Assembly (NCBI RefSeq): GCF_009829945.1
Contig: NZ_SZZT01000001.1
Span: 1 to 64,000 of the forward strand
Source of the DNA: Pantoea sp. SoEX
Lineage (GTDB): Bacteria; Pseudomonadota; Gammaproteobacteria; Enterobacterales; Enterobacteriaceae
DNA length: 64,000 bases
Direction: 5' to 3'
Part shown: piece by piece, positions 1 to 64,000 of the stretch
Numbering within the stretch: position 1 is the stretch's first letter
Layout: every line of letters begins with the position of its first letter
The notes under the pieces: model-generated
Database searches by the model: none
What the model saw: only the letters and a program-made list of their open reading frames with translations
What the model was told of the DNA's origin: nothing
Position numbers and translations under genes: made by a program

Positions 1-18
1 TTTATTTAAGATGATCTA

Positions 19-1050
19 ATGATTACTAAACATCGCTCTTTAAAAGTGAAAAATACTCTAGGGCTAGATGTTAGTACACGTTTTTTAATTGTTGCAGAAA
101 AAAAAGAAACTATTTTGGATGCATGGAAGTTTAGTAAATTTCTTAAATTACCATTTTTGATTTTAGGAGAAGCAAGTAATGTTTTATTTGTCGAAGATTT
201 TGCTGGTATCATAGTTCTTAATAGAATTCAGGGTATAAATATTTATGAAGATAGTAAATTATGGAAATTACATATAGGCGCTGGAGAAAATTGGCATAAA
301 TTAGTCCAAAATATGTTAACTAAAGGAATTTTTGGATTAGAAAATTTAGCTTGGATTCCTGGAACAGTAGGTTCGGTTCCAATACAAAATATTGGAGCCT
401 ACGGAGTTGAATTAAAAGATTTTTGTAGTTATGTAGATGTGTTGCACTTAAAAAACGGTGATATTAAGAGAATTTATAGCACAGAATGTAATTTTTCTTA
501 TAGAAATAGTATTTTTAAGAACAAATATTGGACAGATTTTGTAATCATAGCAGTAGGTATTTCTCTTAAAAAAAAATGGCAACCAATATTAACATATAAT
601 GATTTGAAATATTTAAAACCGATTAGTGCTTGGGATATTTTCAATGAAATTTTTCTCATACGAAAACGTAAAATTCCTGATCCTAAAGTTATAGGAAATG
701 TGGGAAGTTTTTTTAAAAATCCAATTGTTACTAAAAAAGAAGCTAAATTACTCTTGAGATACTTTCCTACTATGCCATGCTATCCTTATATAAATAATCA
801 AATAAAATTGGCAGCTGGTTGGTTAATTGAGCAATGTAATTTAAAAGAATTTTATATAGGAGATTCAGGAATTTACAAAAATCAAGCTTTGATATTAATT
901 AATAAAGGACACGCAACTTCTCAAGATATTTTATCTTTAGCACGAGAAATTCGAATTAGAGTAGGAAAAAAGTTTAATATATGGCTAGAACCTGAAGTAC
1001 GTTTTATTAAAGCAAAAGGGGAATGCGATGCAGTCGCAATGCTTTCATAA
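19..1050 (+). CDS. murB: UDP-N-acetylenolpyruvoylglucosamine reductase MurB
   Basis: Second committed step of peptidoglycan precursor synthesis: NADPH- and FAD-dependent reduction of UDP-GlcNAc-enolpyruvate to UDP-MurNAc in the cytoplasm. The 343-aa product matches the E. coli protein (342 aa) end to end. Visible motifs are the FAD-binding GEASNVLF and GLENLAWIPG blocks, SYRNSIF with the active-site arginine, GNVGSFFKNP with the catalytic serine, and LEPEVRF with the catalytic glutamate near the C-terminus. This is the type I (E. coli-like) form. An upstream ATG at 11 is closed two codons later by a stop, so 19 is the start. The 3' end overlaps birA by 23 bp, so the two are probably co-transcribed. 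Retention implies the cell still makes its own murein. Confidence 0.97.
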   Translation: MITKHRSLKVKNTLGLDVSTRFLIVAEKKETILDAWKFSKFLKLPFLILGEASNVLFVEDFAGIIVLNRIQGINIYEDSKLWKLHIGAGENWHKLVQNMLTKGIFGLENLAWIPGTVGSVPIQNIGAYGVELKDFCSYVDVLHLKNGDIKRIYSTECNFSYRNSIFKNKYWTDFVIIAVGISLKKKWQPILTYNDLKYLKPISAWDIFNEIFLIRKRKIPDPKVIGNVGSFFKNPIVTKKEAKLLLRYFPTMPCYPYINNQIKLAAGWLIEQCNLKEFYIGDSGIYKNQALILINKGHATSQDILSLAREIRIRVGKKFNIWLEPEVRFIKAKGECDAVAMLS

Positions 1051-2020
1051 AACAGAACTTAAATTAAATTTGATTAATATATTAGCTGATGGAAAATTCC
1101 ATTCTATAGAAGGAATTAATTATCATTTAGGTTTATCTAAATTATCACTAATTAATAACATCAATGAATTAGAAAAATGGGGCATTAATGTATTTTTTTG
1201 TAAAGAAAAAAAACAATGTAAATTATTAAAGCCTTTAATTTTATTAAATGAACAAGTGATTAAATCAAAATTAGGAGAAAACACTATTTTATTTAAACCT
1301 GTACTAAATTCTACAAATCAATATTTATTAGACAATATTAGTACCATAAAATGTGGGGATCTTTGTATTACAGAATATCAAATTTTTGGAAGAGGTCGCT
1401 ATGGACGATCTTGGTTTTCTCCATTTGGTTGTAACTTATATATGTCTATATATTGGCAAATAAAACAAAATATTAGTAATATAAAAAGTGTTGGATTAGT
1501 TATTGGAGTAATTATAGCTGAAACTCTAAAATTGTTAGGCGTTAATGATGTTAGATTAAAATGGCCTAATGATGTTTATGTTAATGAAAGTAAATTAGCT
1601 GGAATTTTAGTGGAGTTAAATAATACAGTTAAAACAAAAGAAAATACTAAAGTCATTATTGGAGTAGGTATTAATGTCAATATGGCAAATATCAATCCAA
1701 AAAACATGAATATTTTTCCTACTTGGATTTCTTTAGAAGAAATAGGGTTGGTAGTTGACAGAACTGATCTTGCTATCAATTTAACTAATAATTTTCGTAA
1801 GTCATTAAATATCTTTGAAAAATATGGATTTGTTCCTTTCAAACATAGATGGAAAATTTTAGATAATTTTATTAATAGGTGGGTTAAATTAATAATTAAT
1901 GATAAAGAAATATATGGAATTGCTCGAGGAGTAGATAATTATGGAGCTTTATTGTTAGAAAATAATGGTAAGATAAAATCTTGGTCATTAGGAGAAATAT
2001 CATTGAGATCTTTTTATTGA
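1028..2020 (+). CDS. birA: Biotin-protein ligase BirA (with repressor-type N-terminal domain)
   Basis: Attaches biotin to acetyl-CoA carboxylase carrier protein through biotinyl-5'-AMP; the E. coli protein also represses the bio operon. The 330-aa product (E. coli 321) has a winged-helix region in about the first 70 residues, then the catalytic domain with the GRGRYGRSW biotin/ATP loop and the KWPND motif, then the C-terminal SH3-like cap. The N-terminal DNA-binding region is clearly diverged (for example KEKKQCK in place of a well-conserved wing), so ligase activity is surer than repression. It starts inside the end of murB, as expected from the neighbouring order in E. coli, and faces coaA convergently. 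Confidence 0.95.
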   Translation: MQSQCFHKTELKLNLINILADGKFHSIEGINYHLGLSKLSLINNINELEKWGINVFFCKEKKQCKLLKPLILLNEQVIKSKLGENTILFKPVLNSTNQYLLDNISTIKCGDLCITEYQIFGRGRYGRSWFSPFGCNLYMSIYWQIKQNISNIKSVGLVIGVIIAETLKLLGVNDVRLKWPNDVYVNESKLAGILVELNNTVKTKENTKVIIGVGINVNMANINPKNMNIFPTWISLEEIGLVVDRTDLAINLTNNFRKSLNIFEKYGFVPFKHRWKILDNFINRWVKLIINDKEIYGIARGVDNYGALLLENNGKIKSWSLGEISLRSFY

Positions 2021-2039
2021 AGTATCTCATCTATTTATA

Positions 2040-2972
2040 TTAATTATTTTTAAAACTTATATAATTTACAATATGATTTTCTTTTTTAGTCAAAATTATA
2101 TTAGCACTTTCACGAGTAGGTAGAATATTTTTTTTAAGATTTAATCCATTAATTCTATCCCATAAGTCTTCAGCAATAAATACAGTTTCTTGTTCAGTTG
2201 AATTAATATACTTATGAAAATAAGAGTTATTATATAAAAATGCTTTTTGACGTAATTTTAAAAAACGACTAATAAACCAGTTTTTTAATAATTTTTCAGT
2301 AGCATCTAAATAAATTGATAAATCTACAAACTCAGAAATAAATATTTGATAAAAATTATCAGAATAATCTAATTTATTTTGTAATAAATGCAATCCTTCA
2401 ATAATTAATATATTTGGTTGCTGAATTATTTTGTTTGTTTTAGGTTCTATATCATAGATAAAATGTGAATAAACTGGAGCTAATACCTTTTTAATACCTA
2501 ATTTTATATCTAAAATAAATTGAATCAGCCGATTCATGTCATATGATTCAGGAAATCCTTTTTTTTCTATTAACCCTCTTTTTATAAGAGTTTCATTGGA
2601 ATATAAAAAACTATCAGTTGTAACAATTTCCACTTTATTATTTCTAGGATATTTACTCAATAATATTTGTAATATTTTAGCAGTAGTGGTTTTCCCTACA
2701 GCTACACTTCCAGATATGCTGATTATATACGGCACTTTTTTAATTTTTTTACTAAAAAATTTTTTAAAAATATTTTGATGTTTAATATTTGCTTGAATAA
2801 AAAAAATTATAAGACGTGATAAAGGCAAATAAATATCCATGACTTCTGTAATAGATAAATTACTATCAATGCTCTTTAATTTTCTTATTTCATTGTTAGA
2901 TAAATATAAAGGAATTGAATTATATATATCTATCCAATCACTACGTTTAAATAATAAAATTGTCATTTTCAC
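2040..2972 (-). CDS. coaA: Pantothenate kinase (type I) CoaA
   Basis: ATP-dependent phosphorylation of pantothenate, the first step from vitamin B5 to coenzyme A. The 310-aa product (E. coli 316) carries the P-loop GSVAVGKTTT near residue 90, the KKGFPESYDM block, the PVYSHFIYD block and the C-terminal NILPTRESANIILTK segment, all typical of bacterial type I PanK of the P-loop kinase fold. It lies convergent to birA with a 19-bp gap, as in E. coli. About 280 bp of non-coding sequence separates its start from the tRNA cluster. It implies that pantothenate, made or imported, is converted to CoA in this cell. Confidence 0.96.
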   Translation of the reverse strand: MKMTILLFKRSDWIDIYNSIPLYLSNNEIRKLKSIDSNLSITEVMDIYLPLSRLIIFFIQANIKHQNIFKKFFSKKIKKVPYIISISGSVAVGKTTTAKILQILLSKYPRNNKVEIVTTDSFLYSNETLIKRGLIEKKGFPESYDMNRLIQFILDIKLGIKKVLAPVYSHFIYDIEPKTNKIIQQPNILIIEGLHLLQNKLDYSDNFYQIFISEFVDLSIYLDATEKLLKNWFISRFLKLRQKAFLYNNSYFHKYINSTEQETVFIAEDLWDRINGLNLKKNILPTRESANIILTKKENHIVNYISFKNN

Positions 2973-3206
2973 CAGAATTATTAATACTTTAAAATGTTAA
3001 ATTATATAATAATGTCGTAATATATAAAAAACAATTTAATTGTATATCTATATAACAATAAATTATAATCATAACTTTAAGTATAAATATTCAAATTATA
3101 TAGTATAATTTATCTAATAATGTTACAATGCTATTTTATATAGTAACTAAATTTAATCTTAAGCAAGTGAAAGCATAACTTTTATTTTAAAGAAAATAAA
3201 AAATTT

Positions 3207-3238
3207 TTGTTGCATCATTTATGCAACAACTTTAAAAT
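3207..3238 (+). promoter_or_regulatory. Promoter of the tRNA-Thr/Tyr/Gly/Thr operon, overlapped by an inverted repeat
   Basis: A TTGCAT hexamer (3210-3215), a 17-bp spacer and TAAAAT (3233-3238) sit 12 bp before the first tRNA. E. coli uses a TTGCAT -35 element in the corresponding thrU promoter as I remember it. The -35 element lies inside a perfect 9-bp inverted repeat, arms 3207-3215 and 3221-3229 around a 5-nt loop. Promoter call is by pattern and position only. Confidence 0.55.
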
Positions 3239-3250
3239 AAGCGTTTGTAT

Positions 3251-3323
<73 letters not shown>

Positions 3324-3341
3324 TATATAATTTATGATTTT

Positions 3342-3423
3342 GGTGGGATTCCCGAGCGGTCAAAGGGAGCAGACTGTAAATCTGCCGTCATAGACTTCGA
3401 AGGTTCGAATCCTTCTCCCACCA
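3342..3423 (+). tRNA. tyrU: tRNA-Tyr (anticodon GUA)
   Basis: Type II tRNA of 82 nt with a long variable arm. Acceptor GGTGGGA pairs with TCCCACC, the anticodon loop is CTGTAAA (GUA), and the T-arm contains GGTTCGAATCC. Nearly identical to E. coli tRNA-Tyr. The discriminator A is followed by TCA, so the encoded CCA has been lost. About 100 bp separate it from the tRNA-Gly gene, close to the E. coli spacing. Confidence 0.97.
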
Positions 3424-3525
3424 TCATGTTAGATTAATGTTATTTTATTGAATAGCATAAATAGTTGATTTCATATAAATTACAGTTTATAACATTTTCT
3501 TATTTAAATATTTGGTAATAGATCA

Positions 3526-3599
3526 GCGGGTATTGTATAAAGGTATTACCTTAGCCTTCCAAGCTAATGATACGGGTTCAATTCCCGTTACCCGCTCCA
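3526..3599 (+). tRNA. glyT: tRNA-Gly (anticodon UCC)
   Basis: Cloverleaf with acceptor GCGGGTA / TACCCGC, anticodon loop CTTCCAA (UCC, reads GGA and GGG) and T-arm GGGTTCAATTCCC. This is the only one of the four clustered tRNAs that still encodes its 3' CCA (3597-3599). Only 6 bp separate it from the following tRNA-Thr, consistent with one precursor transcript. Confidence 0.96.
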
Positions 3600-3605
3600 A
3601 AAAAA

Positions 3606-3679
3606 GCTGGTATAGCTCAGTCGGTAGAGCGCACCCTTGGTAAGGGTGAGGTTCCCCAGTTCAATTCTGGGTACCAGCA
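3606..3679 (+). tRNA. thrT: tRNA-Thr (anticodon GGU)
   Basis: Acceptor GCTGGTA / TACCAGC, anticodon loop TTGGTAA (GGU, reads ACC and ACU), T-stem CCCAG / CTGGG. The gene is 74 nt because the variable loop reads AGGTTC, one base longer than the five-base loop of E. coli thrT. CCA is not encoded (discriminator A followed by TCA). In E. coli tufB follows directly; here only 129 bp of non-coding sequence separates it from secE. Confidence 0.94.
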
Positions 3680-3808
3680 TCATTTTTAATATTATTTTAA
3701 AGTAGAAATGGTAATTTTAAATTATTTATTCGTTTTGAAATTAAATTAAGATATGCGTTTTTAGAATGATAATAGCTCAATTAAATTTTTTAGTAGGTAT
3801 AGGTATCT

Positions 3809-4192
3809 ATGAGTGCTAATAACGAAGCTAAAGTAGCCTTGTTCAGCTTAGAAGTAGTAAAGTGGGTAGTCATAGTAACACTATTACTAGGTGCTATTTT
3901 AGGTAATTATTACTACGGAAAAACAACATTATATTTACGTATAGTACCTATAATCATATTAGTTATTACATCAATATGTATTTTATTGTCAACTAAAGTA
4001 GGTAAAGATATCTTAGTTTTTATAAGGGAATCAAAAGCTGAATTAAAAAAGGTTATTTGGCCTACCTATCAAGAAACATTTCGGATAACATTGATTGTCA
4101 TAGTTGTTACTACATTTATGTCTTTAATTTTATGGGGATTAGATAATATCCTAGTCCGTGTAATTTCATTTATTACTGGTCTGAGGTTCTAA
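3809..4192 (+). CDS. secE: Preprotein translocase subunit SecE
   Basis: Essential small subunit of the SecYEG channel in the inner membrane. It is 127 aa, the same length as in E. coli, and has the E. coli three-helix layout: hydrophobic stretches at about residues 16-35, 42-62 and 92-118. The conserved cytoplasmic amphipathic helix and hinge before the last helix are visible as [17 protein letters not shown]. The nusG start lies 1 bp after the stop codon, so the pair forms the usual secE-nusG operon. Confidence 0.97.
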
Positions 4193-4193
4193 A

Positions 4194-4739
4194 ATGTCTG
4201 AAGTTCCCAAAAAACGTTGGTATGTTGTACAAGCATTTTCCGGTTTTGAAGGTCGAGTAGCGCAATCGCTTCGAGAACATGTCAGATTATATAATATGGA
4301 TGACATGTTTGGCGAAATTATGGTTCCTACTGAAGAAGTAGTAGAAATTCGTTTTGGGCAACGCCGTAAAAGTGAGAGGAAATTTTTTCCCGGTTATGTG
4401 CTTGTTCAAATGGTCATGAATGACAATACTTGGCATTTAGTAAAACATGTACCAAGAGTTATGGGTTTTATAGGTGGAGCATCTGATAAACCATCTCCTA
4501 TTAGTGATAAAGAAGCTAATACCATTATAAATAGACTTAAACAAGTGGGCGATAAACCACGTCCTAAGACAATCTTTGAACCAGGAGAAATAGTACGAGT
4601 AAATGATGGTCCTTTTGCTGATTTTAATAGTGTTGTTGAAGAAGTAGATTATGAAAAAAGCAGACTGAAAGTATCAGTTTCAATTTTCGGACGCGCTACA
4701 CCAGTAGAGCTTGATTTTTCTCAAGTAGAAAAAGGATAA
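4194..4739 (+). CDS. nusG: Transcription elongation/antitermination factor NusG
   Basis: Binds the RNA polymerase clamp through its NGN domain and contacts Rho or ribosomal protein S10 through its C-terminal KOW domain. At 181 aa it equals the E. coli length. The NGN domain starts [19 protein letters not shown]; the KOW domain (about 125-181) contains [19 protein letters not shown]. Sequence conservation is very high. With SuhB also in this window, factors of the rRNA antitermination complex are retained. Confidence 0.98.
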
Positions 4740-4821
4740 ATTAATTTATTCACATATATTAAATTAATTATTAAAGTAGTTTCTTTAATAAAGAATATAT
4801 AACTAAATGGTGAGAAAGGGT

Positions 4822-5259
4822 ATGGCTAAAAAAGTCCAAGCATATGTTAAGTTACAAATACCTGCCGGTATGGCAAATCCTAGCCCGCCTGTCGGACCTG
4901 CTTTAGGTCAGCAAGGTGTTAATATTATGCAGTTTTGTAAAGATTTTAATAACGAAACTACATCCCTAGAAAAGGGAATGCCGATGCCGGTGGTTATAAC
5001 GGTATATACTGACCGAACATTTACTTTTGTTATTAAAACACCTCCAGCAGCAGTTCTTTTAAAAAAAGTTGTTGGTATTAAATTAGGTTCTAGTAAACCT
5101 AAGCAGGAAAAAATTGGCAATATAACTCGTATACAGATTCGTGAAATAGCAAAGATTAAATCAATAGATATGACAGGATGTGATGTAGAAGCAATGTCTC
5201 GTTCTATTGAAGGTACTGCTATTTCTATGGGTTTAGTAGTAGAGGATTCAAATGATTAA
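4822..5259 (+). CDS. rplK: 50S ribosomal protein L11
   Basis: Large-subunit stalk-base protein that binds the GTPase-associated region of 23S rRNA and is needed for RelA activation in E. coli. The product is 145 aa (E. coli 142), with the proline-rich N-terminal segment [18 protein letters not shown] and a C-terminal RNA-binding domain. An in-frame ATG exists at 4807, but homology begins at [10 protein letters not shown], encoded from 4822, with AGAAAGGG just upstream; I use that start. The gene overlaps rplA by 8 bp. Confidence 0.95.
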
Positions 5260-5950
5260 GATAACTAAACGCAAGAATAAAATAAAAAACCAGGTAGATT
5301 TGACTAAAAAACACGATTGTATCGAAGCGATTTCTATATTAAAAAAATTTGCTTCTCCCAATTTTATAGAAAGTGTTGATATTGCTATAAATTTAGGCAT
5401 TGATGCAAAAAAACCTGATCAAAACATCCGTGGAACAACAAATCTCCCTAATAGTACTGGTCGTTCTGTGCGTATTGCAGTTTTTGCTGATGGAATAAAA
5501 GCTGAAGCCGCTAAAAAAGAAGGTGCTGTAATTGTTGGGATGCAAGATCTTGCTGATAACATTAAACAAGGCAATATAAATTTTGATGTTATAATTGCTG
5601 ATCCAGATAGTATGCATATTGTTAGCAAATTAGGTCAAATTTTAGGTAGCAGAGGCTTAATGCCTAATCCTAAAATGGGTACAGTAACATCAAATATTGC
5701 TGAAGCAGTGAAAAATGCAAGGGCAGGTCAAATTCGTTATAAAAATGATAAACATGGTATTATTCATGCTAGTATTGGTAAGATTAATTTAGAAATTACA
5801 ACATTAAAGGAAAATTTAGAACATTTATTAATAGCTCTAAAAAAAGCAAAACCTGTTCAAGCAAAAGGAAATTACATAAAAAAAATTAATATTTCAACAA
5901 CTATGGGCATTGGTATTAATATTGATCCAGCTAGTTTAAATATTCAATAA
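5252..5950 (+). CDS. rplA: 50S ribosomal protein L1
   Basis: Forms the L1 stalk that helps move deacylated tRNA out of the E site; in E. coli it represses translation of its own rplK-rplA mRNA. The 232-aa product (E. coli 234) has the conserved [15 protein letters not shown] loop and the C-terminal [10 protein letters not shown]. The start codon lies inside the end of rplK (8-bp overlap), tighter than the short gap of E. coli and suggestive of translational coupling. Confidence 0.97.
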
Positions 5951-6243
5951 TTTAAATTATTTCTTGAAATAAGCAACAATTTTACGTAAGATCGTGTTTT
6001 AGTTTTAATGAATATTATATAGGTAATTATTTAATATCAATATAAATTAAGTACTGTTTTTAAATATTTAGTTAATGATGCTATACACTAACAAAAATCA
6101 AGTATATTATAAATCTAGAAATATTGGAAAAATATATTCTCTTATTTCAGCAAACTTCATCATTATTTTTATTCAAAATTGATTCAGATAAGAATTTAAT
6201 AATTTATAAAAATTTTTCTGATCAATCCTGGGAGTGTAAGCTG
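5951..6243 (+). promoter_or_regulatory. rplJL leader / promoter region
   Basis: This 293-bp non-coding stretch separates rplA from the homologous start of rplJ. In E. coli the same position holds the L10 promoter and the mRNA leader bound by the L10-L7/L12 complex for autogenous control. I cannot identify the L10-binding fold or a convincing promoter here. The call rests on position and on the unusual length of retained spacer; part of the 3' half is open in the rplJ frame. Confidence 0.35.
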
Positions 6244-6741
6244 ATGCCGCTAAATCTTAAAGATAAGAAAGCAATTGTAACTAAAATTTACCAGATAGCA
6301 CAAAAATCAATTTCGGCAGTTGTTGCCGATTTTCGTGGTGTAGCTGTAAATAAAATAACTGAATTAAGAGCAAAAGGTCGCAAATCTGGTGTATATATAT
6401 ATGTCATCCGAAATACACTATTACATAGAATTGTTAAGGATACTCAGTTTGAGTGTTTAAAAAACACTTTTAACGGTCCTACATTAATTGCATATTCTAT
6501 AGAACATCCTGGTATAGCTGCTCGTTTGTTAAAAGAGTTTGAAAAAGATAATATTACATTTAGAATCAAAGCTGCTGCGTTCGAAAATAAATTTATTGAT
6601 GCAAATAATATTGATCTATTAGCAAGTTTACCTACATGTGAAGAAGCTATAATAAATTTAATGTTAACTATGAAGGAAGCAGCTGCAGGAAAAATAGTGC
6701 GAGTATTAAACGCTATTAGTGATATAAAAAAGAAGAATTAA
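6244..6741 (+). CDS. rplJ: 50S ribosomal protein L10
   Basis: Base of the L7/L12 stalk; binds 23S rRNA near L11 and carries L7/L12 dimers on its C-terminal helix. The reading frame is open from 6124, but homology starts at [12 protein letters not shown], and a GGGAG ribosome-binding site sits 9 bp before the ATG at 6244. The resulting 165 aa equals E. coli L10. The C-terminal helix [19 protein letters not shown] is the L7/L12 docking region. Confidence 0.96.
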
Positions 6742-6775
6742 ATTAGAAGTTTTTCTGATCTTAGGAATAATTGTA

Positions 6776-7132
6776 ATGTCTATAACTAAAGAGCAAATTT
6801 TAGAAGCTGTTTCTGGCATGTCTGTAATGGAAGTTGTTGATTTAGTTTCTGCTATGGAAGAAAAATTCGGTGTTTCTTCTAAAGTAGCTGTCAATGTTGG
6901 TCCTACTGAAGTTGTTGAAGAAAAAACTGAATTTGATGTAATATTGAAAGCAATTGGTCCTAATAAAGTAGCTGTAATTAAAGCAGTGCGTGCTGCAACT
7001 GGTTTAGGGTTAAAAGAAGCTAAAGATTTAGTTGAAGCAACTGGTATTATTAAAGAGGGAATTAGTAAAGAAGAATCAACATCTTTAGAAGTGATTTTAA
7101 AAGAGGCCGGAGCTGAAGTGGAAGTTAAATAA
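6776..7132 (+). CDS. rplL: 50S ribosomal protein L7/L12
   Basis: Multicopy stalk protein that recruits translational GTPases. The 118-aa product (E. coli 121) has the N-terminal dimerization domain ([20 protein letters not shown]), a short hinge, and the C-terminal factor-binding domain with [20 protein letters not shown]. The hinge is shorter and much less alanine-rich than in E. coli (around [17 protein letters not shown]), in line with AT-driven replacement of alanine codons. A conserved attenuator follows at 7173. Confidence 0.97.
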
Positions 7133-7172
7133 AAAATTTTAGCTTACAGTCTAGCAATAATAGCAGGCTGAC

Positions 7173-7203
7173 GGCTGGTGACTGACAAATCACCAGCCTT
7201 TTT
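7173..7203 (+). terminator. rplL-rpoB attenuator hairpin
   Basis: Perfect 9-bp GC-rich stem, GGCTGGTGA (7173-7181) with TCACCAGCC (7190-7198), an 8-nt loop and five Ts. The stem and the preceding CAGGCTGAC match, as I recall it, the E. coli rplL-rpoB attenuator that lets only part of transcription pass into rpoBC and so balances ribosomal protein and polymerase levels. Such a GC-rich block stands out in this AT-rich DNA and implies selection. Confidence 0.9.
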
Positions 7204-7338
7204 ATATTAAATATTTTATATATTTTAAATAGTAAATAGATAGTTTTATTTAAATTAAATACAAATTTATAAAATTGAAAGAAAAATCTGCAAAAAAGAT
7301 CTACAACAGATCGACTATCAGCTAGTTGAGGAGCCATA

Positions 7339-10300
7339 ATGGTTTACTCTTATACCGAAAAAAAACGAATTCGCAAGGATTTTGGTAAACGTCCAAAAGT
7401 TTTAGACGTACCTTACCTTCTTTTTATTCAACTTGATTCTTTTCAAAAATTTATTGAACATGATCCGGAGGGTCAATATGGTCTTGAAGCTGCACTCCGT
7501 TCTGTGTTTCCTATTGTAAGTTATGGTGGTAATTCTGAATTACAATATGTAAGTTATCGTTTAAGTGAACCAGTTTTTGATGTAAAAGAATGTCAAATTC
7601 GTGGAGCTACTTATTCTGCACCACTTAGAGTAAAATTAAGATTGGTGATTTATGAACGTGATTTTTCTACAGAAAATACAGTAAAAAATATCAAAGAACA
7701 AGAAGTATACATGGGAGAAATTCCCTTAATGACTGAAAATGGTACTTTTATCATTAATGGTACTGAACGTGTTATAGTTTCTCAGTTACATCGTAGTCCA
7801 GGTGTGTTTTTTGATAGCGATAAAGGTAAAACACATTCTTCTGGTAAAATATTATACAATGCACGCATAATTCCATATAGAGGTTCATGGATAGATTTTG
7901 AATTTGATCCAAAAGATAATCTTTTTATTCGTATTGATCGTAGACGTAAATTACCATCGACTATTATTTTACGTGCACTGGATTATACAACTGAGGATAT
8001 TTTAAATATTTTCTTTGAAAAAATAAAATTTGAAATTAATAATAGTAAAATATTAATGAAATTAGTTCCTGAAAGATTAAGAGGTGAAACTGCCACTTTT
8101 AATGTTAAAGCTAATAACAAGATATACATTGAAAAAAATCGTCGTATTACTTCACGACACATTGCTCAATTAGAAAATGATAACATCCAATATATAGAAG
8201 TGCCAATTGAATATCTTATTGGGAAAATATTAGCAAAAAATTATTATGATAATAACAATGAATTAATTGCTTCAGCTAATAGTAATATTACACTAGAATT
8301 GATATATCAGTTAAAACAATTAGGTTATAAACAAATTGAAACTTTGTTTATTAATGATTTAGATCACGGATCATATATATCTGAAACTTTACGTATTGAT
8401 CCAACCAATGATAGACTAAGCGCATTAGTAGAAATTTATCGTATGATGAGGCCAGGTGAGCCACCAACGCGAGAAGCTACAGAAAATCTTTTCGAAAGTT
8501 TATTCTTTTCCGAAGAAAGGTACGATCTTTCTGCGGTAGGTCGTATGAAATTCAATCGTTCATTGGGAAGAAAAAAAGTAGAAGGATCTAGTATTCTTAG
8601 TAAAGAAGACATAATCGATGTAATGAAAAAACTTATAACTATTCGTAATGGTAAAGGTGAAATAGATGATATTGATCATTTGGGTAATCGCCGTATTAGA
8701 TCAGTAGGAGAAATGGCTGAGAATCAGTTTAGAATCGGTTTAATACGTGTTGAACGTGCTGTTAGGGAACGTCTATCATTAGGTGATCTTGATACTCTGA
8801 TGCCTCAAGATATGATTAACGCTAAGCCAATCTCAGCAGCAGTAAAAGAATTTTTTAGTTCTAGTCAGTTATCTCAATTCATGGATCAAAATAATCCTTT
8901 ATCTGAAATTACTCATAAACGTCGAATTTCGGCTTTAGGTCCTGGAGGTTTAACTCGTGAAAGAGCTGGTTTTGAAGTAAGAGATGTTCATCCTACTCAT
9001 TATGGTCGTGTTTGTCCAATTGAAACTCCTGAAGGTCCCAATATCGGTTTAATTAATTCTTTATCTGTTTATGCTAAAACAAATGAATATGGATTTTTAG
9101 AAACACCATATCGTTGTGTTTTTAATGGTATCGTATCTGATAGAATTAATTATTTATCTGCTATTGAAGAAGGTAATTATATTATTGCTCAAGCAAATGC
9201 TCATTTATATGATGATGGCAAATTTATTGATGATTTAGTGATTTGTCGTCATAAAGGTGAATCCGGGTTGTTCCATAGAGAAAAAGTAGACTATATGGAT
9301 GTTTCTACTCAACAAATAGTTTCTGTTGGTGCATCATTAATACCTTTTCTTGAACATAATGACGCTAATCGTGCTCTAATGGGTGCAAATATGCAGCGAC
9401 AAGCAGTTCCAACCTTACGTGCTGATAAACCTTTAGTTGGGACAGGTATGGAACGTGCTGTGGCTGTTGACTCAGGAGTTACCGTAGTTGCTAAACGTGG
9501 TGGTTTAATACAATACGTTGATGCATCTCGCATTGTTGTAAAAGTTAATGAAACTGAAACATATAATGATGAAGTAGGAATAGATATATATAATTTGACA
9601 AAGTATACTAGATCTAATCAAAATACCTGTATTAATCAAATGCCTTGCATTAGTTTAGGAGAAAAAATTGAAAGAGGTGATGTACTGGCTGATGGTCCTT
9701 CTACTGATCTAGGGGAATTAGCTTTAGGTCAGAATATGAGAGTGGCATTCATGCCTTGGAATGGTTATAATTTTGAAGATTCTATTTTAGTATCAGAACG
9801 TGTAGTTCAAGAAGATAGATTTACTAGTATTCATATTCAAGAATTATCATGTATGTCTAGGGATACAAAATTGGGTGCAGAAGAAGTATCTTCTGATATT
9901 CCAAATGTAAGTGAAGCAGCACTTTCTAAACTTGATGAATCTGGTATTGTTTATGTTGGAGCAGAAGTTACTGGTGGAGATATTTTAGTAGGAAAAGTAA
10001 CCCCAAAAGGTGAAACTCAATTAACACCTGAAGAAAAATTACTACGTGCTATTTTTGGTGAAAAAGCATCTGATGTAAAAGATTCATCATTAAGAGTTCC
10101 AAATGGTGTGTCCGGTACAGTTATAGATGTGCAAATTTTTACTAGAGATGGAATACAAAAAGATAAACGTGCTTTAGAAATCGAAGAAATGCAGTTAAAA
10201 CAAGCAAAAAAAGATTTATCTGAAGAGAAGCAAATTTTAGAATCAAGTATTTTTAGTCGTGCTAAATTATTATTATCTGATCAGATGGAAAAAGAAGATT

Positions 10301-11367
10301 TAAATAAAACTCCCAAAGAATATTGGTTTAATATTCAACTTATTGACCAAGATAAAAAAGAACAGCTAAAACAGCTATCAAATCAATATGAAGAATTAAA
10401 GAAAAAATTTGAGAAAAAAATAGAGGATAAACGTCGTAAAATTACTCAAGGTGATGATCTTGCACCAGGTATATTAAAAATAGTTAAAGTTTATCTTGCA
10501 GTTAAGCGTCATATTCAACCAGGGGATAAAATGGCTGGACGGCATGGTAATAAGGGAGTTATTTCTAAAATAAACCCTATTGAAGATATGCCATATGATG
10601 AACATGGTGTACCAGTTGATATTGTTTTGAATCCCTTAGGAGTTCCATCAAGAATGAATATAGGACAAATTCTTGAAACACATTTAGGTATGGCAGCTAA
10701 AGGTATAGGTCAAAAAATTAATGAAATATTAAAAAATAATGAAAAAATAGTTAAATTAAGAAAATTTATACAAAGTGCTTATGATTTAGGCTCAGACCTT
10801 CGTCAGAAAGTTGATCTAAATAAATTTAGTGATAGTGAAATACTATCTTTAGCAGAAAATTTAAAAAAAGGTATGCCAGTTGCAAGTCCTGTTTTTGATG
10901 GAGCAAAAGAAAAAGAAATCAAAGATTTACTAGAATTAAGTGGTTTACCTTCTTCAGGTCAAATTACTTTATTTGATGGACGTACTAGCGAGAAATTTGA
11001 ACGTAAGGTAACTGTTGGATATATGTATATGCTTAAACTTAATCATTTAGTTGATGATAAAATGCATGCTCGTTCTACAGGTTCATATAGCCTGGTAACT
11101 CAACAACCTTTAGGTGGAAAAGCTCAATTTGGTGGTCAACGTTTTGGAGAAATGGAAGTTTGGGCATTGGAAGCTTATGGGGCAGCATATACTTTACAGG
11201 AAATGTTGACAGTGAAATCTGATGATGTTAATGGTCGTACTAAGATGTATAAGAATATTGTAGATGGCAATCACCATATGGAACCGGGTATGCCTGAATC
11301 CTTTAATGTATTACTAAAGGAAATTAGATCATTAGGGATCAATATAGAATTAGAAGACGAAGAATAG
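7339..11367 (+). CDS. rpoB: DNA-directed RNA polymerase subunit beta
   Basis: Beta subunit of RNA polymerase, 1342 aa, the same length as in E. coli and highly conserved throughout. The rifampicin-binding region [18 protein letters not shown] ... [13 protein letters not shown] is intact and looks wild type (sensitive), with one G-to-S change just before it. Downstream are the active-site motifs [19 protein letters not shown] and [13 protein letters not shown], then the C-terminal [25 protein letters not shown] segment split between domains as usual. The start [16 protein letters not shown] matches E. coli. The upstream attenuator controls read-through from rplL. Confidence 0.99.
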
Positions 11368-11515
11368 TACCTAGCTATTATTTAGGATCATAGTGAGATA
11401 TGTAAATAAAGTTTTAAAATACACTAAAAGTGATTTATATGTACTGATATTGATGATAGAGTATTTAATTTGTTTTAGACACTCTTAAGTCTCACCTTCC
11501 AACGAGAACTAATCT

Positions 11516-14500
11516 GTGAAAGACTTACTTAAGTTCCTGAAAATACAAAATAAAAAAGAAGAATTTGATACTATAAAAATTTCTCTTGCTGCACCGGATA
11601 TGATACGTTCCTGGTCTTTTGGTGAAGTAAAGAAACCAGAAACTATTAATTATCGCACATTTAAACCAGAACGTGATGGTCTTTTTTGCGCTCGCATTTT
11701 TGGTCCTGTAAAAGACTATGAATGTTTATGTGGAAAATATAAAAGACTAAAACACCGTGGTGTAATTTGTGAAAAATGTGGTGTTGAAGTAACCCAAACC
11801 AAAGTACGTCGTGAACGTATGGGACATATAGAATTAGCATCACCAACAGCTCATATTTGGTTTTTAAAATCCTTGCCTTCACGTATTGGATTATTATTAG
11901 ATATGCCTTTGCGTGATATAGAAAGAGTACTATATTTTGAATCTTATGTTGTAGTTGAAGGGGGAATGACAAATTTAGAAAAACGTCAAATGTTAACTGA
12001 AGAACAGTATCTTGATGTATTAGAAGAATTTGGTGATGAATTTGATGCTAAAATGGGTGCTGAAGCAATTCAGTATCTGCTAAAAAATATGGATTTAGAG
12101 CAAGAATGTGAACAATTACATAATGAGCTAAACGAAACTAATTCTGAAACTAAAAGAAAAAAATTAACTAAGAGAATTAAGTTATTAGAATCATTTGTAC
12201 AATCTGGTAATAAACCAGAGTGGATGATTTTAAGCGTATTACCAGTACTTCCACCAGATTTACGTCCTTTGGTACCTCTAGATGGAGGACGTTTTGCAAC
12301 TTCAGATTTAAACGATCTTTACCGTCGGGTTATTAATCGCAATAATAGATTAAAAAGGTTATTAGATCTATCTGCTCCAGATATAATTGTCAGAAATGAA
12401 AAAAGAATGCTACAAGAAGCAGTAGACGCATTATTAGATAATGGAAGAAGAGGACGTGCTATTACTGGTTCTAATAAACGACCTTTAAAATCATTAGCTG
12501 ATATGATTAAGGGAAAACAAGGTAGATTTCGTCAAAATTTGTTAGGAAAACGTGTAGACTATTCAGGACGTTCTGTGATTACAGTAGGTCCATATCTTCG
12601 ATTACATCAATGCGGCTTACCAAAAAAAATGGCATTAGAATTATTTAAACCATTTATTTACGGAAAATTAGAAGTTAGAGGACTTGCCACTACGATAAAA
12701 GCTGCAAAAAAAATGGTTGATCGTGAAGAATCTGTTGTTTGGGATATCTTAGATGATGTTATTCGTGAACATCCTGTTTTGTTAAATCGCGCACCTACAT
12801 TACATAGGTTGGGTATTCAAGCATTTGAACCCATTCTAGTTGAGGGAAAAGCGATTCAATTACATCCTTTAGTTTGTGCAGCTTACAATGCTGATTTTGA
12901 CGGTGATCAAATGGCTGTACATGTTCCTTTAACATTAGAAGCACAATTAGAAGCACGTGCTTTAATGATGTCTACTAATAATATTTTATCTCCAGCAAAT
13001 GGTGAACCAATTATTGTTCCTTCCCAAGATGTAGTTTTGGGATTATATTATATGACTCGTGATAAAATTAATGCTAAAGGCGAAGGTATGATGTTGACTG
13101 GTCCTAAAGAAGCAGAGTGTTTATATCGAACTGGACAAGTTGAATTACATGCTCGTGTTAAAGTTAGAATTGAAGAATTTCATAAAAATGAACTAGGAGA
13201 ATTTATTTCTAGTATTAGCATAATTGACACTACTATTGGTAGGGCAATTCTTTGGATGATTGTACCAAAAGGTTTGCCGTATTATATTGTAAACCAGGTA
13301 CTAGGAAAAAAAACAATTTCTAAAATGTTAAATACTTGTTATCGCATTTTAGGTTTAAAAGCTACTGTCACATTTGCTGACCAAATTATGTATTCTGGTT
13401 TTGCATATGCAGCTCGTTCAGGTGTTTCAGTAGGTATTGATGATATGGTAATTCCTGAAAAAAAATTAGAAATTATTTCTGATGCTGAATTTGAAGTAGC
13501 TGAAATTCAAGAACAATTTCAATCTGGTTTAGTTACTGTAGGAGAAAGATATAATAAAGTTATTGATATTTGGGCTGCTGCTAATGAGCGTGTTGCTAAA
13601 GCAATGATGGAAAATCTTTCTACTGAATCTGTAACTAATAAAGATGGTGTTAAAGAAAAACAATCATCTTTTAATAATATATTTATGATGGCTGATTCAG
13701 GTGCTAGAGGTTCTGCAGCTCAAATTCGTCAACTAGCAGGGATGCGTGGTTTAATGGCAAAACCAGATGGATCAATCATTGAAACGCCTATTACTGCAAA
13801 TTTTCGTGAAGGTTTAAATATTCTTCAGTATTTTATTTCAACTCATGGTGCACGAAAAGGTTTAGCAGATACAGCTTTAAAAACTGCAAATTCAGGTTAT
13901 TTAACTAGACGTTTAGTAGATGTAGCTCAAGATTTAGTAGTTACTGAAGATGATTGTGGCACTTATGAAGGTATAACAATGACACCTGTTATAGAAGGTG
14001 GTGATGTTAAAGATCCATTACGAGAACGTGTTTTAGGTAGAGTCATTGTAAAAGATATTTTTAAACCAGGAACAAATGATGTTTTAATATCAAGAAATAC
14101 TTTACTAGATGAATATTGGTGTGATGTTCTAGAAGAAAATTCTATAGATAGTGTTAAAGTCCGCTCAGTTGTATGTTGCGAAACTGATTTTGGAGTATGT
14201 GCTAATTGTTACGGTCGAGATTTAGCTAGAGGTCATCTTGTTAATAAGGGTGAAGCAGTTGGTGTTATTGCAGCCCAATCAATTGGAGAACCTGGCACTC
14301 AGCTTACAATGAGAACATTTCATATTGGAGGTGCTGCATCACGAGTAGCTACTGAATCAAGTATTAGAATTAAGAATAATGGTACTGTACGGTTAATTAA
14401 TGCTAAATTAGTATGCAATTCTTTAGGAAAGTCTATAATTATATCACGTAATGTTGAATTAAGGATAGTTGACGAATTTAATAGAACTAAAGAAAGTTAT

Positions 14501-15742
14501 AAAATTCCTTATGGAACAATATTAGAAAAAAATGACGGTGAATATGTAAATTCAGGCGAAATAGTAGCTAACTGGGATCCTCATACTATGCCTGTTATTA
14601 CTGAAATAGGTGGTTTTGTTAGATTTGTTGATATAATTGATGGTCAAACAATTACTAGACAAACAGATGATTTAACTGGTTTATCTTCTCTTGTAATTTT
14701 AGAAAGTGCTGAAAGAACTTCAGGTGGTAAAGATTTACGTCCTTCTTTAAAAATTGTCAACGAAAATGGTGATGATATTTTTATTTTAGGTACTGATATT
14801 CCAGCTCAGTATTTTTTACCTGGAAAAGCAATAGTACAATTAGAAAATGGTGTAAAAATTAGTGCAGGAGATATATTAGCTAGAGTACCTCAAGAATCAG
14901 GAGGAACAAAAGATATTACAGGTGGTTTACCTAGAGTTGCTGATCTGTTTGAAGCACGACGTCCTAAAGAACCTGCTATATTAGCAGAAATCAGTGGCGT
15001 AGTTTCATTCGGTAAAGAAACTAAAGGTAAGAGACGTTTAATGATTACTCCTATTAATAATGCAAATGAAGTATATGAAGAAATGATTCCCAAATGGCGT
15101 CAATTAAATGTATTTGAAGGAGAAAGAGTAGAGATAGGTGATGTAATTTCTGATGGTCCTGAATCTCCGCATGATATTTTGCGTTTACGAGGTGTTCATG
15201 CAGTTACTCGTTATATTACTAATGAAGTGCAAGAAGTGTATCGTTTACAAGGTGTTAAAATAAATGATAAACATATTGAAGTAATTATTAGACAGATGTT
15301 ACGTAAAGCAACAATTATAAAAACTGATAGTACAGAATTCTTAGAAGGAGAACAAGTAGAATTTTCTAAAATTAGAATTTCTAACCGTTTGTTAGAAGAA
15401 AAAGGGAAAAATGTTACAAAATATGTAAGAGAACTGCTTGGTGTAACTAAAGCTTCTTTAGCTACGCAATCATTTATTTCTGCTGCTTCATTTCAAGAAA
15501 CCACGCGTGTACTAACAGAGGCATCTGTTGCTGGTAAATATGATACATTACGCGGACTTAAAGAAAATGTCATAGTAGGTAGACTGATTCCTGCTGGAAC
15601 TGGTTATTCGTATCATAAAGATAGATTGCGACTTAGAATAGCTAGTAAAGAAAATTTATCTAATTTACAATTTACAGCAGATAAAGCTTCTGCTAATTTA
15701 GCTGAATTGTTAAATGCTGGTTTATCTACTGATGATGAATAA
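11516..15742 (+). CDS. rpoC: DNA-directed RNA polymerase subunit beta'
   Basis: Catalytic beta' subunit, 1408 aa (E. coli 1407). It starts at GTG, as in E. coli, at [11 protein letters not shown]. The N-terminal zinc site is [20 protein letters not shown] (about 70-88), the Mg-binding loop is [12 protein letters not shown] (about 458-469), and the second zinc cluster lies around [14 protein letters not shown]. The rpoB-rpoC spacer is 148 bp, about twice that of E. coli. An inverted repeat about 36 bp after the stop may mark the transcript end. Confidence 0.99.
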
Positions 15743-15777
15743 AATGATAATTTCTAAATATTATTTATCATTTAACA

Positions 15778-15810
15778 AATATCATTACCAATTTTTATGG
15801 TAATGATATT
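15778..15810 (+). terminator. Hairpin downstream of rpoC
   Basis: Perfect 13-bp inverted repeat: arms 15778-15790 and 15798-15810 around a 7-nt loop, 36 bp after the rpoC stop. The position fits the end of the rpoBC transcript, but no T-run follows (AAATTAATAATT), so it may instead be a 3'-end stabilising structure or a Rho-dependent end. Confidence 0.55.
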
Positions 15811-15841
15811 AAATTAATAATTATGCATATAATTAAAATTT

Positions 15842-16906
15842 ATGATATATCAATTAAAAAATGATCGTTACATTCGTGCTATCTTACGAAAACCAGTAGA
15901 TATGACACCAATATGGATAATGAGACAAGCAGGTAGATATTTACCAGAATATAAGAAAATACGTGCTGAATTTGACAATTTTTTATCAATTTGTAAAAAT
16001 GTTGATGTAGCTTGTGAAATTTCATTACAGCCTTTGCGTCGTTATAACTTAGATGCAGCAATAATATTCAGTGATATTCTAGTAGTACCAGATGCTATGG
16101 GTTTAGGACTTTATTTTGATGAAAAAAAAGGTCCTGGTTTTTTATATCCTGTTACTTGCCAAGCTGATATTAAAAGATTACCTATATATGATCCAGAACA
16201 AGAATTAAGCTATGTAATGAATATAATACGCATGATTTGCAAAAATTTAAAGGGATCAGTGCCATTAATTGGTTTTTCTGGAAGTCCCTGGACCTTAGCT
16301 GCATATATGGTGCAAAATGGGAGTAGTAAAAATTTTAATAAAATAAAAAAAATAATGTATTCAGATCCAATAATTTTACATAAAATGCTAGATAAAATTA
16401 CAGAAAATATTATTTTATATCTTAATGCACAAATTTGTGCTGGAATTAATTCCATAATCTTATTTGATACCTGGGGAGGAATACTGAATTATTCTGCTTA
16501 TCGAGAATTTTCTTTATATTATTTAAAAAAAATAGCTGCAAATGTATTACGTAAAAATGAAATTTCTTATATTCCGACTATATTATTTACTAAAGGTTGT
16601 AATCAATGGTTAGAAGATATAGCTGATATTGGTTTTGATGCTTTAGGTGTTGATTGGGGTATTAATATTGGTGATGTACGTCGTCGTGTTGGAAATAAAG
16701 TCGCAATTCAAGGTAATATGGATCCTTCTGTTCTTTATGCATCTCCTCAAAAGATAATCAATGAAGTAAAAATGATTTTAGCTAGTTATGGAAAAGGTAG
16801 CGGACATATTTTTAATTTAGGTCATGGTATAAATCAAGATACCGCTCCAGAAAATGTTAGTATATTTGTGGATGCTGTTCATAACTTTTCAAAGCAATGG
16901 CATTAA
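15842..16906 (+). CDS. hemE: Uroporphyrinogen decarboxylase HemE
   Basis: Converts uroporphyrinogen III to coproporphyrinogen III in haem synthesis. The 354-aa product equals the E. coli length. The signature segments [11 protein letters not shown] (about 25-36, with the substrate-binding arginines) and [15 protein letters not shown] (with the catalytic aspartate) are intact, as is [10 protein letters not shown] near the C-terminus. It sits directly after rpoC and is convergent with purD. In E. coli nfi, yjaG and hupA lie between hemE and purD; all are missing here. The start ATG at 15842 has no strong ribosome-binding site. Confidence 0.97.
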
Positions 16907-16937
16907 TTTTGAATATATTAAATAAGAAATTCTGTTA

Positions 16938-18212
16938 TTAAAACCCAATGTCAGTGCGAAAATAAATATGTTCCCAATAAATAGATTTAGCGATTTCATA
17001 TAATCTTTTCTTAGCAATTTTAAAATCTCTATCTATAGTACTTATAGATAATACCCGACCTCCATTAGTAATTAACTTGTTATTTTTATTCAAACATGTT
17101 CCTGAATGAAAAATTTTACTGTTAGGATAATCTTGTTTAGGTAGACCATAAATCTCATAATTATTGTAATAATTACTATTAGGATATCCTCCTGAAGATA
17201 ATACTAAACTTAATGCATATTTAGAATGCCATTGTATATTTTTTTTACTTAACTCTCCTTTACAACCAGCAATGCAAATATCTACTAAATCAGATTTTAA
17301 ACGCATCATGAGAGATTGAGTTTCAGGATCACCTAAACGACAATTAAATTCTATTACCATTGGTTTTCCTAATTTATTTATTATTAATCCAGCATATAAA
17401 AAACCAATATATTGATTACCTTCAGCATCCATACCACTAACCGTAGGATATATAATTTGATCCATTATGTTTTGGTATATTTCTTCATTTCTTATTAATA
17501 AAGCTGGTGAACGTGATCCCATTCCTCCTGTATTTAAGCCAGTATTATTATTACCTATACGTTTGTAATCTTGGCTTGTATCCATTGGTAATATGTTTTT
17601 TTTTCTATCTACCATTACAATAAAACTCAGTTCTTCTCCATAACAAAATTCCTCAATTATAATACGTTTTCCTGCATTACCAAATAAGTTTCCTGAAAGC
17701 ATATTTTTAATTATATATTCTGCTTTTTGTTTGCTTTTTGCAATAACTACTCCCTTTCCTGCCGCTAGACCATCAGCCTTAATAACAATTGGTAATTTTA
17801 TCCCATCAATATATGATAATGCTGGTTTTATTTCAGAAAAATATTCATAATTAGGTGTAGGAATATTATGACGACATAAAAAATTTTTACAAAAAATTTT
17901 GGAACTTTCTATTTGAGCAGCAGACTTATTGGGAGCAAAAATATTTAATCCCATCATATGAAATTTATCTACTATACCCATAGTTATCGGTTTTTCAGGA
18001 CCAACAATAGTTAAATCTATTTTTTCTTTATATGCAAATTCTGCTAGTTTATCAATTTCAGTAATATTAATATCTATATTACATACACGAGATTCTAAAC
18101 TAGTACCTGGATTTCCTGGAGCTACATATATAATATCAGATAGTTTTGATTGAGATGCTTTCCATGCTAACGCATGCTCACGTCCACCGTTACCGACAAT
18201 TAAAATTTTCAT
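16938..18212 (-). CDS. purD: Phosphoribosylamine-glycine ligase PurD (GARS)
   Basis: Second step of de novo purine synthesis: ATP-dependent joining of glycine to phosphoribosylamine. The 424-aa product (E. coli 429) starts MKILIVGNGGREHALAWK, with the ATP-grasp core IVIKADGLAAGKGVVIAKS, NTGGMGSRSP and VIEFNCRLGDPETQ. The last nine or so residues of the E. coli protein are missing (ends DIGF). It lies 15 bp after purH in the usual purHD operon. Confidence 0.96.
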   Translation of the reverse strand: MKILIVGNGGREHALAWKASQSKLSDIIYVAPGNPGTSLESRVCNIDINITEIDKLAEFAYKEKIDLTIVGPEKPITMGIVDKFHMMGLNIFAPNKSAAQIESSKIFCKNFLCRHNIPTPNYEYFSEIKPALSYIDGIKLPIVIKADGLAAGKGVVIAKSKQKAEYIIKNMLSGNLFGNAGKRIIIEEFCYGEELSFIVMVDRKKNILPMDTSQDYKRIGNNNTGLNTGGMGSRSPALLIRNEEIYQNIMDQIIYPTVSGMDAEGNQYIGFLYAGLIINKLGKPMVIEFNCRLGDPETQSLMMRLKSDLVDICIAGCKGELSKKNIQWHSKYALSLVLSSGGYPNSNYYNNYEIYGLPKQDYPNSKIFHSGTCLNKNNKLITNGGRVLSISTIDRDFKIAKKRLYEIAKSIYWEHIYFRTDIGF

Positions 18213-18227
18213 TTTTTTGACTCGTTT

Positions 18228-19838
18228 TTAATGACGAAAATGACGTATTTTAGTAAAAATCATTGAAATATTGTATTCATCAACTGCATCAATTATTTCT
18301 TTATCACGAATAGAACCTCCAGGTTGAATAATACATTTTATCCCCATTTTAGCTGCAAGATCAATACTATCACGAAATGGAAAAAAAGCATCAGAAGCCA
18401 TTACAGAGTTTTTGGTCTCTAATACCGCATTTTTTGCTTTCATATAAGCAATTTTTACCGAATCAATACGACTCATCTGACCTGCACCAATACCTATTGT
18501 TGCAGTGTCTTTAGCACAAACAATAGCATTCGATTTAACAAATTTAGATACTTTCCAGCAAAATATAGAGTCTTTTATTTCTTTTTTATTTGGTTTTCTC
18601 TCACTAACTATGTTAAGTTGATTTATATCTATTGTCTTATTATTGTGTTCTTGGATTAATACTCCACCGTTAACTGTTTTAAAATCCAATAAAGAATTTT
18701 TTTTCCAGTTATTACATATAATAAGTCTAATTTTTTTCTTTTTAGAAACAATTTTTAATGCAGTGTCAGTAACTGATGGAACTATTATTACTTCTACAAA
18801 TTGATGTTTAGTAATTAACTCAATTGTAGGCTGATCTAATTCTCTATTTAATGCTATAACTCCACCGAATGCTGAAATAGAATCAGTGATATAAGCTCGC
18901 TTATAAGCAGCAGCAATTGAATCAGATGTTGCAACACCACATGGATTAGAATGTTTAATTATTACACATGTAGGTTCTTTAAATTCTTCCAAACATTTTA
19001 TAGCTGTATCAATATCAATAATATTATTGTATGAAAGATTTTTTCCTTGAATCTTTAATAAATTCAATGGTTCTGTATTTGTTAATTCTGGAATGTAAAA
19101 AGCAGCAGATTGATGAACATTTTCTCCATAAATCATATTCTGTTTTTTTACTAATTTAATATTAATTTTTTCTGGTAGAGTGTTTTGATCATTTTTATTA
19201 AAATGTTGAGTATGATTAAAGCTTGATATTAAATCATTAAAATAATTAGCAATATTATTATTATTAAATGCTAAATAATTAAAAGCTTTAACCGCAAGTT
19301 TAAAACGAGTATTTAAGCTTAAAGAATTGCTATTAACATCTAATTCATCTAAAATATTGGAATAATCGCTATGTTTTACAACAACAGATACAAATTTATA
19401 ATTTTTTGCAGCCGCATATACCATTGTAGGACCACCAATATCTATTTTTTCTACTGCATCTTCCAATGAACAATTTTTATTAATGACAGTTTGTGTAAAT
19501 GGATAAAAGTTAACTACTAACATATCTATTGGAAATATTCTTTTATTTGTTATTATATTATCATCTTGACCACGACGGTATAGAATACCAGTATAGATTT
19601 TTGTGTGAAGTGTTTTGATACGTCCATCTAAAATTTCTGGGGAACCAGTATAATGAGATATTTCTATAGCAGGTATTCCCGACTTGACTAGCAAACTTGC
19701 AGTACCACCTGTAGCAAGTATTTTGATATTGCGTTTATTAAGTTCTGACGCAAATTCAACTATACTAGTTTTATCAGAAACACTAAGTAAAGCATATCTA
19801 ATAGGATAATTTCTTTCTGATAGATGATTTTTTTGCAT
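18228..19838 (-). CDS. purH: Bifunctional AICAR transformylase / IMP cyclohydrolase PurH
   Basis: Last two steps to IMP: formylation of AICAR and ring closure. The N-terminal cyclohydrolase domain contains LLSVSDKTSIVEFA and EKIDIGGPTMVYAAAKN; the C-terminal transformylase domain contains the KHSNPCGVA motif and ends FTKIRHFRH exactly as in E. coli. The frame is open back to 19901, but homology starts after an ATG at 19838 (MQKNHLSERNYPIRYALLS), giving 536 aa against 529. No clear ribosome-binding site decides the start, so the longer form cannot be excluded. Confidence 0.93.
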   Translation of the reverse strand: MQKNHLSERNYPIRYALLSVSDKTSIVEFASELNKRNIKILATGGTASLLVKSGIPAIEISHYTGSPEILDGRIKTLHTKIYTGILYRRGQDDNIITNKRIFPIDMLVVNFYPFTQTVINKNCSLEDAVEKIDIGGPTMVYAAAKNYKFVSVVVKHSDYSNILDELDVNSNSLSLNTRFKLAVKAFNYLAFNNNNIANYFNDLISSFNHTQHFNKNDQNTLPEKINIKLVKKQNMIYGENVHQSAAFYIPELTNTEPLNLLKIQGKNLSYNNIIDIDTAIKCLEEFKEPTCVIIKHSNPCGVATSDSIAAAYKRAYITDSISAFGGVIALNRELDQPTIELITKHQFVEVIIVPSVTDTALKIVSKKKKIRLIICNNWKKNSLLDFKTVNGGVLIQEHNNKTIDINQLNIVSERKPNKKEIKDSIFCWKVSKFVKSNAIVCAKDTATIGIGAGQMSRIDSVKIAYMKAKNAVLETKNSVMASDAFFPFRDSIDLAAKMGIKCIIQPGGSIRDKEIIDAVDEYNISMIFTKIRHFRH

Positions 19839-19964
19839 ATATGTTTTATTGCACCTACTATAAGCTATTTTTAAGATAAAAAACTTTTTTATAATTAACA
19901 ATTATTATGATATTTTATCGAAATTCAACTTAAATCTAAAATAATATTATTTTATTTAACAATT

Positions 19965-19994
19965 ATTAGTAGTTATCAAATTAGTAGTTATCAA
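19965..19994. repeat. 15-bp perfect tandem duplication
   Basis: Two back-to-back perfect copies of ATTAGTAGTTATCAA (19965-19979, 19980-19994) in the spacer between the purHD block and nrdF, exactly where synteny with E. coli jumps from the 90-min to the 60-min region. Confidence 0.9.
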
Positions 19995-20082
19995 ATTGGA
20001 CATTTTATAATGGTTATGAGTTATAAGAAATCTTATGCAATTTTTGATAATTTTATACTACAATGTCATTATTATAAACTTA

Positions 20083-23182
<3,100 letters not shown>

Positions 23183-23189
<7 letters not shown>

Positions 23190-23572
23190 AATTGTGTTAC
23201 TCCTGCTTTTACATTAACAATATCGTTAGGGGTACCCATGAGCTCAAATCTATAAAGATAAGGAACTTTACATTTTTTCGCAATTATATCTCCAGCTAAA
23301 CAATAACCTTTTCCGAAATTGCGATTTCCAGTAGCAATTACTCCACGAATACCACTACGATTTGATTCATCATTAAGAAATTGAATTACTTGTTTAGGAA
23401 CAGCACCTTGAATATTACCTCCACCATAGCTAGGCACTAATAAAATATAAGGTTTTTTTATTTTTAGATGTTGTTTGATATCCAGTGGTATCCTATCTGC
23501 TGGTAAGTTTAAACACATAACAAATCTATACGTATTTTCTGACTGGCTGGAAAAATAAACCAGAGGTAACAT
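23183..23572 (-). CDS. nrdI: Flavodoxin-like NrdI
   Basis: Small flavoprotein that supplies oxidant for assembly of the manganese-tyrosyl cofactor of NrdF. The 129-aa product (E. coli 136) has the FMN-binding loops [13 protein letters not shown] near the N-terminus, VPSYGGGN at about 40 and [15 protein letters not shown] at about 80. The C-terminal tail is about seven residues shorter. Coupled by overlap to nrdE. Its presence supports a working class Ib reductase. Confidence 0.95.
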
Positions 23573-23593
23573 TTTATTATCCTATAAAGTTAA

Positions 23594-23808
23594 TTAATAA
23601 AAATCAGCAATTTCATCTGGATGAAAATTCCATACCAGTGATTGCTATCTTTTAATACAACAGGAACTTCATGGTATCCTAGAGATAGTAATTTTTCAAT
23701 AATATCTGCTTTTGTGTCAATATTAATTAAGTCATATTTTATGCTTTTGCTATTGATAGCATCTTTTGTAATGTCGTACTGCATGTATTTGTTTTAATAG
23801 TTAGTATT
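23594..23808 (-). pseudogene. nrdH: nrdH, broken glutaredoxin-like gene
   Basis: Decayed copy of NrdH, the small thiol reductant of class Ib ribonucleotide reductase (E. coli 81 aa). The body is recognisable: ITKDAINSKS and YDLINID ... GYHEVPVVL match TKRAMENRG, FEMINVD and the cis-proline PVV block. Three lesions are visible. A stop codon (23794-23796) interrupts the N-terminal strand, leaving N-T-N-Y-stop-N-K-Y. Both cysteines of the CxQC site read TAC, tyrosine (23785-23787 and 23776-23778). A run of Ts on the minus strand (23624-23627) is one base short; restoring it turns the C-terminus into IFHPDEIADFY and a stop at 23594-23596. An open frame of 64 codons survives (23590-23784) but cannot act as a dithiol reductant. 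Position directly upstream of nrdI is that of intact nrdH. Confidence 0.9.
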
Positions 23809-24728
23809 TTATAGTTTTTGTAATAACTTAAAATTGAATATTCATTTCTTATATTTTTCCTTTATAAAATATAATCTTATATTTTTCAGACTATAAATAC
23901 TTAGATGTGGTATTTTTATAAGTATCTAGGTAAATACCATTATATTTGCGGTTTTAATTTATTACTAAATTGAATTAGCAACTAACTAGATGATATATGA
24001 CTTTTGAGATAAACAACATCTATAAAAATATTAATTATTGTTCTTTATAAAAAACCTCGCTTTTGCGAGGCTAGATAAATTTATTTGAAAGCATTATAAT
24101 TAACACATTGAAAATTATACATTAATTAGTATCAAAGAACACATAACATTTTATATTACACCAGTAGTAATAGTTTATCCCTTATATATGTTTCTATTTG
24201 ATTGGTTAAAACCTTTATCATTTAAAATATAATATTATTTATTGTTTTATTTATATTTTTTACATTATTAACAACATTAATTATATCATCTCTTGATCTA
24301 TTGACATAGACACTCAATAGAAATATTTAGTTAATTAAAAATTTTATTTAATATTATGATTGATATCATAATATTTTTTACTATATTCCCTTAATAGATA
24401 ATTATTAGCATAATAAATTAAGTTTAGATGATTTCATGAATACAAGATGTTCTGATTTTAAAAGGATTAGAAATAATTAACCATAGATTACAATAATCTG
24501 ACACAACTCTAAAAGTAATAATCATTCAAAATAATATATTATATTTTAATATGTTTAACCAATTGTAAATCTTTTTTTAATTAACACCACATATAATGAT
24601 ACAATTGATAGGTTGTTATAATGGAAAATTAATGTTTTATTTAAAGTAAATATAATATTTAATTTAATAAAAAATCTTAAATAAAAATTAACTTAATAAA
24701 CAAACCACACTATATTTGGGCTATTTAA
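23809..24728. other. Long non-coding, eroded spacer between nrdH and ssrA
   Basis: About 920 bp without a credible gene on either strand; this is the longest such stretch in the window. It contains a GC-rich minus-strand terminator (24048-24071) and an AT-rich plus-strand hairpin followed by six Ts: arms 24350-24360 and 24365-24375, T-run 24374-24379. A perfect TTGACA occurs at 24301-24306 but no good -10 follows. An 8-bp inverted repeat (23910-23917 / 23934-23941) lies upstream of nrdH. The two terminators suggest that transcription units once existed here. I could not recognise remnants of a specific gene. Confidence 0.6.
24048..24071 (-). terminator. Rho-independent terminator, minus strand
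   Basis: On the minus strand CCTCGC-AAAA-GCGAGG (24055-24070) forms a compact GC-rich hairpin followed by six or more Ts. It lies about 660 bp downstream of the ssrA 3' end and about 240 bp before the nrdH remnant. No gene that it would serve is visible, except very long read-through from ssrA. Confidence 0.85.
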
Positions 24729-25095
24729 TGGTGGAGCTGGCGGGATTTGAACCCGCGTCCGAAACTTCTACGTCTTAAGCACTACATGTTTAGTCTAGCA
24801 TTGTTTTCATCTTATAGAAGTGGCAAGACGCGCTTCTATAAAACTAACCTAAATATAAATTTCACACTAATAACTTTTAGGTAAAGTTAAATTAGCATTA
24901 TCTCTTTAAAGATTGACCTTTCAAATTACTATTTCAAGAGAAAAAATAGTTAGAAAGGACTTCCACAGCTTATTAAGCTGCTAAAGCGTAGTTTTTGTCG
25001 TTTGCGACTATTTTTTACGGTTTGTTAACGAGGCCTACCGTACCTCGACATGCACCTTAGATTTTGAATATTCCGTCAAATCCAAAATCAGCCCC
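24729..25095 (-). ncRNA. ssrA: Transfer-messenger RNA (tmRNA, SsrA)
   Basis: Rescues stalled ribosomes and tags the nascent chain for proteolysis, together with SmpB encoded just upstream. The 5' end GGGGCTGATTTTGGATTTGA and the 3' end GGGTTCAAATCCCGCCAGC followed by TCCACCA form the tRNA-like domain with an encoded CCA. The length is 367 nt (E. coli 363). The tag frame runs from the GCA resume codon at 25005 down to 24970 and reads ANDKNYALAA followed by two TAA stops; E. coli has ANDENYALAA. The sequence before the resume codon, AAAAAATAGTC, is conserved, whereas the pseudoknot region after the tag is much more AT-rich. Confidence 0.97.
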
Positions 25096-25130
25096 ATCAT
25101 CTCAATATTAGCAAAAATATGATTAATAAT

Positions 25131-25616
25131 CTAGTATTTCATGGTCGTAGTATTTTTTAAGATCCTTTGCTTGCTAATTTGCCATTCTCTTTCTTTAATT
25201 TGTTCACGTTTTTTGTATTGTTTTTTCCCACGAGAAAGACCTATTGTTATTTTACACCAAGATTTTTTCCAATACAAAACCAATGGTATTATAGTGTAAC
25301 CTTTTTGTTTGTTATTACTTAAATAGTTAATTTCTGACTTAGTTAATAATAGCTTACGGTTTCTTTTAGAATCGCAGGTAATATTATTGGAAACATTTAT
25401 TAAGGATTGAAATGTAGTTCCTATAAGGTAAACTTCTTTGCCATATATTAATACATAACTATCGTTAATATTGATTTTTTTAGCTCTTATTGACTTTACT
25501 TCCCAGCCATATAAAACTATTCCTGCTTCAAATTTTTTTTCAATAGAGTATTCATAGTAAGCTTTTTTATTTTTAGTAACAATCATAAGACTATTTTCAG
25601 TTGATTTTTTTTTCAT
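25131..25616 (-). CDS. smpB: SsrA-binding protein SmpB
   Basis: Binds tmRNA and fills the empty mRNA channel of stalled ribosomes. The 161-aa product (E. coli 160) has the OB-fold core YYEYSIEKKFEAGIVLYGWEVKSIRA, the NDSYVLI segment, and a basic C-terminal tail KGKKQYKKREQIKEREWQ used for channel binding. It lies 35 bp upstream of ssrA on the same strand, as in E. coli. Upstream, ratA (present between smpB and rnfH in E. coli) is missing: only 170 bp remain. Confidence 0.96.
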   Translation of the reverse strand: MKKKSTENSLMIVTKNKKAYYEYSIEKKFEAGIVLYGWEVKSIRAKKININDSYVLIYGKEVYLIGTTFQSLINVSNNITCDSKRNRKLLLTKSEINYLSNNKQKGYTIIPLVLYWKKSWCKITIGLSRGKKQYKKREQIKEREWQISKQRILKNTTTMKY

Positions 25617-25786
25617 TATTTGATTTTCGATATATAATCTCTATCTAAGGTTATCAAACTAATGTATCTTAATTATACAATATAGAAGTTGTATTTTTCT
25701 ATGATAATTTGTAAAACATCTTAGCGATATTTTAAAAAATATCTAAATCGCATAATAAAAGAATACTCTAAGTAGAGATTTTAGCT

Positions 25787-26071
25787 ATGAATTTTATATC
25801 AGTGGAATTAATTTATGCTTTTCCTAAAAAATACTATCATTTTTTTATTAAATTAAATAATTATAGTACAGTAAGACAAGTAATTGAAACTTCAGGAATA
25901 TTAAACTTACATAATGAAATCAACATATATTCAAATAAAATTGGAATTCATGGAAAATCTGTAAATTTAGAATATATGGTAAAAGATGGAGATAGAATAG
26001 AAATTTATCGTCCATTATCTTTTAATCCTATAGAATTACGTAGACAAAAAGCAAAAATAAGTAGAAAATAA
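25787..26071 (+). CDS. rnfH: RnfH family protein (YfjF, beta-grasp fold)
   Basis: Small 94-aa protein of the RnfH/YfjF family (E. coli 96 aa), also called RatB. It aligns along its length: VELIYAFPKKYY at the start, EINIYSNKIGIHGKSVNLEYMVKDGDRIEIYRP in two halves near the end, and the basic tail ELRRQKAK. The family has a ubiquitin-like beta-grasp fold and no settled biochemical function; it was named for linkage to rnf genes elsewhere. Here it survives without its usual neighbour ratA. It is convergent with bamE, with a 3-bp gap. Confidence 0.92.
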   Translation: MNFISVELIYAFPKKYYHFFIKLNNYSTVRQVIETSGILNLHNEINIYSNKIGIHGKSVNLEYMVKDGDRIEIYRPLSFNPIELRRQKAKISRK

Positions 26072-26074
26072 TAT

Positions 26075-26401
26075 TTATAGTATTTTATTCATATTTTTAA
26101 TGTAAATTAATATACCATTTTTATTAAATTTAAGAATTAAAGTATTCTGTTGTATTTTGTAATTTTTTAGTTTACTATTAAATACATAGTACCATATATT
26201 ACTGCTAAAAGACGATTTAATTAAAGGCGTTCCAAGAAAAAAAATCACTTGTTTTTGTGTCATACCTTTGTGAATTTTATTTATATTTATTAAATAATTA
26301 TCTTCATTTATTTCTGTTCGATAAATTAATTTATTTATGTTATACTCAGAGCATCCCATGAGAAACAAAAACACTAAAACAAATAATTTTTTATTATTCA
26401 T
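26075..26401 (-). CDS. bamE: Outer-membrane protein assembly lipoprotein BamE (SmpA)
   Basis: Accessory lipoprotein of the BAM complex that inserts beta-barrel proteins. The 108-aa product (E. coli 113) has a lysine-containing signal peptide and the lipobox FLMGC, with the lipidated cysteine at residue 17. It keeps the core YRTEINEDNYL, HKGMTQKQVIFFLGTPL and WYYVF. With bamB in the same window it implies that a functional outer membrane with barrel proteins is retained. recN, which separates it from nadK in E. coli, is gone. Confidence 0.92.
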   Translation of the reverse strand: MNNKKLFVLVFLFLMGCSEYNINKLIYRTEINEDNYLININKIHKGMTQKQVIFFLGTPLIKSSFSSNIWYYVFNSKLKNYKIQQNTLILKFNKNGILIYIKNMNKIL

Positions 26402-26785
26402 ATTTAAATATCACCTTATTATAAAATAAAAACTTAAAATATTTATTGTAACTAATTATAACGTAAGTAAATAATTTTTACTTCATTGTTTAATACTAAA
26501 TTAACTTATTTATAATAACTGCATTATCAAATTTATCTTAATAATTAAATTGATAATGTATAATCAATAAAAATAATAATTGATTTCTAATAATTTTTTA
26601 TTCATTATAATTTGTAGTAAACAACATTGAACATGAAATAATATATTACATTTTATTTTAATCTTATTAATTAATAGATAAAATAATTTTTTGATAAATA
26701 CCAATTAGCTACAATATTTCTATTATACTAAATATAATTATCAATTATATTATTTGAATTATCTTTACTAAAATTAATTTATACA
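26402..26785. other. Non-coding spacer at the position of lost recN
   Basis: A 384-bp stretch of almost pure A/T between nadK and bamE. In E. coli recN (recombination/repair ATPase) lies here in the same orientation as both neighbours. I see no open frame, no recognisable recN motif and no clear terminator. Confidence 0.6.
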
Positions 26786-27667
26786 TTAAAAAATTCTTTT
26801 AGCCCATCCTAGTTTAGAATTTAATGTCTTAAAATAACAATAGTTATTAGGATGAATAAGACTAAGATTACTTCTACTACGACGAATTATTATTTCTTCT
26901 CCTTCTTTTATTGAAAATACAATTTGACTATCAAAACTGATTTTAATATCTCGATGAAAAGAACGACATTTTAACCTAATTATACTATTGCTATTAATCA
27001 CTAATGGACGCATGGATAAACTATGAGGAAACATTGGTACTAATGCAATTGCATCTAAAGAAGGACTTAAAATAGGACCTCCAGCTGACATAGAATACGC
27101 TGTTGATCCAGTAGGTGTTGAAATTATTAAACCATCTGATCTTTGTGAAAAAGCAAATATATTGTTAATATATACTTCAAATTCAATCATATGAGCTATA
27201 ATACCTGAATGTAATACTATTTCATTCATAGCAGAATTTATTTTTTTATAATAATTTTTCCCTAGAATTTTAGCTTCTAATAAAAAACGGTTTTCTATAT
27301 GATATTTTCCTGTTAGTACTTCATTTAATTGAAACTTAGCGTTATTAGGATCTAGATCTGCTAAAAATCCAAGATTGCCTTTATTGATTCCAATCACTTT
27401 AATATTATATTCAGCTAATATACGAGCTGTTCCTAGCATATTCCCATCACCTCCTACTACAATAGCCAAATCTGCTTTTTGACCTATTTCATTTAAGGTC
27501 ATTGTAACTTTAGGATTATTCAATTTAATTTCCTTAGCTATTCTATTTTCAACTAATACATGGTAGCCTTTTTCGGTTAACCATTTCCAAAGCATTTTAT
27601 GAATAGCAATTATACTAAGAGGTTTTATTAAACCTACAATACCAATATACTTAAAGCGTTTTTTCAT
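26786..27667 (-). CDS. nadK: NAD kinase NadK
   Basis: Phosphorylates NAD to NADP. The 293-aa product (E. coli 292) has the family motifs [13 protein letters not shown] (about 72-84, NAD/ATP binding) and the second conserved block [19 protein letters not shown]-terminal start [13 protein letters not shown] matches the E. coli layout. Divergent from grpE with 119 bp between the starts. With NadB in this window, it supports self-sufficient NAD(P) supply. Confidence 0.96.
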
Positions 27668-27717
27668 ACATTAACAATCCTCAATAATATAAAATGAATA
27701 TAATATTATGAACTCTA

Positions 27718-27745
27718 TTGAAACCTATAAATAGGTCTTTATAAT
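27718..27745 (+). promoter_or_regulatory. Sigma-70-type promoter of grpE
   Basis: TTGAAA (27718-27723), a 16-bp spacer and a perfect TATAAT (27740-27745), 41 bp before the grpE ATG. The spacer holds a 6-bp inverted repeat (ACCTAT-AA-ATAGGT). I do not see a CCCCAT-type heat-shock -10 element, which controls grpE in E. coli. Confidence 0.6.
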
Positions 27746-27786
27746 AAGTTAATTATTGAAACAAACTTATAAAATATGGGAAAAAA

Positions 27787-28386
27787 ATGAATAATAATGA
27801 AAATGAAGAAAATGTAAGCAACAATATTTCATTAAATAATCCAACCATTGACCAAGAAAATTCAATTGAGCAAGAAAATACATCAATGGAATCAGTATTA
27901 AATATTCGTATTTCAGAATTAGAAGAACAATTAATACAATATCAAGACAATATACGTGATTTGAAATTACGTAATCAAGCAGAAATAGAAAATATTCGTC
28001 GTCGTACTGAAATAGATATAGAAAAAAGCCATAAATTTGCATTAGAAAGATTTGCAATTGAACTTTTACCTGTAATTGACAGTTTAGAACGTGCATTAGA
28101 AGTAACAAATTTAGAAACAACAAATAAAGAAAACGATTTATTGAAATCTATGATACAAGGTGTTGATTTAACATTAAAAGCATTATTAGATGTAATGTAT
28201 AAATTTGGAATAAAAGTAATAGATAAAACTAACATACCTTTTGATCCTTCTATACATCAAGCGATGTCAGTTGTAGAATCAGATGATATAGCTCCCAGTC
28301 ATATTATTACAGTAATGCAGAAAGGTTACATGTTAAACGGTCGATTATTGCGTCCAGCTATGGTTACTGTTGCAAAAATAAAATAA
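27787..28386 (+). CDS. grpE: Nucleotide exchange factor GrpE
   Basis: Releases ADP from DnaK in the Hsp70 cycle. The 199-aa product (E. coli 197) has a polar, low-complexity N-terminal tail (about 1-35), a long coiled-coil dimerization helix (about 38-100, [20 protein letters not shown] ...), and the C-terminal beta domain with [10 protein letters not shown] and [18 protein letters not shown]. The chaperone system is typically highly expressed in insect endosymbionts; here the upstream signal looks sigma-70-like rather than heat-shock. Convergent with ung, 11-bp gap. Confidence 0.95.
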
Positions 28387-28397
28387 AGATATTTTGA

Positions 28398-29126
28398 TCA
28401 TTCATCACAACTAATGTTAATTTGGTTGTGATGAATAGAATTGATATTAAACAATGTAGGGTTCCATTGAATCGGATCTTTACCATCTGTTATCAACAAA
28501 TTATTTGTTTGAGAAAAATGTTTACATCCGAAAAAACCTAAATGAGCGGATCTTGGAGAAGGATGTGATGTTTTTAATACATAATGACGATTAATATCTA
28601 CAAGATTACCTTTATTTTGAGCATAAGCGCCCCATAGTAAAAAAACTACTTTATCACAATTTTGATTTATAATATTAATAACATTATCAGTAAATTTTTC
28701 CCAACCAAGTTTTGCATGAGAAAAAGATTTTCCTTCTTCAACTGTCAATATAGTATTTAATAACAATATTCCTTGTTTTGCCCAGCTATCAAGGCAACCA
28801 TGTTTTGGTTGGTTGAAATCGTGAATATCTTGTATTAGTTCTTTATATATATTTTGTAAAGAAAGTGGTATTTTTTTAGATTCAGGCAGTACAGAAAATG
28901 CCAATCCATGAGCTTGTTTTGGTTTACAATAAGGATCTTGACCTAAAATGACAACTTTAACGTCTTTTAATTCAGTTATACGAAAAGCATTAAACACATC
29001 TCTTTGCTCTGGATAAATTTTTATTCCAAGAGAACGTTTTTTTGCAATTAATTTTAATATATTAATAAAATATGATTTCTTTTTTTCTTCTGCTAGTACA
29101 TCTCGCCATGTCAGAAATTTATTCAT
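28398..29126 (-). CDS. ung: Uracil-DNA glycosylase Ung
   Basis: Removes uracil from DNA, the first step of base excision repair of deaminated cytosine. The 242-aa product (E. coli 229) has the catalytic-water motif GQDPY at 62-66 with the catalytic aspartate 64, and [14 protein letters not shown] with the catalytic histidine. Odd points: the residue after GQDPY, an otherwise conserved histidine, is cysteine (GQDPYCKP), and there is a C-terminal extension of about 13 residues, encoded inside a 12-bp inverted repeat (28400-28436). Upstream genes next to ung in E. coli are absent. Confidence 0.94.
28400..28436. terminator. Inverted repeat between convergent grpE and ung
   Basis: Perfect 12-bp arms (28400-28411, ATTCATCACAAC; 28425-28436) around a 13-nt spacer that can extend the stem by three pairs including one wobble. 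It overlaps the last codons and stop of ung and starts 14 bp after the grpE stop, so it could act as a two-way transcript end. No strong T-run follows on either strand. Confidence 0.5.
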
Positions 29127-29313
29127 CTTTAAATCACCTAATTTAACTCAATAATTATCTATTTACATTAATTTTACACGAAAAAAATATCATTTAGATA
29201 GATCTATTTAAAATTGAATTTCATATAGATATATATCTTAATAAAATATGAATATCTAATCAAGTTATTGTTTTTACTATCATTATTATATTACATAATG
29301 ACAGTTATAAATT

Positions 29314-30945
29314 TTATTTATGTTTATAATTATCAGGTATGAGAATTGTAGGATATGCATTTGGAAGTAAATAAGGATATTCACAGATATAATGTAAACC
29401 CCTGCTTTCTTTTCTTTTCATTGCAGAAATTATTATTAATTCTGCTACCTGTAATAAATTTTTTATTTCTAATAATTTATCTGATAAACAATTATTATAG
29501 TATTTGCTTATTATCTTGTTTAATAAACTTATTTCATGTTTTGCATATTTAAGAGATTGATTAGTACGTGTTATTCCAACATTATTCCACATTAATTTTC
29601 TGATTTTATTTAGATAACATTCCAGTTTTATATCACTTAGATAATATTGATCAGAAATATTTATTCTATTTAAAAAACTTAAATAATCTGCTAAATTAAC
29701 ATCAGGTAATGTTTGAATTAAGTGTTCTGATACTGATTGACTATAAACTAAACATTCTAATAGAGAATTTGAAGCCATACGATTTGCACCATGCAGACCA
29801 GTGTAACTTACCTCACCTATCGCATAAAGACCATCTAAATCAGTTCTACCTAATTTATCTACTATTACTCCTCCGCAAGTGTAATGAGCAGCAGGTACTA
29901 CAGGAATGATATCTTTTGTTAAATCAAAACCCAAACGTAATAACTTATTATAAATAATAGGAAAATGACTTTTGATAAATTGCTTCGATTTATGGGTAAT
30001 ATCTAAGTATACGCATTCAAGATTATGATTTTTAATTTCATCATTAATTGCTCTTGTTACAATATCTCTAGGTGCTAATTCTGCTCGCTGATCTATATCT
30101 AACATAAAACGAGTTCCATCATTTCTTATTAAAAAAGCACCTTCACCCCGTAAAGCTTCAGTTAACAAAAAACTATTTTCTGGAGGATAAAATAAACAAG
30201 TAGGATGAAATTGGTTAAATTCTAAATTAGCTACACGACAACCAGCACGCCAAGCCATAGCAATGCCGTCTCCCGAAGAAATATCAGGATTTGTAGTATA
30301 TTGATAAACTCTTGATGCTCCTCCCGTTGCTAAAACAACTGCTTTTGCAAAACATGTTTCAATTTTTTTTTTGTTTTTATTCCATAACAAAGCGCCTACT
30401 GCACGACGTGGAATCAATAAGTTATTATTTTTTGAAACTACTAAGTCTATTGCAACAATATATTCAATAATATTAATATTTTTTTCTTTTAATGCTTTAT
30501 TTATTAGATTATTTTCAATTTCTGTTCCAGTACGATCAGCAATATGTAAAATACGTCTGTGACTATGTCCACCTTCTCTATGAAGGTGATATCTTATGTT
30601 ATTTTTACTAGATTTTAAATCCTTATCAAAAGATATTCCATTACTAATTAACCAATATATACATTGGCGAGCGTTTTTGATAATAAAAGAAACTACATCA
30701 TAATCACATAATCCTATTCCAGTAATTATAGTATCTTCGATATGAGAATTAATGCTATCTTTTTTATCAAATACTGCAGCTATTCCTCCTTGAGCATATA
30801 ATGTTGAACTTTCATTCATTTTGGATTTAGTTACAATAACTATTTTATATTTATTGGACAAGCGTAATGCTAGTGACAAACCTGCTAAGCCACTTCCAAT
30901 AATTAATACATCACATCGATAATCAAATGAAGAAACTATTTTCAT
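29314..30945 (-). CDS. nadB: L-aspartate oxidase NadB
   Basis: FAD enzyme oxidising aspartate to iminoaspartate, first step of de novo NAD synthesis. The 543-aa product (E. coli 540) has the dinucleotide-binding GSGLAGLSLAL (about 17-27), TLYAQGGIAAVFD, RAVGALLWN ... VVLATGGASRVYQYTTNP, and the signature EGGHSHRRILHIADRTG; it also keeps GLHGANRMASNSLLECLVY and a C-terminal helical domain. The product goes to NadA, not in this window. In E. coli the rpoE-rseABC operon lies next to nadB; here it is missing. Confidence 0.96.
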   Translation of the reverse strand: MKIVSSFDYRCDVLIIGSGLAGLSLALRLSNKYKIVIVTKSKMNESSTLYAQGGIAAVFDKKDSINSHIEDTIITGIGLCDYDVVSFIIKNARQCIYWLISNGISFDKDLKSSKNNIRYHLHREGGHSHRRILHIADRTGTEIENNLINKALKEKNINIIEYIVAIDLVVSKNNNLLIPRRAVGALLWNKNKKKIETCFAKAVVLATGGASRVYQYTTNPDISSGDGIAMAWRAGCRVANLEFNQFHPTCLFYPPENSFLLTEALRGEGAFLIRNDGTRFMLDIDQRAELAPRDIVTRAINDEIKNHNLECVYLDITHKSKQFIKSHFPIIYNKLLRLGFDLTKDIIPVVPAAHYTCGGVIVDKLGRTDLDGLYAIGEVSYTGLHGANRMASNSLLECLVYSQSVSEHLIQTLPDVNLADYLSFLNRINISDQYYLSDIKLECYLNKIRKLMWNNVGITRTNQSLKYAKHEISLLNKIISKYYNNCLSDKLLEIKNLLQVAELIIISAMKRKESRGLHYICEYPYLLPNAYPTILIPDNYKHK

Positions 30946-31535
30946 TGCTTTTATTAAAACATTATTGATTTATTTACTGGTAAATATTCATTTCATTAAA
31001 ATGAATGATTTTTAATATTCATTCTTTTATGTTTTTATAAACTTAATCTTTTTTATTCACTTTTATCCTTAATTATTTATTAAGTAATAATAATTTGATT
31101 AAAAATATCATTTTTTAATTAAAAATATATTTGTTTTATACTTAAATAATTTATTATGTTATTAACTATATAAAGTAAATATTAGATCAAATAATTGATT
31201 TATAATAATGTATTTTTTAAAAAAAAATCTAGTTAAAGACTTTACTATAATTAATTATGTAGTAATTAATTATATAAAACAACAAAATATATTGAAATAT
31301 TTTATTAAGTTAATAAGATTATATGTTATTTAGATATTTACATTATTTATATCATCACAAATAATATATCACTTTAATATATAATATTATGTAAGATATA
31401 TTTTTTGTGTTAAATGTTTTTATATAAAATTTCATATTTTATTATTGATAGTTGATTAAAACAAAAACTATAATATCTTAATCTAAAACCTGATAGTTTC
31501 AATTGTATGAAAATATCTTTAATAAAACAAATATA
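30946..31535. other. Non-coding spacer at the position of lost rpoE-rseABC
   Basis: About 590 bp with no credible gene, between nadB and lepA. In E. coli the sigma-E gene and its regulators rseA, rseB and rseC lie in this interval. I see only low-complexity A/T sequence (for example two copies of ATTAAAAATAT 20 bp apart at 31098 and 31118) and, at the lepA end, a good sigma-70 promoter. Confidence 0.6.
31445..31474 (+). promoter_or_regulatory. Sigma-70-type promoter of lepA-lepB-rnc-era
   Basis: TTGATA (31445-31450), an 18-bp spacer and a perfect TATAAT (31469-31474), about 61 bp before the lepA ATG. It is the best -35/-10 pair I found in the spacer and is correctly placed to drive the whole cluster. 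Confidence 0.55.
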
Positions 31536-33335
31536 ATGAAACAAATAAGAAATTTTTCAATTATTGCTCATATTGATCATGGTAAATCTACTTTATCTGA
31601 TCGTTTAATTCAAATTTGCGGAGGATTAACTGACCGAGAGATGTCAGCACAAGTTTTAGATTCTATGGATCTAGAACGTGAACGAGGTATTACAATCAAA
31701 GCTCAGAGTGTAACGCTTAATTATAAGGCAAATAATAATAAAATGTACCAACTGAATTTTATTGATACTCCAGGACATGTTGATTTTTCTTATGAAGTTT
31801 CTCGTTCTCTCTCTGCTTGTGAAGGTGCTTTATTAGTAGTAGATTCTGTAAAAGGGGTACAAGTACAAACTTTAGCTAATTGCTATACTGCAATTGATAT
31901 GAATTTAAAAGTATTGCCTATATTAAATAAAATTGATTTACCAGCAGCTGATCCAGATCGTGTAGCTAAAGAAATTGAAGATATGGTTGGAATTGATGCA
32001 ACTAAAGCGATACGTTGTTCTGCTAAAACAGGTTTTGGTATTATAGAAGTTATAGAACATTTAGTTATTAATATACCACCACCGCAAGGAAATCCTCATG
32101 CTCCATTGCAAGCGCTGATAATTGATTCATGGTTTGATAAATATTTAGGAGCAATATTTTTAATAAGAATTAAAAATGGTAAATTATCAAAAGGTGATAA
32201 AATTAAAATATTTAGTAATAATCGGATATATTATGCAGATAGGGTTGGTGTTTTTACTCCTAAAAGAGCTGATCGTGATGATTTAAGATGTGGTGAAGTA
32301 GGTTGGGTAATATGTGCTATTAAGGATGTTATTAAGGGTTTAGTAGGTGATACTTTAACGCACGCATATAAACCAACAGATAAAGCACTACCTGGTTTTA
32401 AAAAAATTAAACCTCAGGTTTATGTAGGATTTTTTCCAATTCATCCAGATAATTATGAGTTATTTCGCGATGCCCTTAGCAAATTGAGTTTAAACGATGC
32501 ATCTTTATTTTATGAACCAGAAAGATCAAATATTTTGGGATTTGGTTTTAGATGTGGATTTTTAGGGATGTTACATATGGAAATTATTAAAGAACGTTTA
32601 GAACGTGAATATAATCTCGATTTAATAGCAACATCACCTACAGTAGCATATGAAGTTATTATTAAAGACGATATTATTTATATTGATAATCCATCAAAGT
32701 TACCACCGGCTAAAGATATTAAAGAATTACGCGAACCCATTGTTACATGTCGAATATTACTGCCAAAAAAATATTTAGGCAAAGTTATGACACTATGTAT
32801 CCAAAAAAGGGGCACACAAACTGATATATTGTATCATGGAAATCAAGTATCAATTACTTATGAAATGCCAATGGCAGAAGTTATTCTAGACTTCTTTGAT
32901 AAATTAAAATCTATATCTAGTGGTTATGCTTCTTTAGATTATAATTTTAAATGTTTTAAATTATCTGATATGGTTAGAGTGGATATCTTGATTAATTCTG
33001 AAAAAGTTGATGCATTGACTTTTATTAGTCATAGTAATAGAGCTGCAAATACAGGGAAAAATTTAATTGAAAAATTAAAAGATGTTATACCTCGTCAACA
33101 ATTTGATATTGTAATTCAAGCAGCTATTGGAAACCGCGTTGTTGCTCGTACAAATATTAATCAGTTACGTAAAAATGTTTTAGCTAAATGTTATGGTGGT
33201 GATATTAGTCGCAAAAAAAAATTATTACAAAAACAAAAAGAAGGAAAAAAAAGAATGAAATTAATTGGTAACATTGCATTACCTCAAGAAGCATTTTTAG
33301 CTATTTTACATATTGAAAAAAAAGATAAAAAATAA
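31536..33335 (+). CDS. lepA: Elongation factor 4 LepA
   Basis: Ribosome-associated translational GTPase. From the ATG at 31536 the product is 599 aa, identical in length to E. coli LepA; an in-frame TTG at 31503 would add 11 residues without homology. G motifs: AHIDHGKST (G1), RGITIKAQ (G2), DTPGHVDF (G3), NKIDLP (G4) and CSAKTGFG (G5). The C-terminal EF4-specific domain [20 protein letters not shown] is intact. It is first in the lepA-lepB-rnc-era cluster, with lepB 11 bp downstream. Confidence 0.97.
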
Positions 33336-33346
33336 AGGATTATAAA

Positions 33347-34276
33347 ATGATAAATAATTTTTCTTTGATTTTATTAATTGCAACATTGTTTTCTGGTATT
33401 TTTTGGATTATTGATTGTGTATTATTTTCCAATAAAAAAAATACTGACGTTATAGAAGAAAAATTTATATCTATAAAATTGTTAGAAAAATTAATTCAAT
33501 CTATATCATCATTATTCCCTGTACTTATCGTTGTATTTTTTTTCCGTTCTTTTTGCTATGAACCATTTCAAATACCTTCTGGTTCAATGATGCCTACTTT
33601 ATTAGTTGGAGATTTTATTCTAGTTGAAAAATTTTCATATGGCATAAAAAACCCCATTACTCATCAAACATTGATTTCTATTAATAAACCAAAACGTGGT
33701 GATATTGCAGTTTTTAGATACCCAAATAATCCAAAAATAAACTACATTAAACGCATAATAAGTATTCCAGGAGATAAAATAACTTATAATCCTTATAGTA
33801 AAACTATTAAAGTTAATCCAGCTTGTAGTAACAAAAAAAATTGTAATGAATTATTACAAATTACCTACACTAATATTGAACCCAGTAATTTTACAAGATC
33901 ATTAAATGAAAATAATAGCATTATTTATCAATTATCTGAAGATAAATACGATGAAAATATAGGTTTGCGTTTAAATACTAGAAAAGAAACTATTGGTACA
34001 ATTACTCATGATATTTTACTTACTAATGAAACTAGAGACCAAATAGATTTATATTACCAACAGGATGGTCAATCGCCGGCAACTTGGACTGTACCAGAAG
34101 GTCAATATTTTGTGATGGGTGATAATCGTGATAATAGTTTAGATAGTAGATATTGGGGATTTGTACCAGAAAGCAATTTTGTAGGTAAAGCAGTTGTTAT
34201 TTGGATGAGTTTTAAAAAACAAGAAAATATGTGGCCTACTGGTATAAGACTAAATAGAATTGGTGTCATTAATTAA
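33347..34276 (+). CDS. lepB: Signal peptidase I LepB
   Basis: Inner-membrane serine protease that cleaves signal peptides from exported proteins. The 309-aa product (E. coli 324) has two N-terminal membrane segments (about 4-27 and 54-70), the catalytic serine in PSGSMMPTL (Ser80), the catalytic lysine in YIKRIISIPGD (Lys135) and the box E region GDNRDNSLDSRYWG. AGGA precedes the ATG. It indicates a working Sec export pathway together with SecE. Confidence 0.96.
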   Translation: MINNFSLILLIATLFSGIFWIIDCVLFSNKKNTDVIEEKFISIKLLEKLIQSISSLFPVLIVVFFFRSFCYEPFQIPSGSMMPTLLVGDFILVEKFSYGIKNPITHQTLISINKPKRGDIAVFRYPNNPKINYIKRIISIPGDKITYNPYSKTIKVNPACSNKKNCNELLQITYTNIEPSNFTRSLNENNSIIYQLSEDKYDENIGLRLNTRKETIGTITHDILLTNETRDQIDLYYQQDGQSPATWTVPEGQYFVMGDNRDNSLDSRYWGFVPESNFVGKAVVIWMSFKKQENMWPTGIRLNRIGVIN

Positions 34277-34291
34277 AAAATGAATCAATGT

Positions 34292-34330
34292 AAAGGAGGG
34301 TAATTAATGAATTTTAAAGCAGTGATATAA
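34292..34330 (+). other. Seven-codon mini-ORF with near-perfect Shine-Dalgarno before rnc
   Basis: AAAGGAGGG (34292-34300), almost fully complementary to the 16S rRNA tail, is placed 6 bp before ATG at 34307. The frame reads MNFKAVI and stops at 34328-34330, 64 bp before the rnc start. Most genes here have weak ribosome-binding sites, so this is the strongest I noticed in the window. It could be a leader peptide, a ribosome standby site, or the remnant of a lost start. Translation is not shown. Confidence 0.45.
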
Positions 34331-34394
34331 AAATAAAATATATCAAATACTTAATTTTATGTTAGGATTTATAAATGTAAAAATTTGGAATCAC

Positions 34395-35075
34395 ATGAAT
34401 CATTTTTTGATAAATAAACTTCAAAATAAACTTGGCTATACTTTTATACATTTAGAACTTTTAAAACAAGCTTTAACACATCGTAGTGCAAATAGTAAAC
34501 ATAATGAGCGTCTTGAATTTCTTGGTGATTCTATCCTTAACTATGTAATTGCAAATGTATTGTATCATAAATTTCCATATATAAATGAAGGTGATATGAG
34601 CCGTATGCGTGCTACTTTAGTAAGAGGTAATACCTTAGCTGAAATGGCACGCAAATTTGATTTAGGGGAGTGTTTACGTCTAGGTACAGGTGAATTAAAA
34701 AGCGGTGGATTTCGTCGTGAATCCATCCTTGCAGATACAGTAGAAGCTATTATTGGTAGTATTTTTCTTGATAGTAATATTCATACAATAGAAAAATTAA
34801 TTTTAAATTGGTATCAAACTCAATTGGATGAAATTAGTCCAGGAGATAAGCAAAAAGATCATAAAACTCGTCTTCAGGAATATTTACAAAGTAAGCATTT
34901 ACCTTTACCAACTTATTTAATGGTAATGGTACGAGGTGAAGCACATGATCAAGAGTTTACAATACATTGTCAAGTTAGTGGAATAAATGAACCTATAGTA
35001 GGTGTGGGTTTTAGCCGTCGTAAAGCAGAACAAGCTGCTGCTAAACAAGCGTTAATTATATTAGGAATTAAATGA
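34395..35075 (+). CDS. rnc: Ribonuclease III Rnc
   Basis: Double-strand-specific endoribonuclease that processes rRNA precursors. From the ATG at 34395 the product is 226 aa, exactly the E. coli length; the frame is open from 34359, but the 12 extra residues have no counterpart. The catalytic signature [18 protein letters not shown] (about 38-55) and the second acidic site [14 protein letters not shown] are intact, and the C-terminal dsRNA-binding domain ends [20 protein letters not shown]. It overlaps era by 4 bp (ATGA). Confidence 0.97.
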
Positions 35076-35923
35076 ACAAACATACTAATTATTGTGGTCT
35101 TGTAGCAATCACGGGAAGATCAAATGTTGGTAAATCCACATTGATAAATAAACTTTTAGGAGAAAAAATATCAATCACTTCGTGTAAATCAAATACTACT
35201 CGCCAGTGTATTACTGGCATTTATACGGAAGATAAATATCAAATTATTTATTTAGATACTCCGGGGGTAAATATAAATAGTAACACATTACAGGTCAAAG
35301 AAAATATACATTATTTGTTAAAAAAAATAATTAAAGATGTTAGTTTAGTTATTTTTGTAATTGATAGAATGCAATGGACAATAGAAGATGAATTAATATT
35401 CAACCAAATATCTAGTAGTAGAAAATCTTTAGTTATAGCTATAAACAAAATAGATAATATTAAAAATAAAATTAATTTATTACCTTTTATTAATTTTTTA
35501 AGCAAAAAAGTTAAATTTTTAGAGATTGTTCCTATCTCTGCTAAAACAGGAAAAAATTTAGATATTATATTAGAAATAGTTAAAAAACAATTACCTAAAA
35601 ATAATCATTATTATTCTAAAGAATATATAACTACTTGTTCTGAACGTTTTATTGCGTCGGAAATCATTAGAGAAAAATTAATGCGTTTTTTAGGTGAAGA
35701 AATACCTTATATATCTAAAATTGATATTGAAAATTTTATAGATAATAAAAATCATTACTATATAAATGGTAAAATTATTGTTAAACATGACAGTCAAAAA
35801 AAAATTATCATTGGTCATCAAGGAAATAAGATTAAAACAATAGGAAAACAAGCAAGATTTGATATGCAGAAAATATTTAAAATACAAGTAAAACTTTACT
35901 TATGGGTAAAGGTATGTTCTTAA
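35072..35923 (+). CDS. era: GTPase Era (C-terminally short)
   Basis: Essential GTPase that binds the 3' end of 16S rRNA during 30S maturation. G1 is [10 protein letters not shown]3 DTPG, G4 NKID. The KH domain includes the [14 protein letters not shown] helix and the [16 protein letters not shown] loop that binds the GAUCA rRNA segment. The product is 283 aa against 301 in E. coli: it ends LWVKVCS, so the last 18 residues are missing. recO, downstream in E. coli, is absent; 261 bp of non-coding sequence precede pdxJ. Confidence 0.95.
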
Positions 35924-36184
35924 TATAAATTAATCATAATATTTTTGATGTTTTAATTGTCAATAACATTTCAATATAAAACATAATGTTATTTTAATAT
36001 TATTATTTGTAAAAATATGCTATATTCAACACAATGTCATTTATTTATATAATATTTACAGTATAAGTTAAATAAAAAGTAAAACTTTGAAGTTTAATTT
36101 AACCATTATAAAATTCCGCTGATTTAATAATCATAATTGATAATAGTTAATTTATATTAAAACACAAAAATTACAAGGGTTTTC

Positions 36185-36913
36185 ATGACTGATTTACTAT
36201 TAGGTGTTAATATTGATCACGTAGGTACTATACGTAATACCAGAGGTACTAATTATCCTGATCCATTACTCGCTGCATTGATTGCTGAACAGTCAGGAGC
36301 AGACAGTATTACAGTTCATTTACGAGAAGATCGTCGTCATATCACAGATCGTGATGTAATAATAATTAACAAAACAATACAAACTAGAATGAATCTTGAG
36401 ATCTCTCTTAATAAAGAAATGATTAACTTTGCCTGTAAAGTAAAACCATATTCTTGCTGTTTAGTTCCTGAAAAATATCAAGAAATCACAACTGAAAATG
36501 GTTTAGATGTATTAAACAATCAAAATAATGTTAATTTAGCAGTTAAATGTTTACAAGATTCAGGTATTATAGTTTCATTATTTGTTAATTCTGATGAAAT
36601 ACAAATTGAAGCTGCAATAAATAGTGGAGCTCAATATATTGAAATTTATACTGGAATGTATGCAAAAACAACAGAAAATTTATTACGTGATGAAGAATTA
36701 TGCCGCATTCGTAAATCTGTTTGCTTTGCTGTAAAAAACGGATTAAAAGTAAATGCTGGTCATGGTTTAAATTATTATAATGTTATTCCAATTGCATCAA
36801 TAGCTGGAATATATGAACTAAATATAGGTCATTCTATTATTAGCTACGCTTTAATTCATGGTCTAGCAAAAGCAGTAAAAAATATGAAACAATTATTAAG
36901 AGAAGCTAGATAG
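36185..36913 (+). CDS. pdxJ: Pyridoxine 5'-phosphate synthase PdxJ
   Basis: Final ring-forming step of DXP-dependent vitamin B6 synthesis, condensing 3-amino-2-oxopropyl phosphate with deoxyxylulose 5-phosphate. The 242-aa product (E. coli 243) starts LLGVNIDHVGTIRNTRGT and keeps SITVHLREDRRHI, CLVPEKYQEITTE, the EIYTGMYA helix and NAGHGLNYYNV. AGGG precedes the ATG. acpS follows 3 bp after the stop. It suggests that the organism makes B6, relevant for a nutritional symbiont. Confidence 0.97.
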   Translation: MTDLLLGVNIDHVGTIRNTRGTNYPDPLLAALIAEQSGADSITVHLREDRRHITDRDVIIINKTIQTRMNLEISLNKEMINFACKVKPYSCCLVPEKYQEITTENGLDVLNNQNNVNLAVKCLQDSGIIVSLFVNSDEIQIEAAINSGAQYIEIYTGMYAKTTENLLRDEELCRIRKSVCFAVKNGLKVNAGHGLNYYNVIPIASIAGIYELNIGHSIISYALIHGLAKAVKNMKQLLREAR

Positions 36914-36916
36914 ATA

Positions 36917-37297
36917 ATGGCTATTTTAGGAATAGGAACTGATATAGTTGAAATAGAACGTGTTGTTAAAATTATCAATCGGTTCGGTAAACGTTTAGCT
37001 AATAGAATATTAACAAAATTTGAATGTCAACAATATCAATCCAATAAACAACCTGCTAGATTTTTAGCTAAGCGTTTAGCTGTAAAAGAAGCAGCTGCAA
37101 AAGCTCTAGGTATAGGAATACGGAAAGGTTTAGCTTTTAATCAATTTGAAGTTTTTAATGATTCACTAGGTAAACCAAAGTTGGTATTCTTTTGCAATGT
37201 AAATAAATTAGCAAAAAAACTTGGAGTAAAAAACATACATGTAACTCTTACAGATGAGCGCTGTTATGCTTGTGCTACAGTTATTATAGAAGATTAG
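36917..37297 (+). CDS. acpS: Holo-[acyl-carrier-protein] synthase AcpS
   Basis: Transfers phosphopantetheine from CoA to acyl carrier protein. It is 126 aa, the E. coli length, with the Mg-binding [12 protein letters not shown] at the N-terminus and the [20 protein letters not shown] helix (catalytic glutamate) in the middle. It forms the usual pdxJ-acpS pair and links the CoA made from CoaA onward to fatty-acid synthesis. Confidence 0.96.
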
Positions 37298-37357
37298 TTA
37301 AATTTAATTAGTTATTTTTATATCAAATTATTATTACAAATAAAAATAGGAAAAAGT

Positions 37358-37996
37358 TTGGTTAAATCTATACAGCAACGTCGTATAATTTTTTTTGATT
37401 TAGATGGCACATTACACAAACAAGATATATTTGGTAGTTTTATATTGTATTTAATTATTCATAATCCACTGAATATATTATTGGTATTGCTATTATCTCC
37501 TTTAATATTAATGGGATTCATCGTTATGGGTTTTAATGCGTGTTTTCCAATGAGTTTGTTACTTTGGTCTATTACTTTTGGCAGGAATGAAAATTCATTA
37601 TTACAAAAAGAAAAAGAATTTGTAAGATTATTTAGATCTCGCATAAAAATTTTTCCAATAGTCCAAAAAAAATTAATTGATTATCTTAATGATAATAATG
37701 ATGTTTGGATAATTACAGGATCACCACAATCTTTAGTTGAACAAATTTATTTCGATTTTTCTTTTTTTGGGAAAATAAATTTAATAGCTAGCAAAATGAC
37801 TAGTAATTATTGGGGTGGTAGAATATTACAAATGCGTTGTATTGGGAATGAAAAAGTAATCCAATTAGAGAAAAAAATTGGAAAACCATTAAAACTTCAT
37901 AGTGGTTATAGTGATAGCAAAAAAGATGATCCCTTGCTTTTTTTTTGTCAGGAACGGTGGCGTATTACTTCCATTGGAAAAATTAAAAAAATATAG
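37358..37996 (+). CDS. pgpC: Phosphatidylglycerophosphatase C (YfhB)
   Basis: HAD-superfamily phosphatase that dephosphorylates phosphatidylglycerophosphate in the inner membrane. The 212-aa product (E. coli 211) begins with the DxDGT motif FFDLDGTL (residues 12-19), followed by a hydrophobic membrane segment (about 33-62), WIITGSPQ (motif II) and GYSDSKKDDPLL (acidic motif). It starts at TTG (37358) with AGGAA upstream; no better start is available because the DLDGT motif follows at once. Gene position after acpS is as in E. coli. Confidence 0.93.
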   Translation: MVKSIQQRRIIFFDLDGTLHKQDIFGSFILYLIIHNPLNILLVLLLSPLILMGFIVMGFNACFPMSLLLWSITFGRNENSLLQKEKEFVRLFRSRIKIFPIVQKKLIDYLNDNNDVWIITGSPQSLVEQIYFDFSFFGKINLIASKMTSNYWGGRILQMRCIGNEKVIQLEKKIGKPLKLHSGYSDSKKDDPLLFFCQERWRITSIGKIKKI

Positions 37997-38031
37997 TAAA
38001 AAACATTTTAAATATGTTTTATAGTGAATAT

Positions 38032-38526
38032 ATGAATTGTAATCAACTACAAGATGAATATTGGATGAGGTATGCAATAGAATTAGCAAACATAGCTTTT
38101 AAAGAAGGTGAAATACCTGTCGGTGCAGTTTTAGTAAGAAACTCCGAAGTAATTGGTAAAGGTTGGAACAGTTGTATTCAACAACATGATCCCAGCGCAC
38201 ATGCAGAAATTATAGCAATAAGAGAAGGTGGTAAGATTTTAAAAAATTATCGTTTATTAAATACTACACTGTATGTTACTTTAGAACCGTGTATAATGTG
38301 TGCAGGAGCAATGATTCATAGTCGTATTGATAGATTAGTTTACGGTGTTAATGATATTAAAACTGGTGCAATAGAATCAGTAATGAATGTTTTGAACTAT
38401 TCTGGAATAAATCACAAAATAAAATTCACTTCTGGTATATTACCTAAAGAATGTGTTTCATTATTACATAATTTTTTTGCTATAGTTCGTAGAAAAAAAT
38501 CTAATGTCATGAATAAGTATCGTTAA
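38032..38526 (+). CDS. tadA: tRNA-specific adenosine deaminase TadA
   Basis: Makes inosine at position 34 of tRNA-Arg(ACG). From the ATG at 38032 the product is 164 aa and begins nine residues before YWMRYA, exactly as in E. coli; an ATG six codons earlier (38014) is an alternative. The zinc and catalytic site is AHAEI ... TLEPCIMCAGAMIHSRI. The C-terminal tail is basic and variable. In E. coli mltF follows before purL; here only 246 non-coding bases remain. Confidence 0.95.
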   Translation: MNCNQLQDEYWMRYAIELANIAFKEGEIPVGAVLVRNSEVIGKGWNSCIQQHDPSAHAEIIAIREGGKILKNYRLLNTTLYVTLEPCIMCAGAMIHSRIDRLVYGVNDIKTGAIESVMNVLNYSGINHKIKFTSGILPKECVSLLHNFFAIVRRKKSNVMNKYR

Positions 38527-38772
38527 AATAATCATTAATTCTATTTTTTGAAGTTAATAATATAGCATATTAAGTAATAATATGATAAATCATTTATGTA
38601 ATATATTAAATATTAATATTATTATTTAAATTTAGAATAGATAGTACACTACAATTATCAATTAACTGAATTGTTGTCATTTTTTGTATATTACTAAATA
38701 ATATCTACAATATAATTTATCGTTAATTTTTTTAATACATATAATTGTTTTGCATAAAATAAGAGATGTTAT

Positions 38773-41700
38773 ATGATTGAAATATTCCGTGATATTTTTA
38801 TTCTCTCCGGTGTTTATAAAAAAAAATTAATTAATACCCTTAAAGATTATAACTTGACAATAAATAATGTTTATACTGAATATGTTTATTTTATATACAC
38901 GCAAATCCCTCTAGACGAAAATACTAAAAATAGATTACAGTTTTTAATTAACAATAAAAAAAATTTGACTCCTAAAAATTTTTTACAAAGCCGTATGCTG
39001 ATAGTAGCACCTAGACCTGGCATGGTATCATCATGGTCTTCAAAAGCTACAGATATTGCTCATAATTGTAATTTTCCTCAAATAATTAGGATAGAAAGGG
39101 GCATAGCCTATTACATTAATTCTTCCAATTTAAATGAACTGCAATGGGAGCAGATTGCTAAAAATTTGTTACAAAATAGTAGATTTGAAACAATATATTC
39201 TGGATTTTCAAATATTGAAGATTTATTTAAACAATATTCTCCAAAACCCTTAAAAAATATTGATATAATCAATCAAGGCAAAAAAGCTTTGTTTGAGTCA
39301 AATAAAAAATTAGGTTTGACACAAACCAAAGAAGAAATAGATCATTTATTTGATCATTTTTTTAAGATCGGTCGTAATTTAACTGATGTTGAAATGTATA
39401 TGTTTGCACAAATTAATTCTGAACATTGTCGACATAATATTTTTAATGCCAATTGGACCATAGAAGGAAAAAAACAAAAAAAATCCCTGTTCGATATGAT
39501 AAAAAATACTTTCAAACAAACACCACAATATGTTCTTTCAGCATATAAAGATAATGCTGCAGTTATGAAAGGTTCAAAAACAGGATTTTTATTTCCTGAA
39601 AATCATAATAAGCAATATAGTTATCATTATGAAGATTTACATATCACAATGAAAGTAGAAACTCATAATCATCCAACTGCTATTGCTCCTTGGCCAGGAG
39701 CAGCAACAGGTGCAGGAGGTGAAATTAGAGATGGAGCATCAACAGGAAAAGGTGCAAAACCAAAAGCCGGTCTTATAGGTTTTTCAGTTTCAAATTTACT
39801 GATTCCTGGATTTGAACAACCATGGGAAATACATTTCGGCAAACCAAATAACATAGTAAGTGCAAAAGATATCATGATTTATGGTCCATTAGGTAGTGCT
39901 ATGTTTAATAATGAATTTGGCCGTCCTGTACTTAGTGGTTATTTTCGCACTTATGAAGAAAAAATTGCTAGCTATAATGGTGAAATAGAACTACGTGGTT
40001 ATCACAAACCAATTATGTTAACCGGTGGTATTGGAGTTATTAGAAATAAACATATTTTTAAAGGAAATATTTCAATTGATACCAAAATAATTGTTTTAGG
40101 AGGACCAGCAATTAATATTGGTTTAGGAGGTAGCACTGCTTCCTCTAAAATCAATGATAAATATGGTCGGGTTAATATTGATTTTTCATCAGTACCTCAC
40201 GAAAATCCAGAAATGCAACGTCGCTGTCAAGAAGTTATTAATCATTGTTTACAATTAGGAGATGATAATCCAATATTATTTATTCATGATGTTGGTGCAG
40301 GCGGTTTATCTAATGCTATCCCAGAATTGATAAATTCTGGGAAATATGGTGGTTGTTGTAATATTAGAAATATATTGTGTGATGAATCCGGAATGAGCCC
40401 TTTAGAGATATGGTGTAACGAATCTCAAGAAAGATATATCATTGCAATTGAGCCAAAAAATATAAATAAATTTGATTCTATTTGTAAGCGTGAAAAAGCT
40501 CCATATTCTATAGTTGGTCAAATTATAAAAAAAAGAAATATTATTCTGATTGATAATCATTTCAAAAATAAACCTATTGATATTCCTATCGATATATTAA
40601 TAGGAAAAATACCTAAAATGAAAATTTGTACAAAAAAAATACCAAAAATAAACAGAAAAAAATTAAAATTTAATAACATTACATTAGATGATGCAGTCAA
40701 ACGAGTATTACATTTACCAGCAGTAGCAGAAAAGACATTTTTGATATCAATTTGTGATCGTAGTGTAACTGGCTTAGTAACTAGAGATCAAATGGTTGGA
40801 CCATGGCAAGTTCCAGTTGCAGATTCCGCAGTAGTTGCAGCTAGTTTTAATAGTTATCATGGTGAAGCTTATGCCATAGGTGAACGTCCAATAATTGCTT
40901 TAATAGACTCTATCGCTTCTAGTAGACTAGCTATAGGAGAAGCATTGACAAATATAGCTTCTACAAACATTGGTTCTTTAAAAAAAGTAAAGATTTCTGC
41001 AAATTGGATGTCAGCATTCAATCATCCTGGAGAAGATAGTATTCTATATCAAGCAGTAAAAAATATAGGAGAAGAATTTTGTCCTATTTTAGGTATTACT
41101 ATTCCAGTTGGTAAAGATTCTATGTCAATGAAAACTAATTGGTATAGTGGTAATAAAATATATGAAATGATTTCACCAATGTCTTTAATAGTTACTTCAT
41201 TTGCTTGTATAGAAGATGTACGCCTTACGGTTACTCCTCAAATACAATTTAATTGTGATAATATATTAATATTAATCGATTTAGGAAATAAAAATAATTC
41301 TTTAGGTGCAACATCGTTATCTCAAGTATATAGGCAATTAGGTAGTGAAACCGCTGATGTAAGAGATATAGAACAATTAAAAAATTTTTTTGATGCTATT
41401 CAAATATTAATTATTCAAAAAAAGTTATTAGCTTACCATGATAGATCAGATGGAGGTTTGTTAGTAACATTAGCAGAAATGGCATTTGCAGGACACTGCG
41501 GGATTGATGTCGACATTGATTATTTAGGAGATAATCCTTTATCTATACTGTTTACTGAAGAATTAGGCGCAGTAATTCAGATTAATAAATCTGATTATGA
41601 TACAGTATATCAAGTGTTCAAAGAAAAAAATCTCACATGTTGTAGTCATATTATTGGAAGAGCTCAAAATAATAATTTATTAATAATTCGTTCAGGTAAA

Positions 41701-42666
41701 CAAGGAATAATTTATAGTGAAAAATGTTCACTTCTTCGTGAATGGTGGGCAGAAACAACTTGGCAAATGCAACGTTTGCGAGATAATTCAATATGTGCTG
41801 ATCAAGAACATGAATATAAAAAACAAGATAATAATCCTGGATTAAATGTAAAATTAACTTTTCAATTAAAAAATTTTTCATTTCTAACTAAAAATCCTAA
41901 AGTAGCTATATTGCGTGAACAAGGTATTAACTCTCATGTTGAAATGGCTGCTGCTTTTAAAAGAGCTGGTTTTATTGCTATTGACGTACATATGAGTGAT
42001 ATCATTTCTGGCTCAATAAGTTTGAAGGAATTTCAGGTTATGGTTGCTTGTGGTGGTTTTTCTTATGGAGATGTATTAGGAGCTGGACAAGGATGGGCAA
42101 AATCTATATTATTTAATTCTCGTATTTGTGATGAATTCACAGATTTTTTCCACTCAAATCAAACTTTGACTTTAGGTATATGTAATGGGTGTCAAATGAT
42201 ATCTAATTTGAAGACCATTGTTCCAGGCAGTGATTTATGGCCTACTTTTATACAAAATAAGTCAGAGAGATTTGAATCACGTTTTGTTTTAGTAAAAATC
42301 AGTGATAGTCCTTCTCTATTTTTAGAAAATATGAAAGATTCTCAAATTCCAATTGTTGTATCTCATGGTGAAGGTTGTATAGATATCCATTCACATAAAC
42401 TTATGTCAGCTTTAGAAGATAAAAAACTTGTTGCATTAAGATTTGTTGATAATTTCGGTAAAATTACAGAAAAATATCCTGCCAATCCTAATGGGTCTAC
42501 AAAAGGAATTACTGGATTAACTAATGAAGATGGACGAATTACAATAATGATGCCACATCCTGAAAGGGTGTTTCGTACAATAAACAATTCTTGGCATCCA
42601 ATTTCTTGGGGTGAAGATAGTCCTTGGATGCAAATATTTTATAATGCACGTAAACAATTTTTATAA
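38773..42666 (+). CDS. purL: Phosphoribosylformylglycinamidine synthase PurL
   Basis: Fourth step of purine synthesis: FGAR plus glutamine and ATP to FGAM. The large single-chain form, 1297 aa (E. coli 1295). N-terminal domain with [12 protein letters not shown]; synthetase domain with [32 protein letters not shown] and [18 protein letters not shown]-terminal class I glutaminase with GICNGCQM (nucleophile cysteine) and PHPERVFR (histidine). All motifs look intact. Retaining the largest enzyme of the pathway is strong evidence that the organism makes purines. Confidence 0.98.
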
Positions 42667-42792
42667 TATAAGTTAAACCAAAAAAACAATCAATTAGATA
42701 TCAATTAAAATTATTTTTTATAACAATTAATATAATTATTTGAATTTCCAATCATAGATTTTTTATTACAAATTTATTGAGGAAAGTACATA

Positions 42793-44040
42793 GTGAAAAA
42801 ATTAAATATTTCAGATTATGATAGTGATATATGGAATGCTATGGAACAAGAAAAGTTACGACAAGAAAATCACATTGAACTGATAGCTTCTGAAAATTAT
42901 ACCAGTCAATATGTTATGCAAGCTCAAGGATCGCAACTTACTAATAAATACGCTGAAGGTTATCCAGGAAAACGTTACTATGGTGGTTGTCAATATATAG
43001 ATATAATAGAAAAATTAGCTATTGAGAGAGCAAAAAAATTATTTGATGCTGACTATGCTAACGTTCAACCGCATTCTGGTTCTCAAGCTAATTTTGCAGT
43101 ATATACGGCATTATTACAACCAAGAGATACAATACTTGGTATGAGTTTGAGCCAAGGAGGTCATTTAACTCATGGAGCACCAGTGAATTTATCTGGAAAA
43201 CTGTATAATGTAGTCCAATATGGAATAGATGAATATGGGGATATTAATTATATAGAACTTAGTAGATTAGCAAGAGAGCATAAACCGAAGATGATTGTTG
43301 GTGGTTTTTCTGCTTATTCAGGTTTATGTAATTGGAAAAAAATGAGACAAATTGCTGACAGCGTTAATGCTTATTTATTTGTAGACATGGCTCATGTTGC
43401 AGGATTAGTAGCAGCTGGAATATATCCTAATCCTATACCATATGCTCATGTTGTAACATCAACAACACATAAGACATTAGCTGGTCCTAGAGGTGGTCTT
43501 ATTGTCGCAAAAAATGGTAACAAAATTATGTATAATAAAATAAACAACGCTGTTTTTCCTTGTAATCAAGGTGGTCCATTGATGCATGTTATAGCTGCTA
43601 AAGCCATTGCATTTAAAGAAGCAATGGAACCTAAATTTAAAGTATATCAACAGAAAGTAGTTAGTAATGCAAAATCTATGGCACAAGTTTTTATAAATAG
43701 AGGTTATAAAATTATTTCCAATGGTACTTTTAATCATATGTTTTTATTAGATTTGACAAATAAAAATTTAACTGGTAAAGAAGCAGATATTGCTCTTAGT
43801 AACGCAAACATAACTGTAAATAAAAATAGCATTCCTAATGATTTGAAAGGACCATTTATTACTTCTGGCATTCGTATTGGTACTCCTGCTGTAACACGTC
43901 GTGGTTTCCAAGAATCAGACGTATCTAACGTAGCTGAATGGATTTCTGATATATTAGATAATATTAATGATAAAACAATTATATATAATATAAAACAAAA
44001 AGTATTAAATCTTTGTAGTTGTTATCCTGTATATCACTAA
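42793..44040 (+). CDS. glyA: Serine hydroxymethyltransferase GlyA
   Basis: PLP enzyme interconverting serine and glycine while making methylene-tetrahydrofolate, feeding glycine to PurD and one-carbon units to PurN and PurH. The 415-aa product (E. coli 417) has the PLP lysine in [14 protein letters not shown] (about 222-235) and the conserved [15 protein letters not shown] near residue 52. It starts at GTG 42793 with GAGGAAAG upstream; homology to E. coli begins at once ([10 protein letters not shown]). Confidence 0.97.
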
Positions 44041-44582
44041 TATTTGCTCTTTAAAATATTAAAAAATAAAAATTAGATTTAATTATCATTATTAAATTAT
44101 TCAAGATAATCAATCAAAATTCATGTATATTTTATTTATTTATGTCATTAATATAAAATCCTAAAGGCACTATATGAATTTATTTTACTTATCATAATGC
44201 GCTTTAATTACGTTAAATTCACATATATATTTAAAATAGTAATTTTTATATATAATAAAGTTATTGTTTTAATTTTTTTATTTGTGATTTATTAAGTTAA
44301 GTAGGATTATAATTTTAAGTTATGGAAAATAATCCTTAGAAAGATATTAATATATTTATGTATAGTTTAAAGTAAAAATTATTAATATTGTTACTTTATA
44401 GTTATAAATTACACTTCAATGATATTATTATATTAATTTAATTTTTATTTATAATATTAATATTTCTTTGTTCTCTTTTCTGGTGAAAAAGTGTTTCTCT
44501 GACTAATCTAAACTATACATATTAAATATTCGTGATACTGAAAAATCTGTATCTTTACTTCCTGTTGCAAGGAGAGTTTATT
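44041..44582. other. Non-coding spacer between glyA and the unnamed membrane protein
   Basis: About 540 bp, very A/T-rich, without a gene-sized frame on either strand. It holds one 8-bp inverted repeat, AGGATTAT / ATAATCCT (44303-44310, 44329-44336). The last 120 bp before the next gene are less A/T-biased (around TTCTCTTTTCTGGTG at 44470) and probably contain its promoter, but no -35/-10 pair is convincing. In E. coli unrelated genes (hmp, glnB and others) lie downstream of glyA. Confidence 0.55.
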
Positions 44583-45617
44583 ATGTTTGATACTAAAATC
44601 AATAATGGTAATGTGGAAAAAGTTGCAGTAAGTGAAAGAACAAGTAATTTACTACATGCTGATTATATTTCTTGGAGTGCAATTTTTGTAGGAGTAATAT
44701 TTACTTTTATACTACATATATTACTTACTTTGTTAGGAACAGCAATTACTACTACGGTAATTGATATACATCAAACCCAGCAGAGTGTGAATAAATTAGG
44801 TAATAATTCATTAATTTGGATAGGTGCTACTTTACTTTTATCTATATCAATCGGTAGTTTTGTTGCTGGTCGTCTAGCAAAATGTTCAGGAGCATTACAT
44901 GGATTATTAGTTTTTTGTTTAAATACATTAATTACAGCATGGTTAGCATTTTCATTAGGCACAAATATTTTTGGTAACATTTTAAATATTGCGCATTCTA
45001 GTCTTAACAAGAACATAGAGGAGAATATTAACGTTACATCTTTACCTACTACGTTATTTCATAGTAATAAAGGAAAGATATTAGATAATAGTAAAATAGA
45101 TAATTTTACAGGAAATGCATATATTGAATTTGCTCAAACTTTTAATACTGATCAAAGATACTTCAATTATGATTTCAATAAAGTAATGAAAAAATTTCAT
45201 AACAAAAAATTATCTTATACAAATAATGATATTAATATATTACATATAAATTTTGTTAGTTGGTTTAAGAAAGTAGAAGATAATCCTACTAAAATATCAC
45301 CAGAAGATGATAAAACTAAAAAAATATCATTGGTAAATAATACTAAAGAACAAAAGAAAATTGTTACTAATAGTTCTACCAGTAATTCTAAAAAAACAGA
45401 TAAGGATATTGATAAAACAACTAAAAAAATAGACAAAAAAAATCAAGATAAAAAAATTACTCAGAATACTTTATCTTCAAACAATTCTTCTGACCAAATT
45501 GAAAATTTGAAAAAATCAACATCAAAAAATACTTGGTATACACTGTGTTTATTGATAACAGAAGCATTGTTGTCTAGTGCTATGGGTATGTTAGGATATA
45601 GAAGTAAGCAAAGTTAA
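44583..45617 (+). CDS. Unnamed four-helix membrane protein with lysine-rich insert
   Basis: No E. coli counterpart that I recognise. The ATG at 44583 has a strong AAGGAGAG site; 344 aa. Three hydrophobic helices occupy about 30-56 (ISWSAIFVGVIFTFILHI...), 76-98 (with GSFVAGRLA) and 103-131 (GALHGLLVFCLNTLITAW); a fourth follows near 317-338. The pattern WSAIF.G...LLTLLG, SFVAGRLA, GALHGL resembles a loosely named bacterial family (often labelled PhnA-like or YrzE-like membrane protein), which usually has a short middle region. Here about 180 residues separate helices 3 and 4, the last 80 of them nearly all K, N, S, T, D and I. A GC-rich terminator follows. I infer an expressed inner-membrane protein; function unknown. 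Its retention in such a reduced genome is notable. Confidence 0.8.
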   Translation: MFDTKINNGNVEKVAVSERTSNLLHADYISWSAIFVGVIFTFILHILLTLLGTAITTTVIDIHQTQQSVNKLGNNSLIWIGATLLLSISIGSFVAGRLAKCSGALHGLLVFCLNTLITAWLAFSLGTNIFGNILNIAHSSLNKNIEENINVTSLPTTLFHSNKGKILDNSKIDNFTGNAYIEFAQTFNTDQRYFNYDFNKVMKKFHNKKLSYTNNDINILHINFVSWFKKVEDNPTKISPEDDKTKKISLVNNTKEQKKIVTNSSTSNSKKTDKDIDKTTKKIDKKNQDKKITQNTLSSNNSSDQIENLKKSTSKNTWYTLCLLITEALLSSAMGMLGYRSKQS

Positions 45618-45649
45618 TATATTTATTGTAATGTACAGTATTTGAAATT

Positions 45650-45681
45650 AAGAAAGGCGACATATGCTTGTCGCCTTTCTT
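45650..45681. terminator. Bidirectional terminator between the membrane protein and suhB
   Basis: Perfect 13-bp stem with a GC core, arms 45650-45662 (AAGAAAGGCGACA) and 45669-45681, 6-nt loop, ending in Ts on the plus strand and preceded by As, so it can work in both directions. It lies between two convergent genes (stops at 45617 and 45689). Confidence 0.88.
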
Positions 45682-45688
45682 TATTCAA

Positions 45689-46468
45689 TTATATATTACG
45701 TATTTTTAATAATATTGATTTTAGTACATGGGGATTAGCCGCAATGATATTGTTTGAATTTGTATGATTGCCATTAAAATCAGTAATTAATCCTCCTGAT
45801 TCCCTTACCAATAACTCACCTGCACTAAAATTCCAAGGTTTCAATCCAATATAAAAATAACCATCTACACGTCCCGCTGCTACATATGCCATATCTAATC
45901 CTACTGAACCAGTACGACGAAAATCTATATAATTATGTTTAAATATTTGATTAATCTTAGTAATATATTTTTGGTTATCTTGCTGCAGAGATAATAAATA
46001 ACCTATAGCCAATATAGTTCCCTTTAAATCTACTGCATTACTACATCTCAATCGATAACCATTAAGCTGTGCTCCTTGTCCGCGCACAGCGCTAAATATT
46101 TCATTAAGTATAGGAGCATAAATTACAGCTATTTCAGTGCGATTTTTCATAGTTAAAGTTATTGAAATTGAAAAATTAGGCAAACATTTTAAAAAATTAC
46201 TAATACAATCTAAAGGATCTATAGTCCATTTTATATCTTTATTTGAACCAATAATTTTACCATGCATTTCAGTAATAATATTGTGTTCAGGATATGATTT
46301 ACGGATCACATCAATAATTAATTTTTCTAATTCAATTTTAACAGAATTAGTGATGTTTTTGATATTGGGTTGATTGATTTTAACGGTACTTACGATTTCA
46401 TAATTTTTAACAATTAAATTTCCTGCTCTTCTCACTGCACGTATAGCAATATTCAGCATTGGATGCAT
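45689..46468 (-). CDS. suhB: SuhB, inositol-monophosphatase-family protein (catalytic residues degenerate)
   Basis: E. coli SuhB has inositol monophosphatase activity and a separate role as a Nus factor in rRNA antitermination. The 259-aa product (E. coli 267) aligns without gaps through the first 150 residues or so, and its start MHPMLNIAIRAVRRAGNLI is nearly identical. Metal ligands Glu67, Asp84 and Asp87 remain, but Asp44 is lysine, Glu68 is methionine, the DGTTNF segment reads DCISNF (Gly88 to Cys, Thr89 to Ile), Glu205 is tyrosine and Asp212 is asparagine (KPWNFSAGE). These changes should abolish or greatly weaken phosphatase activity. DFRRTGS and VAAGRVDGYF are conserved, and the frame is intact. 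I infer selection for the Nus role. The last eight residues of the E. coli protein are missing. Confidence 0.93.
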   Translation of the reverse strand: MHPMLNIAIRAVRRAGNLIVKNYEIVSTVKINQPNIKNITNSVKIELEKLIIDVIRKSYPEHNIITEMHGKIIGSNKDIKWTIDPLDCISNFLKCLPNFSISITLTMKNRTEIAVIYAPILNEIFSAVRGQGAQLNGYRLRCSNAVDLKGTILAIGYLLSLQQDNQKYITKINQIFKHNYIDFRRTGSVGLDMAYVAAGRVDGYFYIGLKPWNFSAGELLVRESGGLITDFNGNHTNSNNIIAANPHVLKSILLKIRNI

Positions 46469-47096
46469 TATTATTTCTCGTTAAATATCCGTATTAGAAA
46501 GGTAAAATTTAGAAATGTAAATTTAATATTTTATAGATTACTTGAATTTTGATTATTATACAATATGTTGTTTTAATAATTATATTTGATATTATTTTAT
46601 TACTTAATAACATCAATTATATCATAAATTAATTTTAAATATTTAAAATACTTTATACAATAATTTTTTAAAATATCATAAATTAATAATTGTCAATGAT
46701 CAAAATAATGTAAAAATTATTTTATTTAAGAAAATATCGTGAAATAGAATATTAAATTTATACATGTATATAAAATCAATTATGTATAACATTTTATTGA
46801 AAATAAAATGATTATTAATTTGAAACATATATAATCAAAATTGATTTTCATAGTATTTTAAAAAGGTAATAAAATATTAAATATATTTATTTAAATATAA
46901 TTCAAAAATATTTTTATATTATTTTAAAAAATATAAAATTTACATATTTGTTGATTCTAATATAGCATAAAACAAATAATAATGTTTAAATTTATTGCTT
47001 GTTTTATGCTATTAAGATTATTTTATATAATTACATTTATATTATTAATTAGTAATAAATATATTTTTTATATAAAATTAATGGAGTAATTATAAA
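46469..47096. other. Non-coding spacer at the position of lost trmJ-iscR, with a long hairpin
   Basis: About 630 bp of low-complexity A/T sequence between divergent suhB and iscS, where E. coli has trmJ and iscR. No gene is visible. It contains a perfect 14-bp inverted repeat, 46962-46975 (ATAGCATAAAACAA) with 46999-47012, whose stem can continue inward for five more pairs past a mismatch and a wobble. The hairpin ends 84 bp before the iscS ATG and could lie in the iscS leader. Confidence 0.6.
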
Positions 47097-48245
47097 ATGA
47101 AATTACCAATTTATTTAGATTACGCTTCGACAACTCCAGTTGATGAACGTGTTGCTAATAAAATGATGCAATATTTAACTAAAGATGGAATTTTTGGTAA
47201 TTCTGCTTCTAGATCTCACTGTTTCGGCTGGAAAGCAGAAGAAGCAATAAATATTGCTCGTAGTCAAATAGCAAAAGTAGTGAATTCTGATCCTAGAGAA
47301 ATAATTTTTACTTCTGGAGCTACTGAATCTAATAACTTAGCTATTAAGGGAACTGCTCAATTTTTTGAAACAAAAGGTCAACATATAATTACAAGTGTAA
47401 TTGAACATAAATCAGTATTAGATACTTGTAATTATCTAGAAAATAAAGGTTTTCAAATAACATACCTTCCATGCTCAAAAAAAGGCTTTATATCAGTAGA
47501 TGAACTAAAATCCTCTTTAAAAGAAGAAACTATTTTAGTTTCAATTATACATGTTAATAATGAAATTGGAACAATCCAAGATATTGTCAATATAGGAGAA
47601 ATATGTCATAAATATAATATCATGTTTCATGTAGATGCATCACAAAGTATTTGCAAATTACCAATTAATCTAAATAAATTAAAAGTAGATTTGATGTCCT
47701 TTTCAGCTCACAAGATATATGGTCCTAAAGGTATAGGCGCATTATATGTACGCAAAAAACCTTATCATCAAATTGCAACTCAAATTCATGGTGGAGGACA
47801 TGAACGCGGAATACGTTCTGGAACTTTACCTGTACACCAAATTGTTGGTATGGGAGAAGCTTATCGTATTGCAAATAAATACATTAAAAAAGAATCAATA
47901 TATTTAAGAAATTTACGTAATAAGTTTTGGCAAGAAATTTGTACATTAGATAATGTATCAATTAATGGAGATTTACAAAATAGTATCGGAAATATTATTA
48001 ATATAAGATTTAATAACATAGATAGTGAATCTTTAATTTTAGCTTTGAAAGATCTGGCAATTTCTTCTGGTTCTGCCTGTACTTCCGCATATCTTGAAGC
48101 TTCTTATATATTACGTGCTTTAGGATTAAGTGAAGAAATGGCACATAATTCTATTCGTTTTTCTATAGGCAGATTTACTACTATAGAAGAAATTGATTAT
48201 GCTATATCTTTAATAAAAAAATCAGTATCTTATTTATCGAGATAA
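47097..48245 (+). CDS. iscS: Cysteine desulfurase IscS (lacks IscU-binding tail)
   Basis: PLP enzyme that moves sulfur from cysteine to acceptors for Fe-S clusters, tRNA thiolation and other thio-cofactors. The 382-aa product (E. coli 404) starts [19 protein letters not shown], has the PLP lysine in [13 protein letters not shown] and the catalytic cysteine in [20 protein letters not shown], so it is of IscS type and probably active. It ends KKSVSYLSR; the E. coli C-terminal extension of some 22 residues, which contacts IscU, is missing. iscR, iscU, iscA, hscBA and fdx are all absent from their usual places. A role in tRNA thiolation, or feeding another Fe-S system, is more likely than the classical ISC route. 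Confidence 0.95.
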
Positions 48246-48525
48246 TTCTAATTTTAAATTAGAATGAAAAATGAATCTTTGATTGTTACATTAATAGTGA
48301 CATAATTTGATAATTACTTTTTTTTATGATTTTCATTATTAAAAAAAAGATATAACTGTAATGTTTTAAAAAATTATACTGTTCATATTAATCAATCATA
48401 TTACTTTACTAAATTATTTTATTATAAGATAATCATATAAAATATAGAATTATATTTCTAAAATAAAAAATTAATTTTACAAAATATCTTAATAACATTA
48501 TTTAATAAAAATTTAAGAGAATAAT

Positions 48526-48957
48526 ATGACACTTGAGCGCACTCTTTCAATAATTAAACCTAATATAGTAGCTAAAAATTTGATAGGTAAAATTATCAAT
48601 AAATTTGAAATTACAGGTTTTAAAATTATTGGCATAAAAATGATTCGGTTAAATAAACAACAAGTTGAAAATTTTTATAAACTACATATCAATAGGTATT
48701 TTTTTAAAGATCTAGTTAATTTCATGATTTCAGGACCTATTATTGTTGCTATATTAGAAAGTGAAAATGCTATTAAATTACATCGAGAATTAATAGGAGA
48801 TACTAATCCACTTAAAGCATTAAAGGGTACACTACGTGCTGAATATGCTGATAGCTATACTGAAAATGGTTTTCATGGTTCTGATTCCGAAAAATCAGCT
48901 ATGTTTGAAATTAATTATTTTTTTAGAAAAGATGAGATATTTTCTGGTGTAAATTGA
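48526..48957 (+). CDS. ndk: Nucleoside diphosphate kinase Ndk
   Basis: Balances NTP and dNTP pools by phosphate transfer through a phosphohistidine. It is 143 aa, as in E. coli, starting MTLERTLSIIKPNIVAKN, with the active-site histidine in NGFHGSDSEKSA. The residue before the histidine is Phe where E. coli has Thr. AAGAGA precedes the ATG. In E. coli several isc and other genes lie between iscS and ndk; here 280 non-coding bases remain, beginning with an 8-bp inverted repeat that abuts the iscS stop (48245-48265). Confidence 0.96.
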   Translation: MTLERTLSIIKPNIVAKNLIGKIINKFEITGFKIIGIKMIRLNKQQVENFYKLHINRYFFKDLVNFMISGPIIVAILESENAIKLHRELIGDTNPLKALKGTLRAEYADSYTENGFHGSDSEKSAMFEINYFFRKDEIFSGVN

Positions 48958-49025
48958 TTTTAAAATAACTAAATATAAAACAATTATTTATATTGTTTTA
49001 TGTAAAGAATGATTAAGGTAAACCT

Positions 49026-50141
49026 ATGTTTAGAGAAATATCAGAATCTCCTTCTTCTATATTTTTTAATAAATTATTTTTTGAAAAACAAAAAATTAAT
49101 ATGCTTGAATTAAATAGAGAAAAAATGAAAGAATTTTTTGTTTCGCTAGGAGAAAAACCATTTCATGCAGATCAAGTAATGAAATGGATTTATCATCATT
49201 ACTGTGATGATTTTCATAATATGACTAATCTTAACAAAGAATTACGTTCTAAATTAGAAAAATTTGCTAAAATCAGTATACCTAGTGTAGTTAAAGAGGT
49301 TAGATCTTCTGATGGAAGTATTAAATGGTCTCTTGAAGTTGAAAATCAGTTTATAGAGACTGTTTATATTCCTTATAAAAAACGTGCTACACTATGTATT
49401 TCATCACAAATCGGTTGTGCTTTGGGATGTAAATTTTGCTATACTGCTACACAGGGATTTATCCGTAATTTAAGTACAGCTGAAATTATTGGACAAATTT
49501 GGTGTATATCTAATATTATAAAAAATAATAAATCAATAAGTAATATGCATCCTATTACTAATATAGTGTTTATGGGAATGGGAGAACCATTATTAAATTT
49601 AAATAATGTTGCAAGATCAATAAATATAATGTTAGATGATTTTGGTTTTGGTTTTTCTAAACGTCGCATAACATTATCAACTTCTGGCATAGTGCCAGCA
49701 TTGAGCAAATTAAGTGAACTTGTTGACGTGTCTCTTGCAATATCATTGCATGCTCCAAACGATAATTTACGAAACGAAATAATGCCGATCAATAAAAAAT
49801 ATAATATTAATAATGTTTTGTTAGAAATTAGAGAGTATCTAGCACAATCTAAAACTAAAAAAGGAATTGTTACCATTGAGTATGTTTTACTTAGTCATGT
49901 GAATGATCATATTAATCATGCATATGAATTAGTAAAATTACTTAAAAATTTACCGTGTAAAATAAATCTTATCCCCTGGAACTATTTTCCAGGATCATCT
50001 TATTTCCGTAGTTCTAATAATCGTATCATGCGTTTCTCAAAAATTTTAACAGAGCAGGGATTTAATACTATTATTCGTAAAAATAGAGGTAGTGATATTA
50101 GTGCAGCTTGTGGTCAATTGACTGGTATAGTTAAAAACTAA
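49026..50141 (+). CDS. rlmN: Dual-specificity RNA methyltransferase RlmN
   Basis: Radical-SAM enzyme that methylates C2 of A2503 in 23S rRNA and A37 of some tRNAs. The 371-aa product (E. coli 384) has the cluster motif [15 protein letters not shown] (Cx3Cx2C), the SAM-binding [23 protein letters not shown], and the mechanistic cysteine in AACGQL near the C-terminus. The tail of about 17 residues after it is missing (ends GIVKN). The other mechanistic cysteine region is intact. rodZ, which precedes ispG in E. coli, is absent. Confidence 0.95.
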
Positions 50142-50455
50142 AAAATTATCATTAATATTTTGGATATTATAAGACAACCAATTATAATCTTAATTATTAA
50201 GGCAAATGAAATATCCCATTACAATTATTACACACCGTTATATTTTAAATATTGCATTTAATCTGCATTCAGTACAAATTTTGTATTGCATAATTAACTT
50301 TTTTTACTAAACAATTATAAAGTTATTAAATAATTATGCAGTACTGTTAAAAATAACTAATCACATATAATATAATATGTAGTAGTTTCTTTTTAACAAT
50401 TATATAATAGAAGAATATTCTATTTACTTTGTTCTGGTAATTCTTGGAGAAATAT
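50142..50455. other. Non-coding spacer at the position of lost rodZ
   Basis: About 310 bp between rlmN and ispG. No open frame of note, and no rodZ motif that I can recognise. TGCATTTAATCTGCATT near 50249-50265 and a TACAAATTTTGTA palindrome near 50272 are the only local structures. The ispG ribosome-binding site closes the region. Confidence 0.55.
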
Positions 50456-51574
50456 GTGTATAGCAAAAAACATATTATTCGGCGTCAATCAAAACTTATT
50501 CATGTAGGTAAAGTACCGATTGGAAATGGAACTCCTATAACTGTTCAATCAATGACCAATACATGTACTACAGATATTAATGCAACAATTAAACAAATTG
50601 AATCTCTTAAAAATGCAGGTGCTGACATCATTAGGATTTCAGTACCACATATGGATGCTGTCAAAGCATTTAAACTAATAAAACAAAAAACAGATATACC
50701 ATTAATAGCTGATATTCATTTTGACTATCGTATTGCATTAAAAGTTGCTGAATATGGAGCCGATTGCTTACGCATTAATCCAGGAAATATTGGTAATGAA
50801 AGAAAAATTCGCATGGTAGTAGATTGTGCAAAATATAATAATATTCCTATTCGCATTGGTGTAAATTCGGGATCTTTAGAAAAAGATATTATAAATAAAT
50901 ATGGTAGAGTCATACCAGAAGCTTTAGTAGAATCTGCTATGCGTCATGCAGATTATTTAGATCGTTTTAATTTTGATCAATTTAAAGTAAGTGTTAAAGC
51001 TTCTAATGTTTCCATTGCAGTAAAATCTTACCGTTTGCTTGCTAAGCAAATAGATCAACCATTGCATATTGGTATTACTGAATCTGGAACTATACGTAAT
51101 GGTACAGTTAAGTCTTCTATTGGTATTGGACTGTTACTGTCAGAAGGAATTGGTGATACAATAAGAGTATCATTAGCAGCAAATCCTATAGAAGAAATTA
51201 AAGTGGGTTTTGATATACTTCACTCTTTAAATATACGTTCACGTGGTGTTAATTTTATTGCTTGTCCTACTTGTTCTCGACAGGAATTTGATGTTATAAG
51301 CACCGTTAATGAACTAGAAAAACGCCTTCATGATATATCAATACCAATCAATGTTTCAATTATTGGTTGTATCGTAAATGGTCCGGGAGAAGCTGCTACA
51401 TCAACAATAGGTTTAACTGGAGGTAAAAATAAGAGCAGTGTTTATGAAGATGGTTTACGTAATAAAAATAAGATTGATAATAAAAATATAATAGATCAAT
51501 TAGAAATGCGTATTCGTAATAAAGTATTGAATATTGATCAAAAAATATATTCTAATGAATTATTGAAAAAATAA
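50456..51574 (+). CDS. ispG: 4-hydroxy-3-methylbut-2-enyl diphosphate synthase IspG (GcpE)
   Basis: Penultimate step of the MEP isoprenoid pathway; a 4Fe-4S enzyme. I place the start at GTG 50456, 6 bp after GGAG, which gives 372 aa, the E. coli length; a TTG at 50444 is in frame but overlaps that ribosome-binding site. The cluster cysteines are in [14 protein letters not shown] and [15 protein letters not shown]-barrel segments such as [11 protein letters not shown] and [11 protein letters not shown] are intact. It needs Fe-S assembly, so some Fe-S system must operate despite the loss of iscU here. Confidence 0.95.
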
Positions 51575-51641
51575 ATTCAATTAATCATATAAAATAGTTT
51601 TTTATTTCTAACTGTTATTTACATAATAAGGAATATGTAAT

Positions 51642-52928
51642 GTGATCATAGCTAAAAATATTCAAGCAGTAAGAGGAATGAAAGATTATTTACCTAATAA
51701 TGTATATATTTGGCAAAAAATTGAAAACATATTAAAAAATATTTTAAACAGCTATGGTTATAGCGAGATTAGGTTGCCAATTATAGAACATATTTCATTA
51801 TATAAGAGGACTATTGGAGATATTACAGATTTAGTAGAAAAAGAAATGTATAATTTTACCGATCGCAATGGTGATGTCCTTACATTACGTCCAGAGGGTA
51901 CTGCTGGATGTGTTCGTGCTGGAATAGAGCATGGTTTTCTTTATAATCAAGAACAAAGATTATGGTATATGGGTCCAATGTTTCGTTATGAACGTCCGCA
52001 AATGGGTCGTTATCGTCAATTTCATCAATTTGGAGTAGAGGTGTTTGGTTTAGAAGGACCAGATATTGATGCTGAATTAATTATGATAAATAGCCGATTG
52101 TGGAGAGCATTAGGAATACATAATCATATTAGATTGGAAATCAATTCTATTGGTTCATTTGACTCATGTAAGAATTACCGTAATGTACTAATTGATTTTT
52201 TAGAAAAACATAAAGATTCATTAGATGAAAATTGTCAAAAACGTATGTATACTAATCCTATGAGGGTTTTAGATAGTAAAAATCCTATAATTAAGTCTCT
52301 AATGGAAAATGCTCCTAAGATTATTAACTATGTAGATGATGATTCTCTCAATCATTTTAAGAACTTATGTAAATTACTTGATGAATTAAACATATCATAT
52401 AAAATTAACCATAATTTAGTTCGTGGACTTGATTATTATAATCGTACAGTAATTGAGTGGATTTCAGATTCTTTAGGTGCTCAGGGTACTATTTGTGGAG
52501 GTGGTCGCTACGATAATTTAGTTAATCAATTAAGCAACTATTCTACACCTGCTGTAGGTTTCGCTTTAGGAATGGAAAGGTTATTATTTCTAGTTAAAAC
52601 AATAAATCCAAATTTTGAATTAAAAAATAATCGTAATTTTGATGTACATATAATAACTAATTGTCAAGGTATAAAAATAATTGCTTTAGATTTAGCTGAA
52701 GAGTTAAGAGATAAAATACCTGAATTAACATTCATAACAAGTTTTAGAAATACAAGTTTAAAAAAACAAATTATACGTGCTACAAAATTGGGAGCAACTT
52801 TCGTGTTAATATTAAATAAAAACGATAGAAATTTACATAATATTATAGTTAAAGATTTAAGAAATGGTAAAGAACAAATTGTATTTAAATTAGATATTTT
52901 AAGTACACTAAAATTTTTATTAAAATAA
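51642..52928 (+). CDS. hisS: Histidyl-tRNA synthetase HisS
   Basis: Class II synthetase. The 428-aa product (E. coli 424) starts at GTG 51642 with AAGGA upstream and enters homology at AKNIQAVRGMKDYLP. Motif 2 is GPMFRYERPQMGRYRQFHQ, the histidine-specific motif LVRGLDYYNRTV and motif 3 region AVGFALGMERLLFL are present, followed by the anticodon-binding domain. The last nine codons and the stop lie in one arm of a 20-bp perfect inverted repeat (52902-52943), which is followed 24 bp later by yfgM. Confidence 0.97.
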   Translation: MIIAKNIQAVRGMKDYLPNNVYIWQKIENILKNILNSYGYSEIRLPIIEHISLYKRTIGDITDLVEKEMYNFTDRNGDVLTLRPEGTAGCVRAGIEHGFLYNQEQRLWYMGPMFRYERPQMGRYRQFHQFGVEVFGLEGPDIDAELIMINSRLWRALGIHNHIRLEINSIGSFDSCKNYRNVLIDFLEKHKDSLDENCQKRMYTNPMRVLDSKNPIIKSLMENAPKIINYVDDDSLNHFKNLCKLLDELNISYKINHNLVRGLDYYNRTVIEWISDSLGAQGTICGGGRYDNLVNQLSNYSTPAVGFALGMERLLFLVKTINPNFELKNNRNFDVHIITNCQGIKIIALDLAEELRDKIPELTFITSFRNTSLKKQIIRATKLGATFVLILNKNDRNLHNIIVKDLRNGKEQIVFKLDILSTLKFLLK

Positions 52929-52943
52929 AAATTTTAGTGTACT
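52902..52943. repeat. 20-bp perfect inverted repeat across the hisS stop codon
   Basis: Arms 52902-52921 and 52924-52943 are exact reverse complements, separated by only two bases. The RNA would form a hairpin of about 19 pairs with a four-base loop that includes the hisS stop (52926-52928). No T-run follows, so it is not a standard Rho-independent terminator. It may protect the hisS 3' end or reduce read-through into yfgM-bamB-der. Confidence 0.95.
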
Positions 52944-52967
52944 ATGAATATAATGGATTAAGCAATT

Positions 52968-53609
52968 ATGCATATTAATGAAATTAAAAAAGTAAATTTT
53001 AAAGAATTTCTTTATAAAAAAAGGAAAATATTAATTATGTCTTTAATATTTTCCGTATCTATTTTTATGTTAATTATAAGTGGATGGTTATTTTTTTATC
53101 AAAAATCAAATGAAAATAATATTAAAACTAAAGACCTATTAGAACAATATCAAAAAATAATCAGTTCAATGCAAGTTAAACAATCTGGAAAACATTTATC
53201 AGAGCATTCTTTAAAAGATATTAATAACTTTATAAATAAAAATACAAATGTTTATGGTTCTATGGCAGGAATGTTATTAGCGAAATATTATGTTAATAAT
53301 AATCAATTAGATAAAGCAACATCAACATTAAGAACAAGTTTAAAATATAATAGTGATATAAATTTTAAGTCTCTGATAATGTTGCGTTTAGCACGTATTC
53401 AAATTGAACAGAATAAATTAGATGAAGCGATTAAAACTCTAGATAATATAACTGATGATAGCTGGACATCTATAATTGCTGACGTTCGCGGAGAAGCATT
53501 ATTCAGTAAGGGAGAAAAACAAAAAGCAAGAGAAGAATGGAAAAAATCAGCTAAAACTAGTATATCTCCTATACAGGATAGAATAATAAATATGAAAATA
53601 AACAAGTGA
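52968..53609 (+). CDS. yfgM: YfgM family ancillary SecYEG translocon protein
   Basis: Inner-membrane protein with a periplasmic TPR-like domain; in E. coli it associates with SecYEG and PpiD. The 213-aa product (E. coli 206) has one membrane helix (about 20-43, ILIMSLIFSVSIFMLIISGW) and helical repeats: GMLLAKYYVNNNQLDKATS, MLRLARIQIEQNKLDEAI and GEALFSKGEKQKAREEWKKS. N-terminal cytoplasmic part diverged. Sits between hisS and bamB, as in E. coli. Confidence 0.92.
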   Translation: MHINEIKKVNFKEFLYKKRKILIMSLIFSVSIFMLIISGWLFFYQKSNENNIKTKDLLEQYQKIISSMQVKQSGKHLSEHSLKDINNFINKNTNVYGSMAGMLLAKYYVNNNQLDKATSTLRTSLKYNSDINFKSLIMLRLARIQIEQNKLDEAIKTLDNITDDSWTSIIADVRGEALFSKGEKQKAREEWKKSAKTSISPIQDRIINMKINK

Positions 53610-53634
53610 AAATTATTTGGTTAAGAGAACTAAT

Positions 53635-54828
53635 ATGATGTTAAAAAATTATTTTTTATTTATTTTAATTACGCTTTTAGTAGGTGGTTGTTCTATACCT
53701 GGTTTTCAAAAAGATGAAACACATCCGATTTCATTGCCAAAAGTAGAAAATAAAATAACTCCTAAAGAAAAATGGAATCAAAATATTGGAAGTGGAAATA
53801 GAAATTTCTACACTAATTTACATCCAGCTTATAAAAATAATATAGTGTATGCTGCAGATAGGTTTGGTATCGTAAAAGCATTTAATGTTATTACTGGTAA
53901 AGAAAAATGGAAAATTGATCTTTCTGAAAAACAAGATTTTTTATCTAATAATTCAGCATTATTATCTGGTGGTATTACCGTCGATGAAAATAATATATAT
54001 ATTGGTAGTGAACGGGGGATACTATATTCATTAAAAATTAATGATGGATCTATTGCTTGGAAAACTAAATTAATAGGTGAAATATTATCTTCTCCTGTTG
54101 TTCATAATGATTTGATTTTTGTTCATACAAGTAATGGTTTTTTACAAGGCGTAGACAGAAAAAACGGCAAAATTAATTGGAATTTTGAATTAAGTAATTA
54201 TCCTTTATCTATTAGAGAAGGAACTAAACCAAGCATTATGCTAGATAGTTTAATCATAGGAGATAGTAAAGGTAGAATTAATGCTATATCAATAAAAAAT
54301 AATCAAATATTATGGAGAAAATATATTTCTGATATAAATACCAATTCTTTAGTAGATCAACAAATACAAGATATTAATATCAGTCCTGTTATTTTTAAAG
54401 GTGTTATTTACGTTTCCTCTTATAACGGTAATATAAGTGCATTAGAATTTGCTTCTGGAGATATATTATGGCAACGAAATATAGGAAGTAATATTAAAAA
54501 ATTAATTGTTAATAATAGTTTTATATATATAGTAGATGTAAAAGATAGATTATTCTCTTTAAGTGTTAATAGTGGAAAAATAATTTGGAGTCAAGAAAAT
54601 TTAATATATCGTCAATTAACATCTCCTATAATATATAAAAACTACTTAGTAGTTGCAGATATGCAAGGTTATTTGCATTGGATAAATACTGAAGACGGAC
54701 AATTTGTTGCACAACAAAAATTAGGTCTTGCAGGATTTCAAAGTGAACCAATAGTTGCTGTTAATAACAATAACAAAGAACTTTTAATTCAAAATAATAA
54801 TGGTAAAATTTACGCTGTTGTTATTTGA
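53635..54828 (+). CDS. bamB: Outer-membrane protein assembly lipoprotein BamB
   Basis: Beta-propeller lipoprotein of the BAM complex. From ATG 53635 the product is 397 aa (E. coli 392) with a lipoprotein signal ending LLVGGC (cysteine 19); the TTG at 53617 would only lengthen the signal. PQQ-like propeller repeats are clear: VYAADRFGIVKAFNVITGKE, YIGSERGILYSLKINDGSIAW, VSSYNGNISALEFASGDILW and ADMQGYLHWINTEDGQF. With bamE in this window it supports a working outer-membrane assembly machine. ATG 53638 is an equal alternative start. Confidence 0.95.
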   Translation: MMLKNYFLFILITLLVGGCSIPGFQKDETHPISLPKVENKITPKEKWNQNIGSGNRNFYTNLHPAYKNNIVYAADRFGIVKAFNVITGKEKWKIDLSEKQDFLSNNSALLSGGITVDENNIYIGSERGILYSLKINDGSIAWKTKLIGEILSSPVVHNDLIFVHTSNGFLQGVDRKNGKINWNFELSNYPLSIREGTKPSIMLDSLIIGDSKGRINAISIKNNQILWRKYISDINTNSLVDQQIQDINISPVIFKGVIYVSSYNGNISALEFASGDILWQRNIGSNIKKLIVNNSFIYIVDVKDRLFSLSVNSGKIIWSQENLIYRQLTSPIIYKNYLVVADMQGYLHWINTEDGQFVAQQKLGLAGFQSEPIVAVNNNNKELLIQNNNGKIYAVVI

Positions 54829-54924
54829 TAATAATCATCTAATTGACAAAATAATTTTATTGAGATTTAACTATTTTTAAATCAAATGTAAGATTAAATA
54901 TATTAATTTTATTAAAATGTGAAT

Positions 54925-56418
54925 ATGGAACCAATCATTGCTTTAATTGGACGTTGTAATGTAGGTAAATCTACTTTGTTTAATCGGTTAACCAAAAATT
55001 ATCCTTATGCTTTAGTATCGCATATTTTTGGATCAACACGTGATAGACAATACGGTTATGCTACATTAGAAGGCATAAAATTTACTATAATAGATACTGG
55101 CGGAATTAATTATACAGAAATGCGTGCTTCATCATTAAGTATAAAAACTATAGAAACACTAGTAATATCTCAATGTTTAAAAGCTATTAAAGAAGCAGAT
55201 TTGGTTTTGTTCATTGTTGATGCTATTTCAGGTATTACAAGCGATGATCAAAAAATTTCGAAATATTTACATAAAAATAAAAAACTTGTTTTTGTTGTAG
55301 TAAATAAGATTAACGGATTAGATGTTGATTTGGCTACTTTTAATTTTCGTTTTTTAGGTTTTGAAAATATTAATGTTATTGATTCTAATTCCGGATATGG
55401 CGTTAATAATTTTTTGAAAAATCTTTTATCTTTTTATAAAAGTAATATCAATTTTATAAAAAAAACCCATAAACCATTAATTAAATTTTCTGAATCTGAA
55501 TTAGAGGTACCTATAGTAAAAGATAATATTATTATTGAAAAAGATAAAAATAAATTATTTAATACACCAATAAAGTTAGCAATAGTAGGACGCCCAAATG
55601 TTGGGAAATCTACTCTTATAAATAGTATTTTAGGTGAAGAGCGTGTAATAGTTTACAATAAACCAGGTACTACAAGAAATAATATATATATTTCAATAAA
55701 ATATAACAATAATGATTATATTTTAATAGATACTGCTGGTATGCGTAGAAAAAAAAATATCAATAATACCATAGAAGAATTTTCTATTTTTAATACATTA
55801 AATGCCATTGATTACTCTGATGTAGTAATTTTACTGATAAATTCACGTGAAGATATTTCTCATCAAGATCTTTATTTATTAAATCTTATAATTAATAAGG
55901 GAAGATCATTAATTATTGCAATGAATCAATGGGATAATCTATCATGGAAAATTCGTAAGGAAATAAAAGAGAAAATCAATTTAAGTTTAGGTTTTGTAAA
56001 TTTTACAAATGTACATTTTATTTCTGCTCTGCATAAAATCGGCATTAAAAAATTATTTAAATCAGTTGATGAAGTTTATAAATGTTCCACAAAACATATA
56101 AGTTCTTCTTTATTAACTAGTATTATGAATAAAGCTATTAAAAATCATAAGCCTCCTTTAATAAGAGGTAATTTAATTAAAATGAAATATGCTCATATTA
56201 TTAGCTATAATCCTATAACTATAATAATACATGGCAATAGATTAAAATATTTACCAGATAGTTATAAACGTTATTTAATAGCGTTTTTTCGTAAATCTAT
56301 TAATATATTAGGTTCTGTAATTCGTATTAAGTTAAAAGAAGCTAATAATCCTTACAAAAATAAGGATTACTTGCCTAGCTCTAATTTCAGTAAAAAATAT
56401 AAAAAAATCCAAATATAA
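54925..56418 (+). CDS. der: Ribosome-assembly GTPase Der (EngA), with altered NKxD motifs
   Basis: Essential tandem GTPase of 50S assembly. From ATG 54925 (MEPIIALIG, matching E. coli) the product is 497 aa against 490; GTG 54919 is an alternative. First G domain: GRCNVGKST, DTGG, but NKIN where NKxD is expected. Second G domain: GRPNVGKST, DTAG, but NQWD in place of NKWD. KH-like C-terminal domain KPPLIRGNLIKMKYAH and LPDSYKRYL is intact. The acidic linker between the G domains of the E. coli protein is replaced by a mixed-charge one. The altered guanine-specificity motifs are unusual. Confidence 0.94.
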   Translation: MEPIIALIGRCNVGKSTLFNRLTKNYPYALVSHIFGSTRDRQYGYATLEGIKFTIIDTGGINYTEMRASSLSIKTIETLVISQCLKAIKEADLVLFIVDAISGITSDDQKISKYLHKNKKLVFVVVNKINGLDVDLATFNFRFLGFENINVIDSNSGYGVNNFLKNLLSFYKSNINFIKKTHKPLIKFSESELEVPIVKDNIIIEKDKNKLFNTPIKLAIVGRPNVGKSTLINSILGEERVIVYNKPGTTRNNIYISIKYNNNDYILIDTAGMRRKKNINNTIEEFSIFNTLNAIDYSDVVILLINSREDISHQDLYLLNLIINKGRSLIIAMNQWDNLSWKIRKEIKEKINLSLGFVNFTNVHFISALHKIGIKKLFKSVDEVYKCSTKHISSSLLTSIMNKAIKNHKPPLIRGNLIKMKYAHIISYNPITIIIHGNRLKYLPDSYKRYLIAFFRKSINILGSVIRIKLKEANNPYKNKDYLPSSNFSKKYKKIQI

Positions 56419-56636
56419 AAATAAAATTGTATTTCTTTATATAAGAATTAAATATTAATATCATTAATTAAAAGTATGTTAGTATTAAACATCGCCAAAC
56501 AAATAGCAATTATATAAATATTATGAATATACTTAGTTTATTAATTGAAATTATAAATAATTTAGATATCTAAATATATTATGTAATCTTATTACAATGT
56601 TTTATCTATTCACACTGATAGGAATGGGCTGTTTTT

Positions 56637-58094
56637 ATGTTTAAAATTATTAAAAAAGGACTCACTTTTGATGACGTATTGCTTATTCCTAAATATTCTG
56701 AAGTTTTACCCCATCATGTAAATTTAAAAACTCAACTTACTGAAAATATTAATTTAAATATTCCTTTGGTTTCCGCTGCTATGGATACTATTACCGAATC
56801 ATCATTAGCAATTGCATTAGCACAAGAAGGAGGATTAGGTTTTATTCATAAAAATATGTCTATTGAATGCCAAGTAAATGAAGTACGTAAAGTAAAAAAA
56901 TATGAAAGCGGTGTTGTTATTAACCCACAAACTGTATTACCAAATACTATATTATCTACCGTAAAATCTATAACTAAAAAAAATGGTTTTGCTGGATATC
57001 CAGTAGTGAATAACAGAAATGAATTAGTAGGTATTATCACTAATCGTGATGTAAGATTTGTAACTGACTTAAATCAACCAGTTTCTACAGTAATGACTTC
57101 AAAAGAAAAATTAATTACAGTTAAAGAAGGAGAATCTAGAGAAATAGTTTTACAAAAAATGCATGAAAAAAGAGTAGAAAAAGTATTAGTAGTTGATGAC
57201 AATTTCTGCCTATTAGGCATGATTACAGCTAAAGATTTTCAAAAAGCTGAACGTAAACCTAATGCTTGCAAAGATAGTAAAGGTTGTTTACGCGTTGGTG
57301 CTGCTATTGGTATAGGTGAAGATAGTAAAGAACGTGTAGAAGCATTAGTATCTATAGGAGGAATTGATGTTTTATTGATAGATTCATCTCATGGTCATTC
57401 GCAAAAAGTATTACAGTTAATTGATAGAATACGTGTCAAATATCCTAATTTAGAAATTATAGGTGGAAATGTAGTAACAGCCGAAGGTGCTTTATCATTA
57501 GTTAATTTAGGAGTTAATGCAGTTAAAGTAGGTATCGGACCAGGTTCAATTTGTACAACTAGAGTTGTCACTGGTGTTGGAGTACCGCAAATAACTGCTA
57601 TTTTTGATGTAGCATGTGCTTTAAGTAACACCGATATACCAGTAATAGCTGATGGTGGTATCAGATTTTCAGGTGATATTGCAAAAGCGATAGCTGCAGG
57701 CGCTTATTGTGTAATGGTTGGATCTATGTTAGCTGGCGTTGAGGAAGCACCTGGTGATATTGAGATATATCAAGGTCGTTCGTTTAAATCATATCGAGGT
57801 ATGGGGTCTTTAAGCGCTATGGTAAAAGGATCATCAGATCGATATTTTCAATTTAATGAAAAATTAGTACCGGAAGGTATTGAAGGTCGAGTACCATATA
57901 AAGGTAGTTTAAAAGAAATAGTTCATCAACAAATGGGTGGATTACGTTCCTGTATGGGTTTAACTGGTTGTTTAACCATTAATGATTTGCGCACCAAATC
58001 AAATTTTGTACAAATCAGCGATGCAGGAATGAAAGAAAGTCATGTACATGACGTGATAATTACAAAAGAATCGCCTAACTATAGCATCAGATAA
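56637..58094 (+). CDS. guaB: Inosine-5'-monophosphate dehydrogenase GuaB
   Basis: Oxidises IMP to XMP, first committed step to GMP. The 485-aa product (E. coli 488) has the catalytic loop [17 protein letters not shown] (nucleophilic cysteine about 302), the Bateman (CBS) module inserted at about 95-200 with [16 protein letters not shown], and the flap region [11 protein letters not shown]. The guaB-guaA operon is kept, with a 72-bp spacer. A 16-bp palindrome lies 62 bp upstream but is expected by chance in such A/T-rich DNA. xseA, divergent from guaB in E. coli, is lost. Confidence 0.97.
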
Positions 58095-58166
58095 TAACTC
58101 ATTATATGCTAGAATGAAATTATGATTAATTTTTTAATTAAACAATATTTTCTGGAATAATTTTCA

Positions 58167-59756
58167 ATGACGATAAAAAATATATATGAATATCGTATTT
58201 TAATTATTGATTTCGGATCCCAATATACTAAATTGATAGCCAAAAGAATAAGGGAAATAGGAGTTTATTGTAAAATATTTCCATATAACGTTACTGAGAA
58301 TGAAATTAATACATTTAATCCTCATGGAATTATAATGTCTGGTAGTCCTGAAAGTACTAGTACATTAAATAGTCCGCGCGCACCTAATTGTATTTTTAAC
58401 CTAGGCATTCCAATTATGGGAATATGTTATGGAATGCAAACTATGATTCTCCAATTGGGAGGAAAAATTAAAAGTGTTAAAAAACGTGAATTTGGTTACA
58501 CTAAGATTGAAGTGATAAATTCAATTTCTTTAATGCAAAATATACAATATGATGATTCTGGCAAATGTAATAGCAAAAAATTATTAGGAGTATGGATGAG
58601 TCATGGAGATCAAGTTAGCTCTATACCAAATGGTTTTATAATAGTTGCAAAAACTGATAACTGTCCTTTTGCTTTGATAGCTAATGAAACAAAACATTTA
58701 TATGGGTTACAATTTCATCCAGAAGTAACTCATACCAATCAAGGTTTAGATATTTTAAAAAATTTTATTTTCAAAGTTTGTTTATGTAAACCTTCATGGG
58801 TACCAAAGAAAATTGTAAAACACTTAATTGAAAAATTAAAGCACAAAATTGGCAATTGTAAAGTAATTTTAGGTTTATCAGGAGGTATAGATTCTTCTGT
58901 TACAGCTGTGCTTTTACATTTAGCTATAGGAAAACAATTAACATGTATATTCATTGATAATGGTTTATTACGCTTCAAAGAAAAAGAAGAGGTAATGAAT
59001 ATATTCAATAATTATTTTAACCTAAATATTATATATGTGAGTGCTGAAGAAAGATTTTTTACTGCATTACTAGGAGTTATTGATCCAGAAGAGAAAAGAA
59101 AAATTATTGGCTCAACTTTCATTGAAATTTTTAATGAAGAAGCTAATAAATTAAAAAATATAAAATGGTTAGCACAAGGAACTATTTACTCAGATGTAAT
59201 TGAATCAAAAGTTTCTTTATTATCGGGGAAAATAAATATAATTAAATCTCATCATAATGTAGGAGGATTACCAGAAAAAATGCAATTAAATCTTATTGAG
59301 CCTATTAGAAAATTATTTAAAGATGAAGTTAGAAAAATAGGTGCAGAATTAGGTATTCCTAATGAAATATTATTCCGCCATCCATTTCCAGGTCCAGGAT
59401 TAGCTATACGTATATTAGGTGAAATAAAGAAAGAATACTGCGATTTATTACGTAAAGCTGATTCAATTTTTATTGAAGAATTACATAAATATAATTTATA
59501 TAATAAGTTAAGTCAGGCTTTTACTGTATTTCTTCCTGTACGTTCAGTGAGTGTTATGGGTGATGTACGTAATTATGATTGGGTTATTTCACTTCGTGCT
59601 ATTGAAACTATTGATTTTATGACTGCAAATTGGGCTCATTTACCCTATAATTTACTTACTTGTGTTTCTAATCGTATAATTAATGAAATTCACGGTATTT
59701 CTCGAGTTGTTTATGATATTAGTAGTAAACCGCCTGCTACTATTGAATGGGAATAG
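58167..59756 (+). CDS. guaA: GMP synthase (glutamine-hydrolysing) GuaA
   Basis: Aminates XMP to GMP. The 529-aa product (E. coli 525) has the class I glutaminase domain (about 10-205) with [10 protein letters not shown] (nucleophile cysteine) and [11 protein letters not shown] (His/Glu), the ATP-pyrophosphatase P-loop [10 protein letters not shown], and the C-terminal dimerization domain ending [14 protein letters not shown], identical to E. coli. An insert of a few residues near the glutaminase C-terminal part accounts for the extra length. Convergent with ppk. Confidence 0.97.
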
Positions 59757-59782
59757 TTTTAAAAAGTTATTGTTTAGGAATT

Positions 59783-61837
59783 TCATTTTATTTTTTCTAA
59801 ATTTTTGATATATTCATAAATTATTAATTGTGATCTTATTTTGTTTATTTTAGGCTTAACATAAGCATTACTTAATGTTTTATCGATAATCCTTGCTTTT
59901 ACTGTATCATTTAATTGAATATTAACTATATTTAAAATACGTTTTTTTATCTTTGGATCAAGAATAGCTACAGCTACTTCAATACGATAATCAATATTAC
60001 GTGTCATCCAATCCGCAGAAGATATAAATATTTTTTTATTACCTTTATTCTCAAAAATGTATACTCTATCATGTTCTAAATATCTATCAACGATACTAAT
60101 AATACGGATATTATCACTAATTCCAGGTATATTAGGAATTAACGTACACATACTTCTTACTAATAAATCAATTTTTACTCCGAAACTTGATGCCTTATAT
60201 AGTTTATTAATAAGACCTGTATCAACTAAATTATTTAATTTTAAAGTAATAGCTGCTGGTAATTTACGTTTTATATTGGCAATTTCATTATCAATTAATC
60301 TATATAGTGCACTACGAGAGTTTTGTGGAGATACAATTAAATAATGAAATTTTACTGGTACATATGGGTTTTTAATAAAATTAAATACCTGGCTTATTTC
60401 ATTAGTTATTCTAGTATCTGAAGTTAACAATGAGTAATCTGTGTAGAAACGTGCAGTTTTTTCATTAAAATTACCTGTACCTATATGTCCATATAATAAT
60501 ATCGTATTTTTTTCTTGACGAGATATTAAGAATAATTTTGCATGGATTTTTAATCCAGGAACAGAGAAAATTACATGTACCCCTGCTTCAATTAGACGTT
60601 TAGACCAATAAATATTAGCTTTTTCATCAAAACGGGCTTGTAATTCAACTACTACAGTAACTTTTTTACCATTATAAGCTGCATGAATCATAGCATCTAT
60701 AATTCTAGAATTTTTTGCAACTCTATAAATATTAATTTTTATTGATAATACTTTAGGATCAAAAGATGCTTGTTGCAATAATTCTAATATATGTTCAAAA
60801 GTATAATAAGGATAATATAGAAGTATATCACTGTTGCGAATGGCATCAAAATAATTTCGCATAACTTTACTAAAGCCCACATGATGAACAGGTGGTAAAT
60901 GAAGATTAATTAAGTTATTTTTACCAATATTAGGAAAATTAATAAAATCTTTAAAATTATGATAACGTCCGCTGGGTATTACTGAATCTAGATTTGTAAT
61001 TGAAAGTTTATGACATAACATTTTCACCATATCAACAGGCATATCACGTTGATACACTAACCTTACCGTTTCTGCTGTTAAACGTTGTTTTAAGCTAGAT
61101 GACACTAAATCTAATAAACTACATTCCAGTTCATCAGATATTAAGCTATATTTTGCATCACGGATTATTTTCATTGAATAGGATTTTATTGTATCATAAT
61201 TGTAGAAACCTTTAAAAATTTCATCTAAACAATATCTTAAAATATTATCTAATATAATTATATAATTATGTTTACATTTTGATTCTGTAGGAATTTTGAT
61301 AAAACGAGGAGATTTATCTGAAGGAATTTTTAGTAAAGCATAACAATTATTTTTTTTATAAATAATTTTAATTACTAAATAATTGAAATTATCTTTAAGA
61401 AATTTAGTTAAATTAGTTTTATTATTTATCACTATTGGAATTACATGTTGAATTAACTTACTTTTAAAGTATTGACGTAACCAAATTTGCTGATTATCAG
61501 ATAATTGTAATTCGTTAATTAAGAATATCTTATTATCAGCCATTTCCATTATCAAATTTTTATATATGGTATGTAATTGTTGTTCATATTGTATAACTTG
61601 TTTTTTAATTTTTTTAAAAATAAAATATTGATTATTTGATAATTTTTTTTCTTTTCCTATCAAAATATGTCTTTTCAAATTTGCAAAACGCACTTTATAA
61701 AATTCATCTAAATTATTTGAATAAATACCTAAAAAACGCATTCTTTCTATTAATGGATTTGTTTTATCTTTTGCTTCCTGTAAAACACGTTCGTTGAAAG
61801 ATAACCAACTCATTTCTTTTTCAACATAAAACATCAT
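59783..61837 (-). CDS. ppk: Polyphosphate kinase Ppk1
   Basis: Reversibly polymerises the gamma-phosphate of ATP into inorganic polyphosphate. The 684-aa product (E. coli 688) keeps the N-terminal [39 protein letters not shown], the autophosphorylated histidine in [13 protein letters not shown], and the second histidine in [14 protein letters not shown]. ppx (exopolyphosphatase), directly downstream in E. coli, is missing: only 26 bp separate the ppk stop from guaA. Retention of intact Ppk without Ppx in a reduced genome is unusual. Confidence 0.96.
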
Positions 61838-61945
61838 GATTCCTGTAATTTTTATATTACATTGATAGTAGTTGTGAAACTTTAATGAAAATAATAATTT
61901 ATATTATAGATTTATAATTAATCTTTAAAAGTTAAAATCATACGA

Positions 61946-62581
61946 TTAATCTGTATATCCTTGTAAAGGTAATTTTTCACCATTTAACCATGCTTTTTTT
62001 TGTTTCATTATCAATTTTCCTTCTATGAACCATTTAATTGCAACAGGATATATAATATGTTCTTGTTCTTTAATGCGTTTAATGATAGAAGTTTCATTAT
62101 CTTCAAGAAAAATTGGGATTCTTCTTTGTATAATAATTGGTCCTCTATCCAACTCATTAGTTACGAAATGTACTGAAGATCCATGTTCTAAATCACCATT
62201 TTCTAAAACTTTTCGATGAGTGTTCAAACCAGGGTATTTAGGTAGCAAAGAAGGATGAATATTAATTATTATTCCTCTATAACGATTTACAAAAAAACTA
62301 CTTAAAATACGCATGTAACCTGCTAATACAATTAAGTTTGGTTGATATGTATCAATTTCTTTAGAAAGCATTAAGTCAAAACTTCGACGATCCATAAACT
62401 GATTACTATTTATTACTCTTACTGGTATTTGCGCTTTTCTAGCATACGTTAAACCATAAGCTGAATATCGATCGCTTAAAACAGCTACTATTTTTCCATT
62501 AATTTTTTTCTGATGACAAGCATTAATAATAGATTGCAAGTTGCTTCCTTCGCCAGAAATTAATATTACTATTTTTTTCAT
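61946..62581 (-). CDS. purN: Phosphoribosylglycinamide formyltransferase PurN
   Basis: Third step of purine synthesis, using 10-formyl-tetrahydrofolate. The 211-aa product (E. coli 212) starts [18 protein letters not shown] and has the catalytic block [31 protein letters not shown] and [15 protein letters not shown] with asparagine, histidine and aspartate of the active site in order. The first codons overlap the purM stop by 4 bp, as in the classic purMN operon. Confidence 0.96.
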
Positions 62582-63621
62582 TTTACAAATATTACTCTTT
62601 CTTTAGAAGCTGAATTTTTGATCTTACCTATATTCCATGCTAATTCACCGACATTGTTCATAAAAGAAATTATTTTGTTTGCGTCAATTGAATTAACTAC
62701 TATTAACATACCAACTCCACAATTAAAAATCCTATACATTTCTAATGTGCTTATATTACTTTTTGTTTGTATCCAAGTAAATATATCAGGCCATGACCAA
62801 CTTCTTTCATTAATTACAGCTTGAGTGTTATCAGGTAATATTCTTGGAATATTTTCTATAAAACTACCGCCAGTCAAATGTATAATTGCTTTTATGTTAA
62901 ATATTTTTATTAACTTTAAAATATTTTTTACATATATTCGTGTCGGTTCTATTAAATAATTTATTAAAGGTTTTTTATTAAGTAATTGTGTAACAGGATC
63001 AATTTTATTGATTTCAAGTATTTTACGTATTAAAGAATAACCATTAGAGTGTGGTCCACTAGAGCTTAAAGCAATCAATTGATCACCATTATGAATTTTT
63101 TTTCCATCAATTATTTTTGATTTTTCTACTACACCTAAACAAAAACCAGCCAAATCAAAATTTTGTTCTAAATAAGTTCCGGGCATTTCAGCAGTTTCAC
63201 CTCCTATAAAAGAACAGCCTGCACTAATACAGCCTGTAACAATACCACTTATTAATGCACGAGAAATATTAGTATCTAATTTATTAATTGAATAGTAATC
63301 TAAAAAGAAAAGCGGTTCTGCACCACAAACCACTATATCATTTACACACATAGCAACTAAATCTAGACCAATATTATTGTAATGATTTATATTCATAGCT
63401 AAACGTGATTTAGTACCAACACCATCAGTAGTAGAAACTATGACAGGTTGAATATATTTATTTGGTAATTCACATAATGCACTAAAACCGCCAATACTAC
63501 TTATTACTTCTGGTCTATTAGTTTTTTTTGATATATTTTTTATATATTTAACAAGATCGTTACTGGTATTAATATCAACACCAGCGTCTTTATAGTTTAT
63601 GTTAGATAATTTATCGAACAC
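62578..63621 (-). CDS. purM: Phosphoribosylformylglycinamidine cyclo-ligase PurM
   Basis: Fifth step of purine synthesis (AIR synthetase). I place the start at GTG 63621: it aligns VFDKLS with the E. coli start MTDKTS and lies about 11 bp after GAGGA, giving 347 aa against 345. A TTG at 63639 is in frame but would itself be part of that ribosome-binding site. Motifs: [48 protein letters not shown] in two pieces, GGETAEMPG and GSSFIEN-type loop [13 protein letters not shown]. Operon with purN. Divergent from upp. Confidence 0.93.
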
Positions 63622-63668
63622 TAATTGTATTTTCCTCAATATTCAAATTATTAGTAATTAATAAATTG

Positions 63669-63724
63669 TTGTTTGGTTATTAATAAAGTAATATAATTGT
63701 TTGGTTATTAATAAAGCAATATAA
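63669..63724. repeat. 28-bp tandem duplication between purM and upp
   Basis: Two adjacent copies (63669-63696 and 63697-63724) that begin TTGTTTGGTTATTAATAAAG and differ at one base (T at 63689, C at 63717). It lies in the divergent promoter region of purM and upp. Near-identity suggests a recent duplication. Confidence 0.95.
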
Positions 63725-63859
63725 TAAAGATTGTAATATAATTCTATATTAAAATTTATTAGTATAGCAAATTTTATATTATGTTAAATAAATAATAAAT
63801 AGCAAAAATATACTATTATAATATATTTTGATATGAAATTTTTTCCTTAGGAAAAATTA

Positions 63860-64000
63860 ATGAAGGTTATTGAAGTAAAACATCCTTTAATTAAACATAA
63901 ATTAGGTTTAATGAGAGTTCATAATATTAGTACAAAACATTTTCGTGAATTAGCTAGTGAAATAGGGAGTTTACTTACTTATGTAGCTACTTCAGATTTA
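63860..64000 (+). CDS. upp: Uracil phosphoribosyltransferase Upp, 5' part (cut by window end)
   Basis: Salvages uracil to UMP with PRPP. The first 47 codons are present, beginning [19 protein letters not shown] and continuing through [12 protein letters not shown] to the window edge, closely matching the E. coli N-terminus. TAGGAA precedes the ATG at 63860 at suitable distance. Divergent from purM, as in E. coli. The catalytic part lies outside the window, so integrity is unknown. Confidence 0.93.

Follow-up and report, generated by a model that had tools for sequence, protein, structure and literature searches.

What keeps a suhB gene open when much of the phosphatase active site that it encodes has been replaced? 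The question is raised by a locus in the window (the whole stretch of 64,000 nucleotides that we analysed), which belongs to a genome of 826,838 bases in 12 contigs. Five further species of the genus have genomes of 0.8-0.9 Mb, and the organism, a small-genome bacterium, is probably an insect symbiont. E. coli SuhB binds NusA-AR2 and rrn signal RNA, is required for stable NusB/E entry and delays Rho termination (PMC6614801); its association with RNA polymerase at rRNA is NusB-dependent, and the protein is tied to rRNA maturation (PMC4807359). Both papers describe phosphatase-defective E. coli suhB mutants without growth defect (PMC4807359; PMC6614801), and one of them notes no obvious metabolic need for SuhB activity in this species (PMC4807359). 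We regard the SuhB of the window as very probably a pseudophosphatase kept as a Nus factor, a state that evolved repeatedly; both the lack of catalysis and the Nus role as the selected function are inferred, without any assay. The initial annotation had proposed selection for this non-enzymatic Nus-factor role, and our results support it within the same limits, since absence of phosphatase activity and Nus function remain inferences.

The suhB gene and its active site

The product of the window gene exceeds the cut-offs of the NCBIfam family for SuhB-type inositol-1-monophosphatases (NF008027, 351.1 bits for a cut-off of 332) and of PF00459 (178.7 for a cut-off of 27), and in the PDB it is matched best by chains of E. 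coli SuhB (6tqn, 6ib7, and 2qfl; E about 1e-91 to 1e-92). Alignment to E. coli SuhB upholds the initial description of an intact frame of 259 codons (Table 1) in which six active-site residues have been replaced (D44K, E68M, G88C, T89I, E205Y, and D212N) and E67, D84, D87, and the RRTGS stretch retained. Further changes are T90S and A188V, and N91, R183, R184, G186, S187, and W211 are unchanged. In our first large-genome set of 102 SuhBs, each of nine catalytic columns is identical in 101-102 sequences. For scoring we used six core residues (D44, E67, D84, D87, T89, and D212), the metal ligands and water-activating residues of the family; this core set is incomplete in the window SuhB (D44K, T89I, and D212N). 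Sequencing error can be excluded, as the remaining five species of the genus likewise have replacements at most of these nine catalytic columns. The window's genome contains no second intact SuhB either, its sole other match being CysQ.

Table 1 Features of the window, with positions counted from its first nucleotide
Feature	Positions	Strand	Remarks
suhB, degraded phosphatase active site	45689..46468	-	ATG start, 259 codons, no internal stop
Codon 44 of suhB, Lys (Asp44 in E. coli, the family's water-activating Asp)	46337..46339	-	Counted from ORF start
Codons 83-90 of suhB, IDPLDCIS (ancestral metal/phosphate motif IDPLDGTT; G88C, T89I, T90S)	46199..46222	-	Counted from ORF start
Codons 210-215 of suhB, KPWNFS (ancestral motif RPWDFA; D212N, metal ligand)	45824..45841	-	Counted from ORF start
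Terminator-like inverted repeat with a following TTTATT, between suhB and orf361	45652..45679	.	By eye, no tool score
iscS-like gene, suhB neighbour	47097..48245	+	Omega control (0.059)
glyA	42793..44040	+	Omega control (0.049)
rpoB match	7360..11352	+	Source for the species tree

On one side suhB is flanked by a 361-aa ORF without Pfam match (orf361) and on the other by the iscS-like gene. The 361-aa ORF (window positions 44532-45617) has hydrophobic ends and occurs in all six genus members, at 33-49% identity to that of the window, and, by eye, also in the 1.2-Mb genome G124. Searches for urease retrieved none in any of the six genus members (0 of 15 genomes searched), an absence that argues against Blochmannia. 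An AlphaFold2 model of the window SuhB, computed from its alignment with 27 SuhBs out of the best 80 of at least 589 contig-scan matches, has a mean pLDDT of 78.4 and a pTM of 0.80, with lower values around residues 31-40, 141-190, and 201-210. Its top PDB match is 6ib8_A (E 1.4e-28), from the SuhB-NusA-AR2 complex; the SuhB entries 6ib7 and 2qfl and an rrn complex (6tqn) are also among the best matches. Because it was built on an alignment of homologues, this model is not independent of homology, and the predicted structure indicates compatibility with the SuhB fold and nothing beyond that.

Distribution of the active-site changes

The initial annotation had treated the loss as a peculiarity of one genome, a claim that we abandon, as the loss is genus-wide and recurs in other lineages. 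Across the six species of the genus, D44 is replaced by K in five and by E in one, and T89 by I in five and by M in one; G88 (C or S) and E68 (M, I, or K) are replaced in all six, D212 and E205 in five, D84 in four, and E67 in two, and D87 is unchanged throughout. A SuhB match at E of 1e-22 or lower was found in 189 of the 197 related genomes searched, the eight without a match measuring 0.2-1.2 Mb. Changes at one or more of the six core residues occur in all 41 small-genome SuhBs (6 from the genus, 35 from other genera) and in one of 120 SuhBs of larger-genome close relatives, a set that includes the best 80 of at least 589 matches. The single exception in that set, with its best 80 of at least 589 matches, is a D212N change in Colwellia psychrerythraea ND2E (L109 2501-3274), where the other five core residues are intact. 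The mildest small-genome case (G065) has D44A alone among the six. The 41 small-genome SuhBs comprise all 40 matches in sampled family genomes of up to 1.6 Mb (6 from the genus, 34 from other genera) plus that of G068 (2.4 Mb); the 120 comprise 80 named loci (the best 80 of at least 589 contig-scan matches, none of them titled as the window's genus) plus 40 genomes, 35 of them from the window's family, and may include some species more than once. G013 (2.0 Mb, intact site) was placed with the large genomes and G068, whose site is lost, with the small ones; L121 was dropped as a duplicate of the G010 locus, and G098 was left out of both groups. With a plain size cut between 1.6 and 2.0 Mb, all 40 small genomes and 3 of 122 larger ones (G068, G098, and the Colwellia locus) show changes, 39 SuhBs of other families being excluded and the larger set again including the best 80 of at least 589 matches. 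G033 (49% complete, suhB in pieces) and some other searched genomes stand outside the counts, and for G117, whose match was flagged with one TAA, we used the open 259-aa segment.

In an rpoB tree of 60 genomes, the site-loss label requires at least 5-6 changes, and well-supported branches alone force 4-5. The tree was a quick one without bootstrap and with long-branch warnings, and long-branch attraction among small genomes would reduce the number of changes. The loss of the catalytic site arose more than once, the losses in other families being additional to the count on the rpoB tree.

Other families of the order (genomes of 1.7-5.1 Mb) contributed 39 SuhBs, of which 31 have all six core residues and eight show changes: E67K, D87N, and D212E in G036 and G165; D44A or T, D84N, and D212E in G171 and G044; D44A in G055; and only T89S in G056, G038, and G057. 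The SuhBs of G036, G165, G171, and G044 (L347, L348, L345, and L342) carry several catalytic changes in genomes of 4.6-5.1 Mb. The site is intact in G151, which has the genus code of G171 and G044, and in G161, which has that of G055; it is also intact in the two other examined members of the family of G171. The G038 protein is in addition altered at three of the eleven columns that are invariant across small genomes (see below). The idea that the loss is limited to tiny genomes is excluded by the eight changed cases, and divergence alone by the SuhBs of G053, G042, G037, G048, and G145, which keep all six core residues at 46-54% identity to the E. coli protein. The genome-reduction setting evoked by the initial annotation therefore holds for the 41 small-genome SuhBs and fails as the sole setting, since some large-genome lineages have also lost the site.

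The active site might instead have been remodelled for another substrate or chemistry. The replacements common within the genus (K44 and I89 in five of six, C or S at position 88 in all six) look as if they had been fixed once, as a neofunctionalised enzyme or one of changed specificity would have it. Across lineages, however, the replacements are heterogeneous and strike metal ligands and water-activating residues alike; at E67, for instance, small-genome lineages have K, N, Q, I, A, D, R, V, or Y. Such heterogeneity suggests loss, not redesign, and we give little credence to a new enzymatic function.

Selection on suhB and focus of the loss

The suhB gene is under purifying selection. A codon model fitted to the six species of the genus yields an omega of 0.113, and not the value near 1 that the initial annotation had named as refuting its proposal; its lnL is -3331.3, about 200 units above the best value (-3531.9) obtained when omega was fixed at 1 in five fits (kappa 1, 2, 3, 4, or 6). 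The omega estimates are rough because synonymous change is large. The frame is intact in all six members, whose proteins are 59-79% identical to that of the window, whereas neutral change simulated at a nominal 0.25 per site introduces a mean of 6.7 stops into it and leaves none in 0.1% of runs. These values oppose a general decay in which suhB would be heading to pseudogene status and the active-site changes would merely be part of that course, a reading for which some support nevertheless exists: the omega of suhB is roughly double the values for four neighbouring genes (0.113 versus 0.049-0.071; glyA and iscS, Table 1; ndk, 0.060; rlmN, 0.071), the further control orf361 having 0.184, and loss of suhB does occur, as attested by a remnant with stops in G124. 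The 3.3-Mb genome G098, in which the frame has been kept and catalytic residues have been lost together with R183, G186, K251, and L254, may represent early decay. Against such decay, the catalytic columns of the small-genome proteins are lost more than other invariant ones in 41 of 41 cases (invariants defined on a set including the best 80 of at least 589 matches), and we hold general decay to be very unlikely. The G098 protein itself (L295, G098:C1:3064622-3065389) is changed at four of the six core residues; calling it decaying throughout would be too strong, as its other invariant columns are changed at 0.23 versus 0.26 in the window, and it stands apart by the loss of the four residues just named.

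The focus of the loss was quantified on 102 columns that are at least 98% identical among the 120 larger-genome SuhBs (including the best 80 of at least 589 matches), nine of them catalytic and 93 others. With columns so defined, the mean change in the 41 small-genome SuhBs is 0.67 for the catalytic and 0.285 for the other invariant columns, and the catalytic fraction is the higher in all 41 (Wilcoxon 1.2e-8, a p-value that is merely indicative because the rows are related). Less diverged cases include G084 (33% of catalytic versus 6% of other columns), G109 (67% versus 8%), and G068 (67% versus 13%), and the weakest focus is that of G065 (11% versus 8%). Many positions that adjoin catalytic residues in sequence (D38 to N42, G70, G74, and W211) are also heavily changed in small genomes; they presumably line the same pocket of the fold. 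Eleven columns, the start Met aside, are unchanged in all 41 (L5, W81, N91, P97, Y117, F125, N136, R141, G186, Y194, and E222), six of them being identical in all 200 fetched SuhBs and E. coli when G098 is excluded (a fetched set that includes the best 80 of at least 589 matches).

Two controls exclude AT-biased mutation alone. The seven acidic catalytic columns are changed at 0.70 versus 0.26 for eleven acidic non-catalytic invariants (p 0.0016), and the CysQ motifs DPxDGT, SEE, and WD are intact in all 18 small-genome copies examined, 16 of which come from genomes with a site-lost SuhB, five of those 16 in the window's genus. Outside this tally are the CysQ-like matches in G068, a weak match in G035, and two partial matches in G018. 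Four of the 18 copies were checked by profile, all four scoring above the TIGR01331 CysQ cut-off and three of them below the stricter NF008182. Going by these alignments, the SuhB loss is not to be equated with AT drift or with genome-wide enzyme decay.

Nus partners and boxA

The genome of the window encodes a NusA of 500 aa that matches E. coli NusA over its full length, AR2 included, and a NusB above cut-off (G000:C10:41757-42134). The initial annotation had asked for the NusA-contact residues to be checked, and K251 and L254 are kept in all six genus members; in E. coli, their double mutation nearly abolished NusA-AR2 binding (PMC6614801). Among the 41 small-genome SuhBs, K251 is kept in 30 and L254 in 33 (changed in 11 and 8, respectively); outside the genus, R184 is changed in 28 of 35 and kept in 7.

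NusA with AR2 occurs in 26 of the 28 SuhB-bearing small genomes examined, and NusB over cut-off in all 26 tested. The two exceptions, G121 and G081 (L314 and L315), have short NusA frames (363 and 419 aa) in which no AR2 is detectable, and have kept SuhB. Where AR1 and AR2 are both present, AR2 is the closer of the two to its counterpart in the window's NusA, by identity, in 23 of 25 SuhB-bearing small genomes; of two large genomes, one goes each way. Of the four SuhB-less genomes whose NusA was examined, two (G124 and G129) have AR2 as well. The NusB frame is intact in two of the eight SuhB-less genomes, G088 and G131 (the latter just below cut-off), and the NusB of G129 passes the cut-off but is broken up by stops. 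The co-retention of SuhB and NusB (Fisher 2e-5) is confounded with genome size, seven of the eight SuhB-less genomes measuring 0.2-0.4 Mb. The eighth, G124, groups with the window's genus in the rpoB tree and contains the remains of suhB, interrupted by a stop and a frame change and placed between iscS-like and orf361-like ORFs as in the window (neighbours identified by eye), together with a nusB remnant with three stops and an intact CysQ (L190 and L323, G124:C1:47500-50000 and 47000-51500; L322). In the 0.3-Mb genome G131, the NusA match (L319, G131:C1:225975-226979) contains three in-frame TGA codons, and TGA may be recoded there.

A boxA-like motif, GYTCTTTWA, is present in 15 of 16 small-genome 16S leaders and in 12 of the 13 of those with SuhB, for 0.05 expected from shuffles, the pattern having been set after inspection; its distance from the end of the fetched 16S leader is 110-180 bases. 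The tally of 16 omits G018 and G078 because of their short leaders, as well as G002 and G016, which were inspected without being counted. rRNA genes are absent from the window's assembly. In the genus member G002, the 16S leader gave no boxA-like match, and a boxA-like TTGTTCTTTAAAAATTT is found in the 16S-23S spacer, after the spacer tRNAs.

The retained protein could also serve another non-catalytic role, for example in ribosome assembly or through effects on mRNA, and not the boxA-dependent rrn complex. The two genomes that keep SuhB with a NusA lacking AR2 would fit such a role, as would the intact NusB frames of the two SuhB-less genomes. It is opposed by the co-retention of NusB in 26 of 26 genomes, by the breakage of both suhB and nusB in G124, and by the published finding that, in E. 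coli, SuhB depends on NusB to associate with RNA polymerase at rRNA (PMC4807359). We see only a slim chance that such a role explains the retention.

Proposed course of the loss and implications

We therefore return to SuhB as a Nus factor. At the boxA of E. coli rRNA, SuhB assembles with NusA, NusB, NusE, and NusG on RNA polymerase and promotes rRNA synthesis and 30S maturation, and the growth phenotype does not need its catalysis. In the course that we propose, selection for phosphatase activity would have lapsed in the lineage of the window and, on repeated occasions, in other lineages with small genomes. Because of this lapse the metal ligands would have drifted, along with the Asp/Thr pair that activates water and the residues next to them. 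Purifying selection would have continued on the rest of the protein, given that rRNA transcription complexes still need it. From the Nus role in E. coli and the conserved NusA-contact residues, we infer that the window gene acts as a Nus factor only; the criterion for a pseudoenzyme, a selected enzyme fold without catalytic residues, is satisfied by its product at the level of sequence only.

Some published observations touch on this inference. A metabolic model of Buchnera left suhB out as unconnected to biomass (PMC2649895), an omission that fits the Nus-factor-only reading. In two other sources, suhB figures in a tabulation of genes that differ between Buchnera clades (PMC11188193) and as ancestrally essential in a list for Enterobacteriaceae, where it is marked for near-misses (PMC11481867). 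Titles and the starts of abstracts in the endosymbiont and pseudoenzyme literature offered no description of SuhB active-site loss, most subscription journals being outside the coverage.

Catalysis is dispensable for the growth role of SuhB in E. coli, yet the active site is kept by nearly all larger-genome close relatives examined (including the best 80 of at least 589 matches). We lean, only slightly, towards a broader reading in which SuhB repeatedly became a pure transcription factor in host-restricted and some large-genome lineages, while in most larger-genome relatives its phosphatase has a selected purpose that laboratory studies of E. coli have missed, as the near invariance of the site elsewhere would require; lineages without the site would mark the conditions under which this purpose vanishes. 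Many small-genome lineages provide a natural experiment, with the enzyme lost and the protein retained, and the purpose of the SuhB phosphatase becomes a comparative question. They also offer ready-made separation-of-function SuhBs for studies of the rRNA transcription complex and call for caution in metabolic annotation: an inositol monophosphatase of the symbiont Blochmannia floridanus, which may or may not be a SuhB of this kind, was assigned to an inositol pathway (PMC1360075).

Comparison with known systems

The SuhB of E. coli (6ib7, 6ib8, 2qfl, and 6tqn), an inositol-1-monophosphatase and Nus factor, resembles that of the window in its near-equal length, its NF008027 score, K251, L254, R183, R184, and the RGQGAQLNG stretch, as well as in the fold predicted by AlphaFold (TM 0.81-0.85 by query length), and differs in having the D44, E68, G88, T89, E205, and D212 that are replaced in the window. 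Other small-genome SuhBs share the open frame, the loss of catalytic residues, the retention of NusB and, usually, that of NusA-AR2, whereas the identity of the lost residues varies and some genomes lack SuhB altogether. The paralogue CysQ, a 3'(2'),5'-bisphosphate nucleotidase, belongs to the same fold family with the motif DPLDGT ... WD; unlike SuhB, it has retained this motif in all 18 small-genome copies examined, and ongoing selection for its metabolic use is inferred. A looser parallel is provided by the pseudophosphatases STYX and MK-STYX, which likewise retained a phosphatase fold for binding after catalysis was lost, in their case the unrelated protein tyrosine phosphatase fold and in the setting of eukaryotic signalling.
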